The position numbers and the translations under genes are program-made. Below, piece by piece: positions 1-64,000 of a stretch of 64,000 bases of DNA (position 1 is its first letter; each line of letters opens with the position of its first letter). Below the pieces are notes generated by a model. That model was not told the DNA's origin and did no database searches. It worked only from the letters and a program-made list of their open reading frames with translations. This stretch comes from Bdellovibrio sp. BCCA (GTDB lineage: Bacteria; Bdellovibrionota; Bdellovibrionia; Bdellovibrionales; Bdellovibrionaceae), in the NCBI RefSeq assembly GCF_037996825.1, contig NZ_JBBNAC010000001.1, positions 434,001 through 498,000 on the forward strand, in the 5' to 3' direction.

Positions 1-300
1 AAGATCAGACATCTTATGTGACAAGTACGCGTACTCAACAGCTGTTTGAGAAGCATCAACACCGCGAGTGGCGTCTTTGTTGAATGCTAAGCGCACGCGG
101 AAAGTAAGATCTTCAAGAGCTTTACCTTGGTAATCAAGACGACCCGTTTTGAAATAAAACTTCGTCTGATCTGTCGATCCCGGAGTGTCTTTAAATGTTG
201 TGGAGTTATAGTCTGCACGCATGTCCAGACTCAAAGAGCCCGCGTGTGCCGCTGTTGTCATGGCTGTCATCGCCAACGTTGCAATCAAAAACTTTTTCAT
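1..300 (-). CDS. Porin-like secreted protein, partial
   Basis: The first 100 residues of a protein that runs off the left edge of the window. It begins MKKFLIATLAMTAMTTAAHA, a clear Sec signal peptide with an AHA cleavage site, and continues with alternating polar/aromatic stretches typical of an outer-membrane beta-barrel (mature start GSLSLDMRADYNSTTF). The ATG at 298-300 is preceded by AAGGATG, a good ribosome binding site. The signal peptide and barrel-like start are seen; the porin role is inferred from resemblance to porins of predatory bacteria. The rest of the gene would be needed to name the family. Confidence 0.65.
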   Translation of the reverse strand, partial: MKKFLIATLAMTAMTTAAHAGSLSLDMRADYNSTTFKDTPGSTDQTKFYFKTGRLDYQGKALEDLTFRVRLAFNKDATRGVDASQTAVEYAYLSHKMSDL

Positions 301-402
301 TGGTACATCCTTGTTTAAAGTTTTAGGTTTTCGAATGTACATAGTATGTTACAAACAACGGCTGCCGCCAAGGACGCTTTAATTTATTTTGTCAGTTGGC
401 TT

Positions 403-744
403 TTAGTTTTGGTTGCGCTCTTCAGAAATTCCGACAAAACCATTTTTAACATAAAACGCGTTTGTGAAACCGACCTTCTCAAGTTCTGCAACCACGGTGG
501 GGCTTTTGTCACCTTTTTGATCTAAAACGACGATACCAAAGTGTGCGGGCAGTTTTTTATCTTGAATAAGCTTCAACGCTTCTTCTTTGGATGTACATGA
601 AATTGTTGCGTTTTGAATGTGCATTTGTACGACACTGTCGTACCACGGCTTCAAATTCACTTCTTCAAGCATTACCAAAAGAAGCGGCACTCGGTTGCGC
701 AGCAAATTGTCGAATTGAAAAAAGCCGATGCTGTTAAATTCCAT
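403..744 (-). CDS. Rhodanese-fold protein without catalytic cysteine
   Basis: A 113-residue protein whose second half fits the end of a rhodanese domain: a beta strand FGIVVLDQKG, then KSPTVVAELEKVGF and NAFYVKNGFVGI, which match the usual C-x-x-G-x-R-S, helix and 'GG' segments. At the catalytic loop the cysteine is replaced (LDQKGDKSP), so sulfur transfer is unlikely and a binding or regulatory role is more probable. Translation probably starts at the ATG at 744, three bases after the stop of the upstream MFS gene, so the two are coupled. A TTG at 750 overlapping the stop is the other possible start. No lipid or membrane signal is seen. Confidence 0.55.
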   Translation of the reverse strand: MEFNSIGFFQFDNLLRNRVPLLLVMLEEVNLKPWYDSVVQMHIQNATISCTSKEEALKLIQDKKLPAHFGIVVLDQKGDKSPTVVAELEKVGFTNAFYVKNGFVGISEERNQN

Positions 745-746
745 GA

Positions 747-1964
747 TCAACCTACGCGCCCGTGTTCGGGAATAAATTTATAAATTATCAAAGCAATACC
801 TAATCCCACAAACGCCAACAGTCCTGAGGCCCAAAACGGAGCTGTGATGGCCACGGCTCCATACAAAGCTCCACCCATGGCGGGGCCGATGATGCGCCCA
901 AGTGAAGCCATGCTTTGAGTGACTCCTAGGGTAACGCCTTGTTCTTTGGAATCTGTGAGCAAGCTGATACTTCCTAAGATGGAAGGATTCGAAAGTCCAT
1001 TCCCAAGTGAAAGAAGTGTCATTGCGATGGCCATGGCAGAAATGCTTCCAGAGATGGCAATGCTCGTGAGGCCGAGGGCAAACAAGGTTAATCCCAAACC
1101 CAACACTTTGCGCTCGCCCCATTTAGGTAAAAGACGGCGCACTAAAAAACCTTGTGTGAAAACAATGATCACACCGATGTAAGCAAAACCGAAGCTCACT
1201 TGTTTTACGTCCCACTGAAATTTTTCGCCCATGAACAGAATCAATGTCGCTTCCATCGACGACATCGCTAAAGAGCACAAAAGAAAAACTGTCATCAAAG
1301 GGCCCACAGTTTTCACGTTTAAATAGTGCCACATCACAGAGAATCTTTTTTTCTTCTCCGCAGATTCACTTTTTTCGCTTAAGGATTCAGTGAGGAACTT
1401 GATTCCAAAAAGGAAATTTGCAAAACACAAAACGGACACCCAATATGCTGAAAATGAAGTGTCGAAGTGAGGTGCTGGATTGATATGGTGGCCCCAAACG
1501 GCTAAGCCTCCGCCTAACGCAGGACCGACAACGAATCCTAAGCCGAAGGCGGCACCAATCAAAGCCATGCCTTTGGAGCGTTCGTGTTTTGGTGTGATGT
1601 CAGAAATATAAGCCGAGGCGGTGGAGAGACTCGCTCCAAAAAATCCGGCAAGGATGCGTGCAATAAAAAGCCACTCTAAAGAGCGGGCCCACGCAAAAAG
1701 AATGTACGAGAGGCCCTCACCGAAAAGGCAGAAAAGCAAAATAGGTCGGCGTCCTAAGCGATCGCTGAGGCGACCCCAGAATGGAGAAAATAAAAACTGC
1801 ATCAGCGAGTAAACAGAGAGAAGAAGCCCCGTTTGCAAAGCTGTTGCGCCAAAGTTGCGACTTAAGATGGGAATGATGGGAATGACTACACCAAAGCCCA
1901 CTAAATAAAGGAAAACGGTGAAAAAGATGATAGCAAGCCGTGATTTGTTTGATGTCGACGTCAT
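747..1964 (-). CDS. MFS family efflux transporter (TetA-like)
   Basis: A 405-residue integral membrane protein with about 12 hydrophobic segments. The MFS motif A, GRLSDRLGRRP, lies at residues 64-74 between TM2 and TM3, and a motif-C-like glycine-rich stretch (GFVVGPALGGGLA) is in TM5, which is typical of drug:proton antiporters. The length fits the TetA/MdtG group. It probably exports a small molecule from the cytoplasm; the substrate cannot be told. It is divergent from the gene at 1988, with only 23 bases between the two starts. That gap holds a TAATAT-like -10 box about 10 bases before the ATG and no Shine-Dalgarno, so the mRNA may be leaderless. A rhodanese-fold gene follows directly. 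Confidence 0.85.
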   Translation of the reverse strand: MTSTSNKSRLAIIFFTVFLYLVGFGVVIPIIPILSRNFGATALQTGLLLSVYSLMQFLFSPFWGRLSDRLGRRPILLFCLFGEGLSYILFAWARSLEWLFIARILAGFFGASLSTASAYISDITPKHERSKGMALIGAAFGLGFVVGPALGGGLAVWGHHINPAPHFDTSFSAYWVSVLCFANFLFGIKFLTESLSEKSESAEKKKRFSVMWHYLNVKTVGPLMTVFLLCSLAMSSMEATLILFMGEKFQWDVKQVSFGFAYIGVIIVFTQGFLVRRLLPKWGERKVLGLGLTLFALGLTSIAISGSISAMAIAMTLLSLGNGLSNPSILGSISLLTDSKEQGVTLGVTQSMASLGRIIGPAMGGALYGAVAITAPFWASGLLAFVGLGIALIIYKFIPEHGRVG

Positions 1965-1987
1965 AGGGTTGTTAATATTAGGAAGTT

Positions 1988-3136
1988 ATGAAAATGGCAA
2001 ATAATCTTCAGCGTTTGACGTTCGCCTTTGCAGGACTTTTTTTCTTTTCTTTCCCTGTCTGGGCATTGGATAACTACAAGGAATACAAGCGAGACACTTG
2101 GGAGTTTGAAGTCAGCTCCCAATTCTTTCGTTCGGAAGCCAATTACCCTGAATCTGGCGGAAGCAGCCAGAACCTTCCCAATGGAAATCACTATCAATTG
2201 ATCGATATCACTTTGGCGACTCGTTATATGCCTCGTCAGAATTGGTCTGTGTTTGGTTGGGGAAATGTTGCAAGTGCAGAAAGCAAAGACTCCATCGCAA
2301 CGAGAACGAATAGCACGTTGAGTGAAGGTGCCGTGGGTGCTGATTTTCTTATCTATAACGAGATGTTTCAGTTGATTCCGGAAGTCATCGCCGTGTTCCC
2401 GTTCGAAAAAATTGATAATACTTCAGATACGGTGATGAACTCCGAAGGCGTTATTGAAGTGCGTTCGCGTGTGATCGCGCAAAAAGATTTCGGTTCTTTC
2501 CGTGGTTATGGTTGGCTTGGCTTCAACTATCGGGCGGAAGGACGTTCCTTCCTGATGCCTTGGGGAGTCGGTGCGCAGTTAAAAATGGATCGCATTCGTT
2601 TGGGGGCAGAACTTTTCGGTTATCAAAGTGTCTCGGATGATACAGACAAAAATTCATTGTCGCGCACCTCTTACATCAATGGTGTGAACGCGGGATCTTT
2701 AAAATTTTACGGAGCCAATCCAGCTTTAATGGATACACAGCTGTATGCAAAATGGTTGATCAATCGCAAGTGGAGTATTCAAGCCAACGGCGGCGCCACA
2801 CTGATGGGTTCAAATGCGGCGGCGGGATTTCATGTGGGCGGATTTATTCGCTACACATTTGATATGACGGAAGGTTACACAACTGAAGAAGCTTATACGC
2901 CGGTCAATTCTCCCGTTCCGAACTATCGATCCAATATGTACGATAACCAAATGAGTTCGGATAAAAAAGTTCAGCAATTTAAAGAAGAAACGGATGATGG
3001 AGTTGATCAGACTTTGTTCACACCTCGTCCCACGAAAAAGCAACGCATTCAGCAGGATCAAGAGCTGCAACAGCAGTTGGACGACACTGAATTTCAGTTG
3101 GAATTAAAGTCGAATAAGAAGAAAAGACGCCGCTAA
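1988..3136 (+). CDS. Secreted outer-membrane barrel-like protein
   Basis: A 382-residue exported protein. Residues 1-26 form a signal peptide ending PVWA, then come repeated amphipathic strands (YQLIDITLATRYM, WSVFGWGNV, FRGYGWLGFNYR) as in outer-membrane beta-barrels. The last 80 residues differ: a charged, Gln-rich tail with KKKRRR at the end, which could interact with peptidoglycan or nucleic acid. An AGGA ribosome binding site sits 5 bases before the ATG. I do not recognise a named family. It is divergent from the MFS exporter and ends in a short hairpin before the convergent DUF167 gene. Confidence 0.6.
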   Translation: MKMANNLQRLTFAFAGLFFFSFPVWALDNYKEYKRDTWEFEVSSQFFRSEANYPESGGSSQNLPNGNHYQLIDITLATRYMPRQNWSVFGWGNVASAESKDSIATRTNSTLSEGAVGADFLIYNEMFQLIPEVIAVFPFEKIDNTSDTVMNSEGVIEVRSRVIAQKDFGSFRGYGWLGFNYRAEGRSFLMPWGVGAQLKMDRIRLGAELFGYQSVSDDTDKNSLSRTSYINGVNAGSLKFYGANPALMDTQLYAKWLINRKWSIQANGGATLMGSNAAAGFHVGGFIRYTFDMTEGYTTEEAYTPVNSPVPNYRSNMYDNQMSSDKKVQQFKEETDDGVDQTLFTPRPTKKQRIQQDQELQQQLDDTEFQLELKSNKKKRRR

Positions 3137-3154
3137 TAAAGCGGCTCTTTTTTT
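3129..3154 (+). terminator. Weak intrinsic terminator
   Basis: A 5-base-pair GCCGC/GCGGC stem with a 7-base loop, followed by TCTTTTTTT. It overlaps the stop codon of the upstream gene and lies at the convergent end of the DUF167 gene. The stem is short, so it may be leaky. Confidence 0.5.
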
Positions 3155-3437
3155 ATGTCAGCTTTAATAATTCTTTTGCTCGAGATTCTTCAACGCCCAA
3201 AAGATCCACCGTTTTGTGGCGACCGGTATCGCCTTTCACTAAGACAACACTGCGCTTAGGAATATCAAAATAATCAGAAAGAAATTCGATCAGGCCTTCG
3301 TTGGCGCGGCCATCAATCGGGGGAGCTGTGATTTTTATTTTAAGTTCGCCGTTGTGAGGACCCACAACTTCGTTTTTCGAGGATTTCGGCTGAATAAAAA
3401 GGTGGAGTCGAACTCCACCTTTTATTGATTCAATCAT
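3153..3437 (-). CDS. yggU: DUF167 (YggU) family protein
   Basis: A 94-residue protein of the DUF167/YggU family. The diagnostic segment KITAPPIDGRANEGLIEFL is at about residues 35-53 and is followed by the family's VVLVKGDTGRHKTVDL stretch. The biochemical role of the family is unknown. The ATG at 3437 is the better start; a TTG at 3449 would add four residues and abut the divIVA stop. It lies directly downstream of divIVA, in a row with proC and yggS, an arrangement common for this gene in Gram-negative bacteria. Confidence 0.85.
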   Translation of the reverse strand: MIESIKGGVRLHLFIQPKSSKNEVVGPHNGELKIKITAPPIDGRANEGLIEFLSDYFDIPKRSVVLVKGDTGRHKTVDLLGVEESRAKELLKLT

Positions 3438-3449
3438 AGTCTTCGGCAA

Positions 3450-3998
3450 TTATTCTGCTGAAAGAGGAGATACGTTTGAAGAGCGGGCTGGAGTCGCGCC
3501 GTTGCCATTTCCATTCACGATATTGTGACCAGGAAGTTGCATTTGTGGCATATACTTTTCACCTTGCTCTAGCAAAGATAAATGAGCTTGCGCCAAAGCT
3601 TTCAAGTTCGCTTCAAATTGCATGCGGGCACGCTTAAGTTCCGTCACTTCTTGATACATTTTTTTCAATGAATCACGAGAGTCGCGAGTGATGATCTCTG
3701 CTTTTTGTTGAGCATCAGCGATAATCAACTTCGCTTCACGGTCGGCATCCTGGCGAAGACGTTCTGCCATTTGCGTTGCCGTTGCGATAGTCTCTTTAAG
3801 AACTTGATCGCGTTCTTTATATTCCATCAAAGAAAGTTCCTTTTCGCGGATGGCTTCCTTTAAAGAATTTCTTTCTTGGATCAAAGATTCCATTTGAGAG
3901 GCAATCTGCTGGAGAAAGTCCATAACCTCGTCAGCATCGAGTCCCATCATCTTTTTACCAAAAGACTTGTGAGCAATATCGATAGGAGTAATTCTCAT
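3450..3998 (-). CDS. divIVA: DivIVA domain protein
   Basis: A 182-residue cytoplasmic protein. Residues 1-30 match the DivIVA lipid-binding N-terminus (ITPIDIAHKSFGKKMMGLD, then DADEVMDFL), followed by a long coiled coil to about residue 135 and a Gly/Asn/Pro-rich tail. DivIVA proteins mark curved or polar membrane and recruit division or growth proteins. They are best known in Gram-positive bacteria but are also present in predatory deltaproteobacteria. A strong AAGGAGG ribosome binding site lies before the ATG. Its neighbours are proC upstream and the DUF167 gene directly downstream. Confidence 0.88.
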   Translation of the reverse strand: MRITPIDIAHKSFGKKMMGLDADEVMDFLQQIASQMESLIQERNSLKEAIREKELSLMEYKERDQVLKETIATATQMAERLRQDADREAKLIIADAQQKAEIITRDSRDSLKKMYQEVTELKRARMQFEANLKALAQAHLSLLEQGEKYMPQMQLPGHNIVNGNGNGATPARSSNVSPLSAE

Positions 3999-4059
3999 CT
4001 TGTTCCTCCTTGAACAATAATGACTTAAGGATAAAGGCCGAGTCTGTATCAGCGCAAGA

Positions 4060-4887
4060 TTATTTGATTTCCCGGGCCATTTCTTTGTTTCTCATCGCAG
4101 CCTTTTCAAAGCTAATGCGAAGAGCGCGCTCAATCTCCAGTTCGCGCATGGACTGAAGTCCAGCTGCCGTGACACCTTTTTTAGAAGTGACCCGAGCTTG
4201 CAAGTCCTCAACCCCTTCGCGGGCCTGGGCTGCTAACAAAGAAGCGCCGACAAATGTTTCAATCGTCATCATGCGGGCTTCTTCAACAGAAAATCCATGT
4301 TCTTCAATCCAGTCCTGCCAGTACATCATCATCTCAAAGACGAAACCTGTACCGCTAGAGCAAGAGACCATCAAAGCTTCGAACTGATCTTCATCGTGAA
4401 CTTTAATGACTCTTCCCAGAGGAGCAAACAGATCTTCCACTGTGCTTTCTAAAGCGCCGTCATCATCGTCATTCAAAAGATATCCGATCACTCCGCGCCC
4501 AATTAAGGACGGAGTGTTGGGCATGACACGGGAAAGGCGAGCACCTTGAATATAGCGCTCTAATTTTTCCATGCGAATACCTGCAGCAACACTGATGACA
4601 ATTTTATTGGAGTCAAATGCGCGTGTCACAGGCTCAAGAGCATTGAGCAAATCCTGAGGTTTTACGGCCAAGATAATAATGTCGCACTTGTCGATCAATT
4701 CTTCATTGCTAGATTCAGGATTGATTTTAAAAGTCTCTGCCAGTCTTTGCAGTTTTCCTTCAGAGCGATTTGTCGCGAAGATATTTTTAGCTGGAATGCC
4801 GCCTTCGATAAGGCCTCTGATCATGGCTTGGGCCATGTTGCCCGCACCCAAAAAACCGATTTTTTGCGTTTTCAACAATGGGTTCAT
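4060..4887 (-). CDS. proC: Pyrroline-5-carboxylate reductase
   Basis: A 275-residue enzyme that reduces 1-pyrroline-5-carboxylate to proline with NAD(P)H, the last step of proline synthesis in the cytoplasm. The Rossmann motif GAGNMA is at residues 14-19, with VKPQDLLNAL and SVAAGIRMEKLE as the second and third conserved blocks. The C-terminal signature appears as QARVTSKKGVTAAGL. Length is normal for the family. GGAG precedes the ATG. It follows yggS with 45 bases between them, a widespread pairing. Confidence 0.93.
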   Translation of the reverse strand: MNPLLKTQKIGFLGAGNMAQAMIRGLIEGGIPAKNIFATNRSEGKLQRLAETFKINPESSNEELIDKCDIIILAVKPQDLLNALEPVTRAFDSNKIVISVAAGIRMEKLERYIQGARLSRVMPNTPSLIGRGVIGYLLNDDDDGALESTVEDLFAPLGRVIKVHDEDQFEALMVSCSSGTGFVFEMMMYWQDWIEEHGFSVEEARMMTIETFVGASLLAAQAREGVEDLQARVTSKKGVTAAGLQSMRELEIERALRISFEKAAMRNKEMAREIK

Positions 4888-4932
4888 AATTCTCCGAACG
4901 CACTACAAGTACGTCATGTACTTGGTTTTATC

Positions 4933-5592
4933 TTACATTTTGGCGGGGCGTTCGCCAAATAAAATAGTCCCAAGACGCACAATGGTTGCACCTTCTTCCA
5001 CGGCCACTTTAAAATCATGGCTTGTGCCCATTGACAGCTCCGTGAGCGGATGGCGCTTTAAATTGGTTTCAGAGCGAAGCTCCATCAGCAATTGACGGAG
5101 CTCTCTAAAATAAAGACGCACTTCCACACCTGTTTCGGTTAATGGAGGCATCGTCATCAGACCCATTATATTTAAATGAGGAAGTTCCGCGAGAGTTTGC
5201 CAAGACTTAAGAAGGCTTTCTTTGTCAAAACCGCCTTTGGTCTCTTCTTTTGCCAGGTTGACCTGAATCAAAATATTTTGCGTGACGTTTTTATTTTCAC
5301 ATTGGCGGCTCAGTGTTTCCGCAAGCGCCAGAGAATCCACAGAGTGAATCAACGCGAACTTTCCAACAACAAGTTTGGCTTTGTTTTTTTGTAAACTGCC
5401 AATCAAGTGCCATTGAATATCGGGAAGATCTTGAAGGTGATCCATTTTTTCCAAAGCTTCTTGGACGTAATTTTCTCCGAAAAGTCTTTGGCCCTCATGG
5501 TAGAGAGAACGGATTTTGGATTCAGGTTGAAGCTTTGAGACAGCAAGAATTTTTGCGGGGGTACATTCTTGCGTGAGTGTTTTTAGATTCAT
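4933..5592 (-). CDS. yggS: PLP homeostasis protein, YggS/PROSC family
   Basis: A 219-residue single-domain pyridoxal phosphate-binding protein that buffers PLP and affects amino-acid pools; no catalytic activity is known for the family. The cofactor lysine is K20 in ILAVSKLQP. The conserved GENYVQEALEK, WHLIGSLQKNK and LSMGTSHDFKVAVEEGAT blocks are all present, the last one ending in VRLGTILFGER, which matches the family's phosphate-binding end. It is slightly short at the N-terminus compared with many homologues. It is the first gene of the yggS-proC-divIVA-DUF167 row. Confidence 0.93.
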   Translation of the reverse strand: MNLKTLTQECTPAKILAVSKLQPESKIRSLYHEGQRLFGENYVQEALEKMDHLQDLPDIQWHLIGSLQKNKAKLVVGKFALIHSVDSLALAETLSRQCENKNVTQNILIQVNLAKEETKGGFDKESLLKSWQTLAELPHLNIMGLMTMPPLTETGVEVRLYFRELRQLLMELRSETNLKRHPLTELSMGTSHDFKVAVEEGATIVRLGTILFGERPAKM

Positions 5593-5613
5593 GTTCTGAA
5601 TCTAGCATGACCC

Positions 5614-6453
5614 TTATTGCAGGGTCACGAATTTTGGTGCTTCACCTTTCAGCTGGGCTGTGGCTTTCAAAATAAAAGATTTAAACTTGGAAGCATAAGT
5701 GTACTCGCCATAGTGACGGCAATCCTGAGCTTGATCGTGAGGTCCGCGAGTGATGCCGACAACAACAAGTCCTTGTGCGGTTTCCAGAAACGCAGGACCA
5801 CCAGAGTCGCCACTGCAAGCGCCTTGATTGTTGGTTTGATCCGTCACCAAAATCGCATCCACGATTTTTGCCAAAGGCACGTGCACGTAATTCAATCCCG
5901 TCGAATACACCGGCACATTGAGTTCGCTTTCCAAGCCATAACCCGCAAGCAACAACGACTGTCCTTCTTGAAGACTTGTCTTGGGATCAAGAATAGGAAC
6001 GGGGATCGCAGACGCTGGAGCTTCATCAGCAAGGCGAAGAACCGCCACGTCGTTGACACCGGTGATAGGAACGCGGTTTTGATCTTCAATCAATTTGTAA
6101 TGAGGATGTGTAACCCACCCAGCAACCTTCAGCAATTTGCTGCGATCAAAAACTTCAGGAAGTTTTTCACCGATATAAACCGCCATGATGCCTTCGCCCA
6201 GATTTTCCAAACAGTGAGTGGCTGTCAGAATCATGTTTTTAGAAATCAAAGTTCCCGTGCAAAGAGAAAGAGGTTTTCCTTGATACTCCATCAAAAAAGA
6301 AACTGTGGAATGCGTTACTAAGTCTTTTGCAGTTGCGGCTGTGCCGCCAATGATGGCGCTGTTGTTTTCAGAAATATTCAAATTTCCAGTTTCATTTTTT
6401 GCGCAACCTGAAACAAACAATAAAACTGTTAATAGAAGACTGATTTTATTCAC
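5614..6453 (-). CDS. Trypsin-fold serine protease lipoprotein (S1)
   Basis: A 279-residue exported protease. The N-terminus MNKISLLLTVLLFVSGC has a canonical lipobox with Cys17, so it should be lipid-anchored. The mature chymotrypsin-type N-terminus IIGG is at 34-37. The catalytic triad is H80 (TATHC), D135 (NDVAVL) and S217 (GDSGGP). The residue six before the serine, which is Asp in trypsin, is Gly211 here, so the S1 pocket is probably not specific for Lys/Arg. The start is GTG. A CCCCAG/CTGGGG hairpin at 6460-6479 covers the G-rich ribosome binding region and might limit translation; this is inference. Prey or envelope protein digestion is plausible. Confidence 0.9.
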   Translation of the reverse strand: MNKISLLLTVLLFVSGCAKNETGNLNISENNSAIIGGTAATAKDLVTHSTVSFLMEYQGKPLSLCTGTLISKNMILTATHCLENLGEGIMAVYIGEKLPEVFDRSKLLKVAGWVTHPHYKLIEDQNRVPITGVNDVAVLRLADEAPASAIPVPILDPKTSLQEGQSLLLAGYGLESELNVPVYSTGLNYVHVPLAKIVDAILVTDQTNNQGACSGDSGGPAFLETAQGLVVVGITRGPHDQAQDCRHYGEYTYASKFKSFILKATAQLKGEAPKFVTLQ

Positions 6454-6516
6454 GGGGACCCCCAGGAGTGATTCTGGGGTTTAGTGGACCTTCAAGGGCT
6501 TGTCATCAATATTCTT

Positions 6517-7098
6517 TCATTTTGAGATTTCAGAAAGCATCTTGCGAACCAAATCAATCGGAAGTCCGACGACATTATCAAAAGGTCCTTCAATACGCTC
6601 GACGAATTTTCCTCCGCCGCCTTGAATTCCGTAAGCGCCGGCTTTGTCCATCGGTTCACCGGTATCAATGTAGGTCCAGATTTCTTCATCCGTCAGATTT
6701 TTGAAATAGATATGCGTGGTCTCAAATTGAGACAGCTCTTTCTGAGTTTCACTATCGATAATGCAAACGGCAGTGATGACTTCATGAAAATGCCCGGACA
6801 AGAGTCGTAAAATGCGATAGGCATCGTCGCGATCCTGAGGTTTTCCAAGCGGCCCCCCGCCAAAGATCACTTCCGTGTCTGCCGCTAGCACCGTGAAAGG
6901 GCCTGTTCTGCTAGACTTTAGTAAGCGAAAAGCTTCTCTGGCTTTACGTCTAGCAATATCTAAAATCTGATCGTTTACATTCAGGTTTTTGTTAGGAATT
7001 TCCGATACTTTAACTGGAACCACGTCAAAGTTAAAACCAGCTTCTTTAAGAAGTGCACGGCGGCGTGGCGATTCTGATGCCAAAACAAGTGGTGTCAT
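6517..7098 (-). CDS. maf: Maf family nucleoside triphosphate pyrophosphatase
   Basis: A 193-residue enzyme of the Maf/HAM1-like group that hydrolyses non-canonical or modified nucleoside triphosphates (dTTP/UTP or m7GTP type). The signature ASESPRRRALL is at residues 7-17. The conserved AADTEVIFGGGPLGKP block and the late DKAGAYGIQGGGGKFVERI block are present. The ATG at 7098 is chosen because the upstream open frame encodes the shadow of the divergent tadC gene and the family always begins LVLAS-SPRR. The two divergent starts are only 28 bases apart. Confidence 0.92.
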   Translation of the reverse strand: MTPLVLASESPRRRALLKEAGFNFDVVPVKVSEIPNKNLNVNDQILDIARRKAREAFRLLKSSRTGPFTVLAADTEVIFGGGPLGKPQDRDDAYRILRLLSGHFHEVITAVCIIDSETQKELSQFETTHIYFKNLTDEEIWTYIDTGEPMDKAGAYGIQGGGGKFVERIEGPFDNVVGLPIDLVRKMLSEISK

Positions 7099-7126
7099 GA
7101 ATGTACTTGAACACAAAGAGGCGAAA

Positions 7127-8035
7127 ATGGGAAGCGCAGAATTAATGCTGATTCTTGGACTGCTACTCGCAGGAGTGGCGGTATTCCTATTCGTAAATTC
7201 TATCTTTGCAAGCAACGCGGACAAGCAACAACTGTCATGGGCGAACAATGATGAGCCTGTGAAATCTAAAAATGCCGTGATCAATTTCTCTCGTCCGTTG
7301 GTGCATCAATTCACTTTGCAACACGCTTTAAGAATTCGCAGTGAAGGTTATCGTAAACGTGTACGCAAATACATTTTAACTTCCGGCCTTTCGCAAGAGT
7401 TGAACGAAGATGAATTCATCGGTTTGCAGCTTCTTTGGGGCGTGATGTTCCCGATCTTCTTGCTCATCATGAACTTCTCTTTGCAGTTGGGACTTCCGAC
7501 GTTGATGGTTCTGGGAATGGGATTGATTGGATTTTATCTTCCACAGATTCACGCTAAAGGTGAAAAGAAACGTCGTGAACTTTCCGTCAGAACAGATCTG
7601 CCGTTCTTTATTGATCTTTTGGCTTTGTCAGTGGAAGCAGGTTTGGATTTCTTCTCTGCGATTCAAAAGATTGTGGATAAAGCGCAAGGCACGGACAGTG
7701 TCTTGGCGGATGAGTTGGGAACCGTTTTAAAAGATATCAAAATCGGTGCTTCTAAAGCGCAAGCTTTAAAAGACATGGCAGAGCGTTTGGATATGAACGA
7801 GATGACGAGCTTTGTGGCCGTGCTCGTTGATGCGGAAGCGACAGGTGCGAGTATTTCGCAAGTGTTGAAAGATCAATCCGTGCAAATGCGTTTGGAAAGA
7901 TTCGTGCGAGCGGAAAAGGCCGGTGCGAAAGCATCGCAAACAATTTTAATTCCGTTGATGATTTTTATTTTACCGGCGGTTTTTATTATCGTGTTTGGAC
8001 CGGTGGCCGTGTCCTTCATGTATGGGAAAAAGTAA
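7127..8035 (+). CDS. tadC: Tad pilus inner-membrane protein TadC-like (T2SSF domain)
   Basis: A 302-residue inner-membrane protein with a TadC layout: TM near residues 6-28, two TMs at about 102-140, then the type II secretion F domain (LPFFIDLLALSVEAGLDF onwards) and a last TM (IPLMIFILPAVFIIVF). TadC and its partner TadB form the membrane platform of Tad/Flp pili. The ATG at 7127 is preceded by AAAGAGG; the longer frame upstream overlaps maf. No tadB, tadA ATPase or pilin gene is in the window, so the rest of the pilus genes must be elsewhere. Its operon partners are DUF192 and FHA genes, with a TAATG overlap to the next gene. Confidence 0.85.
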   Translation: MGSAELMLILGLLLAGVAVFLFVNSIFASNADKQQLSWANNDEPVKSKNAVINFSRPLVHQFTLQHALRIRSEGYRKRVRKYILTSGLSQELNEDEFIGLQLLWGVMFPIFLLIMNFSLQLGLPTLMVLGMGLIGFYLPQIHAKGEKKRRELSVRTDLPFFIDLLALSVEAGLDFFSAIQKIVDKAQGTDSVLADELGTVLKDIKIGASKAQALKDMAERLDMNEMTSFVAVLVDAEATGASISQVLKDQSVQMRLERFVRAEKAGAKASQTILIPLMIFILPAVFIIVFGPVAVSFMYGKK

Positions 8036-8382
8036 TGACAGCATTGATGAGTAAAACAACAAATCAAACTTTGGTACCGCAGTTGGAAGTGGCAAAAACT
8101 TTCTGGACTCGCGGCAAAGGTTTATTGGGAAGAGAGTCTCTTGCCAGTAACGAGGCGTTGTGGATTCACCATTGCAATAGCATTCATACGTTCTTTATGA
8201 AATTTCCAATTGATTGTGTGTTTGTAGATAAAAACCTCAAGGTGAAAGCCGTTTACCAAGACGTGCGCCCTTGGCGATTGGTTCTTCCGGTGTGGGGAGC
8301 AGCTTCCGTGATTGAAATGTCTTCTGGATCGGTCAGCAGATTGAATGTCAGCGTAGGAGATCAACTTTATGTGGGCGCTTAG
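8035..8382 (+). CDS. DUF192 family protein
   Basis: A 115-residue protein of the DUF192 family. The diagnostic features are TRGKGLLGRESL near residue 25, the WIHHCNSIHTFFMKFPIDCVFVD-type core (residues about 43-65, with the conserved His, Thr-Phe-x-Met and Asp), and the final VIEMSSGSVSRLNVSVGDQL. Family members are usually secreted, but here no signal peptide is visible, so it may act in the cytoplasm. Function is unknown. It overlaps tadC by one base and the following FHA gene by 14 bases, so it belongs to the same translationally coupled operon. Confidence 0.85.
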   Translation: MTALMSKTTNQTLVPQLEVAKTFWTRGKGLLGRESLASNEALWIHHCNSIHTFFMKFPIDCVFVDKNLKVKAVYQDVRPWRLVLPVWGAASVIEMSSGSVSRLNVSVGDQLYVGA

Positions 8383-10039
8383 AATTTTGACAGGCCCGCA
8401 AGCGGGAACTATCATCGAACTGAAAATGGGCAAGAACATCATCGGTCGTGCCCCTCAGTGCGATATTAAATTGCTCAGTCCCGGTGTTTCCAAAGAGCAC
8501 ACCGAGGTCGCGATCTTTAAAGAAAAAATTGTGATCACGGATTTAAAATCCAGCAACGGCACATACCTCAATGGTATTCGCATTCAAAACGGCATTATGC
8601 GTTTGGGTGACAAGCTAGGAATTCACGACGTTCTTGTCGATGTGATTCCAGCTCCGGAGGCACGTCAGCAAGCTCCGCGTGCAGGAACAAGCACGGGAGT
8701 TCCAGCACCGATGCCTTACTATGGCGGAGCAGCTCCGCAAATGCCACAACAAATGCCGATGGGCATGCCTCAACATCAGGGGATGCCGCAAGGAATGCCA
8801 CAACCGATGGCCGGTGGTATGGCGGGAGCCGCGGCTCCAACACCAGCACCCGCATATCAACAAGGTGGCTTCAAAGGTTTGATGGACAAGGCCCATGATT
8901 ATTTAGATCGAGTGGCTCTGCCGGGAGTGTACAAGCTTCCACAATTCATGGAACTTAAAATGGTTCTTTTGGGTTTTGTGGTGCTCTTTATTTTCGCAAC
9001 AACATTATTGTCGATGATTCCCATGGTGCAAATCACCCGAGCGAGTATCATCAATGAAAGTAAACGTCGTGCGGCTTCGATTGCAAGAACCGTAGCGACC
9101 ATCAACCAAGCGGCTCTTCTGCAAAACAGTTATTCGTCACTAAGCACGAATGCGGCGGAAGCAGAAGATGGTGTGAAGCAAGTTTTGATCGTGCAACAAT
9201 CTGACGGGATGATTTTAGCTCCGGCATCACGCGCGGGAACGACTCCGGATCTTCCGTTTGTGCATTCAGCCCGCAGAGAAATGCGTCCGCAATCTGTCGA
9301 GGTGGATTCATCCACGATTGGGGCTAGTTTCCCGATTGGTCTTTTTGATCCGAACACGGGTGAACAATCCGTGAAGGCGCATGCGATTGTTTTGTATGAC
9401 ATCGGAAGCCTGGCCTTCGATGATGGTCGCGCGATCAGTTTGTTCATGCAAACGTTGGTCATCGCCTCTTTGATTGGTCTTTTGATTTACTTCTTTATGT
9501 ATAAGCTTATTGAGTATCCGATTGTCACTCTCAATGCGCAGTTAGATGCAGCGATGAGAGAAAAGAAAGACAATACGGAAGTGAACTTTATGTTCCCGCC
9601 GCTGCAAGCTTTGATCGGTAACATCAACAGTCTTCTGACTCGTTATATTAACGGTGAAACGGACAGTGGTGGACCTGGTGCGAGCGGATTTGTGAATAAA
9701 GACGGTGAAGCTGAAAATCTGGTTCAGATCGTGGGCTTCCCTTGTATTACGATTTCTCGCGAAGGTCGTATTATTGCGTGCAATGCTGCATTTAGCTCGG
9801 TGGCGCGCACGGATATGACACAGCTTCAAGGTCAACTTTTCAAAGCTATTCCCGACGTGGCGTTACAACAAAACATCGAAGGGCTTTTGGTAAAGACTCG
9901 CGAAAACCCTCGCGCGATTCATACGGATCAGCTCGAGTTCAGTGGACATTTGTGCATTTTAAGCTGTCAGGCTTTTTCATCAGGACAAGAAGTGGATTAT
10001 TTTATCGTGACAGTGTCGCCAGTTGAGGGAGGCTCGTAA
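8369..10039 (+). CDS. Membrane FHA protein with periplasmic loop and PAS-like C-terminus
   Basis: A 556-residue protein. Residues 20-92 form a complete FHA phosphothreonine-binding domain: GR at 26-27, SKEH at 41-44 and SSNGTYLNG at 61-69. Residues 94-168 are a low-complexity Pro/Gln/Met/Gly linker. TM1 is at about 197-219, an extracytoplasmic region covers 220-355, and TM2 is 356-378. After a HAMP-like helix, residues 450-555 look like a PAS fold (CITISREGRIIACNAAF). The FHA and PAS parts face the cytoplasm. It could read a phosphoprotein and a signal at the membrane and relay them to the Tad machine; this is inference. AGGAG precedes the ATG. Confidence 0.85.
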   Translation: MWALRILTGPQAGTIIELKMGKNIIGRAPQCDIKLLSPGVSKEHTEVAIFKEKIVITDLKSSNGTYLNGIRIQNGIMRLGDKLGIHDVLVDVIPAPEARQQAPRAGTSTGVPAPMPYYGGAAPQMPQQMPMGMPQHQGMPQGMPQPMAGGMAGAAAPTPAPAYQQGGFKGLMDKAHDYLDRVALPGVYKLPQFMELKMVLLGFVVLFIFATTLLSMIPMVQITRASIINESKRRAASIARTVATINQAALLQNSYSSLSTNAAEAEDGVKQVLIVQQSDGMILAPASRAGTTPDLPFVHSARREMRPQSVEVDSSTIGASFPIGLFDPNTGEQSVKAHAIVLYDIGSLAFDDGRAISLFMQTLVIASLIGLLIYFFMYKLIEYPIVTLNAQLDAAMREKKDNTEVNFMFPPLQALIGNINSLLTRYINGETDSGGPGASGFVNKDGEAENLVQIVGFPCITISREGRIIACNAAFSSVARTDMTQLQGQLFKAIPDVALQQNIEGLLVKTRENPRAIHTDQLEFSGHLCILSCQAFSSGQEVDYFIVTVSPVEGGS

Positions 10040-11226
10040 TGAGTGCGGCTCCGCAAGTGAAGGACGCTTTAAAGTTTGATATCGAAGTCGTGAAAGGCCC
10101 GCATGTGGGTCTGAAGGCGACTTTCTCAAAGGCTTCGGTCTCTATCGGCCGTGGTCCTGAGAATGATATCGTGCTTTCTGGTGATCCACGTGTGAGCCGT
10201 CAACATGCGGAAATCAAACAGCGTGGTCCGACTGAATTTGTGATCGTCAATTTGAGTTCTAAGAACTTTATTTTGGTCAATGGCCAGAACGTTCAATCCG
10301 AAATTTTAAACAACGATTCGGTGATTCAAATTGGTGATACAGAAATGCGTATCCACGTCGAAGTGCCGACTCCTGCAGTGACTCCTGTGTCTCCGCAGAC
10401 AACACCTTCCATGCCGTCGATGACTCCAGGTGGTTTGCAAGGGCTGGGTAATGCCATGCCAATGTCAACGCCGGCGCAGAATTCAAATCCAAATCCGACG
10501 CCAAATTTCCCAAAACCAATGCCGTCGCAAGCACCGGCTTATCAACAACCTCGTCCGATGCCGACGATGCCAAATCCATCCATGCCTCCGGCGCAGCCGA
10601 TGAATTATGGTGGCTATCAACCGCCTCCGGGTCCTCCTCCGGGAATGGCACCGATGGGAGCGGCTAGTGGTGGCGGACTGTTGCAAAATCCGAAAGCGCG
10701 TTTTTACGGTATTGTGGCGATCGTAGGATTGCTAGCGTGGTATGTTTTGTCGTCGCCGTCTTCGAAAAACAATAAAGATCCGAATGCAATTCGTACTTCC
10801 GTGATCACAATGCAAGACGTGGCCGATGCGGAGAAGCGCTCGCAAGAGCTTTTGACGGTGAAAAAAGAAAAATATGATTCTATTCAATATCGTCGTGCTC
10901 AGGAGAACTTTATTAAGGGTTTCCGTGACTTCCAGCAGGGTCAATATGCAAGAGCCCGTGAAGCTTTTCAGGTCGTGCTGAATCTGGACCCTGACAACGA
11001 GCTGGCAAAGCGTTATTATCATTTATCGAAGATTAAGTTTGATGAGCTTGTGAAATTCAACATGATTCAAGGCAACCGTTACAGAGAAAAGAAAAATTGG
11101 AGAATGTGTCAGTCGAATTATTCGAATGTGATGACCATGCTTCAAAATCGCAAAGATGATCCGAGTTATAAAGAAGCAAAACAATTCTATGAAGAGTGTA
11201 CTTTGAATTTGGAGGGTAGATACTAA
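10039..11226 (+). CDS. Membrane FHA protein with extracytoplasmic TPR region
   Basis: A 395-residue protein with an N-terminal FHA domain (GR at 38-39, SRQH at 53-56, NG at 81-82; the usual SSNG is SSKN), a Pro/Met/Gln-rich linker at about 110-210, one TM at 222-238, and a helical TPR-like tail (FRDFQQGQYARAREAFQ, then VLNLDPDNELAKRYY). With one membrane span, FHA is cytoplasmic and the TPR tail should be periplasmic. It starts on the TAATG that ends the previous gene, with a GAGGGAGG ribosome binding site. The same plan is repeated in the next gene, so the two could pair. Confidence 0.85.
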   Translation: MSAAPQVKDALKFDIEVVKGPHVGLKATFSKASVSIGRGPENDIVLSGDPRVSRQHAEIKQRGPTEFVIVNLSSKNFILVNGQNVQSEILNNDSVIQIGDTEMRIHVEVPTPAVTPVSPQTTPSMPSMTPGGLQGLGNAMPMSTPAQNSNPNPTPNFPKPMPSQAPAYQQPRPMPTMPNPSMPPAQPMNYGGYQPPPGPPPGMAPMGAASGGGLLQNPKARFYGIVAIVGLLAWYVLSSPSSKNNKDPNAIRTSVITMQDVADAEKRSQELLTVKKEKYDSIQYRRAQENFIKGFRDFQQGQYARAREAFQVVLNLDPDNELAKRYYHLSKIKFDELVKFNMIQGNRYREKKNWRMCQSNYSNVMTMLQNRKDDPSYKEAKQFYEECTLNLEGRY

Positions 11227-13253
11227 TGGCCCGCCTCCGAGTCCGCCTTCGTGGTAAACCCATCTATGACATCACTCTTTCTGAAGATCGTTCTTATATT
11301 GCCGGTCGTAAGGAAGATTGCGATATCGTTTTGCAACCTGAAAAAGGAATCTCGCGCGAACACTTCAAGGTTTCATTCAATAATGGAGCTTGGAATGTGG
11401 AAGTGGTTTCCCGCTATGGTGAAGTGATCTATAACGGCGAGCAAGTGCAACAGTTCACGCTGGAGCATGGCAGCCAGTTTTCAATTCCACCGTATGAGTT
11501 TGATTATTTAAATACTTCAGACGAAGTTCCTGCTTCAGCGGAAGCTCATGCGGGGTCGTCGAATCTTCCAGCGGTCACTGGTATTCATGCGAGTGACGGC
11601 GAAGCCTTTGATGGCAGTGAAGAAAAAACTGTGATTGGTGTGGCGCCTACAGCGGCTTACATCAAAATCGTTGATGCACAAAATGAAACCAAAGAAATGC
11701 TTCGTCTTGATGCCGGAGATTCTTGGGTTGCAGGCCGTGATCCTTCCTGCCATATTCAAATCCGCGATCAGCGCGTGAGCCGTCGTCAGTTTGAGATTCG
11801 CAGAGCCGGTTCTCAATACATGATTATTGACTTAGGAAGCGTCAACGGAACCCTTTTGAATGGCAATCCGATTTCTTCGACAGACACAACACCGCTAAAA
11901 AGTGGTGATGCGATCAGTGTGCTCACAAATTATTTGTATTTTGAATTGCACGATGCAAGTTTTCAAAGCCGCCTTGAAATGGTGAATGTGCCGCCACCAA
12001 ATCCGTTGGTCCCGATGGGCTCTGATTCAGTGCCCATGGAGTATCAACAGCAATCGCACGAATTGATGGCTTATCAAGGTGGTATGGCGCCAATGCCATA
12101 TCAACCTCAGCAAATGCAATATCCGATGCAGGGAACTCCTGGCCAGATGCCACCTCCTTCCGGAAAATTTGATTTTCAAAAAAACCGTCCTAAAATTATC
12201 ATCGGCGCAGTGGCGTTGCTCGTTGTGGCGTATCTCTTTAGTGGTGGAGAAAAAACGGCTCCTCCAGCCCCGAAGCCAGGAACTGCGGGACCAGGTTCTC
12301 CGCTTGAAGCCTTTAATAAATTAAAGCCAGAGCAGCAGGCGTTGGTTCGTCAGCGTTATAAAGATGCCAAGAATCTTTATATGCAGGGAAAATATCAGTT
12401 GGCACAAGACGAAATCATCAAGATTCAGGAGTTGGTTCCTGATTATGAGGACATTCGCGAGATCGAGCGTCTTTCAAAAGAAGCGATCTTTATTCAAGAG
12501 CAGCAACGCCGCCAAGAGCAGATTGAAAAGGCGAAGTTAGAGACAGAAGAGAAGATTCAAAAACAAACGGCGGAATGCCAAAAGAAAATCAATCCCAACA
12601 TCACAATGTCAGAGATGGAAGATTGTTTAAGTCCGGTCTTGCAGTTCAATCCGGAGCATCCGCGTATTGTCGACTTAAAATCGCAAGTGGAAATCATCAC
12701 CACTCAGCGTGAAGCGAAAGCGGTGGAAAAAGCCGCTTACCAATCGCAGGTCGCGAAAATGCGAGCCCTTTACGATAAGGCTCAGCAAGTGCATAAAAAA
12801 GGCAAACCTTTGGATGCGATTGCCGCTTACGAAAAAGTGATCGAGTCCAGACTGCCAGATCCAAACGGATTTAAAGGCCAGTCACAAAGAAACATTGCTT
12901 CGATTCGTCAGATGATGAATTCAAAAACGGCGAGTTTGCAAGCGGAAGCGGATAAGTTCTATCAAGCACAAAACTTGAAAGGTGCTATCTTGTCTTTAAG
13001 AAAAGCGCGCGTGATGGATCCGACGAATCCGGATTTGCCAGAGAAAATTGAACGCTACATGGTTGAACTTCGTAAGAGCATGATGACGATCTATCAAGAG
13101 GGTATCTTGGAAGAAAGTTTTGGTAACGTCGATGGTGGTGAATCCAAAGCCGGTGCGAAAGACAAGTGGAGAAAGATCCTTGAACTGGATGTTCCAGACG
13201 GTGAGTACTACAAAAAAGCCTACATCAAGTTGAAAAAGTACGGGGCGCTCTAA
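11226..13253 (+). CDS. Membrane protein with two FHA domains and TPR-like tail
   Basis: A 675-residue protein. FHA1 (about 20-95) keeps GR at 27-28 and SREH at 43-46 but lacks a clean SxNG. FHA2 (about 160-240) keeps GR at 170-171 and SVNGT but has SRRQ in place of SRRH, so phosphopeptide affinity may be altered. Between them is a short EEKTVIG stretch (132-138), whose threonine could be a phospho-site. A Met/Gln/Pro linker leads to a TM at 323-339, then a long helical, TPR-like region with a coiled coil (EQQRRQEQIEKAKLETEEKI). It starts at a TAATG overlap with a GGAGG site. The large tail is predicted periplasmic. Confidence 0.85.
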   Translation: MARLRVRLRGKPIYDITLSEDRSYIAGRKEDCDIVLQPEKGISREHFKVSFNNGAWNVEVVSRYGEVIYNGEQVQQFTLEHGSQFSIPPYEFDYLNTSDEVPASAEAHAGSSNLPAVTGIHASDGEAFDGSEEKTVIGVAPTAAYIKIVDAQNETKEMLRLDAGDSWVAGRDPSCHIQIRDQRVSRRQFEIRRAGSQYMIIDLGSVNGTLLNGNPISSTDTTPLKSGDAISVLTNYLYFELHDASFQSRLEMVNVPPPNPLVPMGSDSVPMEYQQQSHELMAYQGGMAPMPYQPQQMQYPMQGTPGQMPPPSGKFDFQKNRPKIIIGAVALLVVAYLFSGGEKTAPPAPKPGTAGPGSPLEAFNKLKPEQQALVRQRYKDAKNLYMQGKYQLAQDEIIKIQELVPDYEDIREIERLSKEAIFIQEQQRRQEQIEKAKLETEEKIQKQTAECQKKINPNITMSEMEDCLSPVLQFNPEHPRIVDLKSQVEIITTQREAKAVEKAAYQSQVAKMRALYDKAQQVHKKGKPLDAIAAYEKVIESRLPDPNGFKGQSQRNIASIRQMMNSKTASLQAEADKFYQAQNLKGAILSLRKARVMDPTNPDLPEKIERYMVELRKSMMTIYQEGILEESFGNVDGGESKAGAKDKWRKILELDVPDGEYYKKAYIKLKKYGAL

Positions 13254-13254
13254 G

Positions 13255-13941
13255 ATGAAATTGCAAGAAAGATCCTACAGCACGAAAATCATTCGCCCTA
13301 AACCTCTGATTCATCAAGAAGATGACGGCTCACTCATCGTCATTGCGACATCTTGGGGGCAGCCTGAGCATGCGCAAAGAGCTTTGGATGAAGTGGTGAA
13401 ATATGTCAGTGCCGCAAAGTCTGACGTGGAAGTGACTTCTCCGTTTGAGTTTTTGACGTGTCTTTCAGATGAAGTAAATTACGTGAGAACAGGAATTCTG
13501 ATCGCCAACGATATTCTTTATCGCGGTGAAAATAAGATGGAATATTTTTCTGGCGTGGAACTTTTGGCTCTCTTTAAAAGAGGCACGCAAGTCGCTTGGG
13601 CCCAAGTGGGAAGTCCTAGTTTATTTATCCAAAGACAAAATCAAAGCCTGCAACCTCTTTCCATAGGTTTAGATCTTTCATCCGAATTGCGAGGCGATGA
13701 AACTTTGCCGCCATTGCCGTCACAGCTTTTAGGTTTAGACCCGACTTGTTACGTGCAGTGTGGTCACACACATGTAGATGAAAATGATCAACTGGTCCTT
13801 CTTGCTAGCACGGCGATTGCTTCTTCTCTTTGGGGAAAAGACCCGAAAGAAACGGAGCTTTCAAAAATCACCAATCGTATGATTCAGGATTCTCCTGAAG
13901 CTCCTTTTTGGTTGGGGCTTGTCGAAATCTCAGACCAATAA
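13255..13941 (+). CDS. PP2C-like protein lacking metal-binding aspartates (putative pseudophosphatase)
   Basis: A 228-residue soluble protein that follows the FHA operon with one base between stop and ATG. By eye, its order of strands follows PP2C phosphatases: an alpha helix with ILIANDILY, then FSGVELLALFKRGTQVAWAQ and VGSPSLFIQR (compare GTTxVAxLI..xxxAxVGDSRxYL), a QPLSIGLDLS stretch, and DQLVLLASTAI at the place of the LLCSDGL motif. Where active PP2Cs have VGD and SDG aspartates this protein has VGS and AST, so catalysis is unlikely. Next to phosphothreonine-reading FHA proteins, a substrate-binding decoy is plausible. The fold call is my inference and needs a structure or profile search. 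Confidence 0.5.
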   Translation: MKLQERSYSTKIIRPKPLIHQEDDGSLIVIATSWGQPEHAQRALDEVVKYVSAAKSDVEVTSPFEFLTCLSDEVNYVRTGILIANDILYRGENKMEYFSGVELLALFKRGTQVAWAQVGSPSLFIQRQNQSLQPLSIGLDLSSELRGDETLPPLPSQLLGLDPTCYVQCGHTHVDENDQLVLLASTAIASSLWGKDPKETELSKITNRMIQDSPEAPFWLGLVEISDQ

Positions 13942-13943
13942 TT

Positions 13944-15752
13944 CTAAAGCTCTTCACTTTGAATCGATTTATAAACTTGAGCGCGAATTCTTGTGTATTC
14001 AGGAAGACTCAATGCCAACTCCGTGCGCGAAGGCGCAAAGACGTTGTCGCGGGACGTATCCCAAATCAAGCCCGCCGCAATATTTGCTCTTTGGATCTGT
14101 TGGTCGAGCATGTAGTTTTTAAAAGAACGCTCAAAGCGTTTTCTTTGGGCTTCTTTTGAAAGCCCACGTTCTTCAGCGCGAACCCAATCGACAAATTCCA
14201 AGAACAGTGGATCACCGCAGTTTTTTAATTGCTCTGTTTCAAGAACACCAGAAAGCAAATAGAAACAAGAATCACTGAGTTTTGCCACTTTACCATTGAG
14301 ATTTTTTTCACCGACGTACTGCCATACGGACACTCTGTTTTTAGTTCCCAGTTGCTTCAGTGTCTCCCAGTCTTTTTGGTTTAAAGCGATTTGCGCCGTC
14401 CAATTAAGAATATCCAAGCTGCGCGGTTGTGCACTCATCAGACGTTTGAGATCTTTTAAAAGCAAAGATTCTTGATCCGTTCTCATCCAGCGAGCAAACG
14501 GAATGCTAAGTTTTGCCGTCCACTCGGAATCCAAAGATGTAAAAGCTGGAAACTGATTTTTATGCATCAAGTTTTGCAACTTTTGGGTCGTCGGTAAAAT
14601 GCTCTCTTGCAGAAGAGGCAGAGGGTTGACTTCAAAGCGATCTACCAATGTGTTGTAAAGGAGAGGCTTTTCGTCGTTGATATAGAGAACATGGCTCGAA
14701 ATCCCGGCCGTGCGCAGCGGGCCCGCTTTTCTCCACAAAGCCCAGCCGGACTCAAGCAGTATAGGGCGATCTTCCGGGCTCGTAGAATTTGGATTTTTTA
14801 ATACGTCCAACAAAGAGTGTGAGGGGAACGAGGAAGTCCCATTTTCCACAATGCTTTCCCCAAGAAGTTCATAAAGAGTGCGGCCGACATCCACAAGGCT
14901 GACATTTTGATCGACTTTCCAGTGAATCGCTTCGTCGCGTTTTTTCTTTTGTGAGGGTTTGATAAATAAAGCCACTTGTGTGTTTTCACCATGCAAGTTC
15001 AAAGGTGAAAGTTCGCGGTAGCGATCGTTGGAAGTATGGCCATTTAAGCCAACCAGAATCACCGTGGTTTGGTCCCAACGATTGGATTGTTTGAGGCTTT
15101 GAAAGAGTTCAAAAAAACTTTCATCAAGCTCATCCATTTGGCTTTCAAAACTGAGGTTGCGAGTTTCGCCGAGATCCGTTGTTGTTTCCGTCGTTGTAAA
15201 AAGAAGATCGGGAACATAGATAACGCTAAAGAAAGCGTCATTTCCCACATCTTGTTTTAACCACTGTAGAAAAGCTTCCGAGTTTTTTTTGAAGGGACGG
15301 AATAAGCTTGCGAAGCTCGGAATGATGTTGTCCTCAAAGAGTTCAAACCCTTGATTGAGTCCTGAACGACGAAATACTGGGGCTCCACCAGAAAAAAAAC
15401 TGGTACGATAGTCCTGCTTTAGCGCTACTTCAGAAACCAATTCCAGTTCCGCTGCGAGTCCAGGTCCAGAGTTGTGTCTTACTTTGTGTTGGTAAGGATA
15501 AAGACCCGTCATTAACGATGACAAGGCGGGTACGGCAAGCGTTGACGGCGTGAAAGCGTGAGTGAAACGTACGGACTCATTGCAAAGCAATTGAAAACCA
15601 GACCTCTCGGATTCCTCCTGACTGCACGTCACATCCGTCATCGTCAGTTCGTCAACTGCGATAACCAGCACGGATTTCCTGTCATTTGTCTTACAGGAGA
15701 TCTGGACTAAGCTCAGTGTTGTGAGGAGAAGAGTTAAAATGATTTTCTGCAT
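13944..15752 (-). CDS. Sulfatase/alkaline-phosphatase-fold lipoprotein, degenerate
   Basis: A 602-residue exported protein. The signal peptide ends at C20 (VQISC, a non-canonical lipobox). Residues 26-40 (SVLVIAVDELTMTD) and 67-92 (FTPSTLAVPALSSLMTGLYP, then YQHKVR) match the start and nucleophile loop of sulfatase-type enzymes, but the nucleophile Cys/Ser-x-Pro-x-Arg is not kept. The usual metal-binding DHG is GLNGH here. It therefore may be inactive, or use a different residue, such as a threonine in STL. The C-terminal 200 residues do not look like a known domain. It converges with the FHA operon, and its end is two bases from that operon's stop. Confidence 0.6.
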   Translation of the reverse strand: MQKIILTLLLTTLSLVQISCKTNDRKSVLVIAVDELTMTDVTCSQEESERSGFQLLCNESVRFTHAFTPSTLAVPALSSLMTGLYPYQHKVRHNSGPGLAAELELVSEVALKQDYRTSFFSGGAPVFRRSGLNQGFELFEDNIIPSFASLFRPFKKNSEAFLQWLKQDVGNDAFFSVIYVPDLLFTTTETTTDLGETRNLSFESQMDELDESFFELFQSLKQSNRWDQTTVILVGLNGHTSNDRYRELSPLNLHGENTQVALFIKPSQKKKRDEAIHWKVDQNVSLVDVGRTLYELLGESIVENGTSSFPSHSLLDVLKNPNSTSPEDRPILLESGWALWRKAGPLRTAGISSHVLYINDEKPLLYNTLVDRFEVNPLPLLQESILPTTQKLQNLMHKNQFPAFTSLDSEWTAKLSIPFARWMRTDQESLLLKDLKRLMSAQPRSLDILNWTAQIALNQKDWETLKQLGTKNRVSVWQYVGEKNLNGKVAKLSDSCFYLLSGVLETEQLKNCGDPLFLEFVDWVRAEERGLSKEAQRKRFERSFKNYMLDQQIQRANIAAGLIWDTSRDNVFAPSRTELALSLPEYTRIRAQVYKSIQSEEL

Positions 15753-15829
15753 ACCTTGACCGGATGTAATGGTTTTAGAGATAATGGATCAATAATTTTG
15801 CCCAGTCAAAGATTTGGAGGAAATCACCC

Positions 15830-16459
15830 ATGCTCGCAGAAAAAATATTTACGGTAGCTCATCTGGCGGATCAAGTCGTTCTTTGGATCCTGCTTCTTCT
15901 AAGCATCATGAGCATCGGGATGATTTTAGAGCGCTACTTTGCGCTGAAGAAAGTTTCTTCTGAATCACAAAGAGTGCGCGCGCGCATTAAGCTTGCTTTG
16001 CAAAGCAACAGCTTGGAAGACGTGGAAGATCTTGCAAAGGATCCGAACTCTATCGAGGGCCGTGCTGCGGGTTATGCACTTAAGCATATGAAAGATTCTG
16101 GCAGCAAAGGTTTGGAAGAAATCTTCAATACGTTTGCTCTTACAGAGCGTCCTGAGTTGGAAAAATTCTTGGGCTTCTTGGCGACCGTGGGTTCGAATGC
16201 TCCGTACGTAGGACTTTTCGGGACAGTGTTGGGTATCATGAAAGCCTTCAACGATTTAGCAACAGCTCCAGAAGCAGGACAACAAACAGTGATGGCCGGT
16301 ATTTCTATGGCCCTTGTTGCAACAGCGGCAGGTCTTTTTGTGGCAATCCCTGCGGTGGCTTTTTACAACTACTACAGCAAACAAGTAAAAAGTATTTTCC
16401 AAAACCTTGAGAGCGTTAAAGAACTTTGCCTAGCTTACGCGAAGAAAAAAGGTGTGTAA
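15830..16459 (+). CDS. MotA/TolQ/ExbB proton channel family protein
   Basis: A 209-residue inner-membrane protein with three TM segments: about 15-35, 128-150 and 165-190. The family signature is seen as LATVGSNAPYVGLFGTVLGI and the second block GISMALVATAAGLFVAIPAV. With ExbD/TolR proteins these form a channel that turns proton motive force into movement of a periplasmic partner. GGAGG lies 9 bases before the ATG. It is in an operon with the ExbD/TolR gene that follows; no tonB, tolA, tolB or pal gene is nearby, so whether it is Tol- or Ton-type cannot be told. Confidence 0.9.
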   Translation: MLAEKIFTVAHLADQVVLWILLLLSIMSIGMILERYFALKKVSSESQRVRARIKLALQSNSLEDVEDLAKDPNSIEGRAAGYALKHMKDSGSKGLEEIFNTFALTERPELEKFLGFLATVGSNAPYVGLFGTVLGIMKAFNDLATAPEAGQQTVMAGISMALVATAAGLFVAIPAVAFYNYYSKQVKSIFQNLESVKELCLAYAKKKGV

Positions 16460-16462
16460 AAC

Positions 16463-16870
16463 ATGGCTGCATTTGACAGTGGCAATGACAACGAAGCCAT
16501 AGCGGACATCAACGTCGTTCCGCTCGTAGATATTATCCTGGTGGTGTTGATCATCTTCATGGTGACGGCGCCGATGTTTATGAAACCAACGATCAACGTG
16601 AATCTGCCAAAAGCGGCCAGCGGTGATCAAACAGCGCCAAGCAAACTCAATATCGCGTTGACTGCTGACGGTCGTATTAACCTGAACGGATCTTTCGTCA
16701 ATGAAGAAGACGTCCGCGTGAAAGCGACAGAAGAAGCCGGCAAGAATGCCGAAGTTCAGGCGATCATCTCAGCGGACAAAGACGTTCCGCACGGAAAAGT
16801 GGTCGGTGTCCTCGACATCGTCAAGGGTTCCGGAGTTAAAAAATTCGCAATCAGTATCGATAAGAAATAA
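16463..16870 (+). CDS. ExbD/TolR family protein
   Basis: A 135-residue protein with one TM at about residues 18-38. The conserved stretch INVVPLVDIILVVLIIFM carries the proton-path aspartate D23. The remainder is a periplasmic domain of the ExbD/TolR type (NLPKAASGDQ, then the typical IALTADGRINLNG). It starts four bases after the TolQ/ExbB-like stop and ends in a strong bidirectional terminator, so the pair is an isolated two-gene operon. Confidence 0.9.
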   Translation: MAAFDSGNDNEAIADINVVPLVDIILVVLIIFMVTAPMFMKPTINVNLPKAASGDQTAPSKLNIALTADGRINLNGSFVNEEDVRVKATEEAGKNAEVQAIISADKDVPHGKVVGVLDIVKGSGVKKFAISIDKK

Positions 16871-16898
16871 AAAAAGCCCCTGAAGAAGGGGCTTTTTA
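16871..16898 (+). terminator. Bidirectional intrinsic terminator
   Basis: AAAAAGCCCC and GGGGCTTTTT arms around a 7-base loop. A/T runs on both sides let it stop transcription from the ExbD gene and from the convergent lipoprotein gene. Confidence 0.85.
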
Positions 16899-16909
16899 GT
16901 TTTTAATTT

Positions 16910-18010
16910 TTAATTTCCGCCACCGCCATTGTTGTAATTAGGATTTTGCACCCACTTACAAGTGTTTGAAATCAACTTCAATCGTTTGTTGTGACACTCG
17001 AAATTCACGGCACCTTGGTAAGTCCAATAACCATTGTCATTAAAGCGATTGCCGTAACCCCAGTCGCCATCATAAGACGGATTGGGTGTTGGCGTGTGAA
17101 TGCGCGGAATTTCTGTGCGACAACTGATATAAGTTTTTGCCATATAAGCGAGAGTGCTTGGCACATTGTAATCGTAAAGCTTCGTGTAGCTGCGATACTG
17201 ATAAAGGAAATTCATCGTGTCGTAGCTTTGATGCAATAAATATTTTCCGCGTGGACTATCAAAGTAGTCAGCGAAATATCCATAACCGCTGTCGTACGTC
17301 GCGTTGGTGAAAGTGAAATAAGAACCTGCAGGGCAGTTGCCCGCTTGCTCTTGCACCGTCACGCGCGCAATCGAGCTTTGAATGCTCTGGCCTTTGGCGT
17401 CTTTGACAACAATGTGATAGTTGCCTTCTTTGCTGTAGGAATAAGCGGTGTCGAAGTAAGAGCTGTATTCACCCATGCCGTTACCGATCGCTTGATTGTC
17501 TTTGTACCATTGATAAGTGTAAGGATAAGTTCCACCAGACACAGTCGCATCAATAGTGAAGCTTGCACCTTCTACCACCGAAACGCTTTGCGGTTGTTTT
17601 GTGAAACGGAAACTTGTGTTTGTTGTAGTTCCACTGCCGCCAGCCGTGACACCGCCGCTACCAGAAGAAGTTCCTCCTGAGGAGCCACCACTTCCGACAG
17701 AAATTCCTCCGCCGCCCGTCGCTGAACCGCCGCTTCCGCTGGAACCGATATTGACGGAGCCACTGCCGCCAGAGCCGCTACCCACGCCGACTCCCGAGGA
17801 ATTGCCATTGCCGGGACGGCTGTCCCAGACAGAACCCTTATCTGTCGAAGGACTAGAACTTGCGCTTTCGGTACTGCAATCGGCACCGGAGCTGGTGCAC
17901 ATTTGGCTTTGTGGAGCACAGTTTTGGAAACTCAAAATAGTGAGGAAAGTGATCAATAGACCTGAGAGGACGCGGAAATTGCGGATCCTTTTGAGAATAC
18001 GTTTGGTCAT
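16910..18010 (-). CDS. Gly/Ser-rich surface lipoprotein with Ig-like domain
   Basis: A 366-residue exported protein. The N-terminus ends in LSFQNC with Cys31 as the likely lipidated residue; FQNC departs from the usual L-A-G-C lipobox. Residues about 50-130 are a Gly/Ser linker with repeated SGGS and GSGG units. Then comes an immunoglobulin-like domain (FRFTKQPQSVSVVEGASFTI and the core YQWYKDNQAI, residues about 138-225), and a C-terminal domain with several cysteines and many Tyr/Asn. It is probably displayed in the periplasm or on the surface and binds something. GGGGAAAG precedes the ATG. No named family is recognised for the last domain. Confidence 0.7.
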   Translation of the reverse strand: MTKRILKRIRNFRVLSGLLITFLTILSFQNCAPQSQMCTSSGADCSTESASSSPSTDKGSVWDSRPGNGNSSGVGVGSGSGGSGSVNIGSSGSGGSATGGGGISVGSGGSSGGTSSGSGGVTAGGSGTTTNTSFRFTKQPQSVSVVEGASFTIDATVSGGTYPYTYQWYKDNQAIGNGMGEYSSYFDTAYSYSKEGNYHIVVKDAKGQSIQSSIARVTVQEQAGNCPAGSYFTFTNATYDSGYGYFADYFDSPRGKYLLHQSYDTMNFLYQYRSYTKLYDYNVPSTLAYMAKTYISCRTEIPRIHTPTPNPSYDGDWGYGNRFNDNGYWTYQGAVNFECHNKRLKLISNTCKWVQNPNYNNGGGGN

Positions 18011-18148
18011 AGTAACTTTCCCCCGAAATTTACTAGACTAAAATACGGAAGAAACATGGAAACACTTGAGTCAAAAAGCGGATAAATTGCCGGTATTCTC
18101 ATTTTGACACAGCTAAAGTCCTGCCTTGAAGCGCCGATGTAGGATGAT

Positions 18149-18655
18149 ATGTTTAAACGTCAGCCAACAGACACTCAGTTTCTTTTTATCACTCTTGTTT
18201 TGGTTCTCTTAATGGGAATTCCGACGTTTCACACGCTGACGGCCAACGATGAATTTTCTAACGATGAACTTGCGCAAAATTCTGCAACGACTATCGGTGA
18301 ACGTCGTCCTGCAAGTATTCCTGCTGTCTCAGGGGCGGCAATGGCTCCGGCGGTTTCTCACTTCACTCACTATGATGTAAGCTGTGCAAAGAAGGCTTTG
18401 AATAAGTTGGATATCTCCGGCGGATTTGTGCAATTTCAGGGTAAAAACTGTCTTAAAAATTTCAAAGATGGCGACATTGAAATCGTCAATAAAAGCAATG
18501 GATACACGGCTTCCGTTTTTGTTAGCGGGGCTGATAAATATCAAACCGACCTCATTCAGCTGCAAAAGGGCGACAATGAAATTGCGATTCGTTATCGCGA
18601 ACGCTCTGGAAAAGCCGTGGAAGAGGTCATCCGCGTGCGTTCATCGCAAATTTAA
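18149..18655 (+). CDS. Membrane-anchored hypothetical protein
   Basis: A 168-residue protein with an N-terminal hydrophobic segment (FLFITLVLVLLMGIPTF, residues 11-27) that could be an anchor or uncleaved signal. The rest is soluble and contains two cysteines (SCAKKALNKL and GKNCLKNF) spaced to form a disulfide, followed by beta-rich sequence. The gene has an AGGAT ribosome binding site. I recognise no family. It lies alone between the Ig-like lipoprotein (divergent) and the lipid genes. Confidence 0.6.
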   Translation: MFKRQPTDTQFLFITLVLVLLMGIPTFHTLTANDEFSNDELAQNSATTIGERRPASIPAVSGAAMAPAVSHFTHYDVSCAKKALNKLDISGGFVQFQGKNCLKNFKDGDIEIVNKSNGYTASVFVSGADKYQTDLIQLQKGDNEIAIRYRERSGKAVEEVIRVRSSQI

Positions 18656-18695
18656 CATAAATAAATCAATATCTTAATGCGTGTCGCTAGAGTAG

Positions 18696-18712
18696 TATCA
18701 ATTGAATTGATA
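18696..18712. promoter_or_regulatory. Near-perfect palindrome upstream of the kinase-like gene
   Basis: TATCAATT-G-AATTGATA: two perfect 8-base arms around one base, about 95 bases before the kinase-like gene's start. The size and A/T content suit a dimeric repressor operator. No regulator can be assigned. Confidence 0.4.
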
Positions 18713-18805
18713 TTCCCTCCCTCTGCCTTTAAGTTAGCCGCGTTGTGCTCGTCTGCGTCCATTTGACAACACTGCTGCAGAGGCTAAAACGGTTGGAATA
18801 GATTG

Positions 18806-19471
18806 ATGATGCTTGAAGGATTTTTACAACCAGTGGATTTAAAAAAACGTTCGGACATTCATTATGCTCGAAAGATTTGGCATATGTCGGGAGTCTTCAC
18901 GATGTTCCTTGCTTATGTCTATCTGCCACCAGCGGTGTCCATGACGATCCTGGTAATTGCATGGGCTCTTTTCGTTCCTTTCGATTTTTTGCGTCAAAAA
19001 AATGCAGCTTTGAATGATTGGGCTGTTCACGCGTTCAAACCAATCATGCGTCAAAGTGAAGTGAAAAAGCTCGCAGGGACGACGTTCCTTTTAACGGGCG
19101 TTTTGGCGGTTGATATTTTGTTCCCTCGTCAGATCGTGGCTTTGACTTTGTTGTTCTTGGCTTTCGCGGATCCGATCGCAAGTTATTTTGGAATCTTGTA
19201 TGGTAAAGACAAAATCTTTGGCCACAAATCCATTCAAGGATTCATGGCTGCGTTCTTTGTGTGCGCAGGTGTGACATTCCTCTATTTGCTCTATCATAAT
19301 TACTTAGTGGATCGTCTTATTGTGGTGAGTCTTTTTGCAGGTCTCGTGGGAGCTTTTGCAGAGTTGATTCCAATCGGAAAACTCGATGACAATTTGACTC
19401 TTCCTCTGATGAGCGCCGTCGGCCTTACGATCTTGTTTTATTTCTTTGGATTTTTCTCCATTGTCGGCTAA
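18806..19471 (+). CDS. SEC59/DGK1-like polyprenol or diacylglycerol kinase
   Basis: A 221-residue integral membrane protein with about six hydrophobic segments. The N-terminal ARKIWHMSGV, the KLAGTTFLLTGVL block, the AFADPIASYFGILYGKDKIFGHKSIQGF block and the final GAFAELIPIGKLDDNLTLPL block are those of the dolichol kinase/DGK1/phytol kinase family, which phosphorylates lipid alcohols with CTP or ATP. Bacterial members are poorly characterised. Starts at TTG 18803, ATG 18806 and ATG 18809 are possible. The pssA gene follows 36 bases later, so the enzyme probably works on phospholipid or isoprenoid intermediates in the membrane. Confidence 0.8.
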   Translation: MMLEGFLQPVDLKKRSDIHYARKIWHMSGVFTMFLAYVYLPPAVSMTILVIAWALFVPFDFLRQKNAALNDWAVHAFKPIMRQSEVKKLAGTTFLLTGVLAVDILFPRQIVALTLLFLAFADPIASYFGILYGKDKIFGHKSIQGFMAAFFVCAGVTFLYLLYHNYLVDRLIVVSLFAGLVGAFAELIPIGKLDDNLTLPLMSAVGLTILFYFFGFFSIVG

Positions 19472-19507
19472 TGTTTCCTGGCTATCGGCACGATAGCAGG
19501 AGACTCA

Positions 19508-20356
19508 ATGGCTACTGAAACTCAATTAGATTCTGAAGATGTTAGAGCACAACGTTTGGCGATGTATATTTACATCCTTCCGAACTTGATGACGACGGGA
19601 AATTTGTTTTCCGGTTTCTTCGCAGTAATTCAATCCATCAAAGGAAATTATCTTTACGCAGCTTACGCGATTGTTGTCGCGGCGGTGTTTGACCAGCTCG
19701 ATGGTCGCTTGGCGCGTTTGACTCGTTCGACAAGTAAGTTCGGTGCTGAGTATGATTCTCTGTGCGACCTTGTGAGCTTCGGTATGGCTCCGGGCGTTTT
19801 GTTATTCTTGTGGGCTTTGCAACCGTTCGGCCGCTTGGGTTGGGTGGCGTGCTTCCTGTTTGTCGCTTGTGGCGCTCTTCGTTTGGCGCGCTTTAACGTG
19901 CAAGCCAATGTGGTTGAGAAAAACTATTTCCAAGGTCTGCCAATTCCCATGGCCGCAGGTATCGTGGCGTCTTCTGTTTTGGCATTCCAAGATTTGGAAC
20001 TAGAACCACTTGGGAACTATGGTCTTTTGATCATGACAATTTTGTTGGCTCTTGTGATGGTCAGCAATTTCCGTTTCCGCAGCTTTAAAGATTTGGATTT
20101 GAAAGAACGCCTTCCATTCCGTTATCTCATCTTGGGTGTCGGTGTGTTGGTTGTCGTAGCACTTCGCCCTGAAGTGATGCTCTTTGTTCTTTTCATGGGC
20201 TATGCCGCATTGGGCGCAGTCTTTGGTATCTTCAGACTTGGTAAAAATATTCGTAAGATTAAGCCGAGTGTGTATGCTCCAGCCCAAGTGCATGAGAGCG
20301 ACCTAGTCCTCGAGGAAGAGGAAGAAGAGGCCAAGAAAGATGAAAAGAAAACTTAA
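19508..20356 (+). CDS. pssA: CDP-diacylglycerol--serine O-phosphatidyltransferase
   Basis: A 282-residue inner-membrane enzyme that makes phosphatidylserine from CDP-diacylglycerol and serine, the step leading to phosphatidylethanolamine. The CDP-alcohol phosphotransferase motif is complete: D65-G66, A69-R70, G79, D83 and D87. About eight TM segments follow, and the last 40 residues are a charged tail with a run of glutamates (EEEEEEAKKDEKKT). The tail overlaps the asd start by 17 bases. AGGAG precedes the ATG. Confidence 0.92.
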   Translation: MATETQLDSEDVRAQRLAMYIYILPNLMTTGNLFSGFFAVIQSIKGNYLYAAYAIVVAAVFDQLDGRLARLTRSTSKFGAEYDSLCDLVSFGMAPGVLLFLWALQPFGRLGWVACFLFVACGALRLARFNVQANVVEKNYFQGLPIPMAAGIVASSVLAFQDLELEPLGNYGLLIMTILLALVMVSNFRFRSFKDLDLKERLPFRYLILGVGVLVVVALRPEVMLFVLFMGYAALGAVFGIFRLGKNIRKIKPSVYAPAQVHESDLVLEEEEEEAKKDEKKT

Positions 20357-21347
20357 AGTCGGAGTGGTCGGTGCGACCGGAATGGTCGGCCAAACGTTCA
20401 TGAACATCTTAGCAGAGCGCGAGTTCCCAATCGAGGAACTGCGCCCTTTTGCTTCTGAAAACTCACTGGGTAAAAAGATTGAGCTGCAAGGCAAAGCTTG
20501 GCCCGTGCAAGTTTTAAAAGAAGGATGTTTCGACGGCCTCGATCTAGTTTTCTTTTCTTCAGGAGATGACATCTCTAAAGAGTGGGCTCCGAAAGCTGTC
20601 AAAGCTGGGGCCTTTGCCGTTGATAACTCTGCGGCTTTCCGTATGGACCCCAACACCGTGTTGGTCGTTCCTGAAGTGAATGGCCACTTGGTTGATAAAA
20701 ATTCAAAACCACAGATCATTGCAAATCCCAACTGTTCAACAATTCAGTTGGTCGTGGCACTGAAACCTCTTCAAGAAAAATTCGGTTTAGAAGAAGTGCG
20801 CGTGAGCACGTATCAAGCCGTCAGCGGAGCCGGCCAAGGCGGTTACGATGAACTTCTTGAACAAACAGCGAATCACGATAAACCTCAAGATCCAAAAACA
20901 TTCCCGCACACGATTTTGTTCAACTGCATTCCGCAAATCGGTTCTTTCAGTGACGACGGCTACTGCAGCGAAGAAGTCAAAATCATGAAAGAGACAAGAA
21001 AGATTTTGGGCCAAGAAAATCTAAAGGTCTCAGCATTCACAGTGCGTATTCCAGCATTGAACGCGCACAGTGAATCTGTATGGGTCACACTCAACAGAGC
21101 CGCAAACCGCGACGAGGTCATGACAGCTTTGTCGGGCTTTGAAGGCATCGTTGTTCAAGACGAACCAAAGAAAAGCGTTTATCCATTAGCAAGAGACGTA
21201 TCAGGAAAAGATCCTGTTTACGTAGGCCGCGTCCACCGCGACCCAGAAAACCCAAAAATGTACCTCATGTGGGTTGTCTCAGACAACATCCGCAAAGGCG
21301 CTGCTCTCAACGGAATTCAAATCGCTGAGAAGATCTTTTTTAGTTAG
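20340..21347 (+). CDS. asd: Aspartate-semialdehyde dehydrogenase
   Basis: A 335-residue cytoplasmic enzyme that reduces aspartyl phosphate to aspartate semialdehyde, feeding lysine, diaminopimelate, methionine and threonine synthesis. The Rossmann motif GATGMVGQTF is at residues 11-20, and the catalytic cysteine is C132 in NPNCSTIQ. Active-site residues later in the chain (VSTYQAVSGAGQ, and the HSESVWV block) are kept. It starts inside the pssA 3' end. Two long hairpins lie downstream of its stop. Confidence 0.95.
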   Translation: MKRKLKVGVVGATGMVGQTFMNILAEREFPIEELRPFASENSLGKKIELQGKAWPVQVLKEGCFDGLDLVFFSSGDDISKEWAPKAVKAGAFAVDNSAAFRMDPNTVLVVPEVNGHLVDKNSKPQIIANPNCSTIQLVVALKPLQEKFGLEEVRVSTYQAVSGAGQGGYDELLEQTANHDKPQDPKTFPHTILFNCIPQIGSFSDDGYCSEEVKIMKETRKILGQENLKVSAFTVRIPALNAHSESVWVTLNRAANRDEVMTALSGFEGIVVQDEPKKSVYPLARDVSGKDPVYVGRVHRDPENPKMYLMWVVSDNIRKGAALNGIQIAEKIFFS

Positions 21348-21356
21348 TTCCGGGTG

Positions 21357-21492
21357 CGGAATTTAACCAGCTAAATCCCTTACCTATCCGGTCACTGCTC
21401 AGACAGTCCTCGCGGACGCGATCCCTTTGGGATCTGCTGCTGCGGAACTCGCGATGCCCGAATAGGTAAGGGATTTAGCTGGTTAAATTCCG
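21357..21492. repeat. Long inverted repeat, 31-bp arms
   Basis: The left arm (21357-21387) begins CGGAATTTAACCAGCTAAA and is repeated as a perfect reverse complement at 21462-21492. One mismatch followed by three more pairs extends the stem inward to 21391/21458. The 66-base loop holds a smaller GATCCC-TTT-GGGATC hairpin and a CGCGGA/GCGGAA region. It sits 9 bases after the asd stop, without a T tract, so it is not a plain terminator. No transposase is near. It could be a non-autonomous mobile repeat, a structured RNA, or a recombination or replication pause site. Confidence 0.85.
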
Positions 21493-21613
21493 AACGCAAC
21501 CAACTCAAAAAGCGTCTCGACAATTTAAATCCAGCCCGTTTGCGCTTTGGTATGTGTCCTCAACTAGCGCGATATTCAAACCAAAAAATAGTGTTCTAGC
21601 GACAGAACTTTGT

Positions 21614-21759
21614 CGGCAGTGTGGGCTAGGAGGGGGCTGAAGCACTTCCGCGGAGTCAGACCTCCGCGCCGACACGACGTCGTACCAAAGCGCGGTGAGG
21701 CACGATGCCGTGTCTGACGGAGCGGGAGTGCTTCAGCCCCCTCCTAGCCCACACGGCCG
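21614..21759. repeat. Long inverted repeat, 28-bp GC-rich arms
   Basis: GTGTGGGCTAGGAGGGGGCT plus GAAGCACT at 21619-21646 is repeated as a perfect reverse complement at 21727-21754. Outside, CGGC/GCCG extends the stem after one mismatch. Inside, TCCGC and GTCAGAC pair again with the other side, and a CCGCGC/GCGCGG stem and an ACGACGTCGT palindrome lie at the centre, so nearly the whole 146 bases can fold into one arm. The sequence is different from the repeat at 21357-21492, but the plan is the same: long outer stem and structured loop. Confidence 0.85.
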
Positions 21760-21901
21760 CCCCGAAGCTTCGTTCGGTAGATCCTCTTTTTACCGTCTCT
21801 GAATGTTGCGACAAAAGTCTTGGAGGGTGGGTTTTTTTGACTTCCGGACTTTGGCATGGTTCGATTGTGGTATGGCTCTATTTCCAAGGATTGGAATTCA
21901 G

Positions 21902-23275
21902 ATGGGATCTATGACGACTAAGGCTTTTTTGGCTTTGGTGGGTGGTCTTTTTATTTCTTCTTCTAGCTTTGCCACTATGACCTTGGTGTCTATCAGCGGG
22001 GCTTCTAATCAAGATATTTCGGATGCTACTAAACCTAAGATTTATGGTGGTTTTGCTGGTACTTGTACTGCGGGTATGGATGGCACTAGTACTTGTGATA
22101 GTTGCACGGGTGCTGATATTGGTGGTTCGAAGCTTTGGCCTTGTAACAAGACAAATGCTTACGTGAATTTGAATCTTGTGGTTCGCACGGCTTTCCAAGG
22201 GGCTGCGGGAACAAGTCCTTCTCCGTTTGTTAAAATTGGTGACAACAAGCTCACAACGATCACGCAGACCATTGAAGATGGTGGAACTGTTCTTAATACC
22301 CAAATTCCTTGGGGAGCTTTGTGTGGAGAAGCTTCCGGAGATGCGAATTGTAAAACGAATTTTAATAAAGAAGTCGTTATTGGGATCGATACAACAGCCA
22401 ACGGTAGCACAACCACAGAGTCTTTAAGTTTTACGGTCATTTCTCGCTTCGTTGATACTTCAGCAGCAGGAACCGAGTGGTTCTATACTGACTGCAATAC
22501 AACGGCATCAGCAGATAACAGTGGTTTCTGTCACTTCAAAGCTTATCCTGGTGATGGAAAAATCTATGCCGATGAGCTTGTGATTTCCGCAACCAAACTA
22601 GCGACTCCCGTCGCAGGCCTTGAATATTCAAATCTGGTATTCTTCACTGAGGCAGAGCAAACAACGGGTGAAGCGGAAACTACAATTCTGGCTCGTCTTT
22701 CAAATGCTTCCACTTACTACAATGTTTCTGTCAATAAATCCGCAGACCCTCCGGTGGCAGATGACCGCATCACAGGTCTTGATAACGGCGTTCACTACTG
22801 CACGGTCATGGCGAATCAAGATACAACGGGAATTATTTCTTTCTTCACGCCCATTCCTGGAACACCGGGGTCTCCAGTAACGGTGGCTGAACTTTGCACA
22901 ACACCGTCGGAAGTGATCGGTCTTCTGGATGACAAGCACTGTTTTATTGCGACAGCGGCATTTGGCAGCGACATGGCTCCGGAAGTACAAAGCTTTAGAG
23001 ACTTCCGTAATAAATTTTTACTCAGCCATTCTTGGGGACGTTCGTTTGTAAAATTCTATTATAAGCACAGTCCTTATTACGCCAACCTCATTGCCGAAAG
23101 TGAAGTCAGCAAAGGCCTCGTGCGCGTCGGGCTTTGGCCTCTTTTGTTTTTTGCACGCATGAGTGTGGCTTTTGGATTCTGGACGACTCTCATGATTTTA
23201 TCTTTGGCGACACTTTCAATGATCGAACTTTATCGCCGTCTGGTTCTGGGAAGAAGATTCCGAGGTGAGCTGTGA
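21902..23275 (+). CDS. Secreted protein with CFIATAAFG-type C-terminal domain
   Basis: A 457-residue exported protein. The chosen ATG at 21902 (or 21911) puts a normal signal peptide first (TTKAFLALVGGLFISSSSFA). The mature part has pairs of cysteines (CTAGMDGTSTCDSC) and beta-rich sequence. Near residue 345 begins the segment CFIATAAFGS, followed by EVQSFRDFRNKFLLSHSWGR and FVKFYYKHSPYYANLIA, then a C-terminal TM (about 420-445) and RRLVLGRRFR. This 'CFIATA' domain recurs at the C-termini of secreted proteins in deltaproteobacteria; its function is unknown to me. The stop overlaps the GTG start of the next gene, so the two form a cassette. The longer frame from 21803 is possible but less likely. 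Confidence 0.7.
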   Translation: MGSMTTKAFLALVGGLFISSSSFATMTLVSISGASNQDISDATKPKIYGGFAGTCTAGMDGTSTCDSCTGADIGGSKLWPCNKTNAYVNLNLVVRTAFQGAAGTSPSPFVKIGDNKLTTITQTIEDGGTVLNTQIPWGALCGEASGDANCKTNFNKEVVIGIDTTANGSTTTESLSFTVISRFVDTSAAGTEWFYTDCNTTASADNSGFCHFKAYPGDGKIYADELVISATKLATPVAGLEYSNLVFFTEAEQTTGEAETTILARLSNASTYYNVSVNKSADPPVADDRITGLDNGVHYCTVMANQDTTGIISFFTPIPGTPGSPVTVAELCTTPSEVIGLLDDKHCFIATAAFGSDMAPEVQSFRDFRNKFLLSHSWGRSFVKFYYKHSPYYANLIAESEVSKGLVRVGLWPLLFFARMSVAFGFWTTLMILSLATLSMIELYRRLVLGRRFRGEL

Positions 23276-24372
23276 GATCTTGGCCTAAATATATCGTTGC
23301 GTTGCTCGCCGTTGTTTCCTTTCATACCGTTCGTGCTCAAGAAGAATCCGCTCCACAGGAGCCTCCTTTTGTGCAGGAAGAAAATGAATTTGACACTCTT
23401 CAGAATGCACCGACTTCACCGGATGAAGCGGAAGCTCTTTCGATTGAAGATGAAATCAAAAGTTCAGAACCTGAAGCTCCTGCAAAAAAAGAAACTGTGA
23501 ATCTGAACGAGCAACCTAAGTCCGACAAAAAATTGGAAGAAGAGTTGCAATTTGAAGAAGAACCGCAAGCTCCCGTTGTCGAAGAAGCTCCAGCGGTGGT
23601 TCCTGCTGAACCGGTTGTCGAAGTAAAACCTGTGCAACAAGCTCAGCCTTCCAATGTGGTTCAACGCACTTCCAAAGGTGGTGTGGAATACATTCACCAT
23701 CCGCAAGCGGCCAAAGGGCTTATCGCCATCACCAAAGAGGGCGCTTACGTTTATAAAACAAAAGAGACTGGCAAGTACGATCAAACAGGTTCCTTCCGTT
23801 TTGGAATGATGGACCCGCCAAAAATCACGGCGGCTGACGGAACGACATTTGAGATGATGTATTCTGACGGCCAGCAACCCGTGATGATGTTTGATTATGA
23901 ATGGCAGCCTTTTTCAGGTTACGGAAAATTGGGCGTGCAAGCCGGTGTTGGCTTCCTCGTGGCACACGGAAACGGTCGCTTTGTGGATGCTTCCATGGGT
24001 GGACTGACTCCGAAAGAGAAATACACTTTTGTCGCAATTCCGTTGAATGTCGGTGTCGTCTACCGTTTGGAGTGGATGTCACGCCAATGGCTTGCACCTT
24101 ATATCGCAGGCGGCGGAACTTACGTCGCTGTCGGCGAGTTTCGCGATGATGGTAAAACACCTTCAGCTGTAGGAACCCCGGGAGCCTACGGTGCCGCGGG
24201 AATGTTGTTTAATATTTCTGCTATGAATAGAGACACAGCCTTTACTCTTCGCTCCGAATACGGCATTTCAAATTTATGGGTCTCTTTGGATTATCGTTAT
24301 CTGAATACGTTTAACGAAGATTTGGATTTCACATCAAGCATCATCGGTGCGGGTGTGGTGGTCGACTACTAA
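23272..24372 (+). CDS. Outer-membrane protein with acidic Pro/Glu linker
   Basis: A 366-residue exported protein starting at a GTG that overlaps the previous stop. The signal peptide ends VRAQ (about residue 23). Residues about 24-125 are a linker rich in Glu, Pro and Ala (SAPQEPPFVQEENEF, then the EEAPAVVPAEPVVE section). From about 170 it is barrel-like: GSFRFGMMDPPKI, FQP-type loops, WQPFSGYGKLGVQAG, AIPLNVGVVYRLEWM. The C-terminus ends in a strand with Tyr (GAGVVVDY), as in outer-membrane barrels. It probably spans the periplasm to the outer membrane and may partner the CFIATAAFG protein. No named family. Confidence 0.7.
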   Translation: MRSWPKYIVALLAVVSFHTVRAQEESAPQEPPFVQEENEFDTLQNAPTSPDEAEALSIEDEIKSSEPEAPAKKETVNLNEQPKSDKKLEEELQFEEEPQAPVVEEAPAVVPAEPVVEVKPVQQAQPSNVVQRTSKGGVEYIHHPQAAKGLIAITKEGAYVYKTKETGKYDQTGSFRFGMMDPPKITAADGTTFEMMYSDGQQPVMMFDYEWQPFSGYGKLGVQAGVGFLVAHGNGRFVDASMGGLTPKEKYTFVAIPLNVGVVYRLEWMSRQWLAPYIAGGGTYVAVGEFRDDGKTPSAVGTPGAYGAAGMLFNISAMNRDTAFTLRSEYGISNLWVSLDYRYLNTFNEDLDFTSSIIGAGVVVDY

Positions 24373-24397
24373 ATAATTTTTACAAAAATAAAAAACA

Positions 24398-24432
24398 AAA
24401 AAACCCGAGGCCGTCGTGACGCTCGGGTTTTT
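24398..24432 (+). terminator. Strong bidirectional terminator
   Basis: CCCGAG and CTCGGG arms with an inner CGTC/GACG stem, flanked by A and T runs. It serves the outer-membrane protein gene and the convergent small secreted protein gene. Confidence 0.85.
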
Positions 24433-24454
24433 CTTTTTGCTCAATTAAAAAAGA

Positions 24455-24946
24455 CTAGCGAGATTGATCAAGCGCGATTTCCATGCGGTTGATACCAAGG
24501 TTTACACCAAGACCTTTTGCAAATTGCAAAGACACTTTCAAAGCCATTTCTGGAAGGTCTACGCGAGTCGCTGTGATGATACCAACGCCACCAAGAACCG
24601 CACCTTGAGCTTGTGCCACATAGTATGTGCCCAAGATAGATTCTGGGTTGCTGTCAAACAATGCGATCTCTGCCGCTTGACCTGTCAATTCCATGCGACC
24701 GATTGCGACCTGTGGAGAAAGCGGAGCTGCTTTCATCGATACTGTCACAGGGTAGTGAGCAGTTTGACCAGTGAGGCTCACGCAGTTCAAATCACCGCGG
24801 CCTTCATAAGAATATTTACCCAAGATTACTTTGAAACCGTGAGCTGTTCCTTTGAAGCCCAAGTTACATGCCCATGCTGGAGCTGTGTATGCTTGAGCTT
24901 GTGCTGCACCCAATACCAACGCGATTGCTACAAATAGTTTTTTCAT
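24455..24946 (-). CDS. Small secreted protein
   Basis: A 163-residue exported protein. The N-terminus MKKLFVAIALVLGAAQAQA is a clear signal peptide with AQA cleavage. The mature part has two cysteines (WACNLG and LNCVSL), probably a disulfide, and repeating beta-strand patterns, fitting a compact periplasmic or surface domain. It has a good AAGGAG site. It is divergent from the TIGR02147 regulator, and the two palindromes at 25039-25084 lie between them, so it may be under that regulator's control. No family recognised. Confidence 0.7.
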   Translation of the reverse strand: MKKLFVAIALVLGAAQAQAYTAPAWACNLGFKGTAHGFKVILGKYSYEGRGDLNCVSLTGQTAHYPVTVSMKAAPLSPQVAIGRMELTGQAAEIALFDSNPESILGTYYVAQAQGAVLGGVGIITATRVDLPEMALKVSLQFAKGLGVNLGINRMEIALDQSR

Positions 24947-25038
24947 TTTCGTTCTCCTTTAAAAGGTTGTTTTTATTTTTTCGTATCTCGGAACACGACT
25001 AGAAGTAATTCAAGCGTTCCAACCTGTCTAGACCCTGA

Positions 25039-25057
25039 TCGGGACATAGTGTCCCGA
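25039..25057. promoter_or_regulatory. Operator-like palindrome 1 of TIGR02147 module 1
   Basis: TCGGGACA-TAG-TGTCCCGA: perfect 8-base arms with a 3-base spacer, about 70 bases before the regulator's ATG and about 93 bases before the start of the divergent secreted protein gene. A second copy of the core follows 28 bases on (centre to centre). Confidence 0.65.
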
Positions 25058-25067
25058 CATTTTAAAA

Positions 25068-25084
25068 CGGGACAATCTGTCCCG
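25068..25084. promoter_or_regulatory. Operator-like palindrome 2 of TIGR02147 module 1
   Basis: CGGGACA-ATC-TGTCCCG: perfect 7-base arms and the same GGGACA-n3-TGTCCC core as the site at 25039. It lies just upstream of a TTGCAT (25090-25095) that could be a -35 box; a dimeric regulator bound here would control access to the promoter. The promoter call is inference. Confidence 0.65.
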
Positions 25085-25124
25085 AGGGCTTGCATTTAAA
25101 CAGTGTCTGGGCTAGTAATGCGGC

Positions 25125-25886
25125 ATGGAAATGACTGTAAAAAATTTATTAATCCAAGAATTAGCAAAAAGACAGATGCGCAATTCCGCTTATTCCATCC
25201 GTGCGTTTGCCCGCGATTTAGATGTCGGCGTGACAAGTCTTTCAGATGTGCTTGCTGGAAAAAGATCTCTCTCTAAATCCAATGTGCAAAAAGTGATGGA
25301 GAAACTTTTGATTTCTCCTCTAGTAAAAGAGCAGATCTGGGCAAACTATAAAGAAACGGCGGCGCGCACGGAAGTCGACGACCGCACCATGCTTGATGAA
25401 GACACGTTTCGTCTGATCGCAGACTGGCATTATATTGCGATCCTCAATTTAGCAAAGTTGAAAACAAACTCTGCGAAGCCTGAATGGATTGCGGAACGAC
25501 TTAATATAAAGAAAGAAGAAGCTGAAGTGGCGTTAGAGCGTCTATTTAGATTGGAGCTCATTAAAAAAGTGCGCGGGCGTATGGAGCGCACAGTAAAACC
25601 ATTAACAACTTCTAATGAAATTCCGTCTGCGGCTATTAGAAAGCATCACAATCAGAATTTGCATTTAGCAGAGCAATCATTACACCGAGATCCCGTCAAT
25701 ACGCGGGAATTCGGCTCTGTGACCATGGCCGTGAACCCGGAAAAATTGCCACAGGCCAAGGAAATCCTACTAAAGACTCGTAAAAAAATAGCTAGTTTGC
25801 TAGAAGAAGGCGAAGTTTCTGAAGTCTATACGCTCTCTTTTCAACTGTTTCCTCTTACTAAACTTCAGAAAGAATCGGAGGACTAA
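25125..25886 (+). CDS. TIGR02147-family regulator
   Basis: A 253-residue protein of the TIGR02147 type, seen mainly in predatory deltaproteobacteria and Fibrobacter. The N-terminus (SIRAFARDLDVGVTSLSDVL, then AGKRSLSKSNVQKV) is a helix-turn-helix like those of the lambda-repressor fold. The middle (LIADWHYIAILNLAKL, then a winged-helix-like EWIAERLNIKKEEAEVALE) and end (FGSVTMAVNPEKL) are the family's long conserved region. Two palindromes precede the start. No Shine-Dalgarno is seen and the ATG (or that at 25131) could be close to the transcription start. The stop touches the next gene's ATG after a strong AGGAGG, so the two form an operon. Confidence 0.85.
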   Translation: MEMTVKNLLIQELAKRQMRNSAYSIRAFARDLDVGVTSLSDVLAGKRSLSKSNVQKVMEKLLISPLVKEQIWANYKETAARTEVDDRTMLDEDTFRLIADWHYIAILNLAKLKTNSAKPEWIAERLNIKKEEAEVALERLFRLELIKKVRGRMERTVKPLTTSNEIPSAAIRKHHNQNLHLAEQSLHRDPVNTREFGSVTMAVNPEKLPQAKEILLKTRKKIASLLEEGEVSEVYTLSFQLFPLTKLQKESED

Positions 25887-26909
25887 ATGACGAAGTTGAA
25901 CGCTCTTATCCTGAGCCTGATCGTGAGTGTCTCAGCCGTATCTGCCAACGCGAGAATTTTGCGCGGCGGAGATCTGGTAAATAACGGCGGCGGTATCGCT
26001 GAGAAAAACGTTTTCTATGCTTACGAAAAACTCGATAAGTACATTCAGATCTGCTTAAAGACGGATTCCTGCAAACTGACAGAACGTCAGCGCGGCCTTT
26101 TGCAAGAGATCTACGATCATATGTCCTTAGAAAAGGCGAGCAAGCAACTGATCTTCGCCTCTGAGAAAAACGCTCCAGGTTCGTTCATTATTGACGGCCT
26201 TGTTCGTGTGGCAAAAACAGGAAGCACTGTCGGAAGCCCGATCTATATCAACTCAGATCTTCTTTACACGAAGAGTGAAGCCGAAGGTTACGATCCCGTT
26301 TCTATCCCCGAAGCTGTGGCCATCCTTGTTCACGAGATGGGTCACCACTATGGAAACTACACTCACGAAGAGCTGGATTTATTGGGTGTCAGAGTGTCTT
26401 TGCTTCTTCAGCAAAAATTTATTTCCACGCCATTGATTCCTTGGAACTCTGAAATTTCTGCGACAGTGTTTAATCCGAACCTCACAACATCTTTCCCGGA
26501 AGTTCTTTTGAACGTCGGTGATGACGTGATCGATATTAGCGAAGAATACAAAGAAGCCGTCGCTTGTGTCGGTATCACAGTTCCAATTCCGATCTTGCCG
26601 ATTCCAGACTTGGAGCTTTTAAATAAAAAGCCTCAGGCTTCGATCCTGCACAACGTGCACTGGTCTAAGTTTAAAGAAAAAGATGACACTCTGAGTGTGA
26701 TGATCACGGGGAATGTGTCGAACAACTGCGTTTATAAGACGAATATTTTTATTCGCAACAATGATTCAAAAATCAATATCACGTTCCGTATGGTGAAATC
26801 ATCAACGGGAAAATGGATCTATATCAAAGACTCTTTGGGCGTGGATCAGTACAAAGATCCTTGGTGGAAAATCATCCGCCTGCCTCTGAACCCTCTACAG
26901 ACCTGGTAG
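25887..26909 (+). CDS. Secreted zinc metallopeptidase-like protein
   Basis: A 340-residue exported protein. The signal peptide ends SANA (about residue 22), and the mature protein begins ARILRGGDLVNNGGG. A zinc motif HEMGH is at 149-153, followed by HEE at 160-162, which can supply the third ligand, as in gluzincin- or M48-like peptidases. The flanking helix VAILVHEMGHHYG is typical. The remaining 175 residues are beta-rich with cysteine pairs (ACVGITVPIPILPIPD). Substrate unknown. It is translated directly after the TIGR02147 regulator. Its mature start (ARIL...GGG) resembles that of the secreted protein paired with the other TIGR02147 gene at 49575. Confidence 0.75.
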   Translation: MTKLNALILSLIVSVSAVSANARILRGGDLVNNGGGIAEKNVFYAYEKLDKYIQICLKTDSCKLTERQRGLLQEIYDHMSLEKASKQLIFASEKNAPGSFIIDGLVRVAKTGSTVGSPIYINSDLLYTKSEAEGYDPVSIPEAVAILVHEMGHHYGNYTHEELDLLGVRVSLLLQQKFISTPLIPWNSEISATVFNPNLTTSFPEVLLNVGDDVIDISEEYKEAVACVGITVPIPILPIPDLELLNKKPQASILHNVHWSKFKEKDDTLSVMITGNVSNNCVYKTNIFIRNNDSKINITFRMVKSSTGKWIYIKDSLGVDQYKDPWWKIIRLPLNPLQTW

Positions 26910-26913
26910 AAAC

Positions 26914-26948
26914 AAAAAAACCGCATGAAGAACTCATGCGGTTTTTTG
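26914..26948 (+). terminator. Bidirectional intrinsic terminator
   Basis: CCGCATGA and TCATGCGG arms with a 5-base loop, flanked by A and T runs. It ends the metallopeptidase gene and the convergent small gene. Confidence 0.85.
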
Positions 26949-26971
26949 TTTTTTAAACTTTAAAAGTTTAA

Positions 26972-27241
26972 TTATTTTTCTACGCAAGCAGCAGTGAAGA
27001 TAGATCTGTTCATGCGGAAGATGTTGTATGTCTTGCAAGTCAAACCTTGAGGAGAGCAATCAGCGCGAAGTTCAACAGCGCCCGTTGAATAGTTTTGACC
27101 CATAACTTTGTTGTCTTCACACCAGCTTAAGAATTCAACTTCGAAATCGTCTGGACGAGAGCTGATAGTTTCGTCTTGTACGTTGATTTGCGCCATTGCA
27201 GGACCAGCAACTAACATCATAGCTACGATAAATGCTTTCAT
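26972..27241 (-). CDS. Small secreted cysteine-containing protein
   Basis: An 89-residue exported protein. MKAFIVAMMLVAGPAMAQ is a signal peptide, leaving about 71 mature residues with four cysteines (WCEDNK, DCSPQGLTCKTY, AACVEK), which can make two disulfides. AAGGAG precedes the ATG. No family is recognised; its small size and disulfides fit a secreted effector or an envelope factor. It stands alone. Confidence 0.65.
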   Translation of the reverse strand: MKAFIVAMMLVAGPAMAQINVQDETISSRPDDFEVEFLSWCEDNKVMGQNYSTGAVELRADCSPQGLTCKTYNIFRMNRSIFTAACVEK

Positions 27242-27421
27242 GAGGTACTCCTTAAAAGGGTTAGGTTTTTAAAAAAGATGGCAAGAAGTACGATGAGAGC
27301 TCTCTTTCGTCAAGGGACCCTGAAAAGTTTCATGTCTACTCTTTTGACAATCCTTTCCTTATTTCCCGTTCCGCGAGGGCCTTATTGTGGGAACCCTCGA
27401 AGACCTGTAAATTCTGCTCTC

Positions 27422-28057
27422 ATGAAAACATTATTCTTTCTTCTAAGTTTTGTGGTGGCTTCTACGGCTTTGGCTGAAACTCATTACTGCGACGACATCA
27501 AACGCGTCGATACTCTTCCTCATTTGAACACCGATCAGTTCAGCCGCTTCATCAAAGACAAAAAGAAAGTGGATCGCATTCTGGTTTCTAAGGATCGCAA
27601 GGATCTTTACCTCATTCAAGACGATGTGGTTCTTAAGGCTTACAAAGTGGCGTTCGGTCTTCAACCTAATGGTCACAAACAGTTTGAAGGAGATCAAAAA
27701 ACTCCTGAAGGCATTTACTATATCGATAGTAAAAATCCACAAAGCGCTTACTACCTAAGCCTTCACGTTTCTTATCCAAACAAAGCCGATACGGAATACG
27801 CGCGCTCAAAGGGAAAATCTCCAGGCGGCAATATCATGGTTCACGGTTTTCCAAATCCTGACAGACCGGATTTCTTAAGATTCGTTCAAGGCTTCCATCC
27901 ATACAATTGGACAGCAGGCTGTATGGCCGTCACAAACGAAGAGATTCGTGAGATTTACTCCGTTGTCGATGTAGGTACTGCGATTGAGATCTGCAAATCT
28001 TCAGTTCAGCATCAGCCCCAAGCTCCGGAGGAGAAAAAGGTACCTGGTACCTTGTAG
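27422..28057 (+). CDS. L,D-transpeptidase (YkuD domain)
   Basis: A 211-residue exported enzyme. The chosen ATG at 27422 gives a signal peptide MKTLFFLLSFVVASTALA. The YkuD active site is seen as the histidine H141 (VHGFPNPD) and the catalytic C167 in WTAGCMAV, with residues VAFGLQPNGHKQ earlier. These enzymes form or exchange 3-3 peptide links or attach amines in peptidoglycan; in predators they also act on prey walls. It has no clear ribosome binding site. Its last codons overlap the GGTACC palindromes at 28037-28082. Confidence 0.88.
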   Translation: MKTLFFLLSFVVASTALAETHYCDDIKRVDTLPHLNTDQFSRFIKDKKKVDRILVSKDRKDLYLIQDDVVLKAYKVAFGLQPNGHKQFEGDQKTPEGIYYIDSKNPQSAYYLSLHVSYPNKADTEYARSKGKSPGGNIMVHGFPNPDRPDFLRFVQGFHPYNWTAGCMAVTNEEIREIYSVVDVGTAIEICKSSVQHQPQAPEEKKVPGTL

Positions 28058-28082
28058 AGACAAAGGGAAGCTGGTACCTTCC
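28037..28082. repeat. GGTACC palindromes between L,D-transpeptidase and truA
   Basis: AAGGTACC-T-GGTACCTT (28037-28053) is a perfect palindrome with 8-base arms that encodes the last residues of the L,D-transpeptidase. After 12 bases comes GGAAG-CTGGTAC-CTTCC (28066-28082). A related AGGTAC-GGC-GTACCT is at 46655-46669 before pgpA. It could be a hairpin in the mRNA or a binding site. Confidence 0.65.
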
Positions 28083-28086
28083 GGCC

Positions 28087-28875
28087 ATGACTACAAAAGT
28101 GCGCTTTACCGTCGCCTATGACGGGACCGGGTTCTGCGGCTGGCAGAAACAAAAACAAGAAGACCAAATTTCAGTGGCTCACGTGATCGAGAAGGCTTTA
28201 GAGAAAGTCTTTAACGAAAAGATCACGCTTTTTGCCTCGGGTCGCACGGACGCCGGGGTTCATGCGCTAAACCAAGTCTGCCACTTTTCTACGCATCGCA
28301 AGATTGATCCCGCTAAGAAATGGGACATTTGTTGGGCCCTGAACTCTCATCTGCCTCCTTCTATTGTCGTGAAAAGGGCATGGATTGCTCCCGAAGAGTT
28401 TCATGCAACCCTGTCGGCGACTCACAAGACTTACCGTTATTTGATTCTGAACCGCCCTCGTCCCAGCGCCCACATGAACCGCTATGCCGATTGGGTTCGT
28501 AAGGACGTGAGCCTTGAGCATCTGCAGGTGAGTTCTAAATTTCTCTTGGGAAATCATGACTTTAAGAGCTTTCAATCGGTCGGTACGCCTATTAAAGACA
28601 CGGTCCGCGAGATCTTCCAGGCCGACTGGAAATGGCGTCGTCCCGATGTTTTGCAGTTCGATATCACCGGAGATGGCTTTTTAAAGCAAATGGTTCGCAA
28701 TATCGTGGGAACGTCGTTAATGCTGGAGCGTAAAGGCGAAAACCCTAGTAAAATGGCAGAGATAATCAATGCCATGGATCGCCGTCAGGCCGGTCCTCCG
28801 GCGCCCGCGCAGGGTCTTTATTTGATGAGAGTTTATTATCCTCAGGACCTTGACAACCGGTGTATAGAACTTTAA
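28087..28875 (+). CDS. truA: tRNA pseudouridine(38-40) synthase TruA
   Basis: A 262-residue enzyme that converts U38-U40 of tRNA anticodon arms to pseudouridine. The catalytic aspartate is D55 in GRTDAGVHA. The family's GWQKQ near residue 18, the FHATLSATHKTYRY block and the late DGFLKQMVRNIVGT block are all present. It begins just after the GGTACC palindromes; no ribosome binding site is clear. It is followed by the rplM-rpsI operon. Confidence 0.95.
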   Translation: MTTKVRFTVAYDGTGFCGWQKQKQEDQISVAHVIEKALEKVFNEKITLFASGRTDAGVHALNQVCHFSTHRKIDPAKKWDICWALNSHLPPSIVVKRAWIAPEEFHATLSATHKTYRYLILNRPRPSAHMNRYADWVRKDVSLEHLQVSSKFLLGNHDFKSFQSVGTPIKDTVREIFQADWKWRRPDVLQFDITGDGFLKQMVRNIVGTSLMLERKGENPSKMAEIINAMDRRQAGPPAPAQGLYLMRVYYPQDLDNRCIEL

Positions 28876-28988
28876 AACATCCCTTCCCGCAAAATAGTGT
28901 AAGAGCCCGTTGTTAAACTCAAACATATTTTTGCCGAATGCACAGACGGTAAAACTGCTGCGTTCAAATGAAACTGGAGACCTTTATA

Positions 28989-29429
28989 ATGAAAACTTTC
29001 AATGCAAAAGCAGATGAAGTTGAAAGAAAATGGTGGATCGTTGATGCCGCTGACCAAAAAGTGGGTCGTGTAGCTACAACTGTTGCTAACATTCTTCGTG
29101 GTAAAAACAAGCCTATCTATACTCCAAACGTTGATACTGGTGACTTTGTTGTCGTTATTAACACGGACAAAATGGAGCTTTCTGGAACTAAATGGGATGA
29201 CAAGAAGTACTTCCGTCACTCTCGTTTCTTCGGTTCTTTGAAAGAGATGACTGCAGCTCAAGCAAAAGAGAAAGATTCTACTTTCATCATGCACGAAGCT
29301 GTGCGCGGAATGCTTCCTACAAACAAGCTTTCTCGTCACGTTATCATGAAATTGAAGGCGTACACTGGTGCTGAGCATCCTCATGCTGCTCAAAAGCCAG
29401 CTCTTTACACACTTCCTACTAAGAAGTAA
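28989..29429 (+). CDS. rplM: 50S ribosomal protein L13
   Basis: A 146-residue ribosomal protein of normal length. The conserved KWWIVDAADQKVGRVAT start, the YTPNVDTGDFVVVINTDK segment and the MLPTNKLSRHV segment are all present. The ATG at 28989 with GGAG 10 bases upstream is the correct start; a longer frame adds seven residues. It is cotranscribed with rpsI, 12 bases downstream, the usual order. Confidence 0.97.
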   Translation: MKTFNAKADEVERKWWIVDAADQKVGRVATTVANILRGKNKPIYTPNVDTGDFVVVINTDKMELSGTKWDDKKYFRHSRFFGSLKEMTAAQAKEKDSTFIMHEAVRGMLPTNKLSRHVIMKLKAYTGAEHPHAAQKPALYTLPTKK

Positions 29430-29441
29430 TCGGAGTAGACA

Positions 29442-29840
29442 ATGGCAGCAGCAGATAAATTCTATTATGCAACTGGAAGAAGAAAAACGAGCTCAGCGCG
29501 CGTTTTCTTGAAGCCTGGTAAAGGCACAATCACAATCAACGGAAAAAAATCTGATGATTATTTGAGCCGTATGCAATCACGCATGGTGATCGTACAGCCT
29601 CTTGATCTATTGGGCCAACTTGGCAAGTTCGACGCTAAAATCACTGTTTCAGGTGGTGGTGAGTCTGGACAAGCTGGTGCAATCCGTTTGGGTATCACTC
29701 GTGCATTGATCGCATTCAACGCTGAATTCAAAGGTACTTTGAAGAAAGCTGGATTCGTTATGCGTGATCCTCGTATGGTTGAGCGTAAAAAATACGGTAA
29801 AGCCGGCGCTCGTCGTAGATTCCAATACTCTAAACGTTAA
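29442..29840 (+). CDS. rpsI: 30S ribosomal protein S9
   Basis: A 132-residue protein with the S9 hallmarks: [18 protein letters not shown] at the start, [19 protein letters not shown] in the middle, and the C-terminal tail [21 protein letters not shown]-type arginine/lysine-rich end that reaches the P-site tRNA. It follows rplM and ends in a strong terminator. Confidence 0.97.
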
Positions 29841-29862
29841 TCGTTTCGAGTTTTCGGAGAAG

Positions 29863-29894
29863 AAAAGGGAGCTGCAAACAGCTCCCTTTTTTTG
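29863..29894 (+). terminator. rpsI intrinsic terminator
   Basis: GGGAGCTG and CAGCTCCC arms, 4-base loop, flanked by AAAA and TTTTTTT. It ends the rplM-rpsI operon. Confidence 0.9.
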
Positions 29895-29959
29895 TTTGGG
29901 CCATCGTGGCCCAAACCCGCTTCGCGGGCTGCGCGCAAAAATGCCCTCCTGGCATTTTT
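29895..29959. repeat. Row of three further hairpins
   Basis: Right after the rpsI terminator come three more stems: TTTGGGCCA-TCG-TGGCCCAAA, CCCGC-TTC-GCGGG and AAAAATGCC-CTCCT-GGCATTTTT. The last has a T run on both sides and is a second terminator. Such a row can act as a backup terminator or as a repeated palindromic element. Confidence 0.7.
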
Positions 29960-30056
29960 GTGTTTTCTTTCCTTCTGTTTGTCTTTCCGAATTGTAATTT
30001 TCCTCTGATTGATTCGAACCTTTCACAATGTTAATCCCGAAGGGGAGGGGTTCATC

Positions 30057-31403
30057 GTGAAAGTTATCTTTGTTTTCACTTTCATTCTTAGCAGTATTTG
30101 CCTGGCGCAAGAGCCAGCGGTGATGACGTCTGTCGCGCCTGCGAAAAGTGTTGAACAAAGACTTGCGGAACTCGAAGCCAATCAAACTCTGAACTACTTT
30201 TCTTTCAGTGGAACTCTGGTGAGTTCCTACAATGATATCGCCGTTAAAGAAACCTATCCCGTCGCGAAAGATCACAAGGGTTTGGACTATTGGCATTTGC
30301 GTTTTTCTTTGAATGCGGATGCAGAGGTCAGTCCGCAGATCAAAGTTTACTCGCGCACGACGGCGACAAAGTTTTTCAATCGTTGGAGAGAGCAAGGATC
30401 TGACGGTGTATTCAATGATGACTTGGATGTTGCCTACGGGAATACGGGGTCTGCGATTTATCTTGAGCGTGCGTATGTGGATTTATCTCCGGCGCAAAGT
30501 GCTTGGACGTTATCGGTAGGTCGTCTTCCCACGGTGCATGGCTCTCCGACAAATTATTGGGATATACGACCACGTCAGGGGACTTATCCTTTAATGAATT
30601 ACAACTCTCCTTTGGATGGCGCGGCTTTGACCTATCGCCTGGATTCGCAATTGTCTGAGGGGAATCAGTGGGCGCTGCGTGCTCTATACACGCCTTTTAG
30701 TGATGTGAACGGCGGACGAGCAGGGGCGAATGATGAAAATCTCAATCCTCCTAAATCTGACACCAATGCGGGAGTTCCGACGGGAACTTCTTTAAACACG
30801 TTGATTGATTTGGTGGCGCTGCAGTCGGATTACTCTTCAAAAAATATATCTTTTACGGAAGAGCTTGGATTTATTCTGCAGGCCTATCAGTTTTCTAATC
30901 TGCCGTTTTCATCAGGTGCGGGCACTTCCAATTTAAGTATCACTTCTCGTGCAGCCACAGCCTCTGTGGAGATGTTAGGAATTGATCGTGGAAATTTTGA
31001 TATTTCTTTAAACTACACTTTCAATCAAACAGAGAGCGACGGTTTTTTCAACGGACCGGGCACTGGTTTTGGAACGACGAAAAATTCCGACACGCTCAAT
31101 GGACATGTTGCCTTGATTTCTTTGCGTTATAGAAAAGATCAGTGGGCAACAGGTTATGAGTGGTTAGAGGGTTCTAAGAATTCCCTCTATTTTTCTTCGG
31201 CCGATGAAGACTTGACGCGCTTTTATCGCACCAATGGAGTTGGTCATCACTTTTATTTCACGAAAAAATGGATGGACTTTGCAACGGTCCGTGCGGGATT
31301 TCGCTGGCAGCAGTTTTCAAATTTACCGACCTTCATTGGTCCGGTTGTGTCTTCTGATCGCGAAGTGAAAACTTTGTACCTCAGTTTAAGGACGGATTTC
31401 TAA
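30057..31403 (+). CDS. Outer-membrane porin-like protein
   Basis: A 448-residue exported protein starting at a GTG behind a very strong AGGGGAGG site. The signal peptide is MKVIFVFTFILSSICLAQ. A short coiled coil (SVEQRLAELEANQTL) follows, then strands of an outer-membrane barrel, including VGRLPTVHGSPTNYWDIRP. This coiled-coil plus barrel layout is that of porins of the DUF3373 or similar type; the assignment is by resemblance. The end is YLSLRTDF, with the terminal Phe usual for barrels. It overlaps the next small gene by one base. Confidence 0.75.
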   Translation: MKVIFVFTFILSSICLAQEPAVMTSVAPAKSVEQRLAELEANQTLNYFSFSGTLVSSYNDIAVKETYPVAKDHKGLDYWHLRFSLNADAEVSPQIKVYSRTTATKFFNRWREQGSDGVFNDDLDVAYGNTGSAIYLERAYVDLSPAQSAWTLSVGRLPTVHGSPTNYWDIRPRQGTYPLMNYNSPLDGAALTYRLDSQLSEGNQWALRALYTPFSDVNGGRAGANDENLNPPKSDTNAGVPTGTSLNTLIDLVALQSDYSSKNISFTEELGFILQAYQFSNLPFSSGAGTSNLSITSRAATASVEMLGIDRGNFDISLNYTFNQTESDGFFNGPGTGFGTTKNSDTLNGHVALISLRYRKDQWATGYEWLEGSKNSLYFSSADEDLTRFYRTNGVGHHFYFTKKWMDFATVRAGFRWQQFSNLPTFIGPVVSSDREVKTLYLSLRTDF

Positions 31404-31657
31404 TGATGAAAATCGTCCGATTTATTTTTCTTATTGTGGCTTTGCTGTCTTTAAAATCTCCGGCGTATGCTGGAAAGGTCGAGTCTGTTCAAGATGTTAT
31501 GAAAAAACAATGTTCTAAACATGTGAACCATCAACAGGCTTTGTCGTTGATACGTCCGCTTTATCTTACGTGTATCCCGGGAACTCTTGTCAGCGTTGAC
31601 GAGAAATGCAAAGTGCAGTGCTTGAAATCCAATGCCGGTGCGGTGATCGGAAGATAG
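31403..31657 (+). CDS. Small secreted protein, downstream of the porin
   Basis: An 84-residue protein with a signal peptide (MMKIVRFIFLIVALLSLKSPAYA). The mature part of about 60 residues has four cysteines (KQCSKHV, LTCIPG, KCKVQCL). It starts on the ATG that overlaps the porin stop, so the two are translated together, and ends in a terminator. No family is recognised. It may be a periplasmic helper of the porin. Confidence 0.6.
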   Translation: MMKIVRFIFLIVALLSLKSPAYAGKVESVQDVMKKQCSKHVNHQQALSLIRPLYLTCIPGTLVSVDEKCKVQCLKSNAGAVIGR

Positions 31658-31660
31658 AAT

Positions 31661-31690
31661 AAAAAAGGCTCCCTTGTGAGGAGCCTTTTT
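31661..31690 (+). terminator. Bidirectional intrinsic terminator
   Basis: GGCTCC and GGAGCC arms with a 7-base loop between A and T runs, between two convergent genes. Confidence 0.85.
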
Positions 31691-31712
31691 CGTTTTTCTT
31701 GTTAGCAAAAAA

Positions 31713-32102
31713 TTATTTTGTTGTGCAAGAAAGTGGGTAGATGTTTCCGTTAGCTGCAAGGAAGCCGCCGAAAGAACCGTCGGCTTCTTTACCCAAGCCC
31801 AAGAAACCTGTGTTTTTGATAACGCCATCTTCTTGAGAAGATTTGTCAGTCAAAGCCAAAAGATTCAAGAAACCGTTTTGGATTTGCGCCGCTACAGTGC
31901 CTTTATCCATTTGAGAGAAGAACACAGATTGAGCGCTCTTTTCATTCAAAGAAACGATAACGAAATCTGCTGATTGATCGTCAGCAAGATCAATGTTCAA
32001 GCTCACAGAAGTACTTTCTGGAACTACACATTTCAAAACTGTTGTGTCTGCCATTGCAGAAGAACCGATAAGAACCAAAGCTGCTACGATAAGCTTTTTC
32101 AT
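31713..32102 (-). CDS. Small secreted protein
   Basis: A 129-residue exported protein. MKKLIVAALVLIGSSAMA is a signal peptide and AMA the cleavage site. The mature part has two cysteines (LKCVVP near its start and LSCTTK at the end), so the domain may be closed by one disulfide. Strand-like segments alternate. GGAGGG precedes the ATG. No family is recognised. Confidence 0.65.
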   Translation of the reverse strand: MKKLIVAALVLIGSSAMADTTVLKCVVPESTSVSLNIDLADDQSADFVIVSLNEKSAQSVFFSQMDKGTVAAQIQNGFLNLLALTDKSSQEDGVIKNTGFLGLGKEADGSFGGFLAANGNIYPLSCTTK

Positions 32103-32323
32103 GAAAACCCTCCATTAGGTGTCAAACGGTAGGGAGGCTATTTCACGCTGGACTGTGAGGCAATGCAAATGCATCGCACTATCGGGTGATAGGGTGGAAA
32201 TTCCCGGAAAAATGGACGCATATTCTTTGCTAGCACAAAGTCTGATTCATTGTGATTTAACGGACAGAGCTTTATTTGGCGGTTATTCTGATTGTTAAGA
32301 ATAGATAAAAAGGAACGCTAACT

Positions 32324-34105
32324 GTGAACGTAGTATTCGCAACTTTGACTTGCATCAGCCTCGGGTTATCTTTCGCTTTTGCGCAAACTCCAGAGAAAAA
32401 ATATCCGGAGTATTCAAAGCCACTATTTTTTGCGGTGATGGATCAAGAATTAAAAATCAAAAATCCGCAAGTCGACTACGATTTAAAAAAATCTAAAGGC
32501 AAATCACTGGAAATCAACGGTCTTATTTTCGATGCCGATTCTTTTTCAGCACGATTGGAAAATGAAGCTTTGAATTTCACGTGGAATCAGGAATTAGTTC
32601 CCGGTGGCGAGATCACAATCATCAACCAGCAGGGAAAAGAGTTGTGGAAACAGAAGGCCGAAGGTACGGGTGTCTGGTCGTTTAAAGATCTAAAAGGAGC
32701 AAAAGCGCCGCAATGGAAAGATGGCGAGCACTTTCGTTTCTGTCTGCGTTCTGAAATCGAAAAAGGTTATTCAAGTCTCTGCACACAATGGTACGGAATC
32801 GAGATCAAAGAATCCAGTATGCAAATGGGTCCGGCTAAATCAGAAGCCACGGCTCGCGTGATTATTCAAAATGAAGAAAAGAAATTAAAAGGTATCGAGG
32901 AAGTCGCTGTTGGTGCCCCAGTTCAGTTTCTAGCGACACTGAATAATAATGCTACTTATGAATTCGTTTCTGAACCAATTTCTCCTGTTATCAAAGATAT
33001 GATTGAATCCGAAAAAGAAGGTCAGGTGACTCTCACGGGGGAACTTCCTGCTCCACTGAAAGCGGAAGCGCAGATTCTTCCTGGCAATGACTACAGCAAG
33101 GTCACAAAATTTTTGGGTTTTGAAAGCACCATCGGAGCTTCTCGTGATTTGTGGCAGGCCGACGTTGTTCAAAAAAATGCGCGTTTGATCCTGCCTGGAA
33201 AATCCGGAGGGGTTTTCAGTTATGCTTTGGAAATCACGGATCCTCCTCGACAGAAAGACCGCCGTTATATTTCTGATAAATCTTTGCTGGGAACTTATTC
33301 GGCGAAGGACAAAATGACGGTTAAAGACGCTGAAGATCATTTGCAGGTCTGGGAGTTTTCGGCGCCCGAAAAATTTGCGATGAACACGGCCTTCCTTGAA
33401 GTTCCAGGTGAAAAAGTAACGCACAAATCTTATTTGGACATTTATCGCGGTGGCGCGGGTGAGGCGAGTTTGCGTTTGACGGGGGTTCTTACCAGCGGCA
33501 GTGACTTTGTGATGTTGGGTGAAGGACACGTTTCTTGGTGGTTTAACGACGTCTTTGGTTGGCAAAATTACTATCTTTCAAAACAAAGATGGGGCGTGAG
33601 CGCTCGTTATTTCACATCAATCACGAAGCTTCCGGCTTCCGACGACACGGGTTCAAGTGAAGACGTCGATCTGAAAGTAGCGCAAGCGGATCTGCGTTAC
33701 CGTTTTAAGCCGGGCCTATGGGAAAAAGATGAAACGGTGGGTTTGATTTTAGCTTACGAATCCATGCAAGTCGGTGATTTGACCGTTCCAAAAACAGGTG
33801 TAGGTCTTTTCTGGGCCCGCTCCATGCCACGCGTGTTGGATTATTGGTTTAGCAAAATTCCGTTTATGAACTATCCGAAGTGGGTGGATATGGAGTTTAT
33901 TAAATACGTTTCTTCCACAGACAGCGACATCTCTTTGGGTAACGATTACGTCATCAACTTTCATGGAAAGGTGATGTGGACACCCCGATTTTTTGGTGAA
34001 GCGGGTTTTGGTTCGAAGAATTATTACTTTGAAAAAAAATCGGATGGCTCTGGCGCGAAGCTGACGACGTTCTTTGGAACTATCGGCGCAGGTATTAACT
34101 TCTAA
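32324..34105 (+). CDS. Large secreted outer-membrane-type protein
   Basis: A 593-residue exported protein starting at a GTG (signal peptide MNVVFATLTCISLGLSFAFA). The first 250 residues carry beta-sandwich-like sequence, and the second half contains alternating aromatic strands (WWFNDVFGWQNYYLSKQRWG, then AQADLRYRFKPGLWE), ending with GTIGAGINF, which fits a C-terminal barrel. An outer-membrane role with a periplasmic N-terminal domain is inferred. It lies 12 bases before the histidine kinase gene, so both may share a transcript. No named family. Confidence 0.65.
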   Translation: MNVVFATLTCISLGLSFAFAQTPEKKYPEYSKPLFFAVMDQELKIKNPQVDYDLKKSKGKSLEINGLIFDADSFSARLENEALNFTWNQELVPGGEITIINQQGKELWKQKAEGTGVWSFKDLKGAKAPQWKDGEHFRFCLRSEIEKGYSSLCTQWYGIEIKESSMQMGPAKSEATARVIIQNEEKKLKGIEEVAVGAPVQFLATLNNNATYEFVSEPISPVIKDMIESEKEGQVTLTGELPAPLKAEAQILPGNDYSKVTKFLGFESTIGASRDLWQADVVQKNARLILPGKSGGVFSYALEITDPPRQKDRRYISDKSLLGTYSAKDKMTVKDAEDHLQVWEFSAPEKFAMNTAFLEVPGEKVTHKSYLDIYRGGAGEASLRLTGVLTSGSDFVMLGEGHVSWWFNDVFGWQNYYLSKQRWGVSARYFTSITKLPASDDTGSSEDVDLKVAQADLRYRFKPGLWEKDETVGLILAYESMQVGDLTVPKTGVGLFWARSMPRVLDYWFSKIPFMNYPKWVDMEFIKYVSSTDSDISLGNDYVINFHGKVMWTPRFFGEAGFGSKNYYFEKKSDGSGAKLTTFFGTIGAGINF

Positions 34106-34116
34106 TTGCGGGATCG

Positions 34117-36414
34117 ATGAAACAAAGGCTGACACTGGTCCACATTTTTTGGCTCAATCAGTTGGTGACAACTCTGATTCTCCTTTTGGTGATAGGAGTG
34201 TACGGCACGCATTTGTTTATTTCCGAACAAAGAGCTATCCGCGAGCGCATGGAGCCCGCACTTTCTCGCGAAGTCGATCGTCTTAATACGGATATTTTTA
34301 TTCTTGAGGCGAACGTTCAAAAATTAAAAAGCATGGTGGATCTTTTCGAAGCTATGCCCGCGTCGGCCCGTGTAGAAAAGTTTAGAAACTTCGCCGCTTC
34401 AACGATAGCCCCACACTCAACGCAGTTTAACGCGTACTTTGCTTTGGCTCCGCAACTGGCCAAAAAATATTTTGGCAAAAGTTCTTACGTCTATGTGGTG
34501 CATAGGGATTACTCTCTCTTTGCGAATCCGAAATACAATGACCCTCATTATTTCGTTTCTGAACAGTTTCCTGAGCCTGGTTATTACACGGATCCCGAGG
34601 CGCAATGGTGGGCTATGAACGATGGCCACCCGGGAGTGAATTTTTCGGATTTTTATTTCGACAAAGGCTACATGGAAAAAGTCATGTTTAGCACAACCAT
34701 GGGGATCTATTCCGATGGAAAACTTGAGGGCGTTGTCGGGATTGATACCTTGGCCAGCGATATCGCGCACCGTCTGGGTTCATTCCGTTTAGGTGACACC
34801 GGTGGAGTTATTATCGTCGATAGTCACGGTCGTCCGGTGCTGCCACTGATTGCTCGTGATCTTCCTTTGGTGGGATACAAATATCTTCGGGCATTCACGA
34901 AAGATGAATTCCGCCGTATGCCGACAATTGTGCAAAAAATATTTAATATTCAGGGACAGAAACTTCAGGATTTTCCCGGAGCCGATGGAAAGACTTATCT
35001 CACTTATTCAAAACCTCTTAAGGGACGTCCTTGGCATATGATTATCTACCAGGAAAAAACGGAAGCCTATTCCGGCTTGTATTTCCGTTTGGTGTTCTTT
35101 GGTTTTGTGGCTTTGACGGCGTATTTCTTTTTAACGCTGATGGTGTGGCTCACAGGCAAATATGTCGTGACTCAGGATAAATCGGTTCTAGAAGAACTTC
35201 GTGAGTCTCGCGATAAAGCTGAAGCGGCAACCAAAGCAAAGTCCTTGTTCTTATCGACAATGAGCCATGAGATCCGCACGCCGCTAAATGCGATGTTGGG
35301 ATCAGCAGAATTACTGGAAGAAACTCCTCTTAACGGTGAACAAAAAGATCTTCTGGGCGCTTTAAGAAGTGCCGGCGATACTTTGTTAAGCATGCTCAAT
35401 AATATCTTGGATTTTTCAAAATTCGAATACGGTCGGATGCAATTGGAAAGTCGTGAGTTTTTGCTCAGTGATTTAATTCGTGAAGTAGAGGCGTTAGTTT
35501 CAACTGCGATTCTGCGCAAAGCTTTGCAATTTCATTTTAATGGACCAGAACAAGATCGTTGGATTGTTGGCGACTCTTTGCGCTTAAAACAAGTGCTGAT
35601 GAATCTTTTGGGTAATGCCGTGAAGTTCACAGATCGGGGCACCATTGAACTTACAGTGAAGCCTTTTCCGGGGAACGATGCAGATCATGAATATTTTCTT
35701 TTCGAGGTGAAAGATACGGGGATTGGTATCGCTCAAGAAAATATGCAAAAGATCTTTGATGAGTTTGGGCAAGAGGACTCTTCGGTGACTCGCCGTTTTG
35801 GTGGCACGGGTTTAGGCTTAAGCATTTCCAAGAAAGTCGTGCAACTGATGGGCGGGGAGTTGCACTGTGAAAGTCAGCAATATCTAGGATCGAAGTTTTA
35901 TTTTTCAATCCTTATGAAAAGCCGTAAAGCAGAGCCCTGGAATGTGCGTTGGACCACGCGAATTGCGGCGCCTCCTGTGCAGCAGCCGGCCCGTGAAGCC
36001 GGGGTGATGGTTCGCCGTGTTTTGATTGTCGATGACATGGATGAAAATCACATGCTCTTAAAGGCCTATATGAAAAAGCTTGAGTTCGTGATCGTGGATT
36101 CTGTGTATGGCGGTTATGAGTGCTTGGAAATGTGGGAACGCAATCACTATGATTTGATTTTCATGGATGTCCAAATGCCGCGCATTTCGGGCCTTGATAC
36201 CATTCGCAAGCTTCGCGATTTGGAACGCATGCAGAATCGAACGCGAACACCGGTGATTGTGATCTCGGCGAATAGTTTTATGGAAGATATTGAGAAAAGT
36301 CTCAATGCCGGAGCCGATGAACACTGTGGCAAGCCCGTGCGCAAGCAAACGGTGGTGGAGCTTGTTCAAAAATACTGTCTTCCTCAAGGTGAGACAGCTC
36401 CTGCAAACTCTTAA
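34117..36414 (+). CDS. Cache-domain hybrid histidine kinase with receiver
   Basis: A 765-residue membrane sensor. TM1 is 14-34, a periplasmic Cache-type (double PAS) domain spans about 35-315 (WWAMNDGHPGVNFSDFYF and GVVGIDTLASDI are typical), and TM2 is 322-345. The HisKA box STMSHEIRTPL gives phospho-histidine H384. The HATPase domain covers about 485-605 (GTGLGLSISKKV). A receiver domain at 635-755 has D684 (IFMDVQMPR) as the acceptor and DD at 639-640. It senses a periplasmic ligand, perhaps an amino acid or similar, and should pass phosphate to a separate HPt protein; no output domain or HPt is in the window. Confidence 0.93.
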   Translation: MKQRLTLVHIFWLNQLVTTLILLLVIGVYGTHLFISEQRAIRERMEPALSREVDRLNTDIFILEANVQKLKSMVDLFEAMPASARVEKFRNFAASTIAPHSTQFNAYFALAPQLAKKYFGKSSYVYVVHRDYSLFANPKYNDPHYFVSEQFPEPGYYTDPEAQWWAMNDGHPGVNFSDFYFDKGYMEKVMFSTTMGIYSDGKLEGVVGIDTLASDIAHRLGSFRLGDTGGVIIVDSHGRPVLPLIARDLPLVGYKYLRAFTKDEFRRMPTIVQKIFNIQGQKLQDFPGADGKTYLTYSKPLKGRPWHMIIYQEKTEAYSGLYFRLVFFGFVALTAYFFLTLMVWLTGKYVVTQDKSVLEELRESRDKAEAATKAKSLFLSTMSHEIRTPLNAMLGSAELLEETPLNGEQKDLLGALRSAGDTLLSMLNNILDFSKFEYGRMQLESREFLLSDLIREVEALVSTAILRKALQFHFNGPEQDRWIVGDSLRLKQVLMNLLGNAVKFTDRGTIELTVKPFPGNDADHEYFLFEVKDTGIGIAQENMQKIFDEFGQEDSSVTRRFGGTGLGLSISKKVVQLMGGELHCESQQYLGSKFYFSILMKSRKAEPWNVRWTTRIAAPPVQQPAREAGVMVRRVLIVDDMDENHMLLKAYMKKLEFVIVDSVYGGYECLEMWERNHYDLIFMDVQMPRISGLDTIRKLRDLERMQNRTRTPVIVISANSFMEDIEKSLNAGADEHCGKPVRKQTVVELVQKYCLPQGETAPANS

Positions 36415-36517
36415 TACAGCGTTAAGTTTATAACAGGTTATCCCGATATTACGTAGGTCTGAGCCCGGAATGGATATTGCTTTTATTCATTACGAGACGT
36501 GAAATCAGGGGGGAATT

Positions 36518-37117
36518 GTGAAAAGAGTCTTGGCACTCGTAGCGACATTGTGTCTCGTTTTGGGATTCCAAAACTGTGCTCAGAATCAGATGCAGTCATT
36601 GGATCTTGCGGCGAGTGACGTTTCCGTCAATCTTCCTCCGCAAAGTTCAAACGGAGATTCTTCCACAGGTGGATCTTCGGTATCCACAGCCGGCAAAGTA
36701 ACCTATGTTGAAATTCCAAATATTTCTGAAGACGGCTCTGTTGCCCAAAAAGCATCCCCTGTGACTCCTTATCGTTTGGTGATTTCATTGCAATCCGGTT
36801 CTATTCAATTGATGGATGACTCCAACGCTGTTTTGCAAAAACGTTGTTTGGATTCAGGAAGCTTGCAAGAGCTTAAAACAATTCTCGGTGGTGCAAACAT
36901 CTGTGCTGCTTCGGCTCCAGCGGAAGATCAAATCTGTGCGATGAAATATCAACCAGGTTATGCTTCGTTGTTTGTGAATGAAAAACGCGTGAACTTAGGT
37001 GAAGAGCAAGATTCCTGCGGTCGCGGCCGTAAAGATCTGTGCGGCGCTCTCACAGACGTGTTTCAGGCTTACGTTTCTCACGTAAAGCAACACTGGACAG
37101 AGATGGATTGCGAATAA
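36518..37117 (+). CDS. Hypothetical lipoprotein with FQNC lipobox
   Basis: A 199-residue exported protein with a GTG start behind AGGGGGG. The signal peptide is MKRVLALVATLCLVLGFQNC, with C20 as the likely lipidated residue. A Ser/Gly linker (QSSNGDSSTGGSSVSTAGKV) leads to a small domain with six cysteines in the second half (KRCLDSG, NICAASA, QICAMKY, DSCGRG, DLCGAL, DCE at the end). The lipobox FQNC matches that of the Ig-like lipoprotein at 16910. No family recognised. Confidence 0.65.
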   Translation: MKRVLALVATLCLVLGFQNCAQNQMQSLDLAASDVSVNLPPQSSNGDSSTGGSSVSTAGKVTYVEIPNISEDGSVAQKASPVTPYRLVISLQSGSIQLMDDSNAVLQKRCLDSGSLQELKTILGGANICAASAPAEDQICAMKYQPGYASLFVNEKRVNLGEEQDSCGRGRKDLCGALTDVFQAYVSHVKQHWTEMDCE

Positions 37118-37123
37118 TCTGAA

Positions 37124-37963
37124 TCACGAATTCATCAAGCCTTTTCCTAAGGCTTCAATAGTAAGACGTTCCGAAGGAACTTTTCCAAATTCCGGTCTGT
37201 ACACGAGGGCAATTTCGTCTTTATAGACCGGTAATTTCTCAAGCTGTTTTAGCGGTCCTGAAAATAAATGAACGGCTCTTTCCGGTAGAATACCAAATCC
37301 AATTTCTTCATTAACAAGTCTGCAAATAAGCTCCAAGCTTTCTGTTGAAATGATATTGCGAGGTTTATCTTTCCATTTCTTTAAAATGGATTGCGTTTGA
37401 AAGAGATCTGGATTGCAAATAATAGTGTCCAGATTTTTTGAACTCTTATGAGCCCACACTCCAACCACGTCTGTTGCAATCGGAGTAATAACCAGATCAG
37501 GGACACGGACAGGATTTATGACAATCCCTACATCAATGGTCCCTTTTTGAATCTCGGATTGGATGTTGCGTGAAAGGTCATGTCTCAGCTCAATCTTGTA
37601 ATCAGGAGCCACAGACTTTAAATGTTTTAAAGCTTTCGGTATTGAGTATTGGGCAACTGTGGCATGACAGCCGATAATGATTGTCCTGCCTGCGAATATA
37701 TTTTCTTTGTCTGTCGCAATATCCAAATCTGACAAAGCACGCAGGGCTGTCTGCGCCTTGTTTAACATTATTTTTCCTGTCGGCGTAAGTTGGATGCCGC
37801 TTCTTGATCTGTAAAATAGCGTGCAACCAAGATCATGCTCCAAGCGTTTAAGGCTCTCTGACAGGGCTGGCTGACTGATTTCCAGCTTATTTGCGCATTG
37901 AACAATGGTTTCACACAAGGCCATTTCCACAAAGTTTCTCATGTCGTTCAGTCTGTATTTCAT
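37124..37963 (-). CDS. LysR-family transcriptional regulator
   Basis: A 279-residue regulator. The N-terminal winged helix-turn-helix reads MRNFVEMALCETIVQCANKL, then ISQPALSESLKRLEHDLG, the usual LysR form. The ligand domain follows from about residue 90 (IIIGCHATVAQYSIPKAL). The effector is unknown. It is divergent from the small secreted gene at 38070 and shares a 106-base intergenic region with three copies of ATAAGT (two direct, one inverted), where it may bind. LysR regulators often control the divergent gene. Confidence 0.9.
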   Translation of the reverse strand: MKYRLNDMRNFVEMALCETIVQCANKLEISQPALSESLKRLEHDLGCTLFYRSRSGIQLTPTGKIMLNKAQTALRALSDLDIATDKENIFAGRTIIIGCHATVAQYSIPKALKHLKSVAPDYKIELRHDLSRNIQSEIQKGTIDVGIVINPVRVPDLVITPIATDVVGVWAHKSSKNLDTIICNPDLFQTQSILKKWKDKPRNIISTESLELICRLVNEEIGFGILPERAVHLFSGPLKQLEKLPVYKDEIALVYRPEFGKVPSERLTIEALGKGLMNS

Positions 37964-38069
37964 AAGTATTTACCTATATATGTTATAAGTTTATCCATAT
38001 TTTACTTATACAATAATTTCAAATAGGTTCTTTTCAGGTTTCGAAAAAATTTTAAGAAGGACTATTAAA

Positions 38070-38552
38070 ATGAAAAAAATTATCTTTTCTGTACTTCTGC
38101 TCAGCACGATGTTCTCAGTGGCCAATGCAACTGAAACCAACCTTATGAACTGCCGCGACAGGTACTTTAGTATCTTTTCGGCGAAGCAAACGGACGGGAA
38201 AATATTTTTGCGTCTTGATGCCGCTGGATATGCAGATCGCTTGGAGCTTGCTGATAAACTAGGGCTGCCGCCGGAAAAAGCATTTAATAGACTTGATATG
38301 AGTATGCCCAAAGAAAACTGCTCATGGGCTAAAGATGGTCGACTTAGTTGCTTGGCTAACAATCTAACATTGGTTTTCCGAAATTTTAACGGTGATGTGG
38401 AAGTGATGACGGTTTCTAGATTCACCTTAAACACAGGAGAAATGGGCGTGGGTTCAAGCTCTTACAGACGTGTCGAGGTAACTATTGAGCGCGACGAGGT
38501 TGTCACTGATTCGAAGGGATACCCTTCCTGTAGCGGAGAAATGTCTAGATAA
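38070..38552 (+). CDS. Small secreted protein, divergent from LysR gene
   Basis: A 160-residue exported protein. MKKIIFSVLLLSTMFSVANA is a signal peptide. The mature part has cysteines at NCRDRYF, NCSWAK, SCLANN and PSCSGEM, which may pair. It resembles other small secreted proteins in this window only in size and layout. AAGGA lies before the ATG. A plausible target of the adjacent LysR regulator. No family recognised. Confidence 0.65.
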   Translation: MKKIIFSVLLLSTMFSVANATETNLMNCRDRYFSIFSAKQTDGKIFLRLDAAGYADRLELADKLGLPPEKAFNRLDMSMPKENCSWAKDGRLSCLANNLTLVFRNFNGDVEVMTVSRFTLNTGEMGVGSSSYRRVEVTIERDEVVTDSKGYPSCSGEMSR

Positions 38553-38573
38553 ACTTCGTGCGGAAATGAAGTA

Positions 38574-38610
38574 TAAAAAAACCCTAGTAATTTCTTACTA
38601 GGGTTTTTTA
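38574..38610 (+). terminator. Bidirectional intrinsic terminator
   Basis: CCCTAGTAA and TTACTAGGG arms with a TTTC loop, flanked by A and T runs; it stands between the secreted protein gene and the convergent alaS gene. Confidence 0.88.
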
Positions 38611-38625
38611 GTTTTTATGCCTTTT

Positions 38626-41349
38626 TTAAACGCCAAGAAGCGTTTTTACTTTATCGAACGCTTGAGGCAGGCTGCCACGATTTGGAGCTGCTCCTTGAGC
38701 GAAGTCAGGGCGACCGCCCCCTTTTCCACCCATGACCGCTGCGACTTCTTTCAAAAGATCACCGGCTTTTGTTTCGCCTGTGATGTCTTTAGAAACGCTC
38801 ACAATAATAGGATGAGAACCTTCACCTTGGCCGACAACAACGACAACACCGTTTTGAATTTTGTTTTTCAAATGGTCTGTCACTTCAGCAAGAACTTGTC
38901 TGTCATCCAAAGCCACGTCAGCAAGAACCAATTTTGCTGAAGATCCAGATTTTGTTTTAAAGCTCAATGCTTTGGCTGCAAGGTCGTCGACATTGATTTG
39001 TCCGCCTTGAAGCTTCTTCATTTCTTTTTCCATCTGCTTGATCTGTTCTTTGAAAGCTTCCACGCGGTTTGCGAGTGTCGAAGTTTCACCAGTCGCTTCA
39101 AGATGTTTTAAGTAGTGAGGGCTTTTTTGTAGGCCTGCTGCCGTTAAAGCGTCGTCGAAATGAGCGATAGAACTCATTGCGTATTTCACGGCACCATCGC
39201 CTGTGATCGCTTCCACGCGGCGAACACCAGAGCTGACGCCCGCTTCAGAGACGATTTTGAACAAACGAATTTGTGAAGTGTTCTTCACGTGCGTACCGCC
39301 GCAAAGTTCGCAAGAGAAATCGCCCATCGTGAGGACACGCACTTGATCGCCGTACTTTTCACCGAACAACGCCATCGCTCCTTTAGCTTGGGCCTCTTTC
39401 GGGCTCATGATTTCTACTTTCACGTCGTGAGCTTGTGCGATCTGTTCGTTGACGAGATCTTCGATTTGTTTGATCTCTTCCGAACTCAACGGTTTGTTGT
39501 GAGTGAAGTCGAAGCGGGTTTTTTGTGAGTCCACCAAAGACCCCGCCTGCGTTACATGTGCACCCAAAACTTTACGGAGAGCTGAGTGCAACAAGTGAGT
39601 CGCTGAGTGATTGCTCATGGTATTGCGACGTTCAAATGGATTTACAATCGTATCAACGCTTGCACCTACTTTAAAATCACCGTGTTCAATTTCCACATGA
39701 TGAAGAATAATATCGTCAATCTTTGTTGTATTCACAACTTTCGCGCGAGAAGGGCCTTCCATGAGGTAGCCGATGTCACCGGCTTGACCGCCGCCTTCAC
39801 CATAGAAAGACGTTTGATCAAGGATGATCACGCCGTTTTCGCCTTGTTTTAAAGACGTAACGACTTCATGGCCGTTAGAAAGAGCCGTGATCTTTCCACC
39901 ATCTGCAAAACCATTGTAACCCGTGAATTTCACAGCTTTACCGCTCGCCAAATAATCTTTTGCGAATTTGATCAAGTGCTGCTCATCCGCACCCAAAGCT
40001 TTCCCTTTCCAAGAGGCTTTGGATTTTGCACGATTCGCTTCCATTTCTTTTTCAAATGCCGCTTCATTCACTTCCACGCCGTTTTCATTTGCAATGACGC
40101 GAGTTAAGTCAGCAGGGAAGCCATAAGTGTCGTACATTCTGAAAACAACTTCGCCAGAAAGTTCTTTGATACCTTTGGCTTTTGCTTTCGCAAGCTCATC
40201 CATCAAAATATTAGTCCCGTTATCCAAAGTGCTGATGAAACGGTCTTCCTCGTCACGGATGGTATTCAAGATGTGATCGCGACGTTCTTTGAGTTCTGGA
40301 TAAACAGAGCCCATGCTTTCAATCAAAGCCTCTGCCATCCCAGGCAAGAAAGACTGATCTGCGGACAGTTTACGGCCGTAACGAATTGCACGTCTCATAA
40401 TACGACGAAGAACGTAACCGCGGCCTTCGTTGGAAGGAAGTGCGCCATCAGCAATCAAGAAGGAAGTTGAACGGCAGTGATCCGCTAAAACGCGAAGAGC
40501 CGCTGTTTTTTCCGCTTGTTCTTTGTCTTTCGCAAGAATTTCGCGATCTGTGATGTACTTCACGTTTCCAATTTTGCAAGCCAGTTCGATCATTGGTTGG
40601 AAAAGATCTGTGTCGTAGTTATTAAATTTACCCTGCATCGCTGCCACAACACGCTCAAGACCCGAACCTGTATCTACAGAAGGCTTTGGCAATGGAGTCA
40701 ACGTGCCCGGAGGATTTTCAAAGTACTGCATGAAAACCAGATTCCAGATTTCAACGAAACGATCTTCACCGGCTGCGATCCCTTTGTAAGGATCAGAGAT
40801 CGTTCCTGCTTTAGGACCGTGATCGTAGAAAATCTCTGTACAAGGACCGCAAGGACCTGTGTCGCCCATTTTCCAAAAGTTATCAGAGTCAAAGCGGAAG
40901 ATGCGGTCTTTAGGAATGCCTTCTTGATTGTGCCAGATGTCTGCGGCTTCATCGTCAGACAAGTGCACCGTCACGTACAATTTCTCTTTAGGTATTTGCA
41001 ATTCTTTTGTCAAAAACTCCCACGCAAAGTGAATCGCGTCTTTTTTGAAGTAGTCGCCGAAAGAAAAGTTCCCCAACATTTCAAAGAAAGTGTGATGGCG
41101 AGCTGTGAATCCTACATTTTCCAAGTCATTGTGTTTACCACCGGCGCGCACGCACTTTTGCACAGTCACGGCGCGAGTGTAGTCACGCTTCTCAAGACCC
41201 AAGAAAGTATTTTTAAACTGATTCATACCCGCATTGGCGAAAAGCAACGTCGGATCATTTTCAGGAATCAAAGAAGAAGAACCCACATGAGTGTGACCAT
41301 TTTTTTTGAAATAGTTCACAAAGGCGTTGCGGATGTCAGAGCTTTTCAT
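38626..41349 (-). CDS. alaS: Alanyl-tRNA synthetase
   Basis: A 907-residue enzyme that charges tRNA-Ala. The start MKSSDIRNAFVNYFKKNGHT and SSSLIPENDPTLLFANAGMN carry motif 1 of the class II core; the editing domain has the zinc ligands HSATHLLHSAL and CGGTHV; the C-terminal DHHA1 domain ends with GKGGGRPDFAQGAAP. It is a little longer than the E. coli enzyme. AAGG precedes the ATG. The recX stop overlaps its first codons by 14 bases, a common recX-alaS pairing. Confidence 0.96.
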   Translation of the reverse strand: MKSSDIRNAFVNYFKKNGHTHVGSSSLIPENDPTLLFANAGMNQFKNTFLGLEKRDYTRAVTVQKCVRAGGKHNDLENVGFTARHHTFFEMLGNFSFGDYFKKDAIHFAWEFLTKELQIPKEKLYVTVHLSDDEAADIWHNQEGIPKDRIFRFDSDNFWKMGDTGPCGPCTEIFYDHGPKAGTISDPYKGIAAGEDRFVEIWNLVFMQYFENPPGTLTPLPKPSVDTGSGLERVVAAMQGKFNNYDTDLFQPMIELACKIGNVKYITDREILAKDKEQAEKTAALRVLADHCRSTSFLIADGALPSNEGRGYVLRRIMRRAIRYGRKLSADQSFLPGMAEALIESMGSVYPELKERRDHILNTIRDEEDRFISTLDNGTNILMDELAKAKAKGIKELSGEVVFRMYDTYGFPADLTRVIANENGVEVNEAAFEKEMEANRAKSKASWKGKALGADEQHLIKFAKDYLASGKAVKFTGYNGFADGGKITALSNGHEVVTSLKQGENGVIILDQTSFYGEGGGQAGDIGYLMEGPSRAKVVNTTKIDDIILHHVEIEHGDFKVGASVDTIVNPFERRNTMSNHSATHLLHSALRKVLGAHVTQAGSLVDSQKTRFDFTHNKPLSSEEIKQIEDLVNEQIAQAHDVKVEIMSPKEAQAKGAMALFGEKYGDQVRVLTMGDFSCELCGGTHVKNTSQIRLFKIVSEAGVSSGVRRVEAITGDGAVKYAMSSIAHFDDALTAAGLQKSPHYLKHLEATGETSTLANRVEAFKEQIKQMEKEMKKLQGGQINVDDLAAKALSFKTKSGSSAKLVLADVALDDRQVLAEVTDHLKNKIQNGVVVVVGQGEGSHPIIVSVSKDITGETKAGDLLKEVAAVMGGKGGGRPDFAQGAAPNRGSLPQAFDKVKTLLGV

Positions 41350-41800
41350 AAATAACCTTTCTTACGGTCTCGGAATCAAAGCCACGGGAAGCCAGGAGTC
41401 GTCCGACTCGGGCTTTATCTTCCCGCGAGAATTCATAATCTTCATCATACTTATTTTTGACAATCGAAAGAGCCTTTTCAAGCTCCAAGTCTCGGTCTGT
41501 TTCTACCGAAGGCAGACCTTTTTCGCGAAGGTAATTGTTGATGTAGTGAATGCCCTTGTTGCGACGGTGAAGCATGTCAGCCAGTCGATGGGCGAGGTCC
41601 TTGGGATCTCCCAGCCAGTTGTTGTCCTTGGCGAAGTCGATGGCCTCATCAACAATGTTTCCCAAATCCTCTTCGTCTGAGAACTTTTCTCGCAATTTCG
41701 TGCGCAGTTCTTTTTCGGAATGGTCCCGACGGGCAATAAGGTCCATGACCTTCTTTTTAGCTGCTTGTCGGGTTTTGAGGGGATCTTTCTCTCGAGACAT
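41336..41800 (-). CDS. recX: Regulatory protein RecX
   Basis: A 154-residue helical protein of the RecX family, which binds RecA filaments and tempers recombination. The family hallmarks ARRDHSEKELRTKL near the N-terminus and the repeated three-helix units (LLASRGFDSETVRKV at the end) are present. The ATG at 41800 is chosen; the longer frame overlaps the metallophosphoesterase gene. recA lies about 6 kb away on the opposite strand instead of next to it. Confidence 0.85.
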   Translation of the reverse strand: MSREKDPLKTRQAAKKKVMDLIARRDHSEKELRTKLREKFSDEEDLGNIVDEAIDFAKDNNWLGDPKDLAHRLADMLHRRNKGIHYINNYLREKGLPSVETDRDLELEKALSIVKNKYDEDYEFSREDKARVGRLLASRGFDSETVRKVIYEKL

Positions 41801-41822
41801 CCCCAGATTATTACTCTGTTTT

Positions 41823-42977
41823 TTAGTTCTTGCGAAGAACAATTTCGGTCAGCTCACAATATGTTCCAAGGCGTAATTGCGGACCCCAATAGCCTGTGCC
41901 TTGATTGACATAGAGCTGCATATTTCCTAGGCGGTAAAGACCCTTGGAATACTTCTCAAAAAAGACGATCAACCAATTCCACGGAAAGAACTGACCGCCA
42001 TGGGTGTGACCAGAAAGCTGCAAGTCGTAACCTGCGATTTGCGCATGGGCCGCCAGCGAAGGCTGATGAGAAAGCAAAAGTTTAAAGCTGCCTTCACGTT
42101 GCTGGCTTTGCAAACGGGCAAAGTCCGGGCTTTCGTGTTTAAAATGTCCTGCGGCGGGATCGGGAACTCCGGCAACCTGCAAAAGAGCTGAACCTACTGG
42201 AATATTGGCCGTTTCATTTACTAAAACTTGAAAACCCAACTCGCGGAACGCTTGAAGTCCCTTGTGCGCGTCCCAATAGTATTCATGATTTCCCGGGACA
42301 TAATAAATGCCATGCTGGGCTTTGAGGTTTTTAAGAATTTTAAATTCCTCTGCGTGTTTTTCCACGAAGCTATCCAGAATGTCGCCCGTGAAAACAATCA
42401 CGTCGGGCTGAATCTCTAAAACGCGTGCTACTAATTTTTGTACAAACGAAGTCGGAAGACTTGGGCTAATATGCAAGTCACTGATGTGAACGATACGCAA
42501 GCCTTCAAGTTCTTGCGGAAGGTTTTTAAAAAACACCGGAACCTTTTTTAGACGAGGTCCGATTTGCACAATCGCATTTCCTAAAACGATGAACAGAACC
42601 GGAAGCCCCAACAAGGCCGCTGTGGCTTGGGAGCTGTACAGATGCTCAAACGGTGTCGGCATAATTAAATTATCGGCGAAGGCAAAGAGATCACGCAGGA
42701 TCACAAAACTCACTAAGAAATTAATATAAGCCATGACCGTTAAAGAGCCATTTAACAAACGATCTCGCCATGGTTTGTGGTCCAAATTTTTTTCTTTCCA
42801 GAAAAACAAGAAGGTCCCAATCACCATTGTAAAGAGCAGCGCCAAAAACGCCACCAACGAGGTCGTGCCCACCCACGTAAAATCCGTGAAGCGAGTCAAC
42901 TGGTGAGAAACGTAGATGAATATAACCAGAATAAGAGAGCTTGCGATGGTCCGAAATAAACCCATAGGCAAGGTCAT
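41823..42977 (-). CDS. Membrane-anchored metallophosphoesterase (YkuE/YaeI-like)
   Basis: A 384-residue membrane protein with four or so N-terminal TM segments (residues about 5-160), then a calcineurin-like phosphoesterase domain. The metal-binding motifs are present in order: HISDLHI, FTGDILD, PGNHEYY, and SGHTHGGQ near the end. Substrates in this family include lipid-linked or nucleotide pyrophosphates; the substrate here is not known. The ATG at 42977 (AGGGAA site) is preferred over one at 43007. Confidence 0.85.
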   Translation of the reverse strand: MTLPMGLFRTIASSLILVIFIYVSHQLTRFTDFTWVGTTSLVAFLALLFTMVIGTFLFFWKEKNLDHKPWRDRLLNGSLTVMAYINFLVSFVILRDLFAFADNLIMPTPFEHLYSSQATAALLGLPVLFIVLGNAIVQIGPRLKKVPVFFKNLPQELEGLRIVHISDLHISPSLPTSFVQKLVARVLEIQPDVIVFTGDILDSFVEKHAEEFKILKNLKAQHGIYYVPGNHEYYWDAHKGLQAFRELGFQVLVNETANIPVGSALLQVAGVPDPAAGHFKHESPDFARLQSQQREGSFKLLLSHQPSLAAHAQIAGYDLQLSGHTHGGQFFPWNWLIVFFEKYSKGLYRLGNMQLYVNQGTGYWGPQLRLGTYCELTEIVLRKN

Positions 42978-43072
42978 AACATGGTTCCCTGTCTTTGCAC
43001 AGCTCATTGTAAAAACACAGATCGGCGTCCAGGGAATTCGGTGTTACCCTTAGTGAGTCCCTGGAGGTTTGT

Positions 43073-44761
43073 ATGAGTTTTCGCAGTGAATTCGAACAGG
43101 CGAGGGATTTTTTAATTCTTCATCGTTCTGACTACAACTACACCTACAACCATTTTCAATGGCCGCAGTTTGAAGAATTCAACTGGGCCCTGGATTATTT
43201 CGATCCCATGGCGGAGGGCAATCATAACTTAGCTCTTTGGATCGTCAGTGAGTTAGGGGAGCAGAAGAAATACACCTTTGAAGAACTCTCCAAGCGCTCT
43301 AATCAGGTCGCGAATTTCCTTAAAAGCCAAGGCGTGCAAAAGGGCGATTCGGTTTTTCTTTTGATCGAAAACGATGCAGCTCTCTGGGAGATCATGCTGG
43401 GTGCGATGAAAGTGGGAGCGGTTCTAGTTCCCAACAATCCTTTGCTTTCTCAGCAGGAACTTAAAGACCGTTTGAATCGCGAAAAAATTAAAATGATTGC
43501 GACGACAAAGAAACACGCCGAAAAATTTGACGTTTCAAATTCCAGCGTGATCTCTTTGCTGGTCGATGGTGAATTGCCCGGGTGGACTCCGTATGAAAAG
43601 TGTTATCAAGAAAGTAATTTCTTTGAACCTGCGGAAAAGACCAAAGCGACCGATCCGCTTTTTCGCTATTTTACTTCAGCAAATACGGTGAAGCCTAAGA
43701 TTGTAGAGCACTCTTACGGAAGTTTCCCGATTGGCCATCTTTCAACCATGTACTGGATTGGTCTTCGTCCCGGCGACATTCATTTAGGAATCAACTCGAC
43801 GGGATGGGCGATGCATGATTGGAATAATTTTATTGTTCCGTGGAACGCCGTCGCCACCATTTTCATTTCTAAGCAAGAGCGCTTTAATGCGAAATTGATT
43901 CTTGATACTTTAAGTGAATATGAAATCACAACGTTCTGTGCTCCTCCGACAGTGTGGCGTTTGCTGACCCAAGAAGATTTAGCTTCTTACAAAGTGCATC
44001 TGCGCGAAGCGGTGAGCACAGGGGAAGCTTTGAGTGCTGAAATCATCTCGAAGGTTTATAAAGCTTGGGGAATTTTTGTGCGTGACGGATACGGACAAAC
44101 AGAAACCTCAACTCTGATCGGAATTCCGCCTGAAGAAAAAAACAGTTTCGGTACGATGGGAAGACCTTTGCCCGGATATCAAATTGCTCTTTTAGATGCA
44201 CAAGGAAGCAAAGTCGACGCTGGCGAAGTGTGTGTGTCGTTGAAGAATCATCCGTGGGGATTGATGTCAGGTATTGATACCTCCACCGAATATTATCATA
44301 CCGGAGACACAGCCTACATCGACGATGCTGGAAACTACACATTCTCTGAACGTGTGGATGGCATCTTTAAATCTTCGGACTATCGCATCAGTCCTTACGA
44401 ATTAGAATTTGTTCTTAAAGAATTTTCCGCGATTAGCGAGGCCGTTGTGATTCCAAGTCCTGATCCGATCCGCGAAGCTGTTCCCAAAGCTCTGGTGTCT
44501 CTTGTTAAAGGGGTTGAACCAACAAGAGAGCTTGCATTGGATATTATGAACTTCGCACGCATGCGTCTTTCTCCATTTAAACGAATCCGTCGCGTGGAAT
44601 TTATAGAAATTCCAAAAAATACTTCGGGAGAAATTCTTCGCGGTGAGCTTGTTGCGCTAGAAAAAAACAAACGCATTGCCGGAGAAAAATCACCTTACGA
44701 GTTCTGGGAAGAGGACGCAAAAATCAATCTTGGTGAAACATGGGCGCAAGAGTTGCCCTAG
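43073..44761 (+). CDS. Adenylate-forming acyl-CoA synthetase-like protein with altered active site
   Basis: A 562-residue protein of the AMP-binding superfamily, closest in layout to acetyl-/medium-chain acyl-CoA synthetases (WNNFIVPWNAVATIF, YGQTETS, YHTGDTAYIDDAGNYTF, SDYRISPYELE all kept). Two key motifs are changed: the P-loop is FTSANTVKPK (residues 200-209) where YTSGTTGKPK is normal, and the C-terminal lysine of TSGKI is E520 (TSGEILR). That lysine is needed for adenylation in the family, so the protein may catalyse only the second half-reaction, or bind a substrate. GGAGG precedes the ATG. It is linked to a SnoaL-type gene 29 bases downstream. Confidence 0.8.
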   Translation: MSFRSEFEQARDFLILHRSDYNYTYNHFQWPQFEEFNWALDYFDPMAEGNHNLALWIVSELGEQKKYTFEELSKRSNQVANFLKSQGVQKGDSVFLLIENDAALWEIMLGAMKVGAVLVPNNPLLSQQELKDRLNREKIKMIATTKKHAEKFDVSNSSVISLLVDGELPGWTPYEKCYQESNFFEPAEKTKATDPLFRYFTSANTVKPKIVEHSYGSFPIGHLSTMYWIGLRPGDIHLGINSTGWAMHDWNNFIVPWNAVATIFISKQERFNAKLILDTLSEYEITTFCAPPTVWRLLTQEDLASYKVHLREAVSTGEALSAEIISKVYKAWGIFVRDGYGQTETSTLIGIPPEEKNSFGTMGRPLPGYQIALLDAQGSKVDAGEVCVSLKNHPWGLMSGIDTSTEYYHTGDTAYIDDAGNYTFSERVDGIFKSSDYRISPYELEFVLKEFSAISEAVVIPSPDPIREAVPKALVSLVKGVEPTRELALDIMNFARMRLSPFKRIRRVEFIEIPKNTSGEILRGELVALEKNKRIAGEKSPYEFWEEDAKINLGETWAQELP

Positions 44762-44790
44762 TGATTTTTATACGTGAAAAGGAGAATTTT

Positions 44791-45279
44791 ATGGCTTTGC
44801 AATCAACCCAACCTTCCGAAAAAAAATCAGGCTCTCCTTCAACGGGTGAAGCTGAAATCACTCGCTTGATGGAGCAGTATGCGGAAGCCGTTAGCAATAA
44901 AGATTTAGAAGAGATCATGTCCTTTTACGCTCCCGAAGTGATAGCTTTTGACTTGATGCCACCACTGCAAATTTTTGGTAAAGATGCTTACAAGAAAAAC
45001 TGGAGCAACATCACGCAAATGGGAGAAAGTAATTTTTCAATTCGCGATCTTCATGTGACAGCGGGTGAAGACGTGGCCTTTAGTCATTGCCTTTGTCATA
45101 TGACTGGACAAGCAAACTCGGGCGAAAAATTTGACAGTTGGGCGCGGCAAACAGCATGTTACAAAAAGGTCAACGGCCAATGGTTGATTGTGCATGAAAA
45201 CTACTCCGTTCCCGTCGACATGCAAGCAGATAAGCCTCTTTGGAGTTTAGATCCCGATCAAAAAACGGAAGCACATTAA
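44791..45279 (+). CDS. SnoaL-like / DUF4440-type protein
   Basis: A 162-residue protein with a cone-shaped NTF2-like fold by sequence pattern: EITRLMEQYAEAVSNKDLEE, then IMSFYAPEVIAFDLMPP, WARQTACYKKVNGQWLIVHE. It may bind a small hydrophobic ligand or act as an isomerase or hydrolase. The start is the ATG at 44791 with AAAAGGAG upstream; the longer frame runs into the upstream gene. It sits in the same transcript as the acyl-CoA synthetase-like gene, so both may act on one substrate. Confidence 0.75.
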   Translation: MALQSTQPSEKKSGSPSTGEAEITRLMEQYAEAVSNKDLEEIMSFYAPEVIAFDLMPPLQIFGKDAYKKNWSNITQMGESNFSIRDLHVTAGEDVAFSHCLCHMTGQANSGEKFDSWARQTACYKKVNGQWLIVHENYSVPVDMQADKPLWSLDPDQKTEAH

Positions 45280-45281
45280 AA

Positions 45282-45304
45282 GTAGGGAGCTAAATGCTCC
45301 CTAC
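45282..45304 (-). terminator. Hairpin overlapping the trpS stop
   Basis: GTAGGGAGC and GCTCCCTAC arms with a 5-base loop. On the minus strand it is followed by TTTT, so it can terminate trpS; on the plus strand there is no close T run. Confidence 0.55.
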
Positions 45305-46288
45305 GCCCATAATTTTTTTCATTTCTGAGACGGTTTGTGCGACGACTTCGCGGGCTTGTTCGGAGCCCTTGCGACAGATTTCTAAAACTTCGCCTTTGTC
45401 TTTGGCAAACTCTTCGCGGCGAGCTCGAATCGGCGCAATCATTTCTTCTAATATTTGGGTCAGACGTTGTTTAACAGTGCCGTCACCCAGTCCTCCGCGA
45501 CGATAATGATCTTTTAATTTTTCCACTTCTTCTTTGTTGGGATCAAAAGCATCTAAGAAAGTGAAAACAACGTTTCCTTCGACTTGTCCGGGATCTTCAA
45601 TGTGCAAGTGGTTGGGATCAGTATACATCTTCTGTACTTTTTTCTTCAGTTGGTCGAAGGGTTCCGCCAGTGAAATGGAATTTCCCAGCGACTTGCTCAT
45701 CTTCGCTTTACCGTCGATTCCGGGCAAACGCCCTTGGGTTCCTCCCAGAGCTTTGACCTTTTTGAAGAGTTCCGTGTTGTAAAGATGATTGAATCTTTGG
45801 GCAATTTCGTTGGTTTGCTCAATCATCGGATTCTGATCGTCTCCAACAGGAACAACGTCGGCTTTAAAACAAAGAATGTCGGCTGCTTGGCTTACAGGAT
45901 AAGTTAAAAACCCCACGGGCAGATTTCTTTCAAAATCTTTTTGCGCGATTTCTGTTTTCACGGTGGGATTTCGCTCTAAGCGTGCGACGGTCACAAGGTT
46001 TAAAAAATAAAAAGTGGTTTCAAAAAGTTCCGGAATCATCGATTGAACAAAGATCGTGCTTTTCGCAGGATCAATACCCACGGCTAAATAATCTAAAGCC
46101 ACCTCGACAATGTTCTCGCGAATCATTTGCGGATTTTTAAAATTATCCGTCATCGCTTGGGCGTCAGCGATAATCAAATATTGCTTGTGTGTCTCTTGCA
46201 ATTCCACACGATTTTTCAGCGAACCAATATAGTGCCCCAAGTGCAAAGGGCCTGTGGGACGATCTCCAGTCAAAATGACGGGTTTCAT
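45290..46288 (-). CDS. trpS: Tryptophanyl-tRNA synthetase
   Basis: A 332-residue class I synthetase. The HIGH-like motif is HLGH at residues 16-19 ([14 protein letters not shown]), and the KMSKS loop is [10 protein letters not shown]. It activates tryptophan and charges tRNA-Trp in the cytoplasm. GGAG precedes the ATG. A small hydrophobic open frame lies upstream in the same direction. Confidence 0.96.
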
Positions 46289-46315
46289 AAAATCTCCAAA
46301 GACAAAATTTAAAAT

Positions 46316-46438
46316 CTAACAACGAAAACGGAATAAAAAGGGGCTTACCCCAAAATAAAATGAGTCGGCGGCTAGCGCCACCAAGAAAAAGATAAGAATG
46401 AAGATATTAACGAACGTAACATGAAACTTTCGGCCCAT
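46316..46438 (-). CDS. Candidate 40-residue hydrophobic peptide
   Basis: A short frame of 40 codons starting with ATG at 46438 and ending 27 bases before trpS. It reads MGRKFHVTFVNIFILIFFLV, then ALAADSFYFGVSPFLFRFRC: a positive start, one membrane-spanning segment, and a Phe-rich tail. This could be a small membrane protein translated with trpS. The ribosome binding site is poor and the hydrophobic run could arise by chance from AT-rich codons, so confidence is low. Confidence 0.3.
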   Translation of the reverse strand: MGRKFHVTFVNIFILIFFLVALAADSFYFGVSPFLFRFRC

Positions 46439-46676
46439 TGATTGTCGCCGGAAAACTTGCGCAACTCACGAGACCCGCGAGTCTTCAAAGTGCAGTTCAG
46501 GTGAGGCGCATTTTTCCAGCTTTTGCAGTATCTGTTAGTAGAGTTCATAAAGTCGAATCGCTAATTTTGATGGGTGCTATAAAATTTTATTGTAGGTGAA
46601 TGCGGCCAGCAGCTTGCTGTTTTGACGCCCATCATTTTGCTTTGCAATGCAAAAAGGTACGGCGTACCTCCTATCT
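46439..46676. other. Intergenic stretch between trpS side and pgpA
   Basis: Between the candidate peptide and pgpA no gene or known RNA is seen. The notable element is the AGGTAC-GGC-GTACCT palindrome at 46655-46669. Promoters for the divergent genes probably lie here. The 46330-46352 segment has a GGGG-CTTA-CCCC stem with a T run on the minus strand. Confidence 0.5.
46655..46669. promoter_or_regulatory. AGGTAC palindrome before pgpA
   Basis: AGGTAC-GGC-GTACCT, perfect 6-base arms, ending 7 bases before the likely pgpA start. Related in core to the GGTACC palindromes before truA. It occupies the spot where a ribosome binding site would be expected, so it may affect translation. Confidence 0.5.
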
Positions 46677-47156
46677 ATGCGCAATTTCTTAAAGCAATTA
46701 GCAACCTTGTTTGGCGTTGGTCTTTTTCCTAAAGGCCCGGGCACAGCCGCTACTGTCGCGACGATTCCGTTGGTGTTTCTTTTGTCGAAATTAGGACCCT
46801 TGGTGTACATGGGGGCGATTGTTTTGCTGCTCCCCGTCGGAATTGCCGCCTGCGAAGTTTATGAGCAGGACAAGGGTGGTCACGATCATAAAGAGATCGT
46901 AATTGATGAGGTTTTAGGTTTTCTTATTACTATGGTCTGGCTTCCTTTGACATGGCAGGCCATTTTAATCGGTTTTGCCCTGTTCAGATTGCTGGACATC
47001 ACAAAGCCTTTATTCATAGGATATTTAGATAAGAAGATCCAAGGAGGTCTTGGGGTGATGGTGGACGATGTGGCCGCGGGGATAATTGCGAGTCTCATCA
47101 TGCAAGTTCTCTACACTCAAACCAATTGGTTGGGCTCTCAGGTGTTGGTGCCGTAA
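46677..47156 (+). CDS. pgpA: Phosphatidylglycerophosphatase A
   Basis: A 159-residue membrane enzyme that removes phosphate from phosphatidylglycerol phosphate to make phosphatidylglycerol. The GLFPKGPGTAATVATIP start and the VIDEVLGFLITMVW block are diagnostic, together with the final GGLGVMVDDVAAGIIA. A possible earlier start (46647) would add ten residues. No clear ribosome binding site. It overlaps in a tight row with pncC and recA. Confidence 0.9.
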   Translation: MRNFLKQLATLFGVGLFPKGPGTAATVATIPLVFLLSKLGPLVYMGAIVLLLPVGIAACEVYEQDKGGHDHKEIVIDEVLGFLITMVWLPLTWQAILIGFALFRLLDITKPLFIGYLDKKIQGGLGVMVDDVAAGIIASLIMQVLYTQTNWLGSQVLVP

Positions 47157-47158
47157 CA

Positions 47159-47644
47159 ATGTCACTGAACAACGAGAAGCTTCAAGAACTCATTAGATCC
47201 CTTCGCGACCGAAAACTCACAGTGGGTTTTGCAGAAAGTTGTACTGGAGGTGCACTTTCCGCATTTTTGACAGAGCAGCCTGGCGTATCCGACATCTTTT
47301 TAGGCTCTGTGGTTTCTTACTCTAACGAGGCGAAGGTGGATCTTCTGGGGGTCCGTCGAGACACTCTCATGCAAGAGGGTGCGGTGAGCGAGAAAGTCGC
47401 TCGTCAAATGGCGCACGGAGTGCGTCGGCAGCTAAAAACTGATTGGTCTGTGGCAATTACAGGCATCGCTGGTCCGACCGGTGGAACACCGACGAAGCCA
47501 GTGGGCACTGTATGCATTGCTATCGCTGGACCGGGGTTTGAAGACTCACGAAAGGAATTCTTTTCGGGAGATCGCAAAGCCATCCAGCAGATGTCCGTCG
47601 ACTATTCAGTTCGTTGGCTGTGTGAAGTTCTCGACAAGGTTTAA
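47159..47644 (+). CDS. pncC: Nicotinamide-nucleotide amidohydrolase PncC (CinA C-terminal domain)
   Basis: A 161-residue enzyme that deamidates nicotinamide mononucleotide to recycle NAD precursors. It corresponds to only the C-terminal half of CinA. The motifs VGFAESCTGGALSA, GSVVSYSNEAKVDLLGV and ITGIAGPTGGTPTKPVGTV are all present. The ATG at 47159 is two bases after the pgpA stop. It is followed by recA, a common cinA-recA order. Confidence 0.93.
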   Translation: MSLNNEKLQELIRSLRDRKLTVGFAESCTGGALSAFLTEQPGVSDIFLGSVVSYSNEAKVDLLGVRRDTLMQEGAVSEKVARQMAHGVRRQLKTDWSVAITGIAGPTGGTPTKPVGTVCIAIAGPGFEDSRKEFFSGDRKAIQQMSVDYSVRWLCEVLDKV

Positions 47645-47680
47645 GATCGGCCCCGGCCGGCAACATTAACAATAAAAGTG

Positions 47681-47698
47681 TCGTAGCGAATGCTACGA
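47681..47698. promoter_or_regulatory. Hairpin in the recA leader
   Basis: TCGTAGC-GAAT-GCTACGA, perfect 7-base arms, just upstream of the AGAGGG ribosome binding site of recA. It can fold in the mRNA leader. It does not match the TTAC-n3-GTAA LexA box reported for Bdellovibrio. Confidence 0.55.
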
Positions 47699-47716
47699 GA
47701 GAGAGGGAATACGCAG

Positions 47717-48844
47717 ATGGCAACAACAACTGTGGATACAAAAGCAAGCAACGAAAAAACAAAAGCATTGGAATTGGCTGTTTCAGCAATTGAAAAGCAA
47801 TTCGGTAAAGGTTCAATCATGCGCTTGGGCGCAAATGAATCTTTGGTTAAAGACGTAGAAGCGATCAGCACAGGCGCATTGAGCTTGGATATCGCTTTGG
47901 GTATTGGTGGTCTTCCAAAAGGTCGTATCGTAGAAATCTACGGACCAGAGTCTTCTGGTAAAACAACTCTTTGCTTGTCTGTTATTGCTCAAGCTCAGAA
48001 AAAAGGCGGCGTTGTTGCTTTCGTCGATGCGGAACATGCATTGGATGTTAACTACGCTCGTAAATTGGGTGTGAACACAGAAGATCTTTTGATCTCTCAA
48101 CCAGACACTGGTGAACAAGCTTTGGAAATCACTGAAACACTTGTTCGTTCTGGCGCGATCGACGTATTGGTTGTCGACTCCGTAGCGGCGTTGGTTCCTC
48201 GTGCAGAGATCGAAGGTGACATGGGGGATTCTCACGTAGGTCTTCAAGCTCGTTTGATGTCTCAAGCTCTTCGTAAGTTGACTGCGGCAATCAACCGTTC
48301 AAACACTCTTGTTATCTTCATCAACCAAATCCGTATGAAGATCGGTGTGATGTTCGGTAATCCAGAGACGACTACGGGTGGTAACGCATTGAAATTCTAC
48401 TCTTCAGTTCGTTTGGATGTACGCCGTGTGGGCGCGATCAAAAACGGTGAAGACGTCACTGGTAACCGTACTGCGGTAAAAGTTGTGAAAAACAAAATGG
48501 CTCCTCCGTTTACGAAGGTTGAATTCGACTTGATGTACGGCGAAGGTATTTCTGAAGAAGGCGATCTTCTTGATCTAGCAGTGACTGCAAACTTCGTAGA
48601 AAAATCAGGTGCATGGTTCTCTATGAATGGCGAGCGCATGGGCCAAGGCCGCGATGCTGCGAAAACATTCTTGAAAGAGCACCCAGAATACATGACTGAG
48701 CTTCGTTCAAAAATCTTGGCAGCGAATGGCATCGGCAAATTGTTGGTAGACGCTAACGGAAACAACGGCGAAGACCACGAAGGTACAGAGCCAGTTGAAG
48801 CTGAAGAAGCAGCACCAAAAAAAGCAAAAAAAGGTAAGCACTAA
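47717..48844 (+). CDS. recA: Recombinase RecA
   Basis: A 375-residue DNA recombinase with normal length. The Walker A motif [10 protein letters not shown] is at 76-85, and [20 protein letters not shown] carries Walker B. The DNA-binding L1 and L2 loops lie around [20 protein letters not shown] and [17 protein letters not shown]. The C-terminus has an acidic segment and ends in a Lys-rich tail (PKKAKKGKH), which is less usual. The ATG at 47717 has AGAGGG upstream. It ends in a strong terminator. Confidence 0.97.
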
Positions 48845-48889
48845 TCCGCGGACACGGGCAGTGCCAGAGCGACTTCCGTCGCGCAAGCT

Positions 48890-48927
48890 AAAAGGAACCC
48901 ACTCTCCGGAGTGGGTTTTCCTTTTTC
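48890..48927 (+). terminator. recA intrinsic terminator
   Basis: AACCCACTC and GAGTGGGTT arms with a TCCG loop, preceded by AAAAGG and followed by TTCCTTTTT. Confidence 0.88.
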
Positions 48928-49025
48928 AAAGAAGTTGGCTTCTTAGTGATCATGTGAATTTACATGAATTTGACTTGTACTGACCTTGCTGATTTCACTA
49001 TGATGGCTGAAAAACTGGGAAGTCT

Positions 49026-49232
49026 ATGCCATACGTAAATGTACAAATTACTAAAGGTGCCACGAAAGAACAGAAAGCTCAGCTTATCAAAGATATTACT
49101 GACTCCTTGGTCAAAGTGCTGCATAAAAAGCCTGAACACACCCATATTGTTATTCAAGAAATCGCTGACGAAGATTGGGGATTTTCTGGAATGCCGACTG
49201 ACCAGTGGAAAAAAACTTCCACTCTAGAATAA
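49026..49232 (+). CDS. 4-oxalocrotonate tautomerase family protein
   Basis: A 68-residue protein of the tautomerase superfamily. The catalytic Pro follows the initiator Met (MPYVNVQITKGATKEQKAQL), and the length fits the hexameric 4-OT group. It may tautomerise an enol/keto acid; the substrate is unknown. GGGAAG precedes the ATG. It stands alone after recA. Confidence 0.85.
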   Translation: MPYVNVQITKGATKEQKAQLIKDITDSLVKVLHKKPEHTHIVIQEIADEDWGFSGMPTDQWKKTSTLE

Positions 49233-49574
49233 GTCCCACAAAAAAAAGTAAGCATTAATTTTTTGTTTGTGATTCGAGTTGATGCGCCCCCCGTGTTGGA
49301 AACAACCTGGTTTTTTCACCTTTTGGCGTGAAGAGGCTCTTTAAGCTCCAGGCTGTTTGTATTTTATCTTGTTGGCCTTACGTAATGCTTCCAGTTCATG
49401 TCTCTGACCTCTTTTGAAGTTCGCTATTGTTTTAATATAAATTTCAGGTGGCTCTAAGATGTTAGATTTCACTGGTGGTTTTGGGATCCGATACTTTTTA
49501 GCTCTAACGGAAGTAGTTTAAGTACTATTTTCCTCCGTGAACATCAAGATTTGCAGAGTTTTCTGCGTAGGACG
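49233..49574. other. Gene-free stretch
   Basis: About 340 bases between the tautomerase gene and the convergent secreted protein gene. I see no family gene, RNA or strong terminator. A 20-codon frame at 49459-49521 (MLDFTGGFGIRYFLALTEVV) follows an AGGTGG-like site, but is too short to support. Base composition is more AT-rich than the genes around it. Confidence 0.5.
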
Positions 49575-49952
49575 TTATGGATTCCATCCGCAGACTAAAG
49601 AATCTGAAACTCCGACAACAAACGCATTGTTGGGTGCCTTGGCTGTAATACTTCCTGAGGTTGCTATATGAATATCAAAAGACTGTCCAATATATCTGTC
49701 GGTATGAGTGTCGATAACGCCGGCATCTAACGCGACCAACTGACCTTGAGTGAAGATGTGCAGTTGAATGTCATTCGAAGATGAACCTAAACCCAAGATT
49801 TGAAGATCCGAATCCGTATGCGTAGAACTCTTGCAGACAAAAATGATAGAATCATCACCGCCTCCTTCTTTGACTCCGTTAAGGATACGAGCAGAAGCGA
49901 TGTTTGAAATAACAAGAATAAAAAGACCGATCATACTGAAACGAAGTTTCAT
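49575..49952 (-). CDS. Small secreted protein, paralogue A of TIGR02147 module 2
   Basis: A 125-residue exported protein with signal peptide MKLRFSMIGLFILVISNIASA, mature start ARILNGVKEGGGDDSIIF. It aligns with the gene at 50846-51196: IIFVCKS versus ILFTCES, DLQILGLGSSSNDIQLHIF versus LKVFGFGDEKENGAQIAVF, YIGQSFDIHIATSGSITAKA versus YEGHIFDIAVSRQGAVSITAKA, and DSLVC at both ends. The Cys pair in each is in the same place. Its start overlaps the stop of the TIGR02147 regulator (ATGA), so they are translated together. Function unknown. Confidence 0.75.
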   Translation of the reverse strand: MKLRFSMIGLFILVISNIASARILNGVKEGGGDDSIIFVCKSSTHTDSDLQILGLGSSSNDIQLHIFTQGQLVALDAGVIDTHTDRYIGQSFDIHIATSGSITAKAPNNAFVVGVSDSLVCGWNP

Positions 49953-50755
49953 AAAGTTTCCTTTCGTTTTGTGAGAGGGAAAAAACTAATTTGCAATTGG
50001 TAAACGTCTTTTGCTTTTTTCGGCTGCATTTCACGAGCAAAAGATCTGCGGAATTCGCCAATCTTAGAAATTGCCAGTTGCAAGTCGTCGGGATCAAAAC
50101 ACAAAGTGGCTGATGTGTGACTGCGTTCGGCAAGTGGCACTTCTTGTACGGCCCGCTTAGAAAGTGCTAAAAGCTGAACCTGGTATTTTCTGGCGGCGTC
50201 GGAAGTCTCTGAAGGTGTTAAGTGTGTCAGCTCTCCGTTTTCGGAAGCGTCCATCCATTTGCCTTTAGAGTTTTTCTTAAGAAGTCCCAGGCGAAGCAAA
50301 CGCTCCAGAGCAATGTTCACTTCTGATTTGGTAATACCCAGACGCTGGCTGATCCATTGTGCGTCGGGCTTGAAGTCTTCCAGGTAAGTGAGTTCCAAAA
50401 TCGCGTAGTGATACCAGTCGGAAATCACGGCAAAAGTATCTAAAGCCAGTTGTTGAAAATGAATTTCTGAAGCACTTCCCGATGATGTTTCTTCTGAGGC
50501 AGGAAGTTTACGGATTTGTTCCGTGGATAGACCTAAAGCGGCCCCCAGGCGCAGTTTCATTTTCTCAGTGATGGGACGTTTGCCATTGATCATTTGAGAC
50601 AATGCAGATGGCTCTATTTGCAAGGCGCGCGCAAAGGATCTAAGAGAATAATTGGGGTTGTTGCGACATCTTGCCACGAGCTCTTCTTGCAGGAGCTGCT
50701 TAAAGTTCCTGGCTTGGATTTTTTTGCCTTTAATGCTGACGACTTCCATGAACAT
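49949..50755 (-). CDS. TIGR02147-family regulator (second copy)
   Basis: A 268-residue protein of the same family as the gene at 25125. It has the HTH at about residues 30-70 (YSLRSFARALQIEPSALSQM, then INGKRPITEKMKLR), the conserved VISDWYHYAILELTYLEDF block, the winged-helix-like WISQRLGITKSEVNIALERL and the final RSHTSATLCFDPDDLQLA. A second ATG at 50749 could also be used. It is followed by paralogue A and preceded by paralogue B (50846). A TGACAC/GTGTCA palindrome lies 37-53 bases before its start. Confidence 0.85.
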   Translation of the reverse strand: MFMEVVSIKGKKIQARNFKQLLQEELVARCRNNPNYSLRSFARALQIEPSALSQMINGKRPITEKMKLRLGAALGLSTEQIRKLPASEETSSGSASEIHFQQLALDTFAVISDWYHYAILELTYLEDFKPDAQWISQRLGITKSEVNIALERLLRLGLLKKNSKGKWMDASENGELTHLTPSETSDAARKYQVQLLALSKRAVQEVPLAERSHTSATLCFDPDDLQLAISKIGEFRRSFAREMQPKKAKDVYQLQISFFPLTKRKETL

Positions 50756-50791
50756 GGGCTTAACATTGACCTTAATTGAACTCTACCTATT

Positions 50792-50808
50792 TGACACAAA
50801 CCGTGTCA
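50792..50808. promoter_or_regulatory. Operator-like palindrome before TIGR02147 gene 2
   Basis: TGACAC-AAACC-GTGTCA: perfect 6-base arms and a 5-base spacer, upstream of the second TIGR02147 gene. The same half-site and spacing recur at 51279-51295 in front of paralogue B. An AGAGGG/CCCTCT hairpin overlaps its right edge and could be the end of the paralogue B transcript. Confidence 0.65.
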
Positions 50809-50845
50809 GAGGGCGGTAATTACCCTCTGATCGCGTAAGAATTTC

Positions 50846-51196
50846 TTATTGGCAAACCAAAGAGTCTGTTTGGCCGATGCTCAGAATAGAGTTTGCTGCT
50901 TTGGCTGTAATGCTCACGGCGCCTTGGCGGCTGACGGCGATATCGAAGATGTGGCCTTCGTACTTGCCAGTTGTTTTGTCGAAAGTGCCTTCGTCTTGCA
51001 CAAGCATTTCGCCACCTAGGAAAACCGCGATTTGAGCGCCGTTTTCTTTTTCATCACCGAAGCCAAAAACTTTTAAAGCAGAGTCCACGTTCGGCGCGCT
51101 TTCGCATGTGAAGAGAATAGCTTGATCCACCGGAGCAGAAGCCATTGCTTGGAAGCCAATAAGAGAGAAGATTGCTGTTGCGATAACCATTTTCAT
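50846..51196 (-). CDS. Small secreted protein, paralogue B of TIGR02147 module 2
   Basis: A 116-residue exported protein with signal peptide MKMVIATAIFSLIGFQAMA. It shares the order of strands and the two cysteines with paralogue A at 49575 (FTCESAPNVDSALKVFGFG, then DEGTFDKTTGKYEGHIFDIA, SLVCQ at the end). AAAAGGA precedes the ATG. It is upstream of the TIGR02147 gene and has its own palindrome at 51275-51306, suggesting control by that regulator. Function unknown. Confidence 0.72.
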   Translation of the reverse strand: MKMVIATAIFSLIGFQAMASAPVDQAILFTCESAPNVDSALKVFGFGDEKENGAQIAVFLGGEMLVQDEGTFDKTTGKYEGHIFDIAVSRQGAVSITAKAANSILSIGQTDSLVCQ

Positions 51197-51274
51197 AAAT
51201 CAGTCCTTTTCGTTAGGGTTGTTTGTTGTTTTCTTGGTCCCGGTAGTATCGCGGCTTTGCTGCTGTGACCAGAA

Positions 51275-51306
51275 ATTTTGACACAAAGTGTGTCAAAATC
51301 TGACAC
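51275..51306. promoter_or_regulatory. Operator-like palindrome between paralogue B and solute-binding gene
   Basis: ATTTTGACAC at 51275-51284 is repeated as its perfect reverse complement at 51290-51299 with AAAGT between them, and an extra TGACAC half-site follows at 51301. It stands about 80 bases before paralogue B and about 60 bases before the divergent solute-binding gene, so it may control both. Confidence 0.7.
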
Positions 51307-51365
51307 GGGTAATTTCTGCCAAGAGTCTTCTTTGATTAATCTTTAACGGTATATTATAACGGGAT

Positions 51366-52130
51366 ATGATTTTAAAAAGTCTCTTCCTGATCTCTCTCAT
51401 TCTGTTTTCGTCAGTAAGAGTGCTTGCTGCTGAAAAGTTGTTATTTGCTTCCTCGGACAGCTTGCCACCAAAGATTTATAAAGAAGACGGTGAACTCAGA
51501 GGTACTTACGTCGAAATCATTCGCGAAATCTGCAAGCGCATGAATGTGGAAGCAGAGTTCGTCACATATCCCTGGGCGCGAGTGATGGTGATGGCAAAAA
51601 CTGGAAAGGTCGATGCAATCTTTCCGCCCTTTAAGACACCTGACCGCGAAGCTTTTTTGTATTTTACCAGTGAACCGATGAGCCACACTCGCAACGTGGT
51701 TTTTGCTCCGAAGAAGAAGCATATCACCGTTAACAGTCTGAACGATCTTCAGGGGCTGACTGTCGGAATTAACGATCAGTATTCTTATGGTCCTAAGTTT
51801 GACGCTTATAAAAAGAATCTGAATCTTGATCTCAGTAACAACGAAGAAATGCTCGTCAACAAACTGGGCCGCAAGGGTGCAACGAAACGAATTGATGTCG
51901 CCATCGCATCTGAAGAAGTTTTTAAATTTTTAAGCAAGCGACTGGGCTTCTTGGACGATTTCGAAGTGGTCTATGTTCTTTCCGCCAATCCTTCGTATGT
52001 GGCCTTTTCAAAAGCCAAAGGAGAGAAAGCCAAAGAGCTGACCGAGCAGTACAACAAAATTCTTCTCCAGCTTAAGAAAGAAGGATTTGTTCAAAAAGTT
52101 ATGAACAAATACATCGAAAACGAAAAATAA
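51366..52130 (+). CDS. Periplasmic solute-binding protein (SBP_bac_3 type)
   Basis: A 254-residue exported protein. MILKSLFLISLILFSSVRVLA is the signal peptide. The rest is a bilobed amino-acid-type binding protein: PKIYKEDGELRGTYVEIIRE, then PWARVMVMAKTGKVDAIFP and LQGLTVGINDQYSYG match the family. The ligand is probably an amino acid or similar; no permease or ATPase is nearby, so it may serve a distant transporter or a sensor. It is divergent from paralogue B and shares the palindrome region. It ends in a terminator. Confidence 0.85.
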   Translation: MILKSLFLISLILFSSVRVLAAEKLLFASSDSLPPKIYKEDGELRGTYVEIIREICKRMNVEAEFVTYPWARVMVMAKTGKVDAIFPPFKTPDREAFLYFTSEPMSHTRNVVFAPKKKHITVNSLNDLQGLTVGINDQYSYGPKFDAYKKNLNLDLSNNEEMLVNKLGRKGATKRIDVAIASEEVFKFLSKRLGFLDDFEVVYVLSANPSYVAFSKAKGEKAKELTEQYNKILLQLKKEGFVQKVMNKYIENEK

Positions 52131-52158
52131 AAAAAGCTCTCCGAAGAGAGCTTTTTTA
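52130..52158 (+). terminator. Bidirectional intrinsic terminator
   Basis: GCTCTC and GAGAGC arms with a CGAA loop, flanked by A and T runs, between convergent genes. Confidence 0.85.
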
Positions 52159-52166
52159 GGAAAAAT

Positions 52167-53138
52167 CTATTTCCAGTTTTTAGGGATAAAGCTCACGACA
52201 AGCTCCTCACCACTCATCTTAGACCAATCGATCTTGCTACCAAGAATGACAGCATTTTTAACTGAGTCGTACACCCAGCCGTAGTGCATGTCTCCAGCGA
52301 TCAAGGTTGTCGATCCGAAAGTGACAACGATGCTGCTCACATCAGGAGCGGTTGTCAGAGGAATTTCCTGAGTAACTTGACCCACGAGACCCGCACCGAG
52401 CTGACCCAATTGGTTTCCGTAGTCTTGCGCACAAAGGTTGATGATTTTTCCATTCAGCAATTTAACGGCGGTTTCGATACGGTCATTTTGGTCCTCTGAA
52501 GTCATGCAAGATTTATCATTTGCCAAAACTTGAATAGCAGCCACAGTGACTTGATTCGGATTCGGTTTCAAAGCCTTAAGAAAGTTTGAGAAGATTTCCG
52601 GAGTGACATGAGGTGAACTTTGATCGCCTGCGTCCGTCAACAACACGACAGCCAAATGAGCATTGGATCTTAAAAAGCCAGGATGGTCTTGAGACAATGC
52701 AGGTTCAGATAAAGCTGCGATCGTTGCATCAAAAGGTCTTTCGTTCGCACTTCCGTTTGTATTAACATTCAAGTTCGTCGCCAGGGTCGTTAAGAAGTCA
52801 GGACTGTTGCTATCGGCAATTTTATTTGCACCATTGAACTTACCAGCACAGATACCGCCGTAAGTGCAATCCATCGTTGTTGTTGTAACACCTGCATGAA
52901 CATGCACGCCGTTTTTAAGGGCGGCTTTTGTTAAAGCGGGGATGTTCGTGATCAGATTTTTTTGATGCTCACTCATGCTTCCGGAGTCATCGATGACAAA
53001 GAGAACATCGAGCTCACTGACTTGTGGTTGAACGTGAATTTCAACTCGTCCAGGAAACGCAAAAGTTGTTTTAGTGATTTGAGCGGCTTGTGCTACTGAA
53101 AAGCTCGCCAAGAATAATGTAAAAATAAGCGAACGCAT
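52167..53138 (-). CDS. Secreted von Willebrand factor A protein
   Basis: A 323-residue exported protein. The start at 53138 with GGAGG gives a signal peptide MRSLIFTLFLASFSVAQA. The VWA domain has the MIDAS residues D50, S52 and S54 in FVIDDSGSMSEHQ and AVVLLTDAGDQS later. These domains bind protein or carbohydrate ligands through a metal ion, so surface adhesion is plausible. The C-terminal 70 residues are beta-rich. An in-frame ATG four codons earlier is possible. Confidence 0.85.
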   Translation of the reverse strand: MRSLIFTLFLASFSVAQAAQITKTTFAFPGRVEIHVQPQVSELDVLFVIDDSGSMSEHQKNLITNIPALTKAALKNGVHVHAGVTTTTMDCTYGGICAGKFNGANKIADSNSPDFLTTLATNLNVNTNGSANERPFDATIAALSEPALSQDHPGFLRSNAHLAVVLLTDAGDQSSPHVTPEIFSNFLKALKPNPNQVTVAAIQVLANDKSCMTSEDQNDRIETAVKLLNGKIINLCAQDYGNQLGQLGAGLVGQVTQEIPLTTAPDVSSIVVTFGSTTLIAGDMHYGWVYDSVKNAVILGSKIDWSKMSGEELVVSFIPKNWK

Positions 53139-53320
53139 TCTTCCTCCCATAATTTGGTGGCAGGCTAGGGGGAGGAGTTGGAGGATTCAAGATTATTCCG
53201 TGCAAGTGTTCCATAAATTTCTAGAAACGAATTTATGCATCCTGAGGGCGATGAAATGCGTCGAAAAATAGAAATTGGCCGCATTGTTGCGGCCAATTCT
53301 TAGTAAAATTTTAAGTTTTT

Positions 53321-53551
53321 TTAGCGGTTGAATTTTCTTTTCAAAGGACTGTCGTATTTTTTTAGCAAGGAAGTCAGTCGAAACTTCACTTCCTCTTCGT
53401 GAAGGCCGCATTTTTGTGCCACCAGTCCGTAAATGGATTTGATGCTTCCGTGAGTAAGTTCCAGTTCATCGGCTGAAATATCCTCCCAGGTTTTTTGAAT
53501 TTCCATTTTCAATGCGGGCCAATTTTCTTTAGAGATTTGTGTGTTCATCAT
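53321..53551 (-). CDS. CsbD-like small protein
   Basis: A 76-residue soluble protein beginning MMNTQISKENWPALKMEIQK, then TWEDISADELELTHGSIKSI and YGLVAQKCGLHEEEVKFRL. The spacing of Trp, the LT/LS-DDEL, the G and the YG resembles CsbD-type stress proteins (W-lkG-ik-WgkLTddDl-g--eLlGkiqerYG). The ATG at 53551 (GGGAG site) is preferred to a longer frame that runs into the promoter region. Role unknown; the CsbD link is by pattern only. Confidence 0.5.
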   Translation of the reverse strand: MMNTQISKENWPALKMEIQKTWEDISADELELTHGSIKSIYGLVAQKCGLHEEEVKFRLTSLLKKYDSPLKRKFNR

Positions 53552-53779
53552 AATCACTCTCCCGTCTCTGTCTAGGAAGAGAAGCAGGGGGAGTGCCAAG
53601 GTACAAAGGGCTTTAATTCGTTCTTAAGGAACACCCTGGGGCAAAAATCCCTGAGGGCGGGGATTGTCACCCCTAACAGGCGATCGGGAATTATTTTCTC
53701 TTAAGTCTTTTTATAACCCCTTAAATTGAACCCTACGGCGGCAGGTTTATTGAACAATGGGTTCGCTGATGAGGTGAAC

Positions 53780-55339
53780 ATGCGAAAACAATATCTCCTG
53801 GCGGCTCTGTCGTTCGCAATTTCTGTAGGAACAGTAGCGCCCCGAGCTTATGCGGAACCTATGACAGCGATGAACTCGTTGGCGAGTTCTCAAGATTATC
53901 TCAATGCTTTGAATGCGCTGGATATGTCTTCGGTGCGTGAGGCGTTGGTGAATATCTGGTCTCACGGTATGAATCCGAATGCGTACTGGACGCCCGAGAT
54001 GGAGCAGGCCTTCATTTCAGGACAGATCGAGCAAGCTCCTTTACGCCGCCAAGTTTTGCAAGTGTATCTGCAAGCTTTAAAAGATGTGGCGATTGGAAGC
54101 ACAGATCCTCAAAGTCTTGCGTCTGATATCAAAATCAAACGCAAAGATTTTTTCACAGTGGAGCAAATCAATTCATTGATTCTTGCAAATGGTGGCAAAG
54201 CGGATCTGGTTTTAGAACAAATTGCTCCGCAGTCACCAGCGTATCTTTCTTTGCGCGAGGCTTTGCGTCGCTTGTATCCGCTTTTGTTGAAGGGCGGTTG
54301 GGATCGCATCAGTCCGGTGAATAAAGAACTTTCCCTGGGCGTCCGTCACCCTGTGATTGTGAAGTTGAAAGAACGTTTGCAAGTTTTGGGTTACAAGATT
54401 TCAAGCATTGACGATGTCTTCGACCAAGAGATGCTTCAGGCAATCAACGACGTGCAAACAAATCTGCGCATGAAACCTGACGGAAAAATTTCTCCGGGCG
54501 GTCGTACGTGGGGATTCTTCTGGGTGTTCTGTGGAGAGCGCGTTCGTCAGATCCAAGCTGACATGGAAAAACTGCGCTGGTTGCCACAACGTCTTGAGGA
54601 CCGTCATATTTTCGTGAATACGGCATTCTCGCATTTTGTTTTGACAGACAAAGCACAAAACAAAGTGATGAGTTTTAAAACTATCAACGGAACTACAGAA
54701 AGAAAAACGCCGACGATGCGAGATAAGGTGACTTACCTTGTTTTGAATCCAACGTGGACAGTGCCGCCAACGGTGTTCCTCAATGATAAAGTTGAGATTA
54801 TTAAGAACCTCGATAAGAACGGCATTCGCAAATACTTTACGGATAACAACTTTGAAGTCTATACGTCTGATTTTTCCCGCACGATTGATCCGACAACGAT
54901 CAACTGGAGAGGTATTAGCTCGGCCAACGTGAATTTCTATATCCGTCAGAAACCAAACTACATGAATGCTTTGGGTGTGGTGAAGTTCATGATGACGAAT
55001 CCTTACGCGATTTATCTGCATGACACAAATCAAAGAGAGCTTTTCAGTGAAGCTCAGCGTTTGCGCAGCTCCGGCTGTGTGCGTTTGGAAAAACCTTTGG
55101 ATTTGGCGGAATATCTTTTGGCGGGAACGGAATGGTCACGTCCTCAGATCGAAAACTTCGTCGTGAAACCAGGACAAGTTCTTCCAGATGAAACACGCGT
55201 GAATTTGAAGAACCCTATTTATGTATATTTAATGCCTGTAACTTCGCAAATGAACTCGGATGGTGTAATCCGTTTCGTAGAAGATGCTTACGGCCACAAT
55301 CAATTGATTTTAAATAAAGTTCGAGGAATCGGAAGGTAG
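53780..55339 (+). CDS. YcbB-type L,D-transpeptidase with peptidoglycan-binding domain
   Basis: A 519-residue exported enzyme. GAGGTG precedes the ATG at 53780, which gives the signal peptide MRKQYLLAALSFAISVGTV. An N-terminal domain leads to a peptidoglycan-binding-1-like unit (LGVRHPVIVKLKERLQVLGY, then QTNLRMKPDGKISPGG), followed by the YkuD domain with catalytic C433 in SSGCVRL and the helix LDLAEYLL. The layout matches YcbB/LdtD-type enzymes that make 3-3 crosslinks. It is the second L,D-transpeptidase in the window. It is followed after two bases by a small secreted gene. Confidence 0.9.
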   Translation: MRKQYLLAALSFAISVGTVAPRAYAEPMTAMNSLASSQDYLNALNALDMSSVREALVNIWSHGMNPNAYWTPEMEQAFISGQIEQAPLRRQVLQVYLQALKDVAIGSTDPQSLASDIKIKRKDFFTVEQINSLILANGGKADLVLEQIAPQSPAYLSLREALRRLYPLLLKGGWDRISPVNKELSLGVRHPVIVKLKERLQVLGYKISSIDDVFDQEMLQAINDVQTNLRMKPDGKISPGGRTWGFFWVFCGERVRQIQADMEKLRWLPQRLEDRHIFVNTAFSHFVLTDKAQNKVMSFKTINGTTERKTPTMRDKVTYLVLNPTWTVPPTVFLNDKVEIIKNLDKNGIRKYFTDNNFEVYTSDFSRTIDPTTINWRGISSANVNFYIRQKPNYMNALGVVKFMMTNPYAIYLHDTNQRELFSEAQRLRSSGCVRLEKPLDLAEYLLAGTEWSRPQIENFVVKPGQVLPDETRVNLKNPIYVYLMPVTSQMNSDGVIRFVEDAYGHNQLILNKVRGIGR

Positions 55340-55341
55340 TT

Positions 55342-55644
55342 ATGACAAAATTTATTTTAACTCTGGTATTGTCTTTTTCTTTCACAGCCTGGACTCAGCA
55401 AGCAAGCGCGGCTCCGATCGCGGCGGCTTCTCAAGTACTAGTAACAGGTATTGTTGAGCACGTTGAAGCTATGGAAAACGAAGCGATGGTGAAAATCGTC
55501 GGCATGCAACAGCTTTTGATTATTAAAAACTTAATGAGTTTTCCTGAGGCGAAAATTCAAGCGTTGGTTGATAGCCAAGAACACAAAACTGCTGTTCGCA
55601 TTAAAGTGAACGAAAAAAACCAGATCATCGACGTGATTCTTTAA
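55342..55644 (+). CDS. Small secreted protein, cotranscribed with L,D-transpeptidase
   Basis: A 100-residue exported protein (signal peptide MTKFILTLVLSFSFTAWTQQ, then ASAAPI). The remaining 70 residues are beta-rich with no cysteine: VLVTGIVEHVEAMENEAMVK, then IVGMQQLLIIKN. It resembles a small OB-like or DUF-type domain, but no family is recognised. GGAAGGTAG precedes the ATG. It ends in a terminator. A periplasmic helper of the transpeptidase is possible. Confidence 0.6.
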   Translation: MTKFILTLVLSFSFTAWTQQASAAPIAAASQVLVTGIVEHVEAMENEAMVKIVGMQQLLIIKNLMSFPEAKIQALVDSQEHKTAVRIKVNEKNQIIDVIL

Positions 55645-55647
55645 TTG

Positions 55648-55676
55648 AAAAAGGCCCCTTTATAGGGGCCTTTTAG
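55648..55676 (+). terminator. Bidirectional intrinsic terminator
   Basis: GGCCCC and GGGGCC arms with a 6-base loop, flanked by A and T runs, between convergent genes. Confidence 0.82.
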
Positions 55677-55679
55677 TTA

Positions 55680-56180
55680 TTACTGAACTTTCTTATCTTT
55701 TTTTTGAGCGCGTTCTTCTTTACGAGCCTCTTTTTTTTCCTCTCGTTTTTGCTTTCGCTCCTCTTTACGAGCTTCGCGAGCTTCTTTTCTCTCTTTTTTC
55801 ATTTCAGTGTCATCTTGTCTATGCATCGAAGACACGGATTGTCCAAGAACTTTAGGATCAACACCCAATTCTTTAGCTATTTTTCCCCAGCCCATTTTTT
55901 GTTCTGTGCGCATTTTTAAAATCTCATCCACAGATTTGCCGGACTCTTTTGCAAGAGCGCCGACCATACTGTACTGCGACTCAGAAATTTTAGAATCTTG
56001 CATCGCTTTGATTTGTTCATCCGTGAAGCCGTATTTTTCCTTGAGCTTCGCTAGATTATCGGAAGTCGAAGCTTCCTGGGTGGCTACGGGTTCAGTATTT
56101 GCGGCTTCGTCCTCGGCATAAGCGCCCAGCGGGTTGATTAAGGCGCCTGCTAAGAGAAGCACGAGAAGTTTTTTGTTCAT
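55680..56180 (-). CDS. Secreted protein with Lys/Glu-rich tail
   Basis: A 166-residue exported protein. MNKKLLVLLLAGALINPLGAYA is the signal peptide. Residues about 40-125 are helical and acidic (LAKLKEKYGFTDEQIKAMQD, then LAKESGKSVDEILKMRTEQK), resembling DUF-type helix pairs. The last 40 residues are a run of Lys/Glu/Arg with AREARKEERKQK, predicted coiled coil. CAAAGGAG precedes the ATG. Its role may be to bind a charged polymer; this is inference. Confidence 0.6.
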   Translation of the reverse strand: MNKKLLVLLLAGALINPLGAYAEDEAANTEPVATQEASTSDNLAKLKEKYGFTDEQIKAMQDSKISESQYSMVGALAKESGKSVDEILKMRTEQKMGWGKIAKELGVDPKVLGQSVSSMHRQDDTEMKKERKEAREARKEERKQKREEKKEARKEERAQKKDKKVQ

Positions 56181-56194
56181 ACAACACTCCTTTG

Positions 56195-57118
56195 TTAGTA
56201 GTTGACGAGAAACTTTCCTAAAAGAACCGTTTCGTTGTAATCTTGGTAACCACTGCGGGACTTTTGCGAATAGTTTTGCAGTGAAAATCCCACGGACATA
56301 TCAGAAGACAAGGTTCGGTTGGCTTCGACAGTCAAAAATACCGCGGAATATCTTTCTTTAGCGGTGTCGAATTTACTCACGACTTGACCGTGCTTGCGCG
56401 TGATTTGCGTCTCCGTCGTTAAATCTCTGGAAAGAAAATTTGTCTGTTTGAAACCAAGTTCCCCCGTGAGATCCCATTGCGGCATGAGTTGATATTCGAT
56501 AAGCCCTGAAATCAAAATATAGTAAGAACTAAAGGCGCTTTCTGAAGAAAGATTAAGACCTACTTCGCCAGTCGCTTCAAGATACGTCGCCGAGTTCAGT
56601 TCATAACCGTAAATCGCATTTTCACTTAAAATGTGGTCCAGGCGATTTAAAGAATAGTAATCGCGTGCTTCATAGGCGGTGGTGAGATCTAAGGTGGTTC
56701 TTGCGGAGAAAGCGTAATTTTTTTCTATGGAAAACACAGCACCATAATTACTAAAAGAATTATCTGTGGTCATAGGTTCCCCATAGACGTATTCTTGGCC
56801 TCTTAATTCGACCTGACATGTTTTATCAGACCAGCATTTTAAACGGTCTGAAAGACCCCATAATAAGACATCGTTGGAGTTTTCTTTGCTGTAGTCTTTA
56901 TAGCCTAAACGCAATCCGAAGACGTTCTCATCAGTCTTAAAAGAGTTTCTTGTTCCCAATGAAAGAAAAAAATCACTTTCTTTATTGGTGTTTGTCAAAA
57001 GAGCGTTGTCTGTCATTCCAAGTTCCAACCTATTTCTCGAAGTCCAGTCCGCGAGCGCCGATGAAGTCAAGACGAGGAGGATTGTATGTAAAGCAACGAG
57101 GTGTCGTAAGTATTGCAT
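56195..57118 (-). CDS. Outer-membrane barrel protein
   Basis: A 307-residue exported protein with signal peptide MQYLRHLVALHTILLVLTSS. After ADWTSRNRLELGMTD, alternating aromatic and polar residues define strands of a barrel through the length, ending KFLVNY. It has no clear ribosome binding site. It sits 14 bases from the Lys/Glu-rich gene downstream and may be cotranscribed with it. No family recognised. Confidence 0.6.
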   Translation of the reverse strand: MQYLRHLVALHTILLVLTSSALADWTSRNRLELGMTDNALLTNTNKESDFFLSLGTRNSFKTDENVFGLRLGYKDYSKENSNDVLLWGLSDRLKCWSDKTCQVELRGQEYVYGEPMTTDNSFSNYGAVFSIEKNYAFSARTTLDLTTAYEARDYYSLNRLDHILSENAIYGYELNSATYLEATGEVGLNLSSESAFSSYYILISGLIEYQLMPQWDLTGELGFKQTNFLSRDLTTETQITRKHGQVVSKFDTAKERYSAVFLTVEANRTLSSDMSVGFSLQNYSQKSRSGYQDYNETVLLGKFLVNY

Positions 57119-57246
57119 AGGATCTAATTATAGAAAGCTTTGGACGCTTGAAAAGAGGAATGCTGGTTTGAAATATACGAATGCCAGGCTGAGACTTGCC
57201 TTGATTGATTCTGATAAGATTGATTTTGTGATGATCTTTTTGACAA

Positions 57247-57285
57247 TAAAAAAAGCCCCAGATCAGAAGAGCTGAGGCTTTTTTG
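57247..57285 (-). terminator. Intrinsic terminator
   Basis: GCCCCAG and CTGAGGC arms (one mismatch) with A and T runs on both sides. It lies just past the stop of the gene at 57308 on the minus strand. Confidence 0.7.
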
Positions 57286-57307
57286 GTTCTCTATTTTAAG
57301 AGATTTT

Positions 57308-58117
57308 TTACGGCTGTGGTTGTGGTGGTTGTTCTGGCTTTTGGTTCACCAACCAAGTTGCCACGTGATCTAGCATCGTTGTGATTTGAGAGATGCTATC
57401 GTAAGTTTCTTTGTCGTCGCTAAGAAGCTTTTCGATGATCTCCTTAAGACCTGGCTGATTGGCATCAAAACCTTTGTAAGCAGGATTGATCACAGCTTGG
57501 ATTTTGCCGTTCACGCCACCCGTGCTTGCCGATAAAACAGCTTGAACAGACTTAAGTTCAACGTCTTCAAGTTTCAAGTTTGCAGGAAGTTTTGTCATAT
57601 CGATTGTCGCGTTGATGCGCAATCTTGCAGACTGCACGTTTCCTTGAGCGTCTTTTTGCAAGTCTTCCATCGCGATATCTAGGATCGCTGCTTCGCCGTA
57701 CTTTTTTGTATACTCAGAAGCAAGATCTTTCGCCAATTGATCCAAGTCTGTACCGAATTGGTTGATCGTCTCTTGACCAAAAGCCTTTTTCAGATCCAAT
57801 TGCAACGACAAGTCCGCCGCTGCTGTCGGAGCAGAACCATCACCATAGTGGTAGCTTGCGTTTTGAAGTTTCAAAGCTAATTCGTTCTCGGGTCCTTTTT
57901 TAGTCACAGTGGCAGCGATACCGAAATCCAAAGCGCGAACAGCATCCACGTTCAAATCCGTGAAGCTAATATCCATTGTTGTTGTTTCGTTATTGAATGG
58001 AGCTACGATCGCAGCGACTTTTTTATTCACTTCTTCTTTAGTGATAAGACCAGCGGCAACAGCGAGTGAAGAAAACACGAACACGAAAGGCGTTGCCTTT
58101 TTAAGCAATGATTTCAT
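57308..58117 (-). CDS. Secreted hypothetical protein
   Basis: A 269-residue exported protein. The signal peptide is MKSLLKKATPFVFVFSSLAV, AAG. The rest is mostly beta with repeated lipid-binding-like amphipathic stretches (DISFTDLNVDAVRALDFGIA) and ends in a Pro/Gln tail (EQPPQPQP). It resembles DUF945-like periplasmic proteins only loosely. TAAGGGAG precedes the ATG. It lies downstream of udk on the same strand, about 116 bases on, so it is probably a separate transcript. Confidence 0.55.
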   Translation of the reverse strand: MKSLLKKATPFVFVFSSLAVAAGLITKEEVNKKVAAIVAPFNNETTTMDISFTDLNVDAVRALDFGIAATVTKKGPENELALKLQNASYHYGDGSAPTAAADLSLQLDLKKAFGQETINQFGTDLDQLAKDLASEYTKKYGEAAILDIAMEDLQKDAQGNVQSARLRINATIDMTKLPANLKLEDVELKSVQAVLSASTGGVNGKIQAVINPAYKGFDANQPGLKEIIEKLLSDDKETYDSISQITTMLDHVATWLVNQKPEQPPQPQP

Positions 58118-58233
58118 TTAAAACTCCCTTATGGTTTGTTGATGTAAAGGCTTGTATCAGAAGAGAGTGCGCAATGGGAAGAAAATGCGAGCGTTGAAAT
58201 CATTTCTTTTTGTTCATTGCAGACGGGCAAGGA

Positions 58234-58842
58234 TCAGTTCAATGCGGAAAGCTTTTGGCAAAAGAATTTCAACGCTTCACTGTATTCACCCAGATCTTTG
58301 ATCACGGTTTCAGCGAAATTTTTTGAAGGTTCGACGAATTGATTGTGCATAGGTCGCACGTGCAACTCGAACTGTTTTTTAACGCCTTCAGGAGTGCGCC
58401 CGCGCTCATTCACGTCACGGTGCAGACGTCTTTGGTAACGAAGCTCTTCGGGCGTATCAAAGAAGACCGCCTCATCAAGTTCCGCGCGCACTTCATTGGA
58501 ATGAAGAATCAAAATGCCGTCGACGAGGACGATTTTTTTAGGAGAGCTTTTGATCGTTTCAGGACGGCGGGTGTGAGTCACGAAATCATAAATGGGAATT
58601 TCGATGTCGTGACCTTTTTTAAGTTTTCTTAAACCCGCCGCAAGAAGAGAAAAATCCAAACTGTCGGGGTGGTCAAAGTTGACGGAACCGCAGCCTTCGA
58701 AGCGGTGTGACTGATCGATGTAGTAGTTGTCTTGATAAAGGATCATGCAATTGTCATCGCCCAATTGCTCTTGCAATTGCTTTGCGAAATGCGTTTTGCC
58801 TGACCCGCTACCACCTGCTACACCGATAATGTACACGCTCAT
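58234..58842 (-). CDS. udk: Uridine kinase
   Basis: A 202-residue kinase that phosphorylates uridine and cytidine. The P-loop GGSGSGKT is at 10-17; the YQDNYYIDQSHRF, NFDHPDSLDF and LVDGILILHSNE motifs are present. It is the last gene of a five-gene minus-strand operon, nine bases after upp. In a uracil-use operon it could recycle uridine or channel prey pyrimidines. Confidence 0.93.
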   Translation of the reverse strand: MSVYIIGVAGGSGSGKTHFAKQLQEQLGDDNCMILYQDNYYIDQSHRFEGCGSVNFDHPDSLDFSLLAAGLRKLKKGHDIEIPIYDFVTHTRRPETIKSSPKKIVLVDGILILHSNEVRAELDEAVFFDTPEELRYQRRLHRDVNERGRTPEGVKKQFELHVRPMHNQFVEPSKNFAETVIKDLGEYSEALKFFCQKLSALN

Positions 58843-58851
58843 GCTTTGATC

Positions 58852-59481
58852 CTACTTTGTTTGAAACAAACGGTCCCCGGCATCGCCAAGGCCCGGAACG
58901 AGGTAACCCAGTTCATTGATTTCAGTCTCAACGTTCACTGTGTAGATCTCGACATCGGGATGAAAATGCAGGATGCGCTCAAGACCTGTTTGGCTCGCTA
59001 AGATGCTCAACACCTTAATGGAACCTACTCCGTAGTTTTTTAATCTGTCTATAGCTGCCACAATAGTGTCGGCAGTGGCAATTAAAGGATCGCAGAGTAT
59101 AATTTCTTTATTCTGCACGTCCTGAGGCATTTTAAAATAATACTCCACCGTATTGTGGATGAATTTATCGCGGTAAATTCCAATAAAACCGGTGCTCGCC
59201 CTAGGGATCATGGATAAAACGGCGTCCAGCATCCCGTTCCCTGCGCGCATGATAGAGACCACCACAGGCGGTTTTACGATGCGCTCAGCGACCGTTTTAG
59301 CAATCGGGGTCTCAATGGCGACGGTTTCTAGATGCTTCCAATCGCGCATGGCCTCGTAAACGAGGATTTTTGAAACTTCCTTCACGATTTCGCGAAATTC
59401 GTGAGAGTAGGTATCCTTGTCGCGAAGGTAACCAAGTTTATGTCTTAAAAGCGGGTGATCAATAACTTTTACTTTATTCAC
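58852..59481 (-). CDS. upp: Uracil phosphoribosyltransferase
   Basis: A 209-residue enzyme that joins uracil and PRPP to give UMP. The PRPP loop is DPLIATADTIVAAIDRL and the uracil-binding end is the typical DAGDRLFQTK. VVSIMRAGNGMLDAVL is the second conserved block. The start is GTG after AAGGAG. In fungal URC pathways a UPRT (URC6) makes the first intermediate from uracil, which fits its place next to URC4- and URC1-type genes. Confidence 0.94.
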   Translation of the reverse strand: MNKVKVIDHPLLRHKLGYLRDKDTYSHEFREIVKEVSKILVYEAMRDWKHLETVAIETPIAKTVAERIVKPPVVVSIMRAGNGMLDAVLSMIPRASTGFIGIYRDKFIHNTVEYYFKMPQDVQNKEIILCDPLIATADTIVAAIDRLKNYGVGSIKVLSILASQTGLERILHFHPDVEIYTVNVETEINELGYLVPGLGDAGDRLFQTK

Positions 59482-59491
59482 GGGAGACTCC

Positions 59492-60706
59492 TTAAAAAAC
59501 GGTTCCGTCGCTCTCGATTTTTAATGGCGGGGAGCTATCAGCGCGCAAGGCTTTGGCAGCTTTACGACCGGCCCACCACGTGCCACCTTCAAGAACTTTT
59601 GCAAGAGGGAATTCTGAATCTGATTTATTTAGTTTATAGCGAACCTTTTCACCGATACGATCCAAAAGCGAAACTGTTAGGCCGCGCCATTCGATGATCA
59701 ATTCGGAATCAGGACGGTGAGATTTTTCTAATAGAGCTTGGTCTTTCAAGGTGATGAGTCCCAGGTCTAAAAGAAGTCCGCCGTTGCGATATTCGGCAAG
59801 GCCCGTGAGCTTTTCAACTTCGACAAGCTCAAAGCCTGCTTCCATCAAAGGCTCCATCAAAGAGTAACTCATCCACTGGGAAAGCTTATGGAAGGCCGCT
59901 AAGCCGCCGGGAACTTTGGAGTAAGACCAGATATCGCCAAGATTCACGCCGCCGACTTTCACGCGACCCGGCCAGATTTCTCCGAGGCCATCAAGCACAG
60001 CACGCAAAACTTGCGGTCCCGTGATTTTTTTTCCGTAGCGATTGTGGAGGTAATCCACTAAGCCACCAGGACGAGCGCCAGGGAAAAGATCTTTTTTGGA
60101 ACTCACAACTTTTCCAAGATTGCGCAACAAAGACAAACGACCTTCAACACCCACCAATGGATTTTCTTTTGAAACTTGGAAAGCCTTTTCTAAAGTTTCT
60201 TGAGAAAGATATTGCAGTCCCTCGCCCGTTGCGCGGAAAGGATGAGCTTTGTCGTTGGAAAGTTTTCCTTCCATAAAAAGATAAAAACTTGCGACGCCCA
60301 AACCTTCAGATCTGTTAAATGTTTTTCCTGAAGAACCTTCACGGTAAGACCATGTTGCACCAGCTCCGGCGTCAAGAAGAACGGACGTAATAACTAAATC
60401 AAACTTCGTGCGCGCTTTTTCCATGGGATCAAAGCCCGCCATTTTTTCTTCCAAAGTTTTTACGCGATCAATACCGCCCACGCGGAAGTGCCCCCAGCGT
60501 GAGTGGAATGGAATCTCAAGACTTGGATAGTTGGCTTGAATCACTTCCACCACATAGTCGACAACGTGATTGAATTTATCAGGATGATATTGAAAATGCG
60601 TTTGTCCTGCTTGTGTCAGTTCTAAAATTTTCTCGGCACTTTGACGGATCGCCAAAGGAGACAGCAAAAAGTCCAAATCTTTTTCAGTGTAAGTGTGATT
60701 ATTCAT
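59492..60706 (-). CDS. URC4/Urg3-type protein (DUF1688)
   Basis: A 404-residue protein of the DUF1688 family, known as URC4 or Urg3 in yeasts and Aspergillus, where it is needed for uracil breakdown through a ribosylated intermediate. The family blocks RSEGLGVASFYLFMEGKLSN, SKKDLFPGARPGGLVDYL and FELVEVEKLTGLAEYRNGGL are present. The ATG at 60706 lies inside the URC1 3' end by eight bases. Which reaction it carries out is not known in detail. Neighbours make the assignment strong. Confidence 0.88.
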   Translation of the reverse strand: MNNHTYTEKDLDFLLSPLAIRQSAEKILELTQAGQTHFQYHPDKFNHVVDYVVEVIQANYPSLEIPFHSRWGHFRVGGIDRVKTLEEKMAGFDPMEKARTKFDLVITSVLLDAGAGATWSYREGSSGKTFNRSEGLGVASFYLFMEGKLSNDKAHPFRATGEGLQYLSQETLEKAFQVSKENPLVGVEGRLSLLRNLGKVVSSKKDLFPGARPGGLVDYLHNRYGKKITGPQVLRAVLDGLGEIWPGRVKVGGVNLGDIWSYSKVPGGLAAFHKLSQWMSYSLMEPLMEAGFELVEVEKLTGLAEYRNGGLLLDLGLITLKDQALLEKSHRPDSELIIEWRGLTVSLLDRIGEKVRYKLNKSDSEFPLAKVLEGGTWWAGRKAAKALRADSSPPLKIESDGTVF

Positions 60707-61946
60707 CGATCGGTCTTCCTTTGACGTTTTTAAGTTCTTCTCCCGATTTGGCGTCACCTGCATTGAAATAACCTTTGGCCTTCTTTGCTTCGATTTCCAC
60801 CTTCGCGTCAGCCGGGATCAGGTTTTCAGGAATGGAAATGCGATTTACGACCTCAATGCCGCTTTTAATGATCGCATCGTATTTCATATTGCTCATGGAA
60901 TGCAGATTGTGAATTTTTGTGATTCCGAAGAAGTGCAAGATATCTGGCATCAACTCTTGGAAGCGTGCATCTTCGACACCCGCGACACATTCTGTGCGGT
61001 GGAAGTATGTTGCTGCGGAGTCGCCTCCAGCTTGACGCTTACGAGCATTGTAAACGAGGAACTTCGTCACTTCTCCCAAGGCGCGACCTTCTTTGCGGTA
61101 GTAGGCGATAATGCCTACGCCACCACGTTGCGCTGTTCTTGCCGCATCTTCAATGCCGTAAATCAAATACGGACGACATGTGCAAATGTCAGAACCGAAC
61201 ACGTCAGAGCCATTGCATTCGTCATGCACACGGCACGTAAGTTCCACATTTGGATTTGCAAGGTCTTGTGGATTTCCGAAAATATAAACGGTTGTATTGC
61301 CGATTGGTGGCAGCATGACTTTTAAATCCGGTCTTGTCACAAGCTCCGGGAACATCCCGCCGGTTTCTTGGAAAAGGATTTTTCTTAATTCACCTTCCTC
61401 CACACCCAAGCGTTGAGCGATGCCTGGTAAATACCATACAGGTTCAAAAGCGACTTTAGTGATTTTGATATCTTTGTGCTCATTGATAATTTTGCCGTCG
61501 ATGTGCAAACGGCCTTTATCAATGGCTTCATAGATTTCAGGAATTTGTAAATGCGCTTGAGTCACCGCCACTGTTGGGCGCACGTCGTAACCTTCATCAA
61601 AGTATTTTTTGAAATGAATAGGAACGTCGAATCCCCAAGGATCAATGGACACCATTTTTTGCGGATCAAACCAAGAAGCAAAGGGTCCGATTTTCACGGG
61701 ACTCTCGGTGTTATGAAGATCTGGTTTGTGAAGTGTTGAATACTTGCCTTGAGCAATCGAAAGCGCGCGATAAACGGTATAACTTCCGCTATGTGTGCCG
61801 ATGGCGTTTCTTTTTTTTGTATCAGTCAAAGAAGCAATGACAGGGCCACGCACAGCAGGGTCTTTTGCGCCCCAGTTGATCGGCAAGCTGTCTTTGAAAA
61901 CCTGACTTGAATGTGATGTTAAAATAACATGCGATGATCTTTTCAT
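60699..61946 (-). CDS. URC1/Urg1-type GTP cyclohydrolase II-like protein
   Basis: A 415-residue protein. The C-terminal half is related to GTP cyclohydrolase II (RibA): VHDECNGSDVFGSDICTC with three cysteines for zinc and YRKEGRALGEVTKF. The N-terminal half (HSGSYTVYRALSIAQGKY) matches the URC1 extension. In fungal pathways URC1 opens the ring of a uracil-derived ribonucleotide. Changes from true RibA around the GTP-binding region support a uracil role. The ATG at 61946 is chosen. The stop overlaps the URC4 start. Confidence 0.88.
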   Translation of the reverse strand: MKRSSHVILTSHSSQVFKDSLPINWGAKDPAVRGPVIASLTDTKKRNAIGTHSGSYTVYRALSIAQGKYSTLHKPDLHNTESPVKIGPFASWFDPQKMVSIDPWGFDVPIHFKKYFDEGYDVRPTVAVTQAHLQIPEIYEAIDKGRLHIDGKIINEHKDIKITKVAFEPVWYLPGIAQRLGVEEGELRKILFQETGGMFPELVTRPDLKVMLPPIGNTTVYIFGNPQDLANPNVELTCRVHDECNGSDVFGSDICTCRPYLIYGIEDAARTAQRGGVGIIAYYRKEGRALGEVTKFLVYNARKRQAGGDSAATYFHRTECVAGVEDARFQELMPDILHFFGITKIHNLHSMSNMKYDAIIKSGIEVVNRISIPENLIPADAKVEIEAKKAKGYFNAGDAKSGEELKNVKGRPIDE

Positions 61947-61957
61947 AAGAACCTCTG

Positions 61958-63433
61958 TTACGACATCCAGTTGTTGTCGTCTTGTTTTTCCCATTTCACT
62001 GTGACTTTTTTAACGTTCGACCAAAAATCCAAAGAGTGATGGCCTGTGATATCTCCGTGACCGAATTTAGAAGCATTCACGCCACCAAAAGAAAACGGTT
62101 CACGAGGAACAGGAACACCGACGTTGACGCCGACCATTCCTGTGGAAGCCATGCGCACGACTTTTTCAGCTAAATTCCCACTGGAAGTGAACACAGAGCA
62201 GGCATTGCCGTATTCAACGCTGTTTTCAATTTTCATGGCTTGAGAAATATCTTGGCAGCGGATGATGCTTAAGATGGGCCCAAAGAGTTCCACCTTCGCG
62301 ACTTCGCTGTTAGGAGAAACGTTATCTAGAATTGTAGGACCAATCCAGTGTCCGCCTTCCATTCCCGCAGGGGCTTTGGCTTTACGGCCATCTAACAAAA
62401 CCTTCGCACCTTCTTGTTCAGCTTTTGCGATGGCTGTATTTAAGAAATCCACTTGGGATTTTGTGATGATCGCACCCATGTCTTTTCCTAGAACCAAAGA
62501 GCGTGCGCGCTCTGTGATTTTTTCGATGTGCTTATCGACGTTGCCAACAGCTAACAACACAGCCGCAGCCATACAACGTTGGCCTGCGCATCCTGTGAAC
62601 GAGTCACTGATGCCGATGCCAGAAAGTTCTGGATTCGCATCTGGTAAAAGAACAATGTGATTTTTTGCGCCACCAAGGGCAAGAACACGTTTACCCAATT
62701 GAGTTCCGCGCTCATAGACTGTCTTGGCAACTTTCGTTGACCCCACGAAGCCAACAGCTTTGACGTTTTTATTGTCGATAATAGCTTCGACAGTTTCTTT
62801 TCCACCTTGCAGAACTTGGAAAAGTCCGTCAGGAAGTCCCGCTTCTTTGAGAGCGGCTGCAATTTTTAATGATGTGAGAGGTGTTTTTTCAGAAGGCTTC
62901 CAGATGTAAGCATTTCCCAAAGTCAAAGCGATAGGAATCGTCCACATCGGAACCATGGCAGGGAAGTTGAACGGCGTGATATTCGCAACGACACCTAAAG
63001 GCTCGCGACGGTATTCGCAAGAAACTCCACGGGAGACTTCGCTTTTTCCACCGAGGTCCATGTTTTGAAGAGCGATCGCGAATTCCAGAACTTCAATGCC
63101 TTTTAAAAGACCGGCTTTTCCTTCAGCAAAACTTTTTCCAGATTCGGAACTTTTTAAGTGAGCGATTTCATCAAGGTCGCGCATCAGGATTTGACGGAAG
63201 TTGAACATCACTTTCGTGCGCTCTTTCATCGGAACTTCGGCCCACTCTTTTTGCGCAGTCACGGCATCAGAAATTGCGGCGTTCACGTCTTCCGGCGTGG
63301 AGTTAAAGAACTCACCAATTTTTTTTCCAGTGTAGGGGCTGATAACTTCGGTTTTTGTACCGGAGCCTTTTTTAAATTTTCCAGAGACAAAGTTCTGGCA
63401 TTCGATCGGTTGAACAGGGATCTGAACAGTCAT
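61958..63433 (-). CDS. mmsA: CoA-acylating (methyl)malonate-semialdehyde dehydrogenase
   Basis: A 491-residue enzyme of the aldehyde dehydrogenase superfamily, MmsA/IolA branch. The catalytic cysteine is C287 in GCAGQRCMA, and N153 (NITPFNFP) is the oxyanion residue. The family oxidises methylmalonate- or malonate-semialdehyde with CoA and NAD to propionyl- or acetyl-CoA. It is 11 bases upstream of URC1, so here it likely takes the malonate semialdehyde arm of uracil breakdown. GAGGAAAAC precedes the ATG. Confidence 0.93.
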   Translation of the reverse strand: MTVQIPVQPIECQNFVSGKFKKGSGTKTEVISPYTGKKIGEFFNSTPEDVNAAISDAVTAQKEWAEVPMKERTKVMFNFRQILMRDLDEIAHLKSSESGKSFAEGKAGLLKGIEVLEFAIALQNMDLGGKSEVSRGVSCEYRREPLGVVANITPFNFPAMVPMWTIPIALTLGNAYIWKPSEKTPLTSLKIAAALKEAGLPDGLFQVLQGGKETVEAIIDNKNVKAVGFVGSTKVAKTVYERGTQLGKRVLALGGAKNHIVLLPDANPELSGIGISDSFTGCAGQRCMAAAVLLAVGNVDKHIEKITERARSLVLGKDMGAIITKSQVDFLNTAIAKAEQEGAKVLLDGRKAKAPAGMEGGHWIGPTILDNVSPNSEVAKVELFGPILSIIRCQDISQAMKIENSVEYGNACSVFTSSGNLAEKVVRMASTGMVGVNVGVPVPREPFSFGGVNASKFGHGDITGHHSLDFWSNVKKVTVKWEKQDDNNWMS

Positions 63434-63563
63434 AGTTTTCCTCTTGCCGAAGCAATAAAAACTAGAATGATTGCTCAGCCCCTTAGCTTTGCCAAACGAA
63501 AATGAGTTGCTGTCAGTTTCGTAATGTTGGGGACTTTTTTGATTTTACAAATTTGGACGCAAA

Positions 63564-64000
63564 CTAAAACTGCGTATTTAGCGACTCCAATCTCGCATCG
63601 AAATAATCCGTCACAAGTTCAGAGCTGCCAGTGGTTTTAAGATTCTCGATATCTTCTTGCACAGCCTTAATGACCTTATCGAAATCTAGTGAAATGACCT
63701 GTCCATAAAGCAGTTTCGCTTGCATGTTTTTTTCGAGGTTCGAAATTTTTAAAAGAACATCTCTTTCAAAAACATTTAAGCCACCTTTTTTAGACATGTA
63801 CGTTTCAAGATCCGTGCAGCGATAAGCGACTTCTTTAAGGTTGCAGTGTTCGCGGTCAATGCCGTTCATTTTGCAATTTTTAGATTCGCTGCTTTTGTAG
63901 AAATCAAAAATCTCAGTCGCATTTTGGATCTGATAAGGAGCTGTTTCCATCACCCCGTTTTTTGTAAATCCTTTGCCGTCTCCTAAGTAAGTGTAGCCGT
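63564..64000 (-). CDS. Hypothetical protein, partial at the window edge
   Basis: The frame stays open from 63564 to the end of the window, so its start is outside. The 145 visible codons include a cysteine-containing segment (SKNCKMNGIDREHCNLKE, then YRCTDLETY) and a helical end (ISNLEKNMQAKLLYGQVI). An ATG at 63950 exists, but the upstream sequence (GYTYLGDGKGFTKNGV) has coding character. No family recognised; a secreted or surface protein is likely. Confidence 0.6.
   Translation of the reverse strand, partial: GYTYLGDGKGFTKNGVMETAPYQIQNATEIFDFYKSSESKNCKMNGIDREHCNLKEVAYRCTDLETYMSKKGGLNVFERDVLLKISNLEKNMQAKLLYGQVISLDFDKVIKAVQEDIENLKTTGSSELVTDYFDARLESLNTQF

Follow-up and report, generated by a model that had tools for sequence, protein, structure and literature searches.

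A conserved tadC-FHA operon of Bdellovibrio, probably the detached second half of its single Tad machine, ends in a predicted PP2C-fold pseudophosphatase

Mutants of Bdellovibrio bacteriovorus in Bd0470 and Bd0474 were previously reported to be unable to kill or round prey, with those in Bd0474 still able to attach (PMC6561027). Bd0473-Bd0475 were predicted to interact, and a two-hybrid assay showed binding of Bd0474 to the TPR protein Bd0075; in the same 2025 paper Bd0475 is labelled hypothetical, and the words "phosphatase" and "PP2C" do not occur (PMC12034629). The TAD operon of strain HD100 was reported to include Flp1 and Flp2, and Bdellovibrio genomes yielded no TadV (PMC5430801). The Kil system, which includes many FHA proteins and serves contact-dependent predation, is assembled when prey is contacted (PMC8460266). 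FHA proteins and a PP2C-fold protein also stand beside a contact-dependent envelope machine in the T6SS PpkA-PppA-Fha1 pathway, and a cytoplasmic FHA-like domain is also found in membrane proteins of type III secretion (SctD/YscD) and gliding motility (GltG). Here we compare with these systems an operon in the window, by which we mean the whole 64,000-nucleotide stretch of Bdellovibrio sp. BCCA that was analysed. We consider it probable that this operon represents the second half, now detached, of a single Tad (type IVb, Kil-like) machine, in which TadC is combined with a phosphothreonine module working as a kinase-driven FHA clamp.

An ORF check of the window confirmed six genes, all on the + strand, at exactly the positions given in the original prediction. 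The overlaps were equally exact, namely 1 base between tadC and the DUF192 gene, 14 between the latter and FHA1, and 1 each between FHA1 and FHA2 and between FHA2 and FHA3, followed by a 1-base gap before gene 6. The view that these genes form one operon-like unit was borne out. The features are:

6517-7284, - strand: maf, a divergent, conserved neighbour outside the system
7127-8035, + strand: tadC, 302 aa, with a T2SSF domain at aa 161-290 (PF00482, 1.3e-15); its product is the second inner-membrane platform protein of the Tad machine and the orthologue of Bd0470
8035-8382, + strand: DUF192 protein, 115 aa (Pfam DUF192, 6e-22), no membrane span predicted
8369-10039, + strand: FHA1, receptor-like, two spans
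8369-8653, + strand: FHA domain of FHA1, aa 1-95, cytoplasmic
9029-9421, + strand: predicted extracytoplasmic sensor domain of FHA1, aa ~221-351, between TM1 and TM2
9698-10021, + strand: C-terminal PAS-like domain of FHA1, aa ~444-551
10039-11226, + strand: FHA2, orthologue of Bd0473, with FHA domain at aa 34-99, one span at aa ~220-240 and a TPR-like tail at aa ~292-320
11226-13253, + strand: FHA3, orthologue of Bd0474, with one span at aa ~324-342 and a TPR-like tail
11295-11486 and 11724-11918, + strand: the two FHA domains of FHA3
13255-13941, + strand: gene 6, 228 aa, predicted PP2C-fold pseudophosphatase, no membrane span predicted, orthologue of Bd0475

The overlap of the listed maf ORF with tadC stems from its upstream TTG start; initiation further in, near 7097, agrees with the Maf match. 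Profile searches with Pfam backed the T2SSF, DUF192 and FHA names, the last with E-values of 5e-14 (FHA1), 3e-17 (FHA2) and 2e-30 (FHA3), and revealed traces of TPR in FHA2 and FHA3. The three membrane FHA proteins of the original prediction were thus confirmed, as was the arrangement of FHA2 and FHA3, each with cytoplasmic FHA, a single span and an extracytoplasmic TPR tail; two corrections are that FHA3 holds two FHA domains, and that FHA1 has two spans and ends in a PAS-like domain instead of a TPR tail. PADLOC returned no match for the six operon proteins, which therefore give no indication of a known defence system.

The operon is the same as Bd0470-Bd0475 of B. bacteriovorus: at one locus (L061) FHA2, FHA3 and gene 6 encode 386, 674 and 228 aa, in exact agreement with the lengths published for Bd0473, Bd0474 and Bd0475. 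The literature searched did not mention the PP2C fold and lost active site predicted for Bd0475, the receptor-type layout of FHA1 with its CitA-like domain, the conserved phosphothreonine residues of the FHA domains, the phylum-wide gene order or the contiguous Tad cluster described below. The order tadC-DUF192-FHA1-FHA2-FHA3 was kept in 71 of 71 loci inspected across the phylum, comprising 40/40 of the same order (four interrupted by contig ends), 20/20 of other orders and classes, and 11/11 from genomes scoring negative for gene 6. Such conservation goes far beyond what chance would produce, and the core of five genes occurs throughout the phylum as sampled. The refuting condition set in the original prediction, an order confined to one strain, clearly does not apply. 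Even the 14-base overlap between the DUF192 gene and FHA1 was identical in 31 of 38 measurable loci, and DUF192 lay between tadC and FHA1 in every inspected locus not interrupted by a contig end. Two exceptions were noted: in G220 three opposite-strand genes separate tadC from the DUF192 gene, and in L117 FHA1 is broken.

No pilin, ATPase or secretin gene is present within the operon, and for this reason it had been proposed to be a specialised branch apart from a full Tad pilus. That proposal is already contradicted, and we regard it as scarcely tenable. The window's genome has one TadB and one TadC, the operon's tadC being the only TadC-type T2SSF gene, and one of each was also found in nearly all of 18 further genomes. 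The second Tad locus, ∼327 kb from the operon (L024, G000:C1:104000-123999; genes at ∼114-120 kb), encodes TadB, a TadZ-TadA fusion, a secretin and CpaB, and it lacks TadC, so that the single TadB and single TadC sit at two loci. Moreover, in four genomes, all outside the window's class (G203, G173, G220 and G158), both halves form one continuous cluster, and in host-independent HD100 strains bd0470 is among the pilus genes lowered together with bd0108-0121 (PMC3818213).

The operon resembles Kil cluster 2 of Myxococcus, and a TadC-type T2SSF protein together with TadB, a TadA-type ATPase, a secretin and CpaB in the same genome agrees with a Tad/Kil assignment. Our Myxococcota comparison covered eight genomes, five of them with a match. 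In three Myxococcaceae-type genomes (L222, L223 and L224), loci of the Kil cluster 2 type (MXAN_4648-4661 of Myxococcus) likewise carry TadC (KilG type) followed by FHA proteins, and a Myxococcaceae FHA+TPR protein matches FHA3 with 150 bits. There, however, TadB adjoins TadC (and CpaB adjoins TadB in L222), whereas the window's TadB lies elsewhere, and the window has DUF192 between TadC and the FHA genes; no DUF192 or PP2C homologue was detected in the 18-19 kb examined of the Myxococcaceae-type loci. The window's operon also has an additional, third FHA protein, which carries a sensor domain, and the ATPase of its genome lacks the N-terminal FHA domain of the Kil type: the TadZ-TadA protein has CbiA/ParA and T2SSE domains with no FHA among the 25 matches listed, and no FHA match of the genome falls at the main Tad locus.

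The FHA proteins were examined for the residues of a phosphothreonine pocket (G-R, S-x-x-H, S-x-N). All four FHA domains have an invariant or nearly invariant R and S in the phosphate pocket. The set is nearly complete in FHA1 and FHA3b, which are close to fully canonical over 58-60 distant loci; in FHA1, G-R-S and S-x-N-G are invariant wherever sequence is present, and H is found in all but one locus. From this conservation the FHA domains are predicted to bind phosphothreonine, which supports the original proposal that a Tad platform is linked to phosphothreonine reading. The loop N is kept in FHA1 and FHA3b, is variable in FHA2 and is missing from FHA3a, and the latter two may therefore not read phosphothreonine. 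This gap is one reason to consider that the FHA proteins instead have a structural role, as a ring or scaffold surrounding the Tad platform, comparable to SctD/YscD or GltG and independent of phosphothreonine, with gene 6 as a chaperone or assembly cap. Yop-YscD_cpl (PF16697) indeed scored above cut-off in FHA1, FHA2 and FHA3, the SctD and GltG models matched weakly, and PscD and YscD are present in the list of fold matches. However, the SctD (TIGR02500, 28.9 of 86) and GltG (NF033760, 28 to 34 of 650) scores fall far short of the family cut-offs, the window's proteins have a conserved phosphothreonine pocket, and in another class the FHA genes are found together with a PP2C that has a two-metal core. 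We consider a purely structural role unlikely, although it is the most serious competitor of the control module that we prefer.

FHA1 is built like a receptor, with a cytoplasmic FHA domain, TM1 (aa ~199-217), a CitA/DcuS-like extracytoplasmic sensor, TM2 (aa ~355-381) and a PAS-like domain. By fold comparison the region between the spans is of the CitA/DcuS type, with Z 14.5 and rmsd 3.0 over 122 residues against CitA, and Z 13.8 and rmsd 2.9 over 120 residues against DcuS. The PAS-like domain gave a weak PAS_4 match (E 0.006, below the curated cut-off), with which the helix/strand pattern of the model agrees.

Pfam and NCBIfam assigned no family to gene 6, whose relationship is seen only by profile and fold comparison. 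Its model (pLDDT 94.6) resembles tPphA (Foldseek E 4e-13; Z 20.1, rmsd 3.4 over 208 residues) and PppA (Foldseek E 2e-11; Z 18.0), so the description of the last gene as PP2C-like was right at the level of fold; the loss of its phosphatase active site had gone unnoticed. The catalytic-metal aspartates are absent: metal ligands were conserved in none of the 43 sequences from the window's class, where these positions are mostly Pro, Thr, Ser, Lys or Arg. Since the PP2C fold is kept while every metal ligand is lost, gene 6 in the window's class is, as predicted from sequence and model, a pseudophosphatase and not an active PPM. An active phosphatase using other metal ligands would be in keeping with the complete, confidently modelled fold, but the lack of a conserved Asp or Glu at any ligand position makes it very improbable. 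Across homologues the loss of metal ligands is graded. The two-metal core is kept in 23/25 members of a sister-class family (f18), and the third-metal Asp in 0/38 sequences outside the window's class (GD to GN or other); phosphatase activity of homologues with the two-metal core is therefore only putative. Such stepwise active-site loss inside one conserved operon offers a clean natural example of the passage from enzyme to pseudoenzyme, and suggests that the machine's on/off switch was rebuilt during evolution.

Complete loss of the ligands could also mean that gene 6 is a decaying, functionless remnant and that the five-gene core alone matters. One branch retaining an intact core (8 loci) lacks gene 6, which is therefore dispensable to the machine in some lineages, and in two genomes of its own family the gene is very divergent or unrecognised. 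Yet gene 6 is retained in 133 of 141 genomes of the order long after catalysis was lost, with N93, E102, G119, G160 and W219 invariant and T61 and W34-G35 nearly so; it is tightly coupled to FHA3, and its orthologue has a predicted interaction with Bd0473 (PMC12034629). Mere decay is thus improbable, if less so than hidden catalysis. A fusion of FHA3 with gene 6 in L091 was given no weight as evidence of contact: the tail of FHA3 is predicted to be extracellular, no span is seen in gene 6, and L091 comes from a draft genome.

Most likely, the operon integrates into the Tad platform a module for control by threonine phosphorylation, with a kinase and targets that we infer. It may work like the T6SS threonine phosphorylation pathway, from which it differs in serving another machine, in having no kinase gene within the operon, and in the loss of its phosphatase active site in the window's class. 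Two STPK genes passed the cut-off in the genome, both far from the operon, and a PEGA-type kinase (G000:C1:3011992) is the best candidate; the number of STPKs showed no clear pattern with phosphatase state in 20 genomes, and the literature searched revealed no phosphorylated Tad component, which, like the lack of a kinase gene in the operon, weighs against the model. Upon prey sensing, a membrane Ser/Thr kinase, perhaps the PEGA-type candidate, would phosphorylate one or more Tad components or the FHA tails, and the platform would subsequently be clamped by the FHA domains in an active, assembled state, while the TPR tails may bind periplasmic partners. An ancestral PP2C would have reset the switch, and in the window's class gene 6 may have become a non-catalytic partner binding the FHA proteins or their phosphorylated target; reset would then fall to another enzyme or to turnover, or not occur at all. 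We tentatively entertain the more specific possibility that a phosphothreonine switch at the membrane, with FHA1 as its extracytoplasmic receptor, gates the Tad pilus, that the eraser is now an FHA-binding pseudophosphatase, and that firing or assembly is one-way or otherwise reset. The operon would then provide named parts for the step from prey contact to firing of the invasion pilus, namely a sensor-bearing receptor, readers of phosphothreonine, a platform and a dead phosphatase. Since predation is already known to depend on Bd0470 and Bd0474, the model is directly testable in B. bacteriovorus.

A FliA-like promoter common to both Tad halves was looked for and is not present, which counts against our preferred reading. 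Upstream of tadC there was no FliA-type candidate with fewer than two mismatches, and the perfect site, TAAA-N17-CCGATA, is found upstream of the main Tad locus only (L024:17701, - strand).

The original prediction had suggested that the six-gene operon at 7127-13941 (+ strand) might be a specialised branch of its own, a reading that the rest of the genome contradicts. A PF00482 search of this genome returned two PilC/GspF-type two-domain proteins, one TadB, one TadC and a weakly matching 155-amino-acid protein, and the one TadC is that of our operon. TadB is encoded at about 114 kb on the same contig (G000:C1), where TadZ-TadA, a secretin, CpaB and a pair of small unclassified proteins of membrane type accompany it; its gene is followed by that of an RHS/YD-repeat protein (8509-10215 of L024, the fetched main Tad locus), not of a TadC. 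The pairing of one TadB with one TadC recurred in nearly all of 18 further genomes searched with PF00482, the exceptions being G292, with an extra pair, and several genomes with an additional two-domain or weak match. Both Tad halves form a single cluster in four genomes (G203, G173, G220 and G158), with a few unrelated genes in between in G158 and G203. The order of the single cluster is:

tadC, DUF192 gene, FHA1, FHA2, FHA3, gene 6, small genes, CpaB, secretin, TadZ-TadA, TadB, YD-repeat protein

Since the genome has a single TadC, its TadB locus lacks one and four genomes have the cluster contiguous, the operon is one half of the Tad machine, detached from the rest; the argument from the single TadC, like the operon anatomy, is well supported. 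The contiguous arrangement may be older than the split, on a tree whose root is weak. The RHS/YD-repeat protein also follows TadB in the four single-cluster genomes and accompanies the Tad locus in a conserved manner. A perfect FliA-like site lies upstream of the main Tad locus (L024:17701, - strand) and none as good was found upstream of the tadC operon, so that the two halves are probably under separate control. In B. bacteriovorus, the TAD operon Bd0109-Bd0119 is known to be under FliA control (PMC5430801). The weakly matching T2SSF protein is isolated at about 3.70 Mb of G000:C1 (L025:10052-10519), with no T2SSE ATPase match nearby.

The six reading frames and their overlaps were found where the original prediction placed them. 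Pfam recognised T2SSF, DUF192 and FHA domains, while gene 6 (13255-13941) had no family match in Pfam or NCBIfam; two membrane spans were predicted in FHA1, one each in FHA2 and FHA3, and none in the DUF192 protein or the gene 6 product. A protein search located gene 6 in 133 of the order's 141 genomes, and its profile gave matches in 242 of the 291 from the phylum. The proposed synteny extends well beyond one strain: the order from tadC to gene 6 was kept in all 60 fetched loci (40 from the same order, 20 from other orders or classes), barring contig ends and single exceptions. In 11 loci from genomes without a gene 6 match the first five genes were still present and in order; eight of these loci lack gene 6, in two it is very divergent or escaped recognition, and one has it. 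The operon therefore has a core of five genes and a variable member, gene 6.

The DUF192 gene is a constant member, and 31 of 38 loci share the identical 14-base overlap between it and FHA1 (8369-8382). The sole break seen between tadC and the DUF192 gene, by three opposite-strand genes, was in L231 (G220). A single frame holds FHA3 and gene 6 in the draft genome G093 (L091:8038-10731), either a true fusion or an assembly error, and a tadC frame of about 450-520 codons versus 300 was noted in several genomes of family f18, outside the window's class (L114, L118, L124, L127, L128). A convergent sulfatase-like gene (13944-15752) and, on the other side, maf are neighbours in most loci of the order.

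The last gene had been called PP2C-like, which is borne out at the level of fold. A profile of 32 homologues gave a weak match to tPphA, a PP2C phosphatase (E 0.0014); the structure model (pLDDT 94.6) matched that enzyme with a Foldseek E of 4e-13 and a Z of 20, and the T6SS-pathway protein PppA with a Z of 18.0. Pfam PP2C_2 was recognised in both other-class homologues with conserved motifs that were tested, and a profile of motif-keeping homologues matched tPphA at E 5e-23, their NED, DGFGG, (S/T)DG and DN aligning with its metal-binding motifs. We took the metal-binding residues from what is generally understood of PP2C structures. The two-metal Asp set is complete in 23 of 25 members of f18; its last two are kept by none of seven in f21, another family outside the window's class. 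The third-metal Asp is missing from all 38 homologues outside the window's class, and within that class (43 sequences) no metal-binding Asp is conserved, gene 6 there being well supported as a pseudophosphatase. On a tree built from the four remaining proteins the ligand states cluster, six states requiring 7 changes versus 27.4 in shuffles, as expected from relatedness alone.

Pocket residues counted across 58-60 distant loci were canonical in FHA1 in almost every locus; the second FHA domain of FHA3 retains R, S and N, and FHA2 and the first domain of FHA3 retain R and S, with the loop N lost or variable. The FHA1 model (pLDDT 82.3, the linker poorly predicted) places an FHA domain at 1-95, ahead of the first of two spans. 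Between the spans, at about 221-351, lies a domain that matches the extracytoplasmic sensors of CitA (Z 14.5) and DcuS (Z 13.8), and a PAS-like domain follows the second span; FHA1 thus has the architecture of a sensor kinase without the kinase.

In B. bacteriovorus, one operon encodes both TadC (Bd0470) and Bd0474, an FHA protein, and mutants in either gene neither kill nor round prey, the Bd0474 mutant retaining attachment (PMC6561027). A study from 2025 gives the operon as Bd0470-Bd0475, terms Bd0475 hypothetical, predicts a Bd0473-Bd0475 contact and shows Bd0474-Bd0075 binding (PMC12034629). The related Myxococcus Kil system is rich in FHA proteins and assembles at prey contact (PMC8460266); TadC is followed by FHA proteins in three genomes of this type.

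We infer a phosphothreonine switch for the Tad machine. Two Ser/Thr kinases scored above the cut-off in the window's genome, and the PEGA-type kinase at 3,011,992, which has relatives in the compared genomes, is a candidate for that of the system; a single PEGA-type kinase was the only one found in G173, G183 and G282. Genome G158 also has a second, minimal Tad-like locus (L234:13165-18223; secretin, T2SSE ATPase and two-domain T2SSF protein) with a divergent Ser/Thr kinase gene beside it, an adjacency that is possibly a direct kinase link.
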